A stretch of 32,009 bases of DNA, taken from an uncultured Phycisphaerales bacterium (GTDB lineage Bacteria; Planctomycetota; Phycisphaerae; UBA1845; Fen-1342). Shown here piece after piece: positions 1 to 32,009 of the stretch. The notes below the pieces were generated by a model that was given only the letters and a program-made list of their open reading frames with translations, was not told the DNA's origin and made no database searches. Each line of letters begins with the position of its first letter. Positions within the stretch are counted from its first letter, which is position 1. Both the position numbers and the translations under genes were made by a program. The stretch spans positions 1 to 32,009 of the forward strand of contig CAIWOY010000243.1 in NCBI GenBank assembly GCA_903914415.1. The letters run 5' to 3'.

Positions 1-31
1 GCGACCGTCGCAACAGGCCGGAGACTGGAGC

Positions 32-1219
32 TTATGGGGACGCGAGCGGCCGGCTGGTGCTGGACTTCGAGACCACCTTGGCGCGCAGGTTCTCGACCCG
101 GCCGTCCTTGAGCTCGAACGTGCCCGCCGCGATCAGGTCCTTGTTCGTGCTACAGACCAGCTCCAACCGCGGCCCCACCGCTTGCAACGTCCACGAGCCC
201 AGCTTCATCGCTTCCTGAACGCGCTCGAAGACCAGCGCCGGCGGCAGCCAGTCGGCGCTGGCTTGGCGCAAGAGCCCGCCCTGGGCGGCGGCAAAGAAAT
301 CGGCCGCGGTCGCGAAACGCTGCCCCTGCGCGGACGCGCGCGCCAGGTAGACCGTCAGCGTGCGCGCGATGGCCTCCGCGTAGACGGCGTGCGTCGGGTC
401 CCGGGGCTGGTTCCGCCAGAAGTTCCGCCAAGCCGCGTCCAGCACCCGGGCGTCGGCCGTGAACTGCCGCGTCCAGCAGGCCTGCCACGACTCGCCCCGC
501 CCGGCGTCGCGCAGGCACGTCTCGAACGCCGGCCGGTAGCGGCCGTTGTCCGCGTGCATCAGGAAGTACACGAGCGACCACGCCTGGAGGTAGTTGCGGC
601 CGCTCCGCCGGTGGCTCTGCTCCATGTCCTGCGACCACTTGCCGCCGTCGATTTGCATGAACTCGGCGAGGGGCTTGAAGTTCGTGTTGTTATTGAACCC
701 GCCCTTGACGTCCTCGACGGCGTCCTCGGGCGCATGGCCAAAGACGTAGCTGTCGCCCGTGAACAGCGCGTTGCCGAAGTAGCACGCGAGACCTTCGTTC
801 GCCCAGAGGGGGACGTTTCCCTGGAGGACCTTATGGACGAACTGATGCGTCGCCTCGTGTTGCACGGCGGCCCAGTCGTGCTCCTTGATTCGCGTGCCAA
901 AGTACACGAGCAACTGGCTGCCGTTGTACACGCCGCCGGTGTGCCGGCCGCCGCGGGCCACGTACTCCGTGTGATTGCGGAACAGCCAGAGTTCCAGCTT
1001 GTCCTCCAGCAGCAGTTTGGGGGCTCGCGTGCGTTCCAGGTACGCGTCGAACAACACCTCGGTCCGCAGGTTCGCCTCGCGGGCGCAGTCCGGCCCCAGG
1101 TCGGTGCGCACGATGTAGTGGGTCGTCTCGTACGTCTGCCACTGCCCGCGCACGATCCCCCCGCCACCCGCCGCGGCCGCGAGCGCCAGCCACACGTGCA
1201 ACCTCAGCCCCCGCGCCAT
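32..1219 (-). CDS. Secreted gluzincin-like protein (DUF1570-type)
   Basis: A 395-residue protein with an N-terminal hydrophobic segment (about residues 8-22, rich in Leu and Ala) that reads as a signal peptide, so it is probably exported. Residues 121-125 are HEATH, a HExxH zinc-metallopeptidase motif, followed 20 residues later by WANEG, whose Glu142 fits the third zinc ligand of gluzincins. This arrangement is that of the DUF1570/peptidase MA-like proteins common in Planctomycetes. The ATG at 1219 was chosen because AGGAGG lies about 7 bases upstream and the signal peptide begins there; a longer reading frame to 1288 exists but adds a charged, unlikely leader. It lies 111 bases downstream of the ABC ATPase on the same strand and may share its transcript. 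The substrate is unknown. The family assignment is good; catalytic activity is inferred from the motif only. Confidence 0.8.
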   Translation of the reverse strand: MARGLRLHVWLALAAAAGGGGIVRGQWQTYETTHYIVRTDLGPDCAREANLRTEVLFDAYLERTRAPKLLLEDKLELWLFRNHTEYVARGGRHTGGVYNGSQLLVYFGTRIKEHDWAAVQHEATHQFVHKVLQGNVPLWANEGLACYFGNALFTGDSYVFGHAPEDAVEDVKGGFNNNTNFKPLAEFMQIDGGKWSQDMEQSHRRSGRNYLQAWSLVYFLMHADNGRYRPAFETCLRDAGRGESWQACWTRQFTADARVLDAAWRNFWRNQPRDPTHAVYAEAIARTLTVYLARASAQGQRFATAADFFAAAQGGLLRQASADWLPPALVFERVQEAMKLGSWTLQAVGPRLELVCSTNKDLIAAGTFELKDGRVENLRAKVVSKSSTSRPLASP

Positions 1220-1330
1220 GTACGCATTCCTCCTCGGAGGTGCCACGACGACGCCGGGGACCATTTCACGCGGCGGCATCGAATCCATCGTACCCGCCGG
1301 CGTGTCGAATCGGCAACAAAAATGTCCGCG

Positions 1331-2515
1331 TCACCCCGCCCCGTTGCCCAGGGTCACATTCGGCCCGTTCTCCCCCGCCTCGAAATAGTGCACGCGCTCC
1401 AGGTCCACCTGCATGACCGCCGGGGTCCCTTCCGCCACGCGGGCGTGCGCCTCGACCCGGCAGATGAGGTGGCCGTGCTTCGGCGTCCCGCAATAAACGT
1501 CCGTGCGATCGCCCAGCGGCTCGACTACTGAGACCTGCACGTTCAGGGTCGTGTGCGGCGGGGCGTCGGCCGCCGGCCGCAGCATCTCCGGCCGCACGCC
1601 CATCACAACGGGCTGGCCGACGAACCGGGCCAGCCGCTCCTGGTGCCGCGCGCTGACGGCCAGGCGGTGGTCCCCCTCATCGAACAGAAGCCGGTCGTTT
1701 TCCCGCAGCAGCCGCCCGGTGAGGAAATTCATCGGCGGCATGCCGACAAAGCCGGCCACGAAGCGGTTGACCGGCCGCTCGTAGACCTCGTACGGCGTTG
1801 CGCACTGGTGGATGACCCCGTCTTTCATCACCACCACGCGGTCGCCGAGGGTCATCGCCTCTTCCTGGTCGTGCGTGACGTACACGGTGGTAGTCTGCAC
1901 GCGACGGTGGAGCGCCTTCAGCTCCGCTCTCATGCCGATGCGCAGCTTTGCGTCCAGGTTCGACAGCGGCTCGTCGAACAGGAAGGCCTTCGGATAGCGC
2001 ACGATCGCGCGCCCGACCGCCACGCGCTGTCGCTGTCCGCCGGAGAGCGCCTTCGGCCGCCGCTCCAGAAGCTCGCGGATGCCGAGGATTTCGGCCGCGT
2101 CGCGCACGCGCCGGTCGATCGCGCGCCGCTCTTCGCGGGCCTTCTTCCAGTGTCCGTGCGCCACCAGGAAGCCCACGGGGTTGTCCCACGCCCCGAACTG
2201 GCGGCGGAGCAACAGTCCGAACGCCATGTTCTTGTAGACCGTCATGTGCGGGTAGAGGGCGTAGTTCTGAAAGACCATCGCGATGTCGCGGTCCTTGGGC
2301 GCGACCCCGTTGACGACGCGCTCGCCGATGCGAATCGTCCCGGCGGTGATATCCTCGAGGCCGGCGATCATCCGTAGCGTCGTGCTCTTGCCGCAGCCGG
2401 AGGGGCCGACGAGGACGACGAATTCGCGGTCGCGGATCTGGAGGCTGACGCCATCGACGGCCTTCACGTCGCCCGGGTAGACCTTGCTCACGTTCTCGAG
2501 GATGACTTCCGCCAT
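1331..2515 (-). CDS. ABC transporter ATP-binding protein, MalK/UgpC type
   Basis: A 394-residue ATPase subunit of the carbohydrate-import class. Visible motifs are Walker [10 protein letters not shown] (37-45), the Q-loop in [10 protein letters not shown] (81-90), signature LSGGQRQR (from 158), Walker B FLFDEP (178-183), D-loop SNLD and the H-loop His215. About 150 residues follow, matching the regulatory TOBE region of MalK/UgpC proteins. No permease or binding protein is adjacent, so it probably serves several unlinked sugar importers, as MsmK/UgpC proteins do. Residues about 104-132 form an extra Trp/Arg-rich stretch in the helical subdomain not expected in MalK relatives. The ATG at 2515 was chosen because the domain begins immediately after it; GAGG lies upstream. 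Substrate cannot be read from sequence. Confidence 0.92.
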
Positions 2516-2572
2516 GATCGCCTCGCCGCCCGGGCCCTCAAAGCCGCCGCGAACCCCGATTGGGTCGTGCTG

Positions 2573-2602
2573 AATATACGAGTCGGCGGACGCGCCAGTC
2601 AA
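2573..2602 (-). promoter_or_regulatory. Sigma70-like promoter for the ABC ATPase gene
   Basis: Read on the minus strand, TTGACT (2597-2602) is followed after 18 bases by TATATT (2573-2578). Both boxes match five of six consensus bases. Transcription would start near 2566, about 50 bases before the ATG at 2515. Confidence 0.55.
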
Positions 2603-2739
2603 GCAACCCGCGATCCAGCCGGGAGTTCGAGGCGTCCGTCGCCAGCCGCCGCGCGGTATACTCACCCTGCAACGGCGTGGTCGCCAGCGCCGCAGCGCAG
2701 CGGCCGATCCCCGCGGCCATTCTGTCGGAGAGCCCAGCC

Positions 2740-3774
2740 ATGATCGGAGTTGCCGCCGCGCGCGAGTTGTTCGCCTTTAACGACTGGGGGCGGGACGGCC
2801 TGCTGGCCCTGGCGGCGCCGCTGAGCGACCGCCAACTCGACCAGCCGTTTGCGATGGGGGCCGGGTCGCTGCGGGCCACGCTGCAACACCACTACGGGGC
2901 CGAGCGGGCCTGGGCCCAGCGCACCGACACGCCGGGGGCCGCGATGCTGCCGCGGGCGGACACGCTAACCGCCGTCGCGGATCTGACGCGTGCCGCGCAG
3001 GCCCTGGCCGACGCACGCCGCGCGTGGCTCGCCACGGTGTCCGACGGCGACCTGCGGCGTGATGTCGCGTACGCCGATCGGGACGCGAAAACCCAGACCA
3101 ACGCCCTGGGCGACATCCTGCTGCACGTGTGCAACCACGGCGTGCACCACCGCGCGCAGGCGGTCAACATGCTGCGCCACATCGGCGCTGCCCTCCCCAA
3201 GCCCGGCGTGGACTACATTTTCATGAGGATCGAGCAATTCGCGGCCATGCCGCCGTGTCCGCCGCCGCCGCTCGACCTCGAATCGGTGCGCACGTACTAC
3301 GCGTATGCGGACTGGGCGCGCGAGCGGGTGCACGCCGCCGCAGCGAGTCTGAGCGACGCGCAGCTCGACCGCCCGTTCGAGATCGGTATGGGAAGCGTGC
3401 GCGCCACGCTCGCACATATTCGCAACGCGGAGCAATGGTGGCTGGAGAACTGGACGCGCGGCCCGGGCCGGCTCTTTCCCATCAGCGATGCGCGCGTGCC
3501 CGTGACGAAGCTGACGGCGCTGTTCGACGAGACCCGCGCCGCCCGAGACCGGTTTTTCGACGGGCTGGGTGATGCCGACCTGTTGCGGCCGACCACGGCG
3601 ACGCCTCGGCCCGCCGACTACCGCACGTTTCCGCTCGGCGTCACGATGCTCCAGCTCTGCTGCCACGGCACGCACCATCGCGCGCAAGTCCTGAACATGT
3701 TCCGCCAGCTCGGTGCGCCGGTGCCTGCGCTGGACTACATCAGTATGCTGCGAGAGCAACGACCGGCACACTGA
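2740..3774 (+). CDS. Tandem DinB-domain protein
   Basis: A 344-residue protein made of two consecutive DinB/YfiT-like four-helix domains. Domain 1 (about 1-165) has His50/51 in helix 2 and HGVHHRAQ (133-140); domain 2 (about 180-338) has His226 and HGTHHRAQ (309-316). Each set supplies the three histidines that bind a divalent metal in this family. Both domains share the phrases L(S)DxQLDxPFxxGxGSxRATL and DYIxMxxxQ, so the protein looks like an internal duplication. DinB-like proteins include thiol transferases such as bacillithiol transferases; no specific reaction can be assigned here. The ATG at 2740 has GGAG upstream and begins at domain 1; the frame is open further upstream but that part looks non-coding. 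A TATACT box at 2657-2662 could be its -10 element. It precedes the RidA gene by 43 bases. Confidence 0.85.
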
Positions 3775-3817
3775 CCGCCGAGGCGGCCGATGGAGCCGGA
3801 CGGGACGGAGACAGGGC

Positions 3818-4207
3818 ATGACCGCGTTTGAGCGCGTGTACTCCGGTGCACCGTGGGAGGCCAAGATCGGTTACTGCCGGGCGCTGCGTGCCGGTCAACT
3901 CGTGTTCGTGACCGGCACGGCATCGGTCGACGAGCAGGGCCGCACGTTCGCCCCCGGCGATGGCTACCAGCAGGCCCGCCGGTGCTGCGAGATCATCCAG
4001 CGGTCGCTGGCGCAGCTCGGCGTCGAAATGCGGCACGTCGTGCGCACCCGGATGTTCGTGACGGACATCCGGCGATGGGAGGAATTCGGCCGCGCGCACC
4101 GCGAATTCTTCGGCGAACACCCGCCCTGCACGACGATGGTCGAAATCAAGAGCCTGATCAACCCGGAGATGCTGATCGAGATCGAGGTCGATGCGGTTTG
4201 CTCATAG
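3818..4207 (+). CDS. RidA family protein (reactive intermediate deaminase-like)
   Basis: A 129-residue protein of typical RidA/YjgF length. The family pattern is visible as GQLVFVTGTAS near residue 27, VVRTRMFVTDI with the conserved Arg used for carboxylate binding, and the C-terminal IEIEVDAV. Canonical members hydrolyse reactive enamine/imine intermediates released by PLP enzymes, in the cytoplasm; subfamilies differ in substrate, so activity on 2-aminoacrylate is not assured. The ATG at 3818 was chosen because GGAG sits 7 bases upstream and the domain starts at once. It follows the DinB gene by 43 bases and precedes thiC, which appears to have its own promoter. The neighbourhood does not define a pathway. 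Confidence 0.88.
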   Translation: MTAFERVYSGAPWEAKIGYCRALRAGQLVFVTGTASVDEQGRTFAPGDGYQQARRCCEIIQRSLAQLGVEMRHVVRTRMFVTDIRRWEEFGRAHREFFGEHPPCTTMVEIKSLINPEMLIEIEVDAVCS

Positions 4208-4278
4208 GGTGGCGGCGAGGGACCACGCCCAGACAGCGACTACCCACGACACGGGGGCGGGCCAGCGGGGCCTGTCGA

Positions 4279-4287
4279 TGGTAAAAT
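4279..4287 (+). promoter_or_regulatory. Extended -10 promoter for thiC
   Basis: TGG followed by TAAAAT gives an extended -10 element (TGnTAnAAT type) with no clear -35 box. A transcript would begin near 4294, leaving about 40 bases before the GTG at 4336. I see no thi-box (TPP riboswitch) between here and the gene. Confidence 0.4.
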
Positions 4288-4335
4288 CAAATGCCTGCGA
4301 ACGTCGTGGACGGGCTTGGGGACTGGAGACGTGCC

Positions 4336-5808
4336 GTGACGCAGCTTGAAGCCGCCCGCAAGGGCATCATCACGCCGGCGATGCAACGCGTCGCCGAACG
4401 CGAAAACGCCGCGCCCGATTTCATCCGCCAGCAGCTTGCCGCCGGCCGCCTCGTCATCCCCGCGAACGTGCGCCACCTGGCCGGCAGCGGCGGGCAGCCC
4501 GAATCGCGTATTGCGAATGACGAAGCGAAGGCGACGAACGCCGAAGCGCCGGCCATTCGGCATTCGCCATTCGGCATTCCGAATTCCCTGTGGGTCAACC
4601 AGACCGTCGCCCAGCGCCGCACGTGGCTCGACAGCCCCGACCACCTGCGCGGCGCGCGGGCTCCGAAGCGGCTCGACCCGGCCGGCATCGGCCGCGCCGT
4701 CACGACCAAGATCAACGCGAACCTCGGCGCCTCGCCCCTATCGAGCGACATGCCGCAGGAGCTCTGCAAGCTCCGCGTGGCCCTGCTGTACGGCGCGGAC
4801 ACCGTCATGGACCTTTCGACCGGCGGCGACCTCGACGCCACGCGCCAGGCCATGATCGACCACAGCACGGCCCCGGTCGGCACGGTCCCGATTTACAGCA
4901 TGATCATCGGCCGCACGATCGAGGAGCTCGATCACGACACGATTCTCAAGACCCTCGAACGCCAGGCCCAACAGGGCGTCGATTTCTTCACCATCCACGC
5001 CGGCATTCTGCGCGAGCACCTGCCGCTGATTCGCCGCCGCACGCAGGGTCTGGTCAGCCGTGGCGGGTCGCTGCTGGCCAAGTGGATGCTGCGCCGCAAC
5101 CAGCAGAACCCGATGTACGAGTTGTTCGACGAGATCAGCGCCCTGATGCGGCAGTACGACGTGACCTACTCGCTCGGCGACGGCGTGCGGCCCGGCTGCC
5201 TCGCCGACGCCAGCGACCCCGCGCAGCTTGCGGAGCTGCACGTCCTCGGCGAGCTGGTGCAGCGCGCCCGCGCGGCCGGCGTGCAGGTCATGGTCGAGGG
5301 GCCGGGGCACATCCCGCTCAACGAGGTCGCGTTCAACATGGAGACGCAACGCCGCGTCTGCGATGACGCCCCGTTCTACGTGCTCGGCCCCGTCGTCAGC
5401 GACGTGTTCCCGGGTTACGACCACATCACCAGTGCGATCGGCGCCGCCGAGGCGGCCCGCGCCGGCGCCGCCATGCTGTGCTACGTCACGCCGAGCGAGC
5501 ACGTCGCGCTGCCCGATCTGGAGGACGTGCGGGCGGGGTGCATCGCCTACAAGATCGCCGCCCACGCGGGCGACGTGGCCCGCGGCATCGCGGGGGCGCG
5601 CGACTGGGACGACGCGATGGCCCGGGCACGCGCGCAGTTGAACTGGACGCGGCAATTCGAGCTGGCGTTCGACGGCGAAACGGCCGCCAAGCGGCGCGAC
5701 AAGACTCTGACGGACGACGCCGACTTCTGCTCGATGTGCGGCCGCGACTGGTGCAGCCAGCGGATCAGCCGGGAACTCTCGAGCGACCGGCCGGCGCGCG
5801 AGCGTTAA
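4336..5808 (+). CDS. thiC: Phosphomethylpyrimidine synthase ThiC
   Basis: ThiC converts aminoimidazole ribotide to HMP-phosphate for thiamine synthesis, using a 4Fe-4S cluster and S-adenosylmethionine. The 490-residue product has the family's N-terminal TQLEAARKGIITPAM, the TKINANLGAS stretch, VSRGGS, SLGDGVRPG, EGPGHIPLNE, YVTPSEHVALPD, and a C-terminal CX2CX4C cluster motif (Cys465, Cys468, Cys473). The GTG at 4336 is preferred over the ATG at 4291: GGAG lies 7 bases before it and ThiC proteins conventionally begin with MTQxEAA. Between the N-terminal region and TKINANLG there is an abnormal expansion; residues about 56-84 (4501-4587) are encoded by a short repeat of ATTCGGCATTC-like units rather than by family sequence, and a further novel stretch follows it. 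The catalytic core looks intact. Confidence 0.96.
   Translation: MTQLEAARKGIITPAMQRVAERENAAPDFIRQQLAAGRLVIPANVRHLAGSGGQPESRIANDEAKATNAEAPAIRHSPFGIPNSLWVNQTVAQRRTWLDSPDHLRGARAPKRLDPAGIGRAVTTKINANLGASPLSSDMPQELCKLRVALLYGADTVMDLSTGGDLDATRQAMIDHSTAPVGTVPIYSMIIGRTIEELDHDTILKTLERQAQQGVDFFTIHAGILREHLPLIRRRTQGLVSRGGSLLAKWMLRRNQQNPMYELFDEISALMRQYDVTYSLGDGVRPGCLADASDPAQLAELHVLGELVQRARAAGVQVMVEGPGHIPLNEVAFNMETQRRVCDDAPFYVLGPVVSDVFPGYDHITSAIGAAEAARAGAAMLCYVTPSEHVALPDLEDVRAGCIAYKIAAHAGDVARGIAGARDWDDAMARARAQLNWTRQFELAFDGETAAKRRDKTLTDDADFCSMCGRDWCSQRISRELSSDRPARER
4498..4590 (+). repeat. In-frame simple-repeat insertion in thiC
   Basis: This stretch contains imperfect repeats of CATTCGGCATTCGCCATTC type and has lower GC than the flanking codons. 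It reads in frame through thiC and contributes a segment ending in AIRHSPFGIPNS. Comparable ThiC proteins, such as the Thermotoga one as I recall it, have no counterpart here. Such units resemble dispersed repeats I associate with Planctomycetes, which is recall and not a search result. Confidence 0.7.
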
Positions 5809-6051
5809 GTCTGCCTAACAGAACCCCCCTCCCTCTTAGGGAGGGGCTGGGGGAGGGTCAAGACGCCCGAGTTTTGATAGGCACTCTAAATCACCGTGCG
5901 CGCTCGTGCGACGACAATCCGAGCCGCGACCGGCAGGGAGCGCCCCGCGGAGCATCAGACGCCCGGCCGACGACACCAGCGGGCTTCCGGCGACGCGCTG
6001 CTCGCACGAACGCGGTCCAAGCCAACCGGGCCCGACAACGCCGCCTGACGT
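5809..6051. other. Gene-free gap between thiC and comEC with repeats
   Basis: thiC and comEC converge here. Besides the C-rich repeat at 5822-5861, the gap holds GAGCCGCGACCGGCAGGGAG (5921-5940), which resembles another dispersed repeat family recalled from Planctomycetes. The remainder shows no convincing gene on either strand. Confidence 0.6.
5822..5861 (+). repeat. C-rich/G-rich palindromic repeat, diverged copy A
   Basis: The segment reads CCCCCCTCCCTCTTAGGGAG and onward to GGGGGAGGGTCA. It matches the 41-bp repeats at 18102-18142 and 22328-22368 (opposite orientation) except for two substitutions and one missing G. Its CCCTCCCT/AGGGAGGG core is self-complementary. It lies 14 bases after the thiC stop and could incidentally form a strong hairpin downstream of thiC. 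Confidence 0.85.
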
Positions 6052-8682
6052 CTACGGCGTGACCAGCAAGCGGCCGTCGGGCGTGATCCGCACCGCCACG
6101 GCACCCGCGTCACGCGTCGCGATGACCCGCACATCCGCCCCCAACGCGCTGGACACCGCCTGCACGACTTTCGGCCGCGGCGTACGTGTCGAAACCACGA
6201 CCACGCTCGGCGAGACGGCCGCATAGAACGCTTCCGTCACCCGCTGGATCACCGAGCCGTGATGCGGCGTGACCAGCACGTCGGCGTGCAACGTGATGCG
6301 GCCCGCGCGGGCGCTCTCCAGCAACGCGTTCATCGCCTCCCGCTCGATGTCGCCGGTGAGGAGGATCGAACGCCCCGCAATGGTGACGCGCACGACCAAC
6401 GCAGTATCGTTGGCTTTCCAACTCGCCGCGAGATCGTCCGGCGGCCAGAGGACCTCAAGCTCTGCGTCGCCGACGCGGAGCCGATCGCCGGCCCGCAGAA
6501 TCTCCGGCGCCGGCGTGCCGGGCGGAAGCCGCGCTAGTAGCTGGTGGAGCGCCTCGCCGGGCGCACCCTGCCGCGCAAAGTAGGAATTCGTCATCCAGCG
6601 GCCGACGGGCAGCCGTTGGAGCAACGTCGGCAGCCCGCTGTAGTGGTCAAAGTTGGCGTGCGAAAGGAGCGCCGCCTCCACGCGCCGCGCGCCCAGCGTC
6701 CGTAGTGCGTCCACTGCCACCTGCCCCGCATCCGAGTTCGTGTCTGTGCCCACGTCAATCATGGCGGCGCGGCGATCGGGCGTCGTCAGCAGCGTGGCAT
6801 TGCCGTTGCCGACCGCCAGCACGTGCACGCAGTACTCCGCCGCATCGCTGTGCGCCGGCCACGCAATCCACGCGACCCACGACAGCGTGCCCAGCGCCAC
6901 GAGGCCGCCGGCAACCCCAAGCAGCAGGCGACCGCGGCGCGTGTGCGCCGCCCGTTCCAGCGGCAGGAGTGCCGGCAACACCCGCACATCCTCGAAATCC
7001 CGCGCACTACGGCCCAGCGCGACGTAAACCAGGGCCAGGGCCGCGTAGCTGGCGGCCACGAAGCCCAACGGCGGGCGCTGGCATTCGACTATCGCGTGCG
7101 GCATGTAGTTGAACAGGCCCACGAGCCACAGCAGAACATCCGTCATGTGGTGCAGTGCCACGCCGACCACAGCCCCGAGCGGCGGTACGACCGCATGCGC
7201 CAGCATGGCGACGAAGCTTAGTAGCGTGATCGCGATCACGAGCGGCGTCGCCAGAAGCGCGCCCAGCCAGCCCCACGGAGCCACGCGCTGGAAATGCCAC
7301 ATCACGAGCGGACACGAGATCAGCCAGGCATACATGCTGACGAGCGCCAGGACCAGCGACGCATGCCCCAGCTTCCGGCACACGAGGCGCAGGAAGGTGT
7401 TCGGCTCCGGCGCTAGTGCGGGAACACCGGCCGGCCGCAGGAATACGTAGCGTATGTCGGGCGCGAAAACGAAGAGGCCCGCGACCAGAAAGAAAGAGAG
7501 CTGGAACCCCGCGCGGAACAGTTCCAGCGGGTTGCACAGCAGCACGAAGCCCGCCGCCAGCGCCAGCCAGTTCGCGACGCACATCGGGCGCCGCGTGACG
7601 GCGGCCAGCGCGACCAGCACGCCTGCCACCGTCGCGCGCAGGACCGGGGCATTCGGTTCCGCGACCAGTGCGAAGAGCAGGATGGCCACGACCGCCGACA
7701 CAGCCGCCACGACGGAGCCTTGACGCAGAAAACGGCGCACAAACCACCACGTCGCGCCGGCCAGCAGCGATACGTTGAACCCGCTGACTGCCAGGAAATG
7801 CATGCCGCCGGCGCGCAGGAACGCGTCGTTGATCTTCTGATCGACGGCCCTGCGCTGCCCCAGCACCATCGTGTCGAGCAGACGGCCCGACGGGTCGCCC
7901 TCCCAGTCCGCGTACGGCTCGAACAGCAGACTGCGGGCCACGCTGCGCACCGTCGTCACCACGCGATACCCCCACGCCGGGGATTCCGGTAGGACCGCCA
8001 CGTGCTCGGCCCCCTCGACGCTCAGCCCGGCGTCGATCCCCTGCTGCTCATACCAGCGCGACCAGTCAAACTCGCCCGGATTCCGCGGCTGCATCGGAAC
8101 GTACAGCTTGCCCGTCACCTGCACGCGCTGGCCCAGTTGCAGCTTGAGACCCTCCGCCTCGACGTTGACGCGCACGTTGCCGACCACCGGCGTCGGCGGC
8201 ACCGTCACCCGCAACTCGTCCAGCGCGAGCACAAACTGCGTCCGCGGCGGCGGATCAAACGGCAAAAAGGGGTTCAGCTTCAGCGGCGGGCGGACGATCG
8301 GCGCCGTCACGATCCGACCGGCGACCCGCGTGAGCACCGGCTCCGCGGCCAACGCGTGGACGACGTGGTTCGGCGGCCTGTCAATGGCCACCTGGTGCCG
8401 CAGGAAACCGACCGCCAGCGCCATGCCGACGACGAGCACGTTGAGCCCGAGCGCTCCGCGCGCGTACCGCCGGACGACCAGGATCAGCGCGAACACGACC
8501 ACGGGCGCAGCCAGCAGGACCCCGCGGGCAGCACCCGTCACGACGCCGAGCTCGTCTGACAGCCAGATCCCCGCCATCAGCGCGACCGCCGGCCACAGCA
8601 GCGGCGCAGGTCGCGGCGGCCGGCGCAGCAACGCGGCGGCCGCGTCCCGTTGAGCCCCGAGCGTGCTCCCCGGCGATTCCAT
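6052..8682 (-). CDS. comEC: ComEC/Rec2-type DNA uptake channel
   Basis: An 876-residue inner-membrane protein with the three-part ComEC layout: an N-terminal DUF4131 region with membrane segments and a soluble OB-like part (about 25-270), the central multi-pass competence domain beginning near the GGMHFLAVSGFNVSLLAG signature, and a C-terminal metallo-beta-lactamase-like domain (about 620-876) with MIDVGTDTNSD, SHANFDH, LLTGDIE and HHGS motifs. ComEC moves single-stranded DNA across the inner membrane during transformation; the C-terminal domain is thought to degrade the other strand. The start at 8682 gives the conserved N-terminus and lies 32 bases after purE, suggesting one transcript. The usual DVGQGDA of the lactamase domain is altered to AVGNGNA. 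No other competence gene is in the window. Confidence 0.93.
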   Translation of the reverse strand: MESPGSTLGAQRDAAAALLRRPPRPAPLLWPAVALMAGIWLSDELGVVTGAARGVLLAAPVVVFALILVVRRYARGALGLNVLVVGMALAVGFLRHQVAIDRPPNHVVHALAAEPVLTRVAGRIVTAPIVRPPLKLNPFLPFDPPPRTQFVLALDELRVTVPPTPVVGNVRVNVEAEGLKLQLGQRVQVTGKLYVPMQPRNPGEFDWSRWYEQQGIDAGLSVEGAEHVAVLPESPAWGYRVVTTVRSVARSLLFEPYADWEGDPSGRLLDTMVLGQRRAVDQKINDAFLRAGGMHFLAVSGFNVSLLAGATWWFVRRFLRQGSVVAAVSAVVAILLFALVAEPNAPVLRATVAGVLVALAAVTRRPMCVANWLALAAGFVLLCNPLELFRAGFQLSFFLVAGLFVFAPDIRYVFLRPAGVPALAPEPNTFLRLVCRKLGHASLVLALVSMYAWLISCPLVMWHFQRVAPWGWLGALLATPLVIAITLLSFVAMLAHAVVPPLGAVVGVALHHMTDVLLWLVGLFNYMPHAIVECQRPPLGFVAASYAALALVYVALGRSARDFEDVRVLPALLPLERAAHTRRGRLLLGVAGGLVALGTLSWVAWIAWPAHSDAAEYCVHVLAVGNGNATLLTTPDRRAAMIDVGTDTNSDAGQVAVDALRTLGARRVEAALLSHANFDHYSGLPTLLQRLPVGRWMTNSYFARQGAPGEALHQLLARLPPGTPAPEILRAGDRLRVGDAELEVLWPPDDLAASWKANDTALVVRVTIAGRSILLTGDIEREAMNALLESARAGRITLHADVLVTPHHGSVIQRVTEAFYAAVSPSVVVVSTRTPRPKVVQAVSSALGADVRVIATRDAGAVAVRITPDGRLLVTP

Positions 8683-8714
8683 GCCGCGAAATGTAGCACG
8701 CGTGCCGGAGGTTG

Positions 8715-9203
8715 TCAGGTCAACCGGACCGCCCGGATCTCCTCGGCCTGCTTCTGGCGGGCGGCCCGCAGCTTCTCCCGCAGCTCCGGCCGCTCGTTCG
8801 CCAGAATGCTGACCGCCAGCAACGCCGCGTTGATCGCCCCCGCCTTGCCAATCGCCAGCGTCCCGACCGGAATGCCCGCCGGCATCTGCACCGTGGACAG
8901 AAGTGCGTCGAGCCCGTTCAGCTCGGAAGACGCGAGCGGCACGCCGAGCACCGGCCGCGTCGTCTGGGCCGCGACCGCTCCCGCGAGGTGCGCCGCCATC
9001 CCGGCCGCCGCGATGAACACCCGCGTGCCCGCCGCGTCGCATTTTCGGACGTATTCGGCGGTCTCCGCCGGCGTGCGATGCGCCGACAACACTCGCGTTT
9101 CATACGAAACGCCGAAGTCCCGCAGCGTTTCAGCGGCGGCCTTCATCACCTCCCAATTCGCTTCGCTGCCCACCAGAATGGCAACGTCGATCGTGCCGGC
9201 CAT
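8715..9203 (-). CDS. purE: N5-carboxyaminoimidazole ribonucleotide mutase PurE
   Basis: A 162-residue class I PurE, which interconverts N5-CAIR and CAIR in purine synthesis. The family core is clear: SAHRTP with the catalytic His, IAAAGMAAHLAG, VLGVPLASSELNGLDALLS, and QMPAGIPVGTLAIGKAGAINAALLA. The N-terminal phosphate/ribose-binding motif reads GSEANW where E. coli PurE has GSKSDW, so the Asp19 equivalent is Asn, an uncommon change. The ATG at 9203 begins the domain directly. No purK is adjacent. purE is first in a probable two-gene transcript with comEC and is divergent from the glycosyltransferase across a 107-base gap. Confidence 0.95.
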   Translation of the reverse strand: MAGTIDVAILVGSEANWEVMKAAAETLRDFGVSYETRVLSAHRTPAETAEYVRKCDAAGTRVFIAAAGMAAHLAGAVAAQTTRPVLGVPLASSELNGLDALLSTVQMPAGIPVGTLAIGKAGAINAALLAVSILANERPELREKLRAARQKQAEEIRAVRLT

Positions 9204-9208
9204 GACCG

Positions 9209-9251
9209 CGCTCCGTTCGGGCTATCGGATTCGCTCCGTTCGGCTATAATA
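9209..9251. promoter_or_regulatory. purE/glycosyltransferase divergent control region
   Basis: The gap contains TATAAT on the plus strand (9245-9250) overlapping TATTAT on the minus strand (9246-9251). A direct repeat, CGCTCCGTTCGGGCTAT (9209-9225) and CGCTCCGTTCGGCTAT (9232-9247), has its second copy running into the -10 boxes. Neither orientation has a good -35 box. The repeat may be an operator or a chance duplication. Confidence 0.4.
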
Positions 9252-9310
9252 CCGCGTTCCGGGCGGGCAGCACGCCCCCCACCGCCGTGTCCTGATCGAG
9301 GCAAACGTCG

Positions 9311-10357
9311 ATGCCCCCCACGCGTCCCGAAGTTTCGGTCGTCGTGCCGGTCTTCCAGGAGGAGGCCAGCATCCCGGCCGTCATTCCGCAGTTCGTGCGG
9401 ACGCTGGCTGGCCAACGCCGCAGCTTCGAGCTGATCGTCGTGAATGACGGGAGCCGCGATCGGACCGGGGCGCTGCTGGACGAGCTGACCGCCGGCGAGC
9501 CGCGCCTCCGCGTGATCCACCTGGCCCGCAATTACGGCCAAACCGCGGCGCTAATGGCCGGTTTCTGGGCGGCCCGCGCGCCGATCATCGTCCCGCTCGA
9601 CGGCGACGGCCAGAACCCGCCCGAGGAAATCGGCCGCCTGTGCGACGTCCTCGAAGAAGGCCGCTACGACGTCGTCAGCGGCTGGCGCAAGAACCGCCAG
9701 GACCCCTGGCTGCGCACCCAGGTCTCCCGCGCCGCCAACTGGCTCATCGGCCGCATCACCGGCGTCAAGCTGCACGATTACGGCTGCACATTGAAGGCGT
9801 ACCGCACGAGCGTCATCCGCGACTCGCGCCTCTACGGCGAGATGCACCGCTTCATCCCCGTGTACACGTCGATGCACGGCGCCCGCATCTGCGAGGTCGT
9901 CGTCCAACACAAGCCGCGCACTGCCGGCCAGAGTAAGTACGGATACGGCCGCATCTTCAAGGTCGCCGTCGACCTCATTCTCGTGCGGATGCTCCAGAAG
10001 TACCGCACGAAGCCGATGCACTTCTTCGGGAAGATCACGCAGTGGTCGTGGCTCGCGGCGGCGCTGTGCATGGTCTTCGGCATCGGGCGGGCGATCTACG
10101 CGCAGGACGCGTGGAAGGCGTTCTGGGGCAAAGCGCCGCTCGTCGGCGTCATCTTCTTCCTGCTCGGCTGCTTCTCGATCATGCTGGGGCTCGTGGCGGA
10201 ACTGGCGATGCGGGCCGCGTTCGAGCACAACGCCGGCCGGTACTGGGATGAAGCCCGCCGCGTGAACTTCGGCCCCGGCGGCTCGGAATGGGAGCCGCGC
10301 AGCGCCGACGCCGAGGCGTTCGCGTCCCGCACGATGGAAGACGTGGTGCGGCACTAG
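9311..10357 (+). CDS. GT2 glycosyltransferase with C-terminal membrane anchor
   Basis: A 348-residue family 2 glycosyltransferase of the polyprenyl-phosphate type (DPM1/ArnC/GtrB-like). The GT-A domain shows VSVVVPVFQEE (8-18), VVNDGSRDRT (43-52), the nucleotide-binding PLDGDGQNPPEEI (95-107) and DYGCTLKAYR. Two hydrophobic segments at about 237-258 and 272-297 match the two-helix C-terminal anchor of this class. Such enzymes load a sugar onto undecaprenyl phosphate at the inner membrane for later transfer to a glycan or protein. GAGG lies 9 bases before the ATG. The gene stands alone between purE and the insertion-sequence island. The sugar cannot be predicted. Confidence 0.92.
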   Translation: MPPTRPEVSVVVPVFQEEASIPAVIPQFVRTLAGQRRSFELIVVNDGSRDRTGALLDELTAGEPRLRVIHLARNYGQTAALMAGFWAARAPIIVPLDGDGQNPPEEIGRLCDVLEEGRYDVVSGWRKNRQDPWLRTQVSRAANWLIGRITGVKLHDYGCTLKAYRTSVIRDSRLYGEMHRFIPVYTSMHGARICEVVVQHKPRTAGQSKYGYGRIFKVAVDLILVRMLQKYRTKPMHFFGKITQWSWLAAALCMVFGIGRAIYAQDAWKAFWGKAPLVGVIFFLLGCFSIMLGLVAELAMRAAFEHNAGRYWDEARRVNFGPGGSEWEPRSADAEAFASRTMEDVVRH

Positions 10358-10375
10358 CAGCCGCCGGGCCGGTCG

Positions 10376-10394
10376 AACGCCGGGGGCGTTTCTT
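10376..10394 (+). terminator. Hairpin after the glycosyltransferase gene
   Basis: AACGCC (10376-10381) and GGCGTT (10385-10390) form a six-pair stem with a GGG loop, followed by TCTT. It lies 19 bases after the stop codon and could act as an intrinsic terminator, although the T-run is short. Confidence 0.4.
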
Positions 10395-10467
10395 GACTTT
10401 CAATGACCCGCGCCTACCGTCGGCGGTATTAGGAGTGCGTGGTTCGGGCCACCGCATCCGTTGTTAC

Positions 10468-10486
10468 TAGCCCAACCTTCGCAGAT
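10468..10486 (+). mobile_element. Left terminal inverted repeat of the IS1634-like island
   Basis: TAGCCCAACCTTCGCAGAT is the exact reverse complement of 12820-12838. The two copies face inward and mark the outer ends of the transposase remnants. No obvious target-site duplication flanks them. Confidence 0.8.
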
Positions 10487-10613
10487 TTGAAAAATGCGAC
10501 GGCCCCGAACCGGGCTGGCGCTATCGCCGCGGCGGATTTGGCGCCGCGCACGGCGGTAGTGCAGACCTACCCCGTTGCTTTGCGGTGGCGGGTTCTGGTA
10601 TCTGAAGCACAGC

Positions 10614-10870
10614 ATGTTTCTGCGCTGCCACGCCCGGAAGAAGAACGGCCAGCTCCAGCGCTACGGGAGCGTGGTCGAGTCACGCCGCGTGGCCGGCGGC
10701 GCTGCGGTGCAGCGGCCGGTGCCGTACCTACGGCGAGATCAACGACCGCCAGGCGGCGGCCATGGCGCAAGGCCATGGTGGTCTTTGACGAGCCCCAGCA
10801 ACGCTACGAGCCATCTGCGCTGTTCCCGGCGGACCAGTCGTTGCCGCCTGATCAGGTCAACGCGCGGCCG
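10614..10870 (+). pseudogene. IS1634-family transposase, 5' fragment (frameshifted)
   Basis: The ATG at 10614 opens MFLRCHARKKNGQ and continues to VESRRVAGGAAVQRPVPYL, which I recognise as the N-terminus of IS1634-family transposases. The expected GEINDRQAA then continues in another frame, so one extra base is present near 10732. A second extra base (the A in GGCCATGG near 10764) is absent from the sister copy at 12436, after which AWRKAMVVFDEPQQRYEP reads on. Similarity ends near 10870 at VNAR. The catalytic region is missing, so this is a dead fragment. It begins 146 bases inside the left inverted repeat, as expected for an IS leader. Confidence 0.75.
10754..10870 (+). repeat. Long direct repeat, left copy
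   Basis: This roughly 115-bp segment matches 12436-12551 at about 90 percent by eye, in the same orientation. It is the shared N-terminal part of the two transposase fragments. Recombination between the copies would delete the amidotransferase gene. Confidence 0.8.
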
Positions 10871-10946
10871 CCATATCCCCAGGGTCGGCCCAACACCCTC
10901 CTCCCGCGAAGGTCCTGTATTTTAGCGCCGCTCCGGCCACGGCAAA

Positions 10947-10995
10947 GCGGGGTGACCGGTGGGACTCGGTCGAGAGTCCGAACCGGTATCTCCGC
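10947..10995. other. 49-nt imperfect hairpin upstream of the amidotransferase
   Basis: Three stacked helices can form: 10947-10952 with 10990-10995, ACCGGT (10955-10960) with ACCGGT (10982-10987), and GGACTC (10962-10967) with GAGTCC (10974-10979) closed by a GGTCGA loop. There is no T-run, so it is not a standard terminator. It is not a tRNA. It may be a structured RNA, a repeat or an IS remnant. Confidence 0.5.
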
Positions 10996-11056
10996 CCCAT
11001 CCAGACCAATCGAGCCCGTGAATGCTGCCGAAACTCCACCCAGATGCCCTTTGTAG

Positions 11057-11065
11057 TGCTATAAT
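11057..11065 (+). promoter_or_regulatory. Extended -10 promoter for the amidotransferase gene
   Basis: TGC followed by a perfect TATAAT forms an extended -10 element; no -35 box is evident. Transcription would start near 11072, about 68 bases before the ATG at 11140. Confidence 0.5.
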
Positions 11066-11139
11066 GGCGACAGGGAGAGCCGGCGCCGGGACGGCAGATC
11101 AACCGGGGCGCGGATGCGCCCCAGATGGCGAGGTGTGCA

Positions 11140-12240
11140 ATGCATGTCACTGCTTCGGACGCACCCGATCCAGGGGAACTACGGCGCTGCTCGCGCTGTC
11201 TGTTGCCGGAAACGTATCCGCAAATCGCGTTCGACGAGAATGATGTTTGCAGCGTGTGCCGCGTGCATCGGCCCCAACACGAAGAGTTGCTAGGTGAAGA
11301 GGCTCTCCGGCGGCTGGTCGATTTGCATCGTAGCCGTTCCGGGAAGTACGACTGTCTGACCGCCCTGAGTGGCGGGCGCGACAGCACCTACGCGCTCTAT
11401 TACGCGGTTCGGAAGCTGGGGCTGAAGACGCTGGCGTTCACGGTTGACCAGGGCTTCATACCGGCAGAGACGTGGGAGAACATCGCGCAGGCGACGCGCA
11501 TCCTGGGCGTTGAGCACGTGGTGATCAAGCACCGCCTGTCGCAGAAGAGCCTCGCGCCGATGCTCCGCGCCTGGGTGAAGCGGCCGTCCGCGTCGATGGT
11601 CAGCTTCATGTGCCTCGGGTGCCGGCTGGGCATGCGCAAGGTCTTTCTCCAGGTCGCGCGGCAGTACGCCCTCCCGCTGTGCATCTCCGGTGCCGGCGAA
11701 CCCGAGGGGTCCTTCGCCACCGCGTTTTTCTCGACGCACTCTAGCCGCCTGCGCCGAATGCTGGCCCTGTTCGGGGGCATCGGTGTGGAGCTGCTTCGCA
11801 ACCCGCGTTATCTGCTCCACCCGGCGTTGCCCTGGCGGATGGTGGTCGAGTTTCTTTATGAATACCCGCCGGCCGGGTTCATCCGGCGCCTCGTGTCGCC
11901 CCGCTGGGAGTACGTGCCGCTCTTCCGCTACATTCCGTACGACGAGAACGAGATCATGCGCGTCCTCACCGAGGAGCTGAAGTGGCAGAAGTACCGCTAC
12001 AGTGCGGCGGCATGGCGGGCCGACTGCAAGATCAGCCTGCTCAAGAACGCGCTGTACCAGCAGACGCTGGGGTTCACCAAGCATGACGAGCTGATCAGCG
12101 GCCTGATCCGGCGCGGCCTGATCTCGCGGGAGGCGGGGCTCGCCCGCCTGGCCCACGACAACCAGATTCCTGAGCAGTTCCTGGATGAGTTCTTTGCGGA
12201 GTTGGGCGTCCGGCGCGAGCACCGGGGGCCGGCTGGCTAA
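11140..12240 (+). CDS. N-acetyl sugar amidotransferase-like ATP-PPase
   Basis: A 366-residue protein resembling the WbpG/PseA/LegG N-acetyl-sugar amidotransferases. Cys17, Cys20, Cys37 and Cys40 form two CxxC pairs (CSRCLLPETYP and VCSVC), and SGGRDS (77-82) is the PP-loop that activates a substrate with ATP. A later FMCLGC pair is also family-like. Relatives use ammonia, usually delivered by HisH/HisF-like partners, to make an acetamidino group on a surface sugar. No partner or sugar-pathway gene is present, so the substrate is unknown. The ATG at 11140 is chosen over 11125 because GAGG lies 6 bases upstream. The gene is enclosed by IS1634-like fragments and may have been captured or transferred with them. 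Confidence 0.82.
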   Translation: MHVTASDAPDPGELRRCSRCLLPETYPQIAFDENDVCSVCRVHRPQHEELLGEEALRRLVDLHRSRSGKYDCLTALSGGRDSTYALYYAVRKLGLKTLAFTVDQGFIPAETWENIAQATRILGVEHVVIKHRLSQKSLAPMLRAWVKRPSASMVSFMCLGCRLGMRKVFLQVARQYALPLCISGAGEPEGSFATAFFSTHSSRLRRMLALFGGIGVELLRNPRYLLHPALPWRMVVEFLYEYPPAGFIRRLVSPRWEYVPLFRYIPYDENEIMRVLTEELKWQKYRYSAAAWRADCKISLLKNALYQQTLGFTKHDELISGLIRRGLISREAGLARLAHDNQIPEQFLDEFFAELGVRREHRGPAG

Positions 12241-12435
12241 CGTAGTTTCTCGCAATTCCTGCATCAGTGGAAAAGGGGGGAGCACGAACCTCCGGGCCGT
12301 GCGCGGCGTCTTGTGTACGGGGCGGAGCCCCATGCTCCCCTGGGGTCCCCGCTGAGAGGGGGAATGGTAGAAACCGACCGGCCGGTGGCCTGCGCTACGG
12401 GGGCGTGGGGTTCCGGACACATTCCGGTGCGGTGA
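12241..12435. other. Gap between the amidotransferase gene and the right IS fragment
   Basis: No gene is evident. The gap includes GGGGCGGAGCCCC (12328-12340), a short hairpin, and on the minus strand a GTAGCGCAGGCCACCGGCC segment (near 12380-12398) starting with the GTAGCG motif seen in the nuo gaps. Confidence 0.45.
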
Positions 12436-12551
12436 GGCGGCCTGGCGCAAGGCCATGGCGGTCTTTGACGAGCACCAGCAACGCTACGAGCCATTCGCGC
12501 TGTTCCCGGCGGACCGGCCGTTGCCGCCTGACCAGGTCAACGCGCGGGCGG
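12436..12551 (+). repeat. Long direct repeat, right copy
   Basis: Partner of 10754-10870, differing by scattered substitutions and lacking the extra A that shifts the left copy. After this segment the two copies retain only weak resemblance. Confidence 0.8.
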
Positions 12552-12727
12552 CGATCCAGAGGGTGGACGTGCACCTCCCGACCACCGCCGGCCGGCTGCT
12601 GATCCGGCCGCGTTACACGGAGCCGGAGCCCGCGCCACGCATGATCCTAAACAAGCTGAATCTGGCGCTGCCCGCTCAGCCGCCGTCGCGCATCCGCCGC
12701 AGGCAGGCCAAACTACCCGCCCTCTGA
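12436..12727 (+). pseudogene. IS1634-family transposase, internally deleted 3' fragment
   Basis: The frame reads AWRKAMAVFDEHQQRYEPFA through LPPDQVNAR, the same N-terminal part as the left fragment. It then jumps straight to VDVHLPTTAGRLLIRPRYTEP and LNLALPAQPPSRI, which is the C-terminus of IS1634-family transposases. The several hundred residues carrying the catalytic residues are missing, so this is an internally deleted, inactive copy. Its stop is at 12725-12727, about 90 bases before the right inverted repeat. An ATG at 12455 could still start a 90-residue product. Confidence 0.75.
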
Positions 12728-12819
12728 CCGCTTCCGCCCCAGACCATCCCCGTTTTTGTAGTGCAGACCTTGGGGCCGAAACCGCGTTCCTGCCCCCGCC
12801 AACGCGGTTTACCCGCACG

Positions 12820-12838
12820 ATCTGCGAAGGTTGGGCTA
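12820..12838 (-). mobile_element. Right terminal inverted repeat of the IS1634-like island
   Basis: This is the exact reverse complement of 10468-10486. Its outermost bases CTA (12836-12838) are the nuoN stop codon TAG on the minus strand, so the element ends inside the reading frame of nuoN. Confidence 0.8.
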
Positions 12839-14443
12839 AGGGGAAGCGAAGGGCGGGTCTACAGCGGACGCGACGGGGCTTTCCGTTCGGGCGGCGGTGG
12901 CGCGGGGCTCGGATAGCTCGCGCGTGGCGTGCTGGCCAGCCCGCATAAGCCCGCTGGGATAGAAAGTGAAGATCAGGATCAGAAAGCCGCAGAGCAGGGC
13001 GCCGATGCTCTGCGCCTCGCGCGGCGCGGCGTAAGCGGGCTGGTCGTTCTCGTAGAGCAGCACGGCGGCGATCACGCGCAGGTAGTAGGCCGCCGCCAGG
13101 GCGGAATTCAGGACGGCGATGATGACGAGGACGATGAGCCAGGTGTCGCCGGTGAGGCGGGACGCGGTGAGGGCGCTGCCAAAGAGGGCGAATTTGCCCC
13201 AGAAGCCCGGCGTCGGGGGCAGGCCCATGAGCGTGAACATCGCCAGCGCGAGCAGCAAGGCGAGCCCGGGTTCGCGGCGGAGCAGTCCGGCCACGTCGCG
13301 CAGCGTTTCGCAGGGTCCGCCACGCGTCCGCAGCAGGCCGAGGACGGCAAAAGCGCCGAGGTTGGCGAGACCGTAGATGACGATGTAGAAGAGCACGGCG
13401 GCGGGGCCGTTGCCGAGGATGCTGACGCCGTCGGTCGCGAGGGCTTTGCCCGCCAGCGGGCCGGCGAGGACGCCCACGAGCATGTAGCCGGCGTGGGCGA
13501 CGCCGGAATAGGCCAGCAGGCGCTTGATGTTGGTCTGGCGGAGAGCGAGGACGTTGCCGACGGTCATGCTGGCGACGGCGAGCAGCCAGAGGAGCCAGTA
13601 GACGGCGCGGTTCTCCGTGTCCCAGAAGCCGGTGAGGGCGATGATCTTGAAGATGGCGATGAGGCCGGCGAGCTTGGGCACGAAACCGAGCAGGCCGGCG
13701 ACGGGGCTGGAGGCGCCCTGGTACACGTCGGCGACGTAGAAGTGCAGCGGGACGGCGGCGATCTTGAAGAGCAGTCCGCCGAGCGACAGGACGATGCCGA
13801 CCATCGCCAGGCCGCCCTGGAGCGAGTTGGGGTCGCGGAGGGCGAGGACCACTGCCCGCGTGGTTGCGGCCAGCGAGGCGGTGCCCGAAACGCCGTAGAG
13901 GAAGCTGAGGCCGTAGGCGAAGACGGCGGCGGAGAGGGCGCCGAGGTAGAAGTACTTCGTGCCGGCCTCGAGCGCGGCGGCGTTGGAGCGGCTGAGCACG
14001 ACAAGGACGTAGGTGGGGATGCTGACCAGTTCAACCGCGAGGAAGAGCAGCCAGAGGTTGTCCGCGGGGGCGACCAGCAGCAGGCCGGTCAGCGCGAAGA
14101 GCAGCAGCGCAAGGAATTCGCCGCGCTCTTCTTCGCGGCCGGCGGACCAGTTGACGAGGACCAGCAACACGCCGAGCTCGAGGGCGGCAATGCGGACAAA
14201 GGTGGCGAGGGAGCCGTAGAAGAGGCCGCTGCCGGCGGCGGGCGGACGAGTGGCGCGGCCCGTGATGAGCACCTCAAAGAGGACGACAACGACGGCCGTG
14301 ACGAGGGCGAGCAAGGTTACCCAGGGGGCGAGGCGGCGGCGGTGGGCGGTGGTCGCAACGCCCAGCAGGAGCACCGCGCAGCCAGCGACGAGCAGGATCA
14401 GCTCGGGGAGGAGGGCGCTGAGGGAGATCGGGTGCGGCGGCAT
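12836..14443 (-). CDS. nuoN: NADH-quinone oxidoreductase subunit N
   Basis: A 535-residue multi-pass antiporter-like subunit of the complex I membrane arm. Family landmarks include FLAVELVSIPTYVLV with the membrane Glu, LFKIAAVPLHFYVADVYQGA, RLLAYSGVAHAGYMLVG and FTLMGLPPTPGFWGKFALF. It carries one of the proton pathways. The start at 14443 is two bases after the nuoM stop (TGACCATG), so translation is probably coupled. It is the last gene of the operon. The stop codon lies in the outermost bases of an IS inverted repeat, and the last 40 or so residues are a polar tail without family character, so the original C-terminus may have been replaced or cut. Confidence 0.97.
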   Translation of the reverse strand: MPPHPISLSALLPELILLVAGCAVLLLGVATTAHRRRLAPWVTLLALVTAVVVVLFEVLITGRATRPPAAGSGLFYGSLATFVRIAALELGVLLVLVNWSAGREEERGEFLALLLFALTGLLLVAPADNLWLLFLAVELVSIPTYVLVVLSRSNAAALEAGTKYFYLGALSAAVFAYGLSFLYGVSGTASLAATTRAVVLALRDPNSLQGGLAMVGIVLSLGGLLFKIAAVPLHFYVADVYQGASSPVAGLLGFVPKLAGLIAIFKIIALTGFWDTENRAVYWLLWLLAVASMTVGNVLALRQTNIKRLLAYSGVAHAGYMLVGVLAGPLAGKALATDGVSILGNGPAAVLFYIVIYGLANLGAFAVLGLLRTRGGPCETLRDVAGLLRREPGLALLLALAMFTLMGLPPTPGFWGKFALFGSALTASRLTGDTWLIVLVIIAVLNSALAAAYYLRVIAAVLLYENDQPAYAAPREAQSIGALLCGFLILIFTFYPSGLMRAGQHATRELSEPRATAARTESPVASAVDPPFASP

Positions 14444-14445
14444 GG

Positions 14446-16218
14446 TCAGCGGCCTCCATCGGCTTCCGCAGGGGAACCGGAAAATGAAAAACCGAAGACC
14501 GGAGAGTAGGAACCGGCGAATGCGCCGGCGCGATCTTGATCCGTTTCTAATTTGACGTTTTCGGTTTCCGGTTTGTCGTTGGTCGGTTCATTCGCGGGCG
14601 CTTTGCGCAGCGCGATGTCGTCCGCACGCTGGGTGGCCTCCTGGACGCGGGCGACGATCTGGGCCTGCAACGCCGGGTCGAGCGTGTCAGTAATCAGACG
14701 CGGGGCGACGCCCAGCAGCACGACGAGCACGGCGAGGGGGGCGAGGATCGCGATTTCGCGGGGCGTGAGGTCGCGTTTCAAGCCTGTAGACAGGTCGGGC
14801 GTGTGCGGCGGCTCTTTCAGCGGGCCGAAGAGCACCTGGCCGACGGCGTAGAGCATGTAGACGGCGCCGAGCAGGATGCCGGTCGCGCCAAGCACGCCGT
14901 ACCATCGGCCAAGCACGTCGGAGTTGAAGGCGGCCAGCAGGACGGTGAATTCGCTGACGAAGCCGTTGAGGCCGGGCAGGCCGATGCTCGAGAGGGCGAA
15001 GAGCATGAAGAAAAAGGCGAGGATGGGCATCTGGCGGGCCAGGCCGCCGAGCTGGTCGAGGTCGCGGGTGTGGTAGCGCTCGTAGATCATGCCGACGACG
15101 AGGAATAGGGCGCCGGTGCTCAGACCGTGGTTGACCATGTAGAGGACGGAGCCGCTCAGGCCGACTGGCAGAATGCTGAACATGCCCAACATGCAGAACC
15201 CGAGGTGCGAGACGGACGAGTAGGCGACGAGCTTCTTCACGTCGCGCTGCACCCAGCAGCACAGGGCGCCATAGATGATGCCGGCGAGCGCGAGGCCGCC
15301 CATGAACGTGGCCCAGTGCAGGGCGCCCTCCGGCACCATCGGCAGGGCGAACCGCAGGAAGCCGTAGGTGCCGAGCTTCAGCAGCACGCCCGCGAGGAGC
15401 ACGCTGCCGGCGGTTGGGGCCTCGGTGTGGGCGAGCGGGAGCCAGGTGTGCAGCGGGAAGAGCGGGACTTTGATCGCGAAGCCGCAGAAGAAGGCGAAGA
15501 AGAGCCAGGCCTGCTCGGTGCTGGTGAGGCCGTGGAGCGTGGAGAGCAAGTTCAGGTCGAATGACACCACCGAATCGAAGTTCAGGGCCGCGGCGCGGAT
15601 CGCCAGGTAGACGATGCCGGCGAAGGTGATGACGCTGCCGACGAAGGTGTACAGGAAGAACTTGGTGGCCGCGTAGCGCCGCCGGGGGCCGCCCCAGATG
15701 CCGATCAGGAAGTAGAGCGGCACGAGCGTGAACTCGAAGAAGACGTAGAAGAGGAGGACGTCGCGGGCGGCGAAGACGCCGATCATCCCGGTCGTCAGGG
15801 CCAGCAGCCAGGCGTAATACTCGCGGGTGCGCGTGCGGATGGCGGTGAAGCTGCAGGCGATCGAAAGCGGCACGAGCAGCGCGGTGAGCACGACCAGCGG
15901 GAGGCTGATGGCGTCGAGGCCGACGTGGTAGCGCAGCTCGACGCCGTTGACGAGGATGGTGCCGCCTTCGGGCAGGCGGGCGCGGTCGCCGACGGCGAGC
16001 CAGGCGCAGTCGGTGTCGCCGAGGAGGGCGGAGGGGCCGCGCGTGTGCTGGGCCGCGGGGAGGCGCAGCCAGAGGGCGAGGGCGAGGATAAGCAGCACGA
16101 GGCCGACGCCCAGAGACAGCTTGGGCGCGGTGTCGGCGCGGCGCTCGGGGAGCAGGCAGATGACGACCGCCGCGGCGAGCGGGAGAAGGATGAGCAGGTT
16201 GAGGGCCAACGCTTCCAT
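14446..16218 (-). CDS. nuoM: NADH-quinone oxidoreductase subunit M
   Basis: A 590-residue antiporter-like subunit of complex I. Typical segments are YHVGLDAISLPLVVLTALLV, FYVFFEFTLVPLYFLIGIWG with the key membrane Glu, FAIKVPLFPLHTWLPLAHTEAPT, KKLVAYSSVSHLGFCMLG and SSIGLPGLNGFVSEF. Residues about 58-92 form an extended loop before the first conserved block. The C-terminal tail (about 549-582) is encoded by unusually A/T-rich repetitive DNA at 14473-14573 and includes PETENVKLETDQDR, unlike the rest of the gene. It follows nuoL by 53 bases and is nearly contiguous with nuoN. Confidence 0.97.
   Translation of the reverse strand: MEALALNLLILLPLAAAVVICLLPERRADTAPKLSLGVGLVLLILALALWLRLPAAQHTRGPSALLGDTDCAWLAVGDRARLPEGGTILVNGVELRYHVGLDAISLPLVVLTALLVPLSIACSFTAIRTRTREYYAWLLALTTGMIGVFAARDVLLFYVFFEFTLVPLYFLIGIWGGPRRRYAATKFFLYTFVGSVITFAGIVYLAIRAAALNFDSVVSFDLNLLSTLHGLTSTEQAWLFFAFFCGFAIKVPLFPLHTWLPLAHTEAPTAGSVLLAGVLLKLGTYGFLRFALPMVPEGALHWATFMGGLALAGIIYGALCCWVQRDVKKLVAYSSVSHLGFCMLGMFSILPVGLSGSVLYMVNHGLSTGALFLVVGMIYERYHTRDLDQLGGLARQMPILAFFFMLFALSSIGLPGLNGFVSEFTVLLAAFNSDVLGRWYGVLGATGILLGAVYMLYAVGQVLFGPLKEPPHTPDLSTGLKRDLTPREIAILAPLAVLVVLLGVAPRLITDTLDPALQAQIVARVQEATQRADDIALRKAPANEPTNDKPETENVKLETDQDRAGAFAGSYSPVFGFSFSGSPAEADGGR
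14473..14573. repeat. A/T-rich repeat pair inside the nuoM 3' end
   Basis: The plus strand carries GGAACCGGAAAATGAAAAAC from 14473, continuing to AGACCGG near 14502. The minus strand at 14541-14573 carries CCGGAAACCGAAAACG, continuing to ATTAGAAACGG. The two A-rich arms face each other within GC-rich coding DNA and stay in frame. This looks like a simple-sequence repeat insertion into a tolerant C-terminal tail. Confidence 0.6.
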
Positions 16219-16271
16219 CAGTCAATTCGCAGTTGCGGGTGCGAGAAGGGATTCTCGCACCAGCGATGCTC

Positions 16272-18401
16272 CTATGTACCGATCCAGTTCCAGAGCAACA
16301 GCATGACCGCGAGGCCGACGACCATGCCGAGGGCGTAGCCCTGGAGCGCGCCGCGCTGCAGGAAATGCAGCAGGAACGACAGGCCGCGCGGGACGGCGGC
16401 GACCAGCCAGATGACGCCGTCGAGGCCGTAGTCGTCGGTCGCGGAGAAGAACCGGCCGAGGTTTCGCAGCGGCCGGACAAACGCGTAGTCGTAGATTTCG
16501 TCGAAGTAGTATTTCGCGTGCCAGAGCCGCCAGAGGCCGCCGAGCGCGCGGGCGTCGGGGTCGGTTTCGGGGGCCTGGCCGAAGCGGGCCCAGGCAAGGC
16601 CGATGCCAGCGAGGGCGACGAGGGCCGAGACGTACATGAGCCAGAGGCCGCCGTGGCCGTGCTCCGGCGCGCCGATGGTGCTGCCGTGCAGGTAGTCGTG
16701 CAGGACGCCGTGGGGGCGGATGAAACCGAGGAACGAGTCACCGCCGGCGGCGAACGTCACGCCCAGGTAGCCCGCGAAGATGGCGCCGATGGCAAGCAGC
16801 CAAAGCGGCGCGATCATGACCAGCGGCGCTTCGTGCGGGTGGGCGGCGTCGTCGGGCAGCCGGAGTTTCCCGTGGAAGCACAGGAAGAACATGCGGAAGG
16901 TGTAGTAGGCAGTGAGGCCGGCGGTGGCGAGCAGGATCAGGCCGGCGACGGGGTGCCGCTCGAAGGCGGCGTGGACGAGCTCGTCCTTGCTCCAGAAGCC
17001 GGAGAGCAGCGGGAAGCCGGCCAGCGCGAGGCAGCCGATGAGCATGGTCCGACAGGTGTGCGGGAGGACGTGGCGCAGGCCGCTGAAGCGGCGGAGGTCG
17101 ATGACGCCGCCGAGGGCGTGCATGACGCTGCCGGCACCGAGGAAGAGCAGGGCTTTGAACCAGGCGTGGGTGAACACGTGGAAGACGGCGGAGTCGGGCA
17201 CGCGGCAGCCGAGGCCGACAAACATGAAGGCGAGCTGGCTGATCGTCGAGTACGCCAGGATGCGTTTCATGTCGTACTGGGCCGCCGCCATGGTGGCGGT
17301 CAGGACGGCGCCGATCAGGCCCAGCACGAGGATGACGTTCAGGGCGAGGGGCGACGCGCCGAAGATCGGCGTGCAGCGGGCGATCATGTAGATGCCAGCG
17401 GTGACCATCGTGGCGGCGTGGATCAACGCGGACACGGGGGTCGGGCCTTCCATGGCGTCGGGGAGCCAAACGTGCAAGGGAAACTGGGCGCTTTTACCGA
17501 GCGCACCGCACATCAGCAGCAACGCGACGGTGGTGATCTGCCAGGGCTCGAGCGCGCCGACGCACTTGAAGACGGTCGCGTAGTCGAGCGGGTTTTCGCC
17601 GCGCTGCACGAGCGGGTCGGCGCCGGCGGTGAGGAACCAGTAGAGGGCAAAAATGCCGAGGGCGAAGCCGAAGTCGCCGATGCGGTTGACGATGAAGGCC
17701 TTCTTGGCGGCGGCGGCGGCGCTGGGCCGCGGGTAGTAGAAGCCGATGAGGAGGTAGCTGCACAGGCCGACGAGCTCCCAGCCGAGGTAGAGCAGGATGA
17801 AGTTGCCGGCGAGGACGAGCGTGGCCATGGAGAAGACGAAGAGGCCGAGGAAGGCGAAGAAGCGCTCGTAGCCGCGCTCGGGGTGGCCGTGGTGGTCGCG
17901 CATGTAGCCGATGGAGTAGACGACGATGATCGTGGAGACGACGGTGACGAAGAGGAGCATGACGGCGGTGAGGCCGTCGAAGTAGAAGTTGACGGCGAGC
18001 CAGTGTTGGTTGCGGAGGCTGGGCTGGTCGCCGAGGCTGATCCAGTTGTAGAGAGTGTAGGTGAGGCCGGGGGCACGTAGCGCTCCTGGGGGATGTGCGC
18101 TCTGACCCTCCCCCTGCCCCCTCCCTAGGAGGGAGGGGGGTTCCGGCGCCGCGCGCGACGGGGCGGCGGGCGATGATACGGCAGACGACGGAGTCGGGCG
18201 CAGGTCGAGAAACAGCACGACGGCGAGGACGGCCGACGCCGCGACGCCGAGGACCACGGGCCAGTGGGCGGCGCTGGCCTTGCGGCGCAGGACGACGAGC
18301 ATGCCGACCACGAGGGCGCCGAGCAGCGGCCAGAAGGGCAGCGTGGCGTAGAGCCGAAGCGGCAGAATCGTCGTTGTAGCATCTGCCAGCGTCACGCTCA
18401 T
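16272..18401 (-). CDS. nuoL: NADH-quinone oxidoreductase subunit L
   Basis: A 709-residue distal proton-pumping subunit, longer than the roughly 613-residue E. coli NuoL. Conserved stretches include VNFYFDGLTAVMLLFVTVVS, YLGWELVGLCSYLLIGFYYPRPSAAAAAKKAF, GKSAQFPLHVWLPDAMEGPTPVSALIHAATMVTAGIYMIAR, KRILAYSTISQLAFM, FTHAWFKALLFLGAGSVMHA, and GFWSKDE. The long lateral helix region follows and the end resembles the terminal anchor. Residues about 68-112, in the loop before the conserved LYNWISLGD, are a Pro/Ala/Gly-rich expansion containing PPSLLGRGQGEGQ (88-100), encoded by a repeat also found in nuoG. The ATG at 18401 overlaps the nuoK stop as ATGA. Confidence 0.97.
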   Translation of the reverse strand: MSVTLADATTTILPLRLYATLPFWPLLGALVVGMLVVLRRKASAAHWPVVLGVAASAVLAVVLFLDLRPTPSSAVSSPAAPSRAAPEPPSLLGRGQGEGQSAHPPGALRAPGLTYTLYNWISLGDQPSLRNQHWLAVNFYFDGLTAVMLLFVTVVSTIIVVYSIGYMRDHHGHPERGYERFFAFLGLFVFSMATLVLAGNFILLYLGWELVGLCSYLLIGFYYPRPSAAAAAKKAFIVNRIGDFGFALGIFALYWFLTAGADPLVQRGENPLDYATVFKCVGALEPWQITTVALLLMCGALGKSAQFPLHVWLPDAMEGPTPVSALIHAATMVTAGIYMIARCTPIFGASPLALNVILVLGLIGAVLTATMAAAQYDMKRILAYSTISQLAFMFVGLGCRVPDSAVFHVFTHAWFKALLFLGAGSVMHALGGVIDLRRFSGLRHVLPHTCRTMLIGCLALAGFPLLSGFWSKDELVHAAFERHPVAGLILLATAGLTAYYTFRMFFLCFHGKLRLPDDAAHPHEAPLVMIAPLWLLAIGAIFAGYLGVTFAAGGDSFLGFIRPHGVLHDYLHGSTIGAPEHGHGGLWLMYVSALVALAGIGLAWARFGQAPETDPDARALGGLWRLWHAKYYFDEIYDYAFVRPLRNLGRFFSATDDYGLDGVIWLVAAVPRGLSFLLHFLQRGALQGYALGMVVGLAVMLLLWNWIGT
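18102..18142 (-). repeat. 41-bp palindromic repeat, copy B, in frame in nuoL
   Basis: Identical over 41 bases to 22328-22368 and closely similar to 5822-5861. On the nuoL coding strand it reads from AACCCCCCTCC to GGGGGAGGGTCAG and encodes PPSLLGRGQGEGQ. The central CCCTCC-TAGG-GAGGG portion is palindromic. Confidence 0.9.
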
Positions 18402-18709
18402 TCGTCCTTCAACATGCGGTATGCGTTCGCATCCAGCGTGCCTTGATAGCGATACAACAGGACCACCAATGCGAGCGCGAGCGCGGCTTCCGCCGCGGCG
18501 ACGGCAATCAGGAACAGGGCGAAGACCTGGCCGTCGAACGTGGGCGCACCCTTCAGCGGGTAGCGCCCAAACGCCACGAGGTTCAGGATGATCCCCTGGA
18601 ACATCATTTCCGTGCACAGGAACATGATGATGAGGTTTCGGCGCGTAACGAATCCGATCAACCCCAGCACGAACAGAATCGCCCCAAGTAGCAGGTACGG
18701 AAGCAGCAT
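18398..18709 (-). CDS. nuoK: NADH-quinone oxidoreductase subunit K
   Basis: A 103-residue, three-helix membrane subunit (MrpC-like) at the base of the complex I membrane arm. FLCTEMMFQGIILNLVAFG contains the membrane glutamate of helix 2, and VAAAEAALALALVVLLYR contains the second glutamate in helix 3, both needed for proton transfer in E. coli. The length matches the family. Its ATG shares a base with the nuoJ stop (TAATG) and its stop overlaps the nuoL start (ATGA), so the three genes are tightly coupled. Confidence 0.97.
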   Translation of the reverse strand: MLLPYLLLGAILFVLGLIGFVTRRNLIIMFLCTEMMFQGIILNLVAFGRYPLKGAPTFDGQVFALFLIAVAAAEAALALALVVLLYRYQGTLDANAYRMLKDE

Positions 18710-19404
18710 TACTCATCCCCCTCACTTTCCGCGCGTGTCGTCGGGCGGCGGCGGGCGATGGCGATCGCACCGACCAGGGCCGCGAGGAGCAGCAGGCCGA
18801 TGATTTGGATGGCCACCACGTACTCCGTCAGCAGCGGCACGCCGACGGCCTCGATCGTGCCGGGCGCTTCGGCGATGGGCGCGGGCAGCGGCGTGCGTTG
18901 GGCGGGGACGAGGAACAGCTCGATCTGGCGGGCCAGGAGGATGAGCAACAGGAAGCCGGCCAGGCAGCCCCAGACCGGCTCGCGCGATTTCACGTCGTAC
19001 GGAGCCGGGCGCGATTGCTGGGCCAGCATGATGACGAAGACGTAGGTGACCAGGATGGCGCCGGCGTAGATGATGACCAGCGCCATCGAGAGAAACGTCG
19101 CCTCCAGCAGCACGAGCAGCCCGGTCACCGCGAAGATCAGCAGGATGAAGTACAGGGCGCTGTAGACCGGCTTGCCGTGCGTGATGACGCGGAGCGCAGC
19201 AAACACCGCGACCAGCGCGAAGCCGGCGAATAAGCCGCGCGGGTCGGCTCCCGGGACAAGTCGCAGCAACAGCGCCAGTAAGACGGCGCCGGCCGCCGCG
19301 AGGACGACCCAGCCCACGCGGCGCGTATCGGCCCGTCCGCCGGGCATGGCAAGGAACAGCCCGACGGCCCCGAGTGTGAGAATCGCGATCAGTAGTGTGG
19401 GCAT
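18709..19404 (-). CDS. nuoJ: NADH-quinone oxidoreductase subunit J
   Basis: A 231-residue membrane subunit, somewhat longer than the roughly 180-residue E. coli protein. The conserved central block is visible as PVYSALYFILLIFAVTGLLVLLEATFLSMALVIIYAGAILVTYVFVIML, the helix whose pi-bulge couples quinone chemistry to proton movement. An additional pair of hydrophobic segments precedes it (about 1-65), and the C-terminus has one more helix. It follows nuoI after a 126-base gap that contains a dispersed repeat, so it may need its own ribosome binding; AGGG lies a few bases before the ATG. Confidence 0.95.
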   Translation of the reverse strand: MPTLLIAILTLGAVGLFLAMPGGRADTRRVGWVVLAAAGAVLLALLLRLVPGADPRGLFAGFALVAVFAALRVITHGKPVYSALYFILLIFAVTGLLVLLEATFLSMALVIIYAGAILVTYVFVIMLAQQSRPAPYDVKSREPVWGCLAGFLLLILLARQIELFLVPAQRTPLPAPIAEAPGTIEAVGVPLLTEYVVAIQIIGLLLLAALVGAIAIARRRPTTRAESEGDE

Positions 19405-19530
19405 GGCCCTGGATTTCCACTCGCTGGTCGCAGGTTTACTCGATTCTCGTTGGCGCGGCCAGGGTGTCGGCGACCGGCAGGACGGCTCGGCAGGAGCCTC
19501 GCCCTCCCACGGTCGCCACGCGTCTGGTCG
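19405..19530. repeat. Dispersed repeat in the nuoI-nuoJ gap
   Basis: The gap contains GGCAGGACGGCTCGGCAGGA and onward to GCCTCGCCCTCCCACGGTCG (about 19476-19515), with a GGCTC/GAGCC hairpin at 19484-19498. It resembles a widespread repeat whose translation gives GRGSCRA, which I recall from Planctomycetes. On the coding strand it begins with the TAG stop of nuoI followed by CGACC. Confidence 0.6.
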
Positions 19531-20133
19531 CTACACTTTTCGTTTCATGTTCGGCTCTGCGACATCCAGGCCTTGCGTGCCGGTCAGGCCGTAGTCGGTC
19601 ACGGGCGGGTTCCGGCGCGGCTTGATGCCCTTGGTCTCCTCGTAGATCTGGAGCAGCTTCTCCTTGTCGAGGATCAACTCCTCGCGCGTGCAACTGACCA
19701 ATTCGTAGAGCGGTGTGAGCTCGATCGCGTCGACCGGGCAGGCCTCCTCGCACAAGCCGCAGTAGATGCAGCGCAGCTCGTCGATGTCGAACTGGACGGG
19801 GTATTTCTCGCGGTCGGGCCAGGGCGACTCGCCGGCTTCGATGTGGATGCAGTGGGCCGGGCAGGCCGTGCTGCACATGAAGCAGGCGACGCAGGCGACG
19901 CGGCCGTCGGGGTCCTTGTTGAGCCGGTGCACGCCGTGGTAGTTCGCGGTGCGCAGCTCGCCGGTGTCTTCGCGCGTCTGCTCCGGGTATTGGTGGACGA
20001 CGGCGTGGCGGCGCTGGAGGTCGAACATGTGGCGGAGAGTGGTTTTCAGGCCGTCGAGGATCTGCGGAAGGTAGAGGCGCTCGGCGGGCGTCAGCTCGGG
20101 TTCCTTCAGCACGATGATGTCGTCGTCACGCAT
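19531..20133 (-). CDS. nuoI: NADH-quinone oxidoreductase subunit I
   Basis: A 200-residue TYKY-type ferredoxin-like subunit carrying two 4Fe-4S clusters (N6a and N6b) between NuoG and NuoB. Cys81, Cys84, Cys87, Cys91 (CVACFMCSTACP) and Cys122, Cys125, Cys128, Cys132 (CIYCGLCEEACP) give two complete CxxCxxCxxxCP motifs. The end EPNMKRKV is family-unlike and stops at a TAG that coincides with the start of a repeat. Upstream, the ribosome binding area lies inside a heptamer tandem repeat, with GAGAG about 8 bases before the ATG. Confidence 0.97.
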   Translation of the reverse strand: MRDDDIIVLKEPELTPAERLYLPQILDGLKTTLRHMFDLQRRHAVVHQYPEQTREDTGELRTANYHGVHRLNKDPDGRVACVACFMCSTACPAHCIHIEAGESPWPDREKYPVQFDIDELRCIYCGLCEEACPVDAIELTPLYELVSCTREELILDKEKLLQIYEETKGIKPRRNPPVTDYGLTGTQGLDVAEPNMKRKV

Positions 20134-20139
20134 GGGGAA

Positions 20140-20167
20140 GCTCTCAGCTATCAGCTCTCGGCTCTCA
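20140..20167. repeat. Heptamer tandem repeat at the nuoI start
   Basis: Four 7-bp units: GCTCTCA, GCTATCA, GCTCTCG, GCTCTCA. On the nuo strand this is a run of TGAGAGC-type units ending 6 bases before the nuoI ATG. The GAGAG of the last unit is the only Shine-Dalgarno-like sequence, so copy number could influence nuoI translation. Confidence 0.7.
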
Positions 20168-20210
20168 GCCGGTGCCGTGCGGGCGATCGCAGGCCATTCG
20201 CCTTCTACGG

Positions 20211-20346
20211 CCGGCAGGGGCGCCGGCCGCTACATTTCCGAGGCCGGGCGCTACATTTCTGGGGCCGGGCGTTACGTTTTCGAGGCGTGACGCTGCGGCG
20301 GCCGGCGAGACGCCGTCAGGCACAGAGGCCGGACGCTACGTTGTCG
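20211..20346. repeat. 21-bp tandem repeats with GTAGCG heads in the nuoH-nuoI gap
   Basis: On the plus strand, units ending CGCTACATTTC recur with a period near 21 bases: CCGGCCGCTAC (20223-20233), GGCCGGGCGCTAC (20242-20253), GGCCGGGCGTTAC (20263-20274), a diverged GGCGTGACGCTGC (20284), and GGCCGGACGCTAC (20328-20339). Read in the nuo direction each starts GTAGCG or a variant. The first unit's TAG is the nuoH stop codon. Confidence 0.75.
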
Positions 20347-21643
20347 GGCGTACGTCGATTTCCGGCAGGTCCTCCTGTCGGGCCGTCACCGGCCGCTTCG
20401 AGCGGGCCGCAGAGCGCAGCAGGACGGCCAGCAGCAGCAGGTTCGCCGCTAGGCTCGCCCAGACGTTTCGCTGCCAGCCCAGATACGTCAGAGCGGCCGT
20501 CGCCGCGAGGAGGGCGACGCCGATCGGCACGAGCGACTGCCAGGCGACCCGCATGAGCTGGTCGAAGCGGAAGCGCGGGAGCGTCCAGCGCACCAGCATG
20601 AACAGCGCGATGAACAGGGCGACCTTGGTCAGGTACACGGCCAGCTTGATCAGCATCGCCCACCAGGTCACGTTCTCCGGCCCAGGCAGGCCCCAGAAGT
20701 GCCAGCCGCCGAAGAAGAGCGCGACGATCAGGGCGCTGCTCGTGATCATGTGCGCGTACTCGCCGAGGAAGAACATCGCGAACTTCATCGCGCTGTACTC
20801 GGTGTGGTAGCCGCCGACCAGCTCCTGCTCGGCCTCGGGCAGGTCGAACGGAGCCCGGTTTGCTTCGGCCAGCGCGCTGACCAGGACCAGGAAGAACGCG
20901 ATGGGGTGCAGGAAGATGTTCCAAACGCCGGTGGCGGCTTGCTGCTGGACGATCTGGTCGAGCTGGAGCGTGCCGCTGACCAGGAGCACGACGAGCAGGC
21001 CAAGCCCCAGCGGCAGCTCGTAACTGATCATCTGGGCCGCGGCGCGCATGCCGCCGTAGAACGCGTACTTGTTGTTGCTGGCGTAGCCGGCGAGCACGAC
21101 GCCGTAGACGCTGAGGGAGCCGACGGCGAGGAGGTAGAGGAAGCCGACGTTGAGGTTGGCGACCTGGGTGGAGAGCGGCGGGGCATCGGGCGGCATCCAG
21201 GGCCAGCGGACTTGGCCGGCCCAGGGGATGATCGCGAAGCCGAGCAACGAAGCGGCCAGGGCCAACGCGGGGGCCAACAGGAACAGCGGCTTGTCGACGT
21301 GCCGCGGGATGATGTCCTCTTTTAGCAGGAATTTCAGCCCGTCGGCGACCGGCTGGAGCAAGCCCCAGAAGCCGACGCGGTTCGGCCCGTAGCGATCCTG
21401 CGTAAAGCCGGCGATCTTGCGTTCGAACAGGATGCACAGGGCGGTCGCGCTGAGGATCAGGACGAGCATGACCGCGAGCACGATCATGGAGAACGAGAAC
21501 TGCGATGAGAGCAGGGGTTTGTAGAGCGGGAAAGCCAGCGCGAGGAGCGCGGTGACCAACAGTAGAATGGCGGCGCCGGCGCCGAAGATCACGGCCGGCT
21601 TCCGCAGCACTGTTTCAATTCGTTTGATCGTCGGATCGGTCAT
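20336..21643 (-). CDS. nuoH: NADH-quinone oxidoreductase subunit H
   Basis: A membrane subunit of about 435 residues that forms much of the quinone chamber at the junction of the two complex I arms. Clear landmarks are LFERKIAGFTQDRYGPNRVGFWGLLQPVADGLKFLLKEDI, GYASNNKYAFYGGMRAAAQMISYE, and the acidic EANRAPFDLPEAEQELVGGYHTEYSAMKFAMFFLGEYAH loop. The C-terminal 90 or so residues extend past the last conserved block with one more hydrophobic segment. The ATG at 21643 is preferred; a GTG two codons earlier (21649) is possible and neither has a strong ribosome binding site. The TAG stop lies in a GTAGCG repeat. Confidence 0.96.
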   Translation of the reverse strand: MTDPTIKRIETVLRKPAVIFGAGAAILLLVTALLALAFPLYKPLLSSQFSFSMIVLAVMLVLILSATALCILFERKIAGFTQDRYGPNRVGFWGLLQPVADGLKFLLKEDIIPRHVDKPLFLLAPALALAASLLGFAIIPWAGQVRWPWMPPDAPPLSTQVANLNVGFLYLLAVGSLSVYGVVLAGYASNNKYAFYGGMRAAAQMISYELPLGLGLLVVLLVSGTLQLDQIVQQQAATGVWNIFLHPIAFFLVLVSALAEANRAPFDLPEAEQELVGGYHTEYSAMKFAMFFLGEYAHMITSSALIVALFFGGWHFWGLPGPENVTWWAMLIKLAVYLTKVALFIALFMLVRWTLPRFRFDQLMRVAWQSLVPIGVALLAATAALTYLGWQRNVWASLAANLLLLAVLLRSAARSKRPVTARQEDLPEIDVRPTT

Positions 21644-21676
21644 GCTCACTACCAGCCGGTTCTGACCACGAGGGAC

Positions 21677-23356
21677 TTAGTGTGCGCGCTTGGGCAAATC
21701 GCGCGGGATAAACACCTCGGAGAACTGCGGCAATTCGGCCGCCATTGTCTCGCGCACCGTCTGCGCGCGGAACAGGCCGGGCTGGCCCAATAGCTCGTAG
21801 AAAAACTGCCCGTCGGCCTTTACGCCCTCCAGCGGCGGTAAGGCCCGCTCGAATGGTTGAAGGAGGCCGTCGCAGTTCATGAACGTGCCCTCACGCTCCG
21901 TCCACGCGGCGCCGGGAATCTGCACGGCGGCGGCGCCGTCGAGCGCGGAGGGGAACAGGTCGTGCACGACAAGGAACGGGATTCTGGCAAGCGCCGCTGC
22001 GACGGGGTCAGTGACCCACGCGTCGGGATATCCGCCGGTGACGTACGCCGCGCGAAAGCGGCCTTCGACGGCCTGGGCGAGGAATTCCTGGAAGCTCGCG
22101 GTCGGGCCGCCGAGATGTTGCAGGATGGTCTCGACGCCGCGGCGGTTGGGGCATTTTTCGGCCTTGATGGTGAAGCCGTTGGGGTAGGTCTGGTCATGGC
22201 CGGACACGGGTACGTGGCCCAGGACGAGGGTGGCTTGCGGCGCGAGGCTGCGGGCGAGTTTCGCGAGCAGCCAGGCCTCTTCGCAGGTCAGCATGGGGCT
22301 GAGGACGGCGGCGAGCGGGCCGATGCCCTGACCCTCCCCCTGCCCCCTCCCTAGGAGGGAGGGGGGTTGCGCGAGCCGCGCGCCCCCGCCTGGACCGGCC
22401 GGCGAGGCGCAGGCCGCCACGCCCGCGAACGGCGCGCGGAGCAGACCAGGCAGTTCTTCCCAGCGGGCCGGTTGAAGGGCCACGCCTTGCCGGATGCGGG
22501 GCTGGCGGAGGCGGTCGGGGCGGTGGACATGCTTCCAGCCGAAGCGGGCCTCGTCGCTGATCCACCACTCGTTGATCTTCTCGTTGTAGCGCGGGCGGAT
22601 GCGGTGTATGCCGGCCTCGTTGTAGTCGATCCAGATCGTCTGCCCGCGGCTGTCCGCCGGGCTGACCGAGCGGGCGGAGCGGAGCAGCCAGACGCGCTGC
22701 TTGAAGAGGAAGCCCTTGTCGAGCAAGGCGCCGACGGGGCAGAGGTCCACGACGTTGCCCTGCAGCGGGTTTTCGAGCGGCTGGCCGGGGAGCACGTCGA
22801 TCTCACAACGGCTGCCGCGGCCGACGACCGCCAGCTCGCCGGTGCCGGCGATCTCGTCGCAGAAGCGCACGCAGCGCGAGCAGAGGACGCAGCGGTCCTG
22901 GTAGAGCAGGGTGTGCGGGCCGATGTCCTTCTTGGGGTTCTTGGTTTTGTCCTCGACCATGCGTGAGGTGGCGGGGCCGTTTGCCTCGGTGTAATCCTGC
23001 AAGTAGCACTCGCCCGCCTTGTCGCAGACCGGGCAATCGAGGGGGTGGTTCAGGAGGTAGTACTCCATGACGTGCTGCTGGTTTTCGCGGACCGGGTCCG
23101 AGCGGAACCGCACCTCGAGGCCGTCCCGGACCGGGGTCTGACAGGACGGAAAGAGCTTCGGGGCCCAATCCATCTGCCCGGTCTTCGGGTTCGGCATCTT
23201 CATTTCCATCAGGCACAGCCGGCAGCTCGCGACCACGCTAAGCCCGGGGTGATAGCAATAGTGCGGGACCGCCAAGCCGGCTTCGAGGGCCGCCTGCAAG
23301 ACCGGGATGCCGCTCCGGCACTCAATCGTGTGTCCGTCGATGATGATCTTCGGCAT
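21677..23356 (-). CDS. nuoG: NADH-quinone oxidoreductase subunit G
   Basis: A 559-residue large Fe-S subunit, shorter than E. coli NuoG (about 900) but within the range of compact forms. Cys34, Cys45, Cys48 and Cys72 bind a 2Fe-2S cluster. His104, Cys108, Cys111 and Cys117 form the His-Cys3 4Fe-4S site. Cys156, Cys159, Cys162 and Cys206 form a further 4Fe-4S site. The C-terminal half is a reduced molybdopterin-oxidoreductase-like domain. Residues about 314-347 are a Gly/Pro/Ala-rich insertion with PPSLLGRGQGEGQ (331-343), the same repeat-encoded peptide as in NuoL. The start at 23356 begins the ferredoxin domain and follows nuoF by 32 bases. Confidence 0.96.
   Translation of the reverse strand: MPKIIIDGHTIECRSGIPVLQAALEAGLAVPHYCYHPGLSVVASCRLCLMEMKMPNPKTGQMDWAPKLFPSCQTPVRDGLEVRFRSDPVRENQQHVMEYYLLNHPLDCPVCDKAGECYLQDYTEANGPATSRMVEDKTKNPKKDIGPHTLLYQDRCVLCSRCVRFCDEIAGTGELAVVGRGSRCEIDVLPGQPLENPLQGNVVDLCPVGALLDKGFLFKQRVWLLRSARSVSPADSRGQTIWIDYNEAGIHRIRPRYNEKINEWWISDEARFGWKHVHRPDRLRQPRIRQGVALQPARWEELPGLLRAPFAGVAACASPAGPGGGARLAQPPSLLGRGQGEGQGIGPLAAVLSPMLTCEEAWLLAKLARSLAPQATLVLGHVPVSGHDQTYPNGFTIKAEKCPNRRGVETILQHLGGPTASFQEFLAQAVEGRFRAAYVTGGYPDAWVTDPVAAALARIPFLVVHDLFPSALDGAAAVQIPGAAWTEREGTFMNCDGLLQPFERALPPLEGVKADGQFFYELLGQPGLFRAQTVRETMAAELPQFSEVFIPRDLPKRAH
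22328..22368 (-). repeat. 41-bp palindromic repeat, copy C, in frame in nuoG
   Basis: Identical over 41 bases to 18102-18142, in the same orientation and the same reading frame relative to its host gene. It encodes PPSLLGRGQGEGQ between the Fe-S half and the C-terminal domain of NuoG. Confidence 0.9.
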
Positions 23357-23365
23357 AACTCACAG

Positions 23366-23382
23366 GGTGGGCAGCGCCCACC
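23366..23382. repeat. Short palindrome in the nuoF-nuoG gap
   Basis: GGTGGGC and GCCCACC flank a 3-base loop. On the nuo strand the block begins with the TAG stop of nuoF in GGTAGCAAGACGGTGGGC. It resembles another short dispersed repeat and could form a small mRNA hairpin between the two genes. Confidence 0.5.
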
Positions 23383-23388
23383 GTCTTG

Positions 23389-24837
23389 CTACCGCGGCGG
23401 TGCCACGTCCAGCGGCGTCGCGAACGTTCCGCCGGCCGGCTGCACGGCGCGGCCGTGCAGCACCGGCAACTCGTACGCCGCCGCGTTGGTCCGTCTGATG
23501 AGCGACTGCGCGGCGCCCGGCTCCTGCGCCGCGATCCGTTGCTCGAATTCCCGGCGGAACTTCTGGATGAGCGTGCGGATGGGCCACGCGGCCCCGTCGG
23601 GAAGGCCGCAGATGCTCAGGCCGGGGATCATGCCCATGTTCCGCGACGTTTCCTCGATGATGTCCAGGTCCACGCGGCGGCCGGCGCCGGCGCGAATGCG
23701 CTGCGCGATCTTGTACATCCACGCCGTGCCCTCGCGGCATTGCGTGCATTGTCCGCAGGATTCCTGGGCGTAGAAGCGCGTCACGTTGAGCAGCACGTCG
23801 CGGATGTCGGCGTCCTCGGGCACGACGACGGCGGCGGCGGTGCCGAGGCCGAGCAGGTCGTACTTGCGCACGTCGTCGAAGTCGAGGGCGCAGTCCAGCT
23901 CGTCGTAATCCTGCTTGGGGTCCACTTTGCCGTCCGGGGGCTTTGGGAACAGGTCGCCGCGCAGGGCGCCCATCGACAGGCCGCCGGGGAACACCGCTTT
24001 GACCTGCTTGCCGTCGCGCATGCCGCCGCCGAAGTCCGCGCCGTAGATCAGCTCGCGGCAGGTGAGGCCGAGCGGGGCTTCGTAGCAGCCGGGGCGGTTC
24101 ACCGGGCCGCTGATGCAGTACATCTTGGGGCCCTTCGAGTTGGCGGTGCCGATTGACAGCCACCAATCGAGGCCGCGGGTCAGAATGTGCGGCAGGCACG
24201 CGAGCGTTTCGACGTTGTTGACGACGGTGGGCTTGCGGAACAGTCCCTCGACGGCGGGAAAGGGCGGCTTGATGCGCGGCCAGCCGCGCTTGCCCTCCAG
24301 ACTCTCGATCAGCCCCGTCTCTTCACCGCAGACATACGCCCCCGCGCCGCGATGGATGTAGCACTCGAGGTTGTGGCCGGTGCCGAGGATGTTGTGGCCG
24401 AAATAGCCGGCGGCGTAGGCCTCGTCGAGGGCGCGCTGGAGGATGTGGAATTGCTCGCAGAACTCGCCGCGCATGTAGATGTAGGCGACGGTCGTGCGCG
24501 TGGCGTAGGCGGCGATGAGGACGCCCTCGAGGAGCAGGTGCGGATCGCTGTCGATCAGCACGCGGTTGCAGAAGGTCGGGGGCTCGGACTCGTCGGCGTT
24601 GACGCACAGGTAGGTGACGGTGCGGTCCTTGGGCAGGAAGGTCCACTTGACGCCGGCGGGGAAGCCCGCGCCGCCGCGGCCGCGGAGGTTGGCTTTCTTC
24701 ACGAGCTCGACCAGGTCATCGGGCGTCATCTGCAGGGCGCGCGCGGCCCCCGCGTAGCCGCCGTCGGCCTTGTAGACGGCGAGGGACGTGCTGTTGGGCA
24801 CGCCGACGTGTCGCATGAGTACGCGGCCGAAGGTCAT
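23389..24837 (-). CDS. nuoF: NADH-quinone oxidoreductase subunit F
   Basis: The 482-residue NADH- and FMN-binding subunit of the complex I peripheral arm. GRGGAGFPAGVKW (from 53) is the glycine-rich NADH/FMN region, NADESEPPTF follows the usual NADExEPGTF with Gly replaced by Pro, and GAGAYVCGEETGLIESLEGKRG is intact. ESCGQCTQCREG with the later LSICGLP supplies the four cysteines of the 4Fe-4S cluster N3. The last 35 residues, after the conserved block, are variable. The ATG at 24837 overlaps the nuoE stop (ATGA), and it starts the conserved domain. Confidence 0.97.
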   Translation of the reverse strand: MTFGRVLMRHVGVPNSTSLAVYKADGGYAGAARALQMTPDDLVELVKKANLRGRGGAGFPAGVKWTFLPKDRTVTYLCVNADESEPPTFCNRVLIDSDPHLLLEGVLIAAYATRTTVAYIYMRGEFCEQFHILQRALDEAYAAGYFGHNILGTGHNLECYIHRGAGAYVCGEETGLIESLEGKRGWPRIKPPFPAVEGLFRKPTVVNNVETLACLPHILTRGLDWWLSIGTANSKGPKMYCISGPVNRPGCYEAPLGLTCRELIYGADFGGGMRDGKQVKAVFPGGLSMGALRGDLFPKPPDGKVDPKQDYDELDCALDFDDVRKYDLLGLGTAAAVVVPEDADIRDVLLNVTRFYAQESCGQCTQCREGTAWMYKIAQRIRAGAGRRVDLDIIEETSRNMGMIPGLSICGLPDGAAWPIRTLIQKFRREFEQRIAAQEPGAAQSLIRRTNAAAYELPVLHGRAVQPAGGTFATPLDVAPPR

Positions 24838-25412
24838 GGCTTTGTTTCCGCGGGGGCGTCGAACAGTGTGCTGCGTGGCATGTCGAGGTGATCGTTCTCC
24901 GGATCGACCAGGATGCGGTCCAGGTCCTCGGCTTGCACGCCCTTGTGCAGCTTCTCGTTGATGAGCAGGCAGGGGGCGTGCTCGCAGGCCGCCAGGCACT
25001 CTTCGGTCATGTAGGACCACTGGCCGTCGGGCGTCGTTTCGTGCTCGCCGATGCCGAGCCGTTGCTCGAGGCCTTCGCGGACGCGTCCGCCGCCCATCAG
25101 CTCGCAGGTAAGCGAACGGCACAGGACGATCGTCTTGCGGCCGCGGGAATGCGTCCAGAAGTGCGTGTAAAACGTCACGACGTCCAGGACGGCTGATGGC
25201 GGAAGCTCCAGCAGCTCGGCGAGTTCGCGCATGGCCCGCAGCGAGATGTAGCCGAGCGCGTCCTGGGCGATGTGCAACGCCGGCAGGAGCACGGCCCGCT
25301 TGGTCGGATAGCGCGGGAAGAAGGAGCGGATCTTCTCCTTCACCGCGTCATTCAGACCCGGGCCGAGGTCCTGTTCGGCAGCCGTCCTGCGATCGATGGT
25401 TCGCCAGCTCAT
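24834..25412 (-). CDS. nuoE: NADH-quinone oxidoreductase subunit E
   Basis: A 192-residue thioredoxin-fold subunit. Cys98 and Cys103 (CRSLTC) with Cys139 and Cys143 (CLAAC) bind the 2Fe-2S cluster N1a. The N-terminal helical region has YPTKRAVLLPALHIAQDALGYI, typical of the family. AAGG lies about 8 bases before the ATG at 25412. It is separated from nuoD by an inserted nucleotidyltransferase-like gene and overlaps nuoF by four bases. The C-terminus beyond about residue 175 is a short variable tail. Confidence 0.96.
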   Translation of the reverse strand: MSWRTIDRRTAAEQDLGPGLNDAVKEKIRSFFPRYPTKRAVLLPALHIAQDALGYISLRAMRELAELLELPPSAVLDVVTFYTHFWTHSRGRKTIVLCRSLTCELMGGGRVREGLEQRLGIGEHETTPDGQWSYMTEECLAACEHAPCLLINEKLHKGVQAEDLDRILVDPENDHLDMPRSTLFDAPAETKP

Positions 25413-25443
25413 ATACCGCCTTCGCGATCGGCTCAGCCGCTGG

Positions 25444-26049
25444 TCAAAAACGCGGCGGCTCGGTGAACCACTCCATCGTGTCGCGGATCTCGCGCAGGCG
25501 CTGGCGCAGGTCCTCGGGCAGCCGGGCGGCCAGATCGGCGTCGATCAGGCCCAACCGGAGCAGGTCTTCGAGGTGCACCTGGTCCACGCGTCGGTACGCA
25601 TTCAGCTTCATGGTCACGAGCGACAACAGGTCCAGCACGAGGAAGCCGCTCGCCGAACGCACGGCCTGGCCTACATCCGGTGCAGGACGTTGGTCGGTCA
25701 CGCGGACCGGCTCGTTCGCGAGGATGACGTGCACGCCCTGGCTGGGCAGCGGATCATCGCGCTCGACGAATATTGGGAGATCGAGCACTTCCGCCTGGAT
25801 GAAGCCAAGCGGCGCCAGCGCCGCCGCGGCGCGCGACACGTCGGCGCGGCGCAGCAGCAAGTCCACATCTTTGGTCGCCCGCACCGCGCCGACGTCGCGC
25901 CGGGCCACCCACGTTGCGACGGCGTTGCCGCCGACGACGGCGTAGGGAACTTCGGCTGCGTCCAGGGCCGCGGTGACCGTCTTCAGCAGTCGCTCGATGC
26001 GATTCACGGCCGCCACCTGCCATTCGTAATTGGGGCGTGTCGGTACCAC
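25444..26049 (-). CDS. Nucleotidyltransferase-fold protein inside the nuo operon
   Basis: A 201-residue protein of uncertain function. PYAVVGGNAVATWVARR (35-51) followed by ATKDVDLLLRR (58-68) is the G-G...DxD pattern of minimal nucleotidyltransferases such as the AbiEii/DUF6036-type group; Asp61 and Asp63 would bind metal. The rest is helical with a Leu-rich stretch, LVLDLLSLVTMKLNAYRRVDQVHLEDLLRLG, common in this group. No antitoxin or HEPN partner is adjacent. It starts with GTG 10 bases after the nuoD stop and ends 31 bases before nuoE, so it is probably co-transcribed with complex I. I do not know a role for such a protein in respiration; it may be a passenger. Confidence 0.75.
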   Translation of the reverse strand: MVPTRPNYEWQVAAVNRIERLLKTVTAALDAAEVPYAVVGGNAVATWVARRDVGAVRATKDVDLLLRRADVSRAAAALAPLGFIQAEVLDLPIFVERDDPLPSQGVHVILANEPVRVTDQRPAPDVGQAVRSASGFLVLDLLSLVTMKLNAYRRVDQVHLEDLLRLGLIDADLAARLPEDLRQRLREIRDTMEWFTEPPRF

Positions 26050-26059
26050 TGGTATTGAC

Positions 26060-27322
26060 CTACCGATCCAGCTCCGCCGCGATGATGTTGAGGCTGTTCA
26101 GCACGGCCGGGATGTCGCTGATCTGGTGCCCGAGCACCAGCTTGGGGAACACCTGGTAGTTGATGAAGCTCGGCGGGCGGCAGCGGGCGCGGTACGGGGC
26201 CTTGCCGCCGTCGCTGGCCAGATAGTAGCCCAACTCGCCGTTGGCCGTCTCGTTGGCGAAGTAGGCTTCGCCGACGGGCGGGCAGTGGCCGCGGTTGGTC
26301 ATGATCTTCTCGAAGTGGTGAATCAGCCCCTCGATCGAGAAGTAGATTTCGTCCTTGTTCGGCAGCGTGACCTCGGCGTCGGCCGCGACGTTGATCGGTC
26401 CGTCCGGCAGCATCCCCACCACCTGCTCGATAATCGAGCAGGACTGCCGGATCTCCTCCAAGCGGACCAGGAAGCGCGCGTACACGTCCCCGCCGTACGC
26501 GATGGGCACCTTGAACCGGACCGCGGGGGCGCCGCAGCCGTCCCAGTTGTCGGCGTAGCAGAGGTACGGCTCGTCCTTGCGGAGGTCGCGCTGGACGCCG
26601 CTGGCGCGGGCGACGGGTCCGGTGAGCGACCAGTTGATGGCGTCGTCGTGGCTGATGACGCCGAGGCCCTTGGTGCGCTCGATGAAGATGCGGTTACGGA
26701 GCAGCAGGGCCTCGACGTCGCGCAGGGCGGGCGGGACACGGCTCTGCACGAAGTCGAGCACGCGGTCGGTCCAGCCCGGGGGTGCATCCTGCGCGAGCCC
26801 GCCGACGCGCGTGTAGCTGGGGTGGAAGCGGGAGCCGCTGATCTGCTCGACCAGGTCGTTGATGATCTCGCGCTCGTTGAAGCCGTAGAGAAACGCCGTG
26901 AATCCGCCCAAGTCGAGGCCGGCGACGCCGACATTGAGGAGGTGGTCCTGGAGGCGGCCGAGCTCGGCGAGAATCGTGCGGATGGCTTTGCAGCGCGGCG
27001 TGATGTCGAGGCCGAAGAGCTGCTCGCAGGCCATGTGCCAGGCGATGTCGTTCGAGACCGGGCAGATGTAGTTCATGCGCTCGACGACGACGACGTACTG
27101 GTTGTAGTCCAGGTGCTCGCCGAGCTTTTCGAAGCCGCTGTGCAGGAAGCCGATGTCGGGGATGCAGCCGACGATGCGCTCGCCGTCGAGCTCGAGCACG
27201 AGGCGGAGAGTCGTGTGGGTCGCCGGGTGCTGCGGGCCGTAGTTGAGCGTCCAGTGGTCCTCATGGCCCTCGTCGGGCTCGAGGGTCGTCGGCTTCAGGC
27301 CCAGATCGTACGAGACGGGCAT
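26060..27322 (-). CDS. nuoD: NADH-quinone oxidoreductase subunit D
   Basis: A 420-residue 49-kDa-type subunit that lines the quinone site with NuoB. The N-terminal NYGPQHPATHTTLRLVLELDGE carries the His-Pro loop that contacts quinone; HSGFEKLGEHLDYNQ, RTILAELGRLQDHLL and the C-terminal SDIPAVLNSLNIIAAELDR are also conserved. The four-cysteine nickel site of related hydrogenases is absent, as expected. It is separate from NuoC, unlike the fused NuoCD of E. coli. GGGAG lies about 10 bases before the ATG at 27322. Confidence 0.97.
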   Translation of the reverse strand: MPVSYDLGLKPTTLEPDEGHEDHWTLNYGPQHPATHTTLRLVLELDGERIVGCIPDIGFLHSGFEKLGEHLDYNQYVVVVERMNYICPVSNDIAWHMACEQLFGLDITPRCKAIRTILAELGRLQDHLLNVGVAGLDLGGFTAFLYGFNEREIINDLVEQISGSRFHPSYTRVGGLAQDAPPGWTDRVLDFVQSRVPPALRDVEALLLRNRIFIERTKGLGVISHDDAINWSLTGPVARASGVQRDLRKDEPYLCYADNWDGCGAPAVRFKVPIAYGGDVYARFLVRLEEIRQSCSIIEQVVGMLPDGPINVAADAEVTLPNKDEIYFSIEGLIHHFEKIMTNRGHCPPVGEAYFANETANGELGYYLASDGGKAPYRARCRPPSFINYQVFPKLVLGHQISDIPAVLNSLNIIAAELDR

Positions 27323-27346
27323 ACGCGGCTACTCCCGGCTCCTGGA

Positions 27347-27513
27347 ACCGCCGAGGCGCTGAGAGCGCAGAGGACGCTGAGGGCGCGTTCGAGAGGTGGC
27401 GCGGTCGGGAACTCTCGGGCACCAATGCTTTCTTTCGCCCGCAGGTTGATCGGCACGTCCCGTCATGGCATTGCTTTGCTCAGCGTTCGCAGCGCTCTCC
27501 GCGTCTCCGCGGT
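27347..27513. repeat. Inverted pair of 36-bp repeats in the nuoC-nuoD gap
   Basis: The plus-strand segment 27347-27382 begins ACCGCCGAGGCGCTGAGAGC; the reverse complement of 27478-27513 begins ACCGCGGAGACGCGGAGAGC. They agree at about 29 of 36 positions and face each other across 95 bases. They resemble a dispersed CGCAGAGG-type repeat. The 206-base gap has no gene. Confidence 0.65.
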
Positions 27514-27528
27514 CCTGTCTCGTCAGCG

Positions 27529-28062
27529 TCACGCGGATTCGCGCGTGACGACCTCGAAGTCCTCGCGCTCGCCCTTGCCCGTCAGCGGGTAGTCCTTCCG
27601 CAACGGATAATCCTTGAAGTTCTGCGGCATCAGGATTCGCCGCAGGTCCGGATGACCGGCGAAGCGGATGCCGAACATGTCGTAGACCTCGCGTTCCGGC
27701 CATTCGGCGCCCCACCAGATGGACGTCACCGAGGGGACCGTCGGGTCGGGGTCGTTGACAAACACCTTGAGCCACAGGCGGTGGTTGTGCGTCAAGCTCA
27801 ACAGCGCGTAGATCGCGCCGAAGCGTTCCGCGGCGTCGGGGTAGTTCAGATAATCGATGCAGGTCAGGTCACAGAGCTGCTCGAAGCGCGTGTGCGGGTC
27901 GTCGCGCAGAAAGCGGGCGACGTCGCACAGGTGCTCGGGCGGGACGCGGACCCACAACTGATCGGAGGCCCGGCCGTCGGGGTACGTCACGAGCGGGCGC
28001 GCGACAAGATCAAGCTCGGGAAACCGGCCTTGCAGCGCCCGAATTGCCTCGGCCGTCGCCAT
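27529..28062 (-). CDS. nuoC: NADH-quinone oxidoreductase subunit C
   Basis: A 177-residue 30-kDa-type subunit of the connecting module. FEQLCDLTCIDYL, YALLSLTHNHRLWLKVFV, the signature SIWWGAEWPEREVYDMFGIRFAGHPDLRRILMP, and DYPLRKDYPLTG are typical. The ATG at 28062 is preferred over a TTG four codons upstream at 28074. It follows the nuoB stop by 18 bases. The 206-base gap before nuoD, filled with repeats, is the largest in the operon. Confidence 0.96.
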   Translation of the reverse strand: MATAEAIRALQGRFPELDLVARPLVTYPDGRASDQLWVRVPPEHLCDVARFLRDDPHTRFEQLCDLTCIDYLNYPDAAERFGAIYALLSLTHNHRLWLKVFVNDPDPTVPSVTSIWWGAEWPEREVYDMFGIRFAGHPDLRRILMPQNFKDYPLRKDYPLTGKGEREDFEVVTRESA

Positions 28063-28080
28063 GCACCACCGCAACCAAGG

Positions 28081-28713
28081 TCACTCTGCCCCGCGAAATC
28101 CAGCGCCCAGCTCAACCCGGTCGGTCCGCGGCGGCTGCAGGGTGAGGCGCAGGCCACGGCCGCGTTCGCGACTGCTCCGGACGCCGTCCTCGGCCACGAT
28201 CTGCTGGAGCCGCATGAGCCCCTCGAGCAGCGTCTCGGGCCGCGGCGGGCAGCCGGGCACGTACACGTCGACCGGCAGGAACTGGTCCACGCCCTGGACG
28301 ACCGCGTAGGTATCGAACACGCCGCCCGTGGACGCGCATGCGCCCATGGAGATGACCCATTTCGGCTCGGGCATCTGAATATAGATCTTCTGAAGCACCG
28401 GCATCATCTTCATGGCGACGCGCCCGGCGACGATCAGCACGTCGCACTGGCGGGGCGTGAAGCGCATCGCCTCCGCCCCGAACCGGGCGATGTCGTAGCG
28501 GCTGGCGCCGGTGGCCATCAACTCGATGCCGCAGCACGCGGTCGCGAAGGGCATGGGCCAGAGGCTGTGTCGGCGGGCCCAGTTGATGCCATGCCGCTTG
28601 AGCTGGTCGATCAGGTAGTCGAGCCGGGAGAGCGCGAACTCGCTGCCCCCGCCGGGCGCGCTGGTCAACTCGGCGGTGCGTTTCAGTTCCACTTGAACAC
28701 CCCGCGCCGCCAT
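28081..28713 (-). CDS. nuoB: NADH-quinone oxidoreductase subunit B
   Basis: A 210-residue PSST-type subunit that holds the terminal 4Fe-4S cluster N2, the direct electron donor to quinone. The ligands are the tandem Cys60-Cys61 in TACCGIE, Cys126 in MGACAS and Cys155 in VPGCPPRPE. The ATG at 28713 overlaps nuoA by 31 bases and lacks a strong ribosome binding site, so translation is probably coupled to nuoA; a shorter start is possible. The C-terminal 35 residues after the conserved domain are Arg-rich and variable. Confidence 0.96.
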
Positions 28714-29132
28714 TCGTAGATGAACCCGACCAGGAGCAGGGCGAGGAATACGCCGACGGCCACGAGCAGAGCCGCAGGCGTGGCGCCGGCCTCGAGCAGG
28801 CGCTGGGCGGAGTGAGGTTCAGGCGCGTTCGCGGCCGCGGTCAGCCGTGGGAACAGCACGGCCCAGGGGTACAGAAAGACGAGCTCCGCGGCGAACACCA
28901 GGTACAGGACCGCGACGAGGTAGAAGCGGACGTTGAATCGGCGGCGTGTATCGCCGATCGGCTCCATCCCCGATTCGTAGGTGTCTTCCTTGGCAGCGCC
29001 GTGGCGTCGTGGGCCGATGCGGTGCGCGAGGATCAGAATCGCGGCCGCGAGCGCCGTGACGACCGTCAGCAGCACCGCCACCGCCTCGAATCCGCCGGCG
29101 GCCAGCCCGAACGCGTTTCTGCTCAGTCCCAT
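28683..29132 (-). CDS. nuoA: NADH-quinone oxidoreductase subunit A
   Basis: A 149-residue three-helix membrane subunit. The loop [42 protein letters not shown] contains the family's YESGxxP motif and the conserved acidic helix 2, and [16 protein letters not shown] closes the protein. It is the first gene of the operon. The ATG at 29132 was chosen because it gives a normal N-terminal helix and sits just after a promoter; no Shine-Dalgarno sequence is visible. A longer open frame upstream crosses that promoter and the divergent lipoprotein gene, so it is not the real start. Confidence 0.95.
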
Positions 29133-29145
29133 GTTCTGTACGGAG

Positions 29146-29174
29146 AGTCTAGGCGTCGCGCCGGGGCTTGGCAA
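29146..29174 (-). promoter_or_regulatory. nuo operon promoter
   Basis: On the minus strand, TTGCCA (29169-29174) is followed after exactly 17 bases by TAGACT (29146-29151). Transcription would begin around 29139, leaving fewer than 10 bases before the nuoA ATG, so the mRNA may be nearly leaderless. Confidence 0.5.
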
Positions 29175-29214
29175 CGGGCGGGTCGTCCCGGCGCGGCGCG
29201 GGCTGGGCGCGGCA

Positions 29215-29244
29215 TTGCCAGGCGTGTCCGGCGTGCGGTAAGAT
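29215..29244 (+). promoter_or_regulatory. Promoter for the lipoprotein gene
   Basis: TTGCCA (29215-29220) is followed after 18 bases by TAAGAT (29239-29244). It diverges from the nuo promoter and uses the same -35 hexamer. The leader would be about 58 bases. Confidence 0.45.
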
Positions 29245-29309
29245 GCGTGCCCGAGAGGATCAGGATCGACAGGATTCCGTATCTCAGTCCCGAGTGAAGG
29301 AGAGCGAGG

Positions 29310-29783
29310 ATGACACAACGAACCGGCGCGTGTGTAAGCATCTGCCTGCTCGCGATTTGCGGCCTGAGTGGCTGCGGGAAGACGAAGGTCAAGGGCATCA
29401 GCCAGAGCGATCTGGTCGGAGTTTGGGCCGAAGATGCTTCCGGCAAACAGAAGCAAGGCTCGTCCGGACAGACGGTCGTCCAGAACATCCAGTTCCTGCG
29501 CCGCCTGGAAATCAACGCCGACGGCAGCTACAAGTTCATCATCTGCGACGCCAAGGGCAAGCCACTCAGCCCCGCGGAGTTCGTGGACGGCCGCTGGTCG
29601 GCCAAGGAGACGTTCATCAAGTTCGCCGCGGGGACCACGCAGCTTGGCACAGGCCATAACGACTTTGATCCGTCAGCCGTGATCACCCTGGGGCTCAAGT
29701 CCAAAGGGCAGCCGGAGGACTACCTGCTGATTCGGGACAGCAACGGGCTGAAGAGCCGCTACTTGCGAGCCGAGGGGCCGTAG
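29310..29783 (+). CDS. Small predicted lipoprotein
   Basis: A 157-residue protein beginning with a short charged start, a hydrophobic segment (8-18), and a lipobox LSGC at about residue 22, so it is probably lipid-anchored after signal peptidase II cleavage. The mature part opens with SQSDLVGVWAEDA and contains INADGSYKFIICD and DGRWSAKETFIKF, a pattern recalling small beta-barrel proteins that measure a value against a template, such as lipocalin-like families. No specific family is recognised. AAGGAG lies 7 bases before the ATG. It is divergent from nuoA and stands alone, so its job is unknown. Confidence 0.8.
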   Translation: MTQRTGACVSICLLAICGLSGCGKTKVKGISQSDLVGVWAEDASGKQKQGSSGQTVVQNIQFLRRLEINADGSYKFIICDAKGKPLSPAEFVDGRWSAKETFIKFAAGTTQLGTGHNDFDPSAVITLGLKSKGQPEDYLLIRDSNGLKSRYLRAEGP

Positions 29784-29859
29784 GTCCGGTTCACGGGCGC
29801 GGTTTCGCGGACCGGGCCCGCTGCGGGTCGGGCGCGGAGCATATGAATTCTAGATTTCC

Positions 29860-29888
29860 TTGACAACGGGTGGTTTCTCGGCTATCTT
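29860..29888 (+). promoter_or_regulatory. Strong sigma70 promoter for the small HTH gene
   Basis: A perfect TTGACA (29860-29865) is followed after 17 bases by TATCTT (29883-29888). A/T-rich sequence (29841-29859) just upstream could act as an UP element. The start point would be near 29895. Confidence 0.65.
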
Positions 29889-29917
29889 ATGGGTAACACG
29901 GCCACGGCCCGCCGGAG

Positions 29918-30280
29918 ATGCCCGTGCTCACGAACCTCGAGCAGGAAGTGATGACCCCCGCCGAAGCGGCCCGCTGGTTCCGCCGTTCCCCGTCGTGGCT
30001 GCGCCAGCAGAAGGGCCTCCTGCGGCTCGGCGGCCGCAACGGCCAGCCGCTCTTTCACGTGCGCGTGTGCCGCGCGTACGTCCTGGGGTGCCTGTGCCGC
30101 CTGACGGACGCGGCCCTGCGCCGCGTCCAAATCCGGGCGCTGGCGGTGGCGTGCGGGCTGGTGAAGGCCGAGGAGCTGGCGCAGGACGGCGCGGCCGGGC
30201 GCCGACTCCCGCCGACCGGCGCCGCCGCCCCCGACTCCTCGGATTGCCCGGCTGGATGTCCGGTGCCGGACAGCGCATAA
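29918..30280 (+). CDS. Small helix-turn-helix DNA-binding protein
   Basis: A protein of up to 120 residues. MTPAEAARWFRRSPSWLRQQ with a following basic stretch is the pattern of an excisionase or MerR-like winged helix-turn-helix domain. The C-terminus is Ala/Pro/Cys-rich and probably disordered. Three starts are possible: ATG 29918, GTG 29924 with GGAG six bases upstream, and ATG 29951 with AGGA four bases upstream; the coordinates given use the first. It ends nine bases before gmk and may be co-transcribed with it. No prophage genes are nearby, so a local regulator is as likely as an excisionase relic. Confidence 0.65.
   Translation: MPVLTNLEQEVMTPAEAARWFRRSPSWLRQQKGLLRLGGRNGQPLFHVRVCRAYVLGCLCRLTDAALRRVQIRALAVACGLVKAEELAQDGAAGRRLPPTGAAAPDSSDCPAGCPVPDSA
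30257..30272. promoter_or_regulatory. Palindrome upstream of gmk
   Basis: TGTCCGG and CCGGACA flank two bases, giving a near-perfect 16-bp palindrome 18 bases before the gmk start and inside the end of the HTH gene. CATAAT (30276-30281) follows directly. It could be an operator or simply a hairpin. Confidence 0.35.
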
Positions 30281-30289
30281 TCCGCGACC

Positions 30290-30871
30290 ATGAGTGCTAG
30301 AAAACGCGGTGCCCTGGTCGCGATCAGCGGCCCTTCGGGCGCGGGCAAGACGTCCATCTGCGACGAGCTTCTGAAGCGTGTCCCGAACAGTTGCTGGTCG
30401 GTGTCGGTCACCACGCGGTCGCCGCGGGGTAACGAGGTCGACGGGAAGCACTATCGTTTCATCCGCCACGAAGAGTTCCGGGGGATGGTCGACCGGGACG
30501 AGTTGCTGGAGCACGCCCAGTACCTGGGCAACTGGTACGGTACCCCTCGGCGGGCCGTGGAGGAGGCCCTGGCGGCGGGCGAAGTAATCATCATGGAGAT
30601 CGACGTGCAGGGCGGGGCCCAGGTGGCCTGCCGCATGCCGGACTCGGTCCGCGTGTTCGTGCTGCCGCCGACGATGGAGACGCTGAAGGCCCGCCTGGAG
30701 GGGCGGCGGACCGAGTCGGAGGCGCTACAGCGGAAGCGCCTGGCGGAGGCCGACGGAGAAATCGCCTTTGCTCGTTCGAGCGGGTACTATCCGTACGTGA
30801 TCACCAATGATATACTAAAGGATTCGGTAGACCGGATCCTCGAGATCATCGAGCAAGAGACGAGCAAATGA
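30290..30871 (+). CDS. gmk: Guanylate kinase
   Basis: A 193-residue cytoplasmic enzyme phosphorylating GMP to GDP with ATP. GPSGAGKT (14-21) is the P-loop, SVTTRSPRGNEVDGKHY binds GMP, and EHAQYLGNWYGTP and MEIDVQGGAQV are conserved. The length matches the family. No Shine-Dalgarno sequence precedes the ATG; a CATAAT box 9 bases upstream raises the possibility of a leaderless transcript, otherwise it is read through from the HTH gene. Its stop overlaps the rpoZ start (ATGA). The gmk-rpoZ-coaC order is widely conserved in bacteria. Confidence 0.96.
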   Translation: MSARKRGALVAISGPSGAGKTSICDELLKRVPNSCWSVSVTTRSPRGNEVDGKHYRFIRHEEFRGMVDRDELLEHAQYLGNWYGTPRRAVEEALAAGEVIIMEIDVQGGAQVACRMPDSVRVFVLPPTMETLKARLEGRRTESEALQRKRLAEADGEIAFARSSGYYPYVITNDILKDSVDRILEIIEQETSK

Positions 30872-31098
30872 TTGAAGCACTCCGCAACGACCAAATCATC
30901 GACAAGATGGGCGGGCGGTTCAAGCTGACCACGCTCATCCAACGCCGCTGGCTGGAGCTGATGCGCGGGGCGCGCCCCCTGGTGGATACCGCCGGCAAGA
31001 CGCCCATGGAGGTCGTCATCGACGAGATCCTGCAGAACAAGATCGGCATCGACTACGAGGCGTCGCATCTTGCCAAGCCGCGGGCGCAGGAGCGCTGA
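30868..31098 (+). CDS. rpoZ: RNA polymerase omega subunit
   Basis: A 76-residue protein. GGRFKLTTLIQRRWLELMRGARPLV matches the conserved core of omega, which helps assemble and stabilise RNA polymerase by holding the beta-prime subunit. The length is normal. The start overlaps the gmk stop as ATGA. The position between gmk and the CoaC gene supports the call, since this order is common. The last part, SHLAKPRAQER, is variable. Confidence 0.9.
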   Translation: MIEALRNDQIIDKMGGRFKLTTLIQRRWLELMRGARPLVDTAGKTPMEVVIDEILQNKIGIDYEASHLAKPRAQER

Positions 31099-31714
31099 CA
31101 CGACGCCCGGGCGCACGTCGGCCGAGCCCGGTGCGGCGGCGCAGCCGTTGTATGGCTACGAGGTGGTCGTCTGCGTCACCGGGGGGATTGCCGCGTACAA
31201 AACGGCGGCCGTGGTGTCCGCACTCGTGCAGGACGGCTGTGGCGTAACCGTGGCGATGACCCGGAACGCACGCCGCTTCGTGGGTCCCGCGACCTTTCAG
31301 GCCCTGACCGGCCGGCCGGTGCTCACGAGCCTGTGGCACGCCGCCGATCCGGGGGCCATGGCGCACCTGCGGCCAGCCGAGCTGGCGGACCTGATCGTGG
31401 TCGCCCCGGCGACGGCGAACGTGCTCGGGAAGCTGGCCGGCGGCATCGCGGACGACTTGGTCAGCACCCTGCTGCTCGGAGCCGATGGCCCGGTGCTGCT
31501 CGCGCCGGCGATGAACACGCGCATGTGGCAACACCCGGCGGTGCAACGGAACGTGGCGTTCCTGCGCGAGCACGGGTTCCTGCTCGTGGGTCCGGAAGAG
31601 GGTTGGCTGGCGTGTCGGACCGTCGGTCCGGGCCGCATGAGCGAGCCCGCAACCCTCCGCGCAGCGATCCGCGACCAGCTCCGGGGGCGGCCGCCACGCG
31701 CCGGGCAGCGCTGA
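31070..31714 (+). CDS. coaC: Phosphopantothenoylcysteine decarboxylase (CoaC only)
   Basis: A flavoprotein of the HFCD family acting in coenzyme A synthesis: it decarboxylates 4'-phosphopantothenoylcysteine. VTGGIAAYK (37-44), the catalytic His99 in MAHLRPA, APATANVLGKLAGGIADDL, PAMNTRMW (147-153) and active-site Cys182 in WLACRTVGPGRM are visible. The motif usually reads ACG; here Gly is Arg. At 214 residues it contains only the decarboxylase half, unlike the fused CoaBC of most bacteria, so the synthetase must be encoded elsewhere. The only upstream start compatible with spacing is TTG 31070, nine bases after GAGG and overlapping rpoZ by 29 bases; a later TTG at 31148 is possible. Confidence 0.87.
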   Translation: MPSRGRRSADTTPGRTSAEPGAAAQPLYGYEVVVCVTGGIAAYKTAAVVSALVQDGCGVTVAMTRNARRFVGPATFQALTGRPVLTSLWHAADPGAMAHLRPAELADLIVVAPATANVLGKLAGGIADDLVSTLLLGADGPVLLAPAMNTRMWQHPAVQRNVAFLREHGFLLVGPEEGWLACRTVGPGRMSEPATLRAAIRDQLRGRPPRAGQR

Positions 31715-31881
31715 GCACCCGCGGGCGGCGTGCCAGACGACCGGCAAGGTGGGGCCGATATGCAAAACGAAGACACCGTCCTGATGACGGTGCGCGGTTG
31801 ACGCGTTCACAGGGGCGAGGATGTCCCATTAGCGCGCGACACGGCTTTTTGGCCGTGGCTGCGGCCACTTCTAGAGCGGTT
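31715..31881. other. Gap between coaC and the IS630-like fragment
   Basis: No gene is evident. CACGGC (31840-31845) and GCCGTG (31852-31857) can form a hairpin around a T-rich loop and might terminate the gmk operon. TAGAGCGGTTTC (31872-31883) overlaps the transposase stop and is probably the end of the IS element at a TA target. Confidence 0.4.
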
Positions 31882-32009
31882 TCACTTTTTCTCCGTTGCA
31901 TAACCACAGTGGCGAAAGAACCCCTTGACGTCGCTGGGGGTGACGCGCTCGAGGACGGGTTGGAGCGCGGCCCAGAGCTCGGTCATGACCCGCAGCCCCA
32001 GGCTGCGGA
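31882..32009 (-). mobile_element. IS630-like transposase, C-terminal part (runs off the window)
   Basis: On the minus strand an open frame enters from the right edge and ends at TGA (31882-31884). It encodes about 42 residues including MTELWAALQPVLERVTP and GFFRHCGYATEKK. The phrase TPxxxxxFFxHxGYA is the C-terminus I recognise from IS630-family transposases. The catalytic DDE part lies outside the window, so completeness cannot be judged. Confidence 0.6.

Follow-up and report, generated by a model that had tools for sequence, protein, structure and literature searches.

In a Phycisphaerae-type bacterium, two dead fragments of one IS enclose an intact but rare gene that belongs to the N-acetyl sugar amidotransferase (NASAT/WbuX) family, and the resulting block looks like ordinary mobile-DNA debris beside an acquired gene, not like a working transposon. 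Our preferred reading, held with about even confidence, is that non-autonomous, internally deleted debris of the IS1634 family came to lie on both sides of this acquired orphan gene at a point of rearrangement. The window, by which we mean the whole stretch of DNA analyzed, is the entire contig C243 (32,009 bp), one of 464 contigs in a 4.74-Mb draft assembly, and its relevant features are collected in Table 1. As the evidence stands, the case mainly records a rearrangement breakpoint and the gain of a gene. It is also a further example, from Planctomycetota, of an acquired surface-sugar gene flanked by non-autonomous IS debris, a kind of structure with sparse annotation in that phylum, and it directs attention to a group of IS1634-family elements in Phycisphaerae that includes deletion derivatives.

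Table 1. Features of the block and its flanks (positions in the window).
Feature	Position	Strand	Remarks
Left flank, family 2 glycosyltransferase gene	9311..10357	+	Pfam PF00535, 8.2e-30
Left IS fragment: left end and transposase N-terminus, two frameshifts	10467..10871	+	comparison with L075, L074, L145
Left terminal inverted repeat	10468..10486	+	target-like CTAG (10467-10470) before it, partly overlapping
Direct repeat, left copy	10763..10871	+	91-93% to right copy
Leader segment, repeated elsewhere	10920..11154	+	96% to end of C271; includes first codons of the gene
NASAT/WbuX family gene, intact	11140..12240	+	TIGR03573, 4.7e-42
GC-rich palindromic repeats, dispersed in host genome	about 12277..12370	.	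two kinds, about 26 other places
Right IS fragment: internally deleted, without left end, C-terminus and right end kept	about 12371..12838	+	
Direct repeat, right copy	12443..12551	+	
Right terminal inverted repeat	12820..12838	-	with next base reads GTTGGG/CTAA
Right flank, nuoN	12836..14443	-	94% to G001 C169

The outer ends of the block carry inverted repeats that are 100% complementary over 19 nt, as an earlier note on this DNA had pointed out. No other 19-bp repeats in the window pair perfectly at a distance of up to 3 kb (chance expectation about 0.0015), and even when up to 2 mismatches are allowed, the motif does not recur anywhere in the 4.74-Mb assembly. Both ends read CCCAACCT, and their outer CCCAACYT agrees with the IS1634 terminal consensus C-----YT (PMC2266710). 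At the block borders, CTAG/CCCAAC on the left and GTTGGG/CTAA on the right share a YTAR-type motif with one mismatch, and when we looked for target duplications, as the earlier note had proposed, none of 5-6 bp was present there, leaving CTAG and CTAA alone. Two-ended relatives (L130 and L145) likewise have no such duplication, so that its lack is uninformative for decayed copies, and since every two-ended copy is one base off at the YTAR motif, target duplication does not separate the models discussed below. Its absence therefore weighs only mildly against insertion of the block as one unit.

That both fragments derive from one IS and that both are dead is well supported. In the left fragment, the transposase N-terminus is read at 10614-10733 and continues in a different frame at 10763-10864, and the two frameshifts that had been noticed there correspond to two single-base insertions relative to other copies (TACCT[A]CGGCGAG and GCGGCC[A]TGGCG). 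This fragment is 85% identical to a left end in genome G022 (L075), 75% to a deletion copy in the same genome (L074), and 72% to a near-full copy elsewhere (L145). The right fragment was likewise correctly described as an internally deleted copy that keeps the C-terminus: Its N-terminal segment is fused in frame to the C-terminus, with about 1.4 kb missing relative to the 2.05-kb L145. The left copy may or may not share this internal deletion: Its tail matches neither deletion arm. Each fragment lacks its inner end, neither holds an intact transposase reading, and no transposase of this IS and no other end of it was found in the assembly. The segment shared in direct orientation on both sides of the gene, previously estimated at about 115 bp, spans 109 bp with 9 mismatches and a longest identical run of 20; its core aligns with a score of 196, where shuffled sequences reach 50 at most, and a weak similarity extends further upstream (about 10642-10718 versus 12375-12434; 0/500 shuffles).

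The IS of both fragments is assigned to the IS1634 family by way of relatives in other Planctomycetota. A search with the N-terminal transposase reading retrieved copies from several genomes of the order, and the contigs with related sequence come from Phycisphaerae/Planctomycetota metagenome assemblies. Genome G022 has a long copy with much of the transposase (L073), the left end mentioned above, and the deletion copy L074, which has both ends around a deleted middle in 768 bp. The proposed search for an intact relative came as far as L145 (JADFMZ010000280.1, 926-2970), an almost complete copy (about 2,045 bp) to which the window fragments align and whose transposase is itself in two frames; it matches the IS1634 model NF033559.2 with an E value of 1.2e-75 and 255 bits (cut-off 100). 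The end motif is present in 14 of the 114 genomes of the order and in 22 contigs, nearly all of Planctomycetota, from a collection of 84,980 genomes, mostly as single ends and many times at contig edges. Paired ends outside the window belong to deletion copies (stand-alone derivatives being L074 and L106), to one near-full IS copy, or to a hairpin (L134). No passenger gene besides that of the window was found between two such ends in the 114 genomes of the order or in the larger collection, so that the proposed search for the same inverted repeats around other genes came up empty across about 85,000 genomes, and the inverted-repeat pattern was not found in viral contigs either. In the L134 hairpin (about 1770-1819, genome G020), two IS1634-family ends abut with nothing between them and form a near-perfect 50-bp structure.

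The block thus resembles IS1634-family elements and their internally deleted, MITE-like derivatives in the transposase model of its relatives and in its ends, with a full copy at about 2.05 kb, and differs from IS1634 elements in holding fragments only, without a transposase and with YTAR in place of a 5-6-bp duplication.

The enclosed ORF has 366 codons, or 371 if an alternative upstream ATG at 11125 is used, and its match to TIGR03573 spans positions 3-336 of the 344 in the profile with 144.6 bits, below the curated cut-off of 203.2. It shares with the N-acetyl sugar amidotransferases WbpG, WbuX, and LpNASAT this near full-length profile match, a PP-loop of the SGGXDS type (SGGRDS, at residue 77), and four cysteines in two CXXC pairs (CSRC and CSVC), and it also matches the solved LpNASAT structure (PDB 8wex, 4.3e-12). 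It departs from them in its score below the cut-off, in the aspartate two residues before the third cysteine (DVC where the tetracysteine motif CXXCXn[GN]XCXXC has [GN]XC; PMC10607449), and in being an orphan outside any sugar cluster. Its GC content of 65% is slightly under the 67-70% of its neighbors. In a comparison for presence or absence, as suggested by the earlier note, the gene has no match in the same-genus genome G001, and a relative with the gene at this place and no IS, which would have spoken against the proposed capture, was not seen. The closest relative that we found is 56% identical and lies in a different context in G039, a genome from another family of the order, and 391 further genomes of the phylum yielded no match at 1e-60. 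Missing from G001 and rare in the phylum, the gene fits acquisition, and we regard it as well supported that it was gained and is not ancestral at this place. Carriage by plasmids or phages was considered and rejected, with only relatives of at most about 30% identity among the plasmid records listed and no relatives in phage or viral contigs.

The 235 bp of the leader segment are not IS sequence. On C271, homology to this segment sets in at the stop codon of a reading frame. Over its final 90 residues, this frame aligns to the end of the integron-integrase model TIGR02249 (1.3e-33); the rest is without a match, so that the frame is a remnant. The homology runs into the first amidotransferase codons and stops where C271 ends; judging from this overlap, C271 may continue into a second copy of the amidotransferase gene, none of which is present in the assembly. 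At the C271 locus itself (L008, 1-918, minus strand), the HTFRHS of the remnant reads HTFWHS, and the segment, here of 236 bp, follows directly after. A short integron-integrase tail YTHDLNRGPAGARSPVDRL lies beside a probable tRNA region on C145 (L192, about 1439-1513), so the genome may harbor several integron-like loci in a decayed state. An integron gene cassette was considered and rejected, given that no attC pair (RYYYAAC...GTTRRRY) with a spacing of 40-200 nt occurs in 10860-12400, and a tRNA, tmRNA, or riboswitch ahead of the gene was dismissed after ARAGORN and Rfam searches came back empty. A consensus scan for a sigma-70 promoter in the leader was empty as well, though TATAAT is found at 11061-11066.

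On its left the block adjoins a glycosyltransferase gene and on its right nuoN, with which a leftward-reading nuo cluster ends. The G001 ortholog of the glycosyltransferase gene (93% identical) has different genes after it, on a contig that extends 61 kb beyond it, while homology of nuoN to G001 starts at window position 12836, the outer edge of the IS. The 2 flanking genes are on separate contigs in G001 (C81 versus C169), G014 (C13 versus C15), G011 (C151 versus C57), and G016 (C7 versus C8), with nuoN at least 40 kb from the contig ends in the latter 3 genomes, and they are far apart in every relative with contigs of sufficient length. That they adjoin in the window accordingly reflects either a rearrangement specific to this lineage or an error of assembly. 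The block thus marks a breakpoint of rearrangement, and its arrival as a single transposon is not supported. On the nuoN side, G001 cannot serve as a clean empty site, since the contig there stops 156 bp further on inside another dispersed repeat. A dispersed repeat of at least 250 bp that contains ACACCAAAACACATTCCGATTACGGACCC is found in both genomes, at the contig ends of L009 (C347), L194 (C3), and L089 (G001), and in G001 it directly adjoins nuoN. The G001 neighbor of the glycosyltransferase gene is located on C311 in the genome studied here, beside another mobile-element end, where the end of a reading frame and a terminal repeat look, by eye, like those of an IS630-type transposase.

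In the history that we prefer, the outer ends would go back to two separate insertions, next to the glycosyltransferase gene and next to nuoN, which recombination or an IS-associated rearrangement would have joined, trapping between the IS ends a gene segment that was probably tied earlier to a decayed integron-like locus. The gene would now be part of the chromosome like any other, its expression presumably driven by its own leader, and for it to move, a transposase would have to be provided in trans, of which the assembly revealed no source. Perfect outer repeats combined with 7-9% internal divergence speak against two insertions insofar as they are also expected of one two-ended unit. Such a unit, a decayed composite transposon or mobile insertion cassette in which an IS1634-family transposase moved 10467-12838 as a whole and brought the gene before one flank was rearranged, is in our estimate unlikely, though the leading alternative. 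It would explain the perfect 19-bp repeats, the lack of a transposase inside, and the absence of the gene from G001, and long or intact IS relatives such as L145 and L073 could have acted in trans; however, there is neither a second copy of the unit nor another gene between such ends, each end shows only YTAR with one mismatch and no 5-6-bp duplication, the flanks are not adjacent in relatives, and dispersed repeats of the host lie inside. Slightly less probable again is that a resident deletion-derivative IS was split by a single crossover with a gene-bearing segment or circle holding a piece of the same IS. The outer parts do sum to one deletion derivative in which both ends are perfect, comparable to the 768-bp copy in G022, the inner ends are absent on both sides, and the direct repeat sits exactly at the overlap, but 9 differences in 109 positions between the repeat copies exclude a recent duplication of one sequence, the tail of the left fragment fits neither deletion arm, and the flanks are again apart in relatives. 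Were such an event reversed, one element of about 690 bp would result. Least probable, and in our view improbable, is a chimeric contig that falsely joins the glycosyltransferase and nuo regions through repeats: The draft state of the assembly with its 464 contigs, the distance of the flanks in relatives, and the repeats in between would allow it, while the junction has no long exact repeat (the two fragments share no identical run above 20 bp), the IS has no other trace in the assembly, and the gene region is unique sequence of more than 1 kb.

That the block inserted whole, as a composite transposon or a mobile insertion cassette, is not supported: No second copy, empty site, or duplication was seen. 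Of the earlier suggestion of a composite transposon or of capture by an IS derivative, the parts that stand are the origin from one IS, the death of both fragments, and a gene that is not ancestral here, whereas a second copy, another passenger, a 5-6-bp duplication, and neighboring flanks in relatives did not materialize. The block shares with composite transposons two direct fragments of one IS around a gene and differs in that neither fragment is a complete IS, no working transposase with ends is present, the flanks are non-contiguous in relatives, and there is no duplication. With mobile insertion cassettes such as MIC231 of Bacillus cereus or the qnrD cassette (PMC3913671), it has in common matching IS ends, one passenger, and no transposase gene; it differs in the direct IS fragments inside its ends, in belonging to IS1634 instead of IS4/IS231, and in lacking a target duplication or second site (none being found in the assembly or the genome collections searched). 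We see it as rather doubtful, more so than either transposition as a unit or the crossover, that a surface-sugar amidotransferase gene from an integron-like locus of the same genome, with a leader copied from behind the intI remnant, was placed between MITE-like IS1634-derivative ends to form a mobile insertion cassette that related Phycisphaerae transposases could move; if movement were demonstrated, the IS1634 family would join those with known mobile insertion cassettes. Removal of the gene by recombination across the direct repeat, also raised earlier, is possible in principle given the 20-bp longest identity, and no product of it was seen; what remained after such a loss would be an element of about 690 bp that has both ends and is similar to the 768-bp copy in G022.

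Overall, the inner part of the block is made up not of IS sequence but of host-type DNA and of a leader that has a repeat history of its own. Downstream of the gene, window positions 12315-12347 hold the dispersed motif ACGGGCCGGAGGCCCATGCTCCCC, which has more than 20 copies in the assembly (L149-L171) and occurs both by itself in intergenic places and within a palindromic MITE of about 150 bp. This MITE, with the ends CTAGTGTAGTGGCTCA...TGAGCCACTACACTAG, is present in at least 6 copies (L004, L005, L154, L159, L164, and L168) on C424, C357, C147, C270, C463, and C378, and by its look has an IS630/Tc1-like TA target.

Follow-up and report, generated by a model that had tools for sequence, protein, structure and literature searches.

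The first protein-coding palindromes were described in Rickettsia and regarded as a curiosity, and Rickettsia palindromic elements (RPE) have been reported in Wolbachia too. Several other families of small bacterial repeats are comparable with them. RPE are dispersed palindromic repeats of 105–146 bp, specific to Rickettsia, that occupy intergenic positions and also lie, in frame, within genes of conserved proteins (PMC2229807). REPs tagged with GTAG or CGTC are many-copy palindromes of 20–40 bp located near gene ends, where they sometimes supply stop codons; some are intragenic, their hosts being genes for DNA ligase, tRNA synthetase and repair, they are known from Planctomycetes and Verrucomicrobia, and untagged REP-like families are still to be studied (PMC3733652). 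The enterobacterial open-frame repeats RU-1, RU-2 and RU-3 (103–168 bp) are likewise small mobile repeats that are translated in frame within genes (PMC2759123), and bacterial MITEs such as Correia/NEMIS, RUP and ERIC are a further point of reference. Here we describe a short hairpin repeat that lies in frame in two complex I genes of a planctomycete and compare it with these systems.

RESULTS

The window, by which we mean the whole stretch of 32,009 nucleotides that was analysed, belongs to a 4.74-Mb MAG of a Phycisphaerae-related planctomycete (464 contigs, G000 below). The preliminary description had claimed that nuoL and nuoG share 41 identical bases on one strand and in one codon phase, and this is so: both minus-strand genes encode PPSLLGRGQGEGQ at these positions (Table 1). 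Chance does not account for an exact match of 41 bases at two sites in 32 kb. The first host is identified as NuoL by NF005141 (627 bits versus a cut-off of 556), and for the second the TIGR01973 score of NuoG is under the cut-off, with NuoG proteins of relatives being comparably short (mostly ∼530–626 aa). The peptide was said to precede the first conserved block of NuoL and to join the Fe-S half of NuoG to its C-terminal domain. Both placements agree with the domain matches, since residues 88–100 of 709 stand ahead of the N-terminal Pfam block of NuoL, and residues 331–343 of 559 fall between the Fe-S domains of NuoG, which end at 273, and a molybdopterin-like domain that starts at 426. Neither copy has terminal inverted repeats or a target duplication.

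Table 1. Features of the repeat and its host genes in the window
Feature	Position	Strand	Remarks
thiC	4291..5808	+	its stop codon served as target for the miniature element
Target duplication TAA, first copy	5806..5808	.	doubles as thiC stop codon
Full-length 78-bp miniature inverted-repeat element	5809..5886	+	downstream of thiC, carries the third core copy
Left terminal inverted repeat	5809..5826	+	GTCTGCCTAACAGAACCC
Repeat core within the 78-bp element	5822..5862	+	2-nt spacer variant
Right terminal inverted repeat	5869..5886	-	GAGTGCCTATCAAAACTC (reverse strand)
Target duplication TAA, second copy	5887..5889	.	
nuoL, host of a core copy	16272..18401	-	709 aa
Core-only copy inside nuoL	18102..18142	-	reads as PPSLLGRGQGEGQ
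nuoG, host of a core copy	21677..23356	-	559 aa
Core-only copy inside nuoG	22328..22368	-	41/41 nt identical to nuoL copy, same codon phase

A third, diverged and non-coding copy had been placed at 5822–5861. It is real, non-coding and on the opposite strand, but it does not stand alone: it is embedded in an element of 78 bp that has GAGYGCCTATCA ends and a TNA target duplication. In G001, a genome of the same genus, the thiC site consists of a single TAA and the element is absent. Empty sites of this kind occur at several loci in G001, the thiC site of the window included, and they demonstrate the miniature-element state. The genome holds 30 intergenic full-length copies, most of them immediately downstream of a gene and in many cases on its stop codon. 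Flanking target 3-mers are identical in 14 of 32 versus 6.2 in shuffles (p ∼ 1e–4), the duplication being a 3-bp TNA. For core-only copies a flank test revealed no such duplication. Folded as RNA, the full 78-bp element reaches z = –3.8; the core hairpin has no stability beyond that of its own shuffles.

The repeat is dispersed. The exact 41-mer has only two occurrences in the genome, or three when up to 3 mismatches are allowed. A covariance model finds a hairpin family of at least 85 distinct copies, a lower bound because only 150 of the 450 first-look candidates were scored; control searches with reversed patterns gave zero copies. The core follows ACCCCCCTCCCT-NNN-AGGGAGGGG-NN(N)-GGGGGAGGGT over ∼36–41 bp. 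It is built from short C and G runs, and the hairpin is GC-asymmetric. Inside genes predicted with a simple codon model lie 28 of the 85 copies found, and these cover five of the six frames. In-frame hosts number about two dozen proteins in this planctomycete lineage, Mfd, LigA, GlnRS, AlaRS, UbiD, HypF and AcrB among them, and they represent real families with flanks conserved on both sides of the repeat. A dispersed, many-copy repeat lying in frame in genes had been proposed on the strength of the window, and the genome indeed holds numerous copies rather than few or none. A local duplication confined to the nuo cluster is ruled out by the genome-wide distribution. In the frame where TAG would truncate the product, TAG is present in 0 of 7 coding versus 17 of 53 intergenic copies, a difference that is not significant (p = 0.18).

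The ends are distributed bimodally: no trace of ends is left in 26 of the 28 coding copies, and many intergenic copies have both. Weak ends are still visible in two coding copies, L076 and L096, and some core-only copies match full-length ones exactly in the core.

Near relatives had been expected to lack the inserts at these sites, and G001 does. It has no insert in NuoL, NuoG or about a dozen other hosts (including Mfd, an XDH-like protein, GlnRS, LigA, HypF, UbiD and AlaRS), and shares it, with the frame kept, in four (polyprenyl synthetase, AcrB and two more). Since most inserts are missing in near relatives, the repeat is best described as an element that is spreading and in doing so comes to lie within essential proteins. 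A second genus, represented by G011, has one copy each in NuoL and NuoG, the latter on the opposite strand, and among the relatives it alone has copies at these places, so the peptide is not one conserved there across homologues; a conserved functional linker peptide is ruled out, as it is missing in nearly all relatives. In the subunit tree G011 pairs with G014 and G000 with G001, and neither G014 nor G001 has the inserts. Because of this grouping, the NuoL and NuoG insertions of the two genera would be separate events.

The picture of a simple in-frame 41-bp insertion holds only in part. The stretches are inserted, but not as clean single events, because they are longer than 41 bp (up to ∼120 nt at other hosts) and lie within hypervariable linkers; compared with G001, the linkers of nuoL and nuoG diverge over a longer stretch with no clean 41-bp insertion. 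Within the family copy number is patchy, from 0 to >100 per genome. This core is present in at least five phyla, and in the core copies sampled from other genera of the family and from other phyla the flanks differ.

DISCUSSION

Our data favour, with a probability of about 0.8, the reading that the 41 bp belong to a high-copy hairpin repeat that spreads within genomes, either as a 78-bp miniature element or as a core-only unit. In the former state it forms the heart of a miniature inverted-repeat transposable element with 18-bp ends and a 3-bp TNA duplication, presumably moved by a putative transposase. In the latter it has entered linkers and loops of many proteins, NuoL and NuoG included, probably independently in two genera. 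Here the core-only unit was probably copied directly, either from one nuo gene to the other or into both from a shared source. As five of the six repeat frames are normally open, insertions would persist as additional Pro/Gly-rich peptides on the protein surface. Conserved domains before and after the insert remain in frame, which suggests that host gene function is retained, and the peptide itself probably stays in the protein and is neutral. The earlier proposal that a mobile repeat has entered both complex I subunits is thus supported by the numerous copies and by the relatives without inserts.

None of the described families accommodates this repeat entirely. It behaves like RPE, as the preliminary description had suggested, in that palindromic copies are scattered over intergenic sites and also sit in frame within genes of conserved proteins, but membership in neither RPE nor the tagged REPs is supported: compared by description only, the 36–41-bp core and the 78-bp TNA element, present in a planctomycete and in other phyla, differ from a 105–146-bp unit specific to Rickettsia (PMC2229807). 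Its manner of working is also that of intragenic REPs, which are likewise short many-copy palindromes near gene ends with occasional DNA ligase and tRNA synthetase hosts, but neither a GTAG nor a CGTC tag is conserved at either end of the core across the 85 copies. A RAYT is not favoured as mobiliser of the core: across 22 genomes, Y1_Tnp matches do not run parallel to the copy number of the repeat (one match in repeat-rich G003, 20 in repeat-free G017). RU-1, RU-2 and RU-3 are longer and enterobacterial, with an unrelated host set as described in PMC2759123. The full-length form resembles bacterial MITEs, as positions 5809–5886 have inverted ends and a target duplication that is single-copy in the empty relative. 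It differs from them in its 3-bp TNA target, the nuo copies are devoid of ends, and no autonomous partner was found among the 18 matches listed for a 24-nt end pattern in its own genome. In the open-access literature we found no paper on the inserted peptides or the DNA motif.

Could the genera of G000 and G011 have inherited the nuoL and nuoG inserts from an ancestor, with later loss in G001 and other relatives and inversion in place of one NuoG copy? Core copies do occupy the same two linkers in both genera, whose NuoL copies also have a rare 3-nt GCA spacer in common. However, in the subunit tree the genomes nearest to them, G001 and G014, are without inserts, the NuoG copies are oppositely stranded, and the identity of the G000 nuoL and nuoG copies suggests recent copying, so we find such inheritance quite improbable. 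An assembly or binning artefact, or convergence of low-complexity sequence, might be feared for a MAG in 464 contigs and a core composed of short C and G runs. This is next to negligible: copies are contig-internal, both gene halves are in frame and orthologous to relatives, reversed patterns yield nothing, and orthologous filled and empty sites are both present.

The position of full-length copies just 3' of stop codons, together with their strong RNA fold and a G-rich strand, GGGAGGGGGCAGGGGGAGGG, that may form a G-quadruplex as it fits the motif, would suit a selected function at the RNA or DNA level (as terminator, mRNA-stabilising hairpin or G-quadruplex), with coding copies as by-products. 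We think this unlikely, as the repeat is unevenly distributed within the family, close relatives differ in which sites are filled, and the core is no more stable than its shuffles, while choice of TNA targets at stop codons can also explain the position behind genes. It is rather doubtful, too, that core-only copies are full-length elements decayed by erosion of their ends. The weak ends of L076 and L096 and the cores identical to full-length ones speak for it; the bimodal distribution of ends and the differing flanks of core copies sampled from other genera and phyla speak against it. With the repeat taken as a spreading element in two states, one may tentatively go further, though the odds are against it, and suppose that the 36–41-bp core is independently mobile and coding-tolerant, is carried across at least five phyla in lineage-specific flanks, which at the level of this genus take the form of the TNA miniature element, and keeps returning to the same tolerant loops of essential proteins, for instance complex I subunits.

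That one repeat family lies in frame in some two dozen proteins, has occupied and unoccupied sites in close relatives and has struck the same pair of complex I subunits in two genera amounts to a natural experiment: essential proteins receive peptides from selfish DNA, and one can ask how this happens and in which loops it is tolerated. The core shared by distant phyla also raises a testable question, namely how so short a unit spreads. For annotation, it should be noted that a repeat can be the origin of Pro/Gly-rich peptides such as PPSLLGRGQGEG, TPLPLREGLGEG and PPPSQGGAGGG, which occur here in proteins unrelated to one another.

Copies in the window and in the genome

Sequence comparison confirmed that the nuoL and nuoG copies of the repeat are identical over 41 bp, on the same strand and in the same codon phase, and NCBIfam and Pfam identify their host genes as NuoL and NuoG. 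The peptide PPSLLGRGQGEGQ occupies residues 88-100 of the 709-aa NuoL and 331-343 of the 559-aa NuoG. Their identity, with no further exact copy in the genome, points to one having given rise to the other. The third copy reported in the preliminary description does exist, although it is in fact the core of a longer, 78-bp element.

Copies of the repeat core in the window
Copy	Position	Strand	Sequence	Relation
nuoL	18102-18142	minus-strand gene	CTGACCCTCCCCCTGCCCCCTCCCTAGGAGGGAGGGGGGTT	identical to nuoG copy
nuoG	22328-22368	minus-strand gene	CTGACCCTCCCCCTGCCCCCTCCCTAGGAGGGAGGGGGGTT	identical to nuoL copy
behind thiC	from 5822	+		

Allowing up to three mismatches, the 41-mer has only three matches in the window's genome, a 4.74 Mb metagenome-assembled genome (MAG) of 464 contigs. 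The claim of a dispersed repeat is nevertheless borne out: with a covariance model made from seven copies, at least 85 distinct related copies were counted at E < 0.01, a lower bound because 150 of 450 first-look candidates were scored. The core consensus is AACCCCCCTCCCTCTYAGGGAGGGGCTGGGGGAGGGTCRAA; a rarer 3-nt GCA spacer is common to the nuoL, nuoG and mfd copies. Core hairpins were not more stable than their own shuffles.

Insertion into genes

With genes called around the copies by a simple codon-based caller trained on window genes rather than a standard gene finder, 28 of 85 copies lie fully or almost fully within predicted genes, and several reading frames are used. Sense frames give PPSLLGRGQGEG, TPLPLREGLGEGR and PPPSQGGAGGGS, antisense frames TLPQPLPEREG and PSPGPSLEERG; avoidance of TAG in coding copies was not significant. 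Relatives conserve the sequence on either side of the inserts, which shows the host genes to be real. Pfam-identified hosts include Mfd, with two copies in opposite orientations, NAD-dependent DNA ligase (LigA), where the copy falls within the adenylation domain, a xanthine-dehydrogenase (XDH)-type protein, GlnRS, polyprenyl synthetase, HypF, UbiD, AlaRS, AcrB and a fumarase-type lyase. At several sites the inserted stretch (27-41 residues) exceeds the core, and a second repeat is often present within it. In UbiD of one relative, G016, an unrelated insert occupies the same point as the core insert. Such host sites are permissive and accumulate inserts. The GlnRS insert also contains GEGEAPAEP, apparently a fragment of a further peptide derived from a repeat.

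Filled and empty sites were compared within the genus against one genome, G001. Its NuoL and NuoG are without the insert, in line with the expected absence from close relatives, as are its Mfd, XDH-type protein, GlnRS, LigA, HypF, UbiD, AlaRS and others. Both genomes carry the insert, with the frame intact and some substitutions, in four proteins, among them polyprenyl synthetase and AcrB.

A covariance-model scan of 60 nuo loci from 41 genomes yielded four strong or credible core copies, namely in NuoL and NuoG of the window's genome and in NuoL and NuoG of G011, which belongs to a different genus. Of these, the NuoG copy of G011 has diverged and lies on the opposite strand (E 0.002 in 265 kb). 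Inserts in the same two subunits could be ancestral to both genera and later lost. The NuoG+NuoL tree, however, pairs G011 with G014 and the window's genome with G001, and since neither partner has these inserts, the simplest reading is that they arose separately in each genus.

A 78-bp form of the element

Flank alignment places many intergenic copies, that at 5822 included, as the core of the 78-bp element, a miniature inverted-repeat transposable element (MITE) with 18-bp inverted ends (GTGTGCCTAACAGAACCC / GAGCGCCTATCAAAACCC) and a 3-bp TNA target duplication. Full-length copies number 30 intergenic and 2 coding; flanking 3-mers match in 14 of the 32 versus 6.2 in shuffles (p ~1e-4). In G001 the matching sites at several loci are empty and show just one TNA-type triplet. 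The thiC site of the window is one of these, and there the element targeted the stop codon of thiC, TAA. No trace of the 78-bp ends was seen in 26 of 28 coding copies, and no target duplication was detected in the flanks tested of core-only copies. Core copies from a sample of the family's other genera likewise lack the ends, whereas two full-length sites are shared with G001. This makes the 78-bp form look like a vehicle, at genus level, that carries an older core.

Distribution and related repeats

The repeat is patchy in the family: G003 (by shared sequence the public MAG Phycisphaerae bacterium PL23b_bin.19) has 111 copies, the window's genome 87, G002 52, G011 45, G014 39 and G001 21, and many other members have zero. 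The identity of G003 puts the window's genome in the neighbourhood of the class Phycisphaerae. At least 26 of 294 genomes in a phylum-wide sample gave matches, a lower bound because few candidates were scored per genome. Among the matches listed, the exact degenerate pattern occurs in Bacteroidota (mostly Prevotellaceae), Alphaproteobacteria, Chloroflexota, Nitrospinota and Planctomycetota; 42 of 122 of these copies are in frames that stay open for at least 80 codons to either side, in hosts including glutamate synthase, AcrB and alpha-rhamnosidase.

The proposed likeness to Rickettsia palindromic elements (RPEs) holds for the manner of action, but RPEs are 105-146 bp and Rickettsia-specific (PMC2229807). 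GTAG/CGTC-tagged palindromes (REPs) are found within genes, DNA ligase and tRNA synthetases among them, and provide stop codons (PMC3733652); the core is likewise intragenic, yet carries neither tag. Counts of Y1 transposases across genomes did not track core copy number, and the open literature searched held no prior description of the core peptides or DNA motif. We file the core among the intragenic REP/RPE-type repeats as a new variant that has no tag and that, in this genus, also exists as a full MITE.

Other repeats were noticed as well. The window has a 108-bp direct repeat (93% identical, 10763-10870 and 12443-12550), and between its copies lie ORFs that have no Pfam match. Near core copies in this family a third palindrome, GTCCCCCCTGAGAGGGGGGAC, is also found repeatedly. 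A second dispersed family in the genome, CCCGTCGCTTGCGCTCCGGGCTC (90 matches within 3 mismatches), often forms inverted pairs ~53 bp apart and encodes SEPGAQATG, adjoining core inserts in AlaRS and an activase. Inverted copies flank a gene resembling Y1/REP-associated tyrosine transposases (RAYT; L389:195-791), which makes the family look like a true REP linked to RAYT. A composite element found in four stretches combines the core with a second hairpin, CCCCTCACC...GGGGAG...GGGTTACGGGA; its flanks are different, so the core apparently serves as a building block for more than one larger element.
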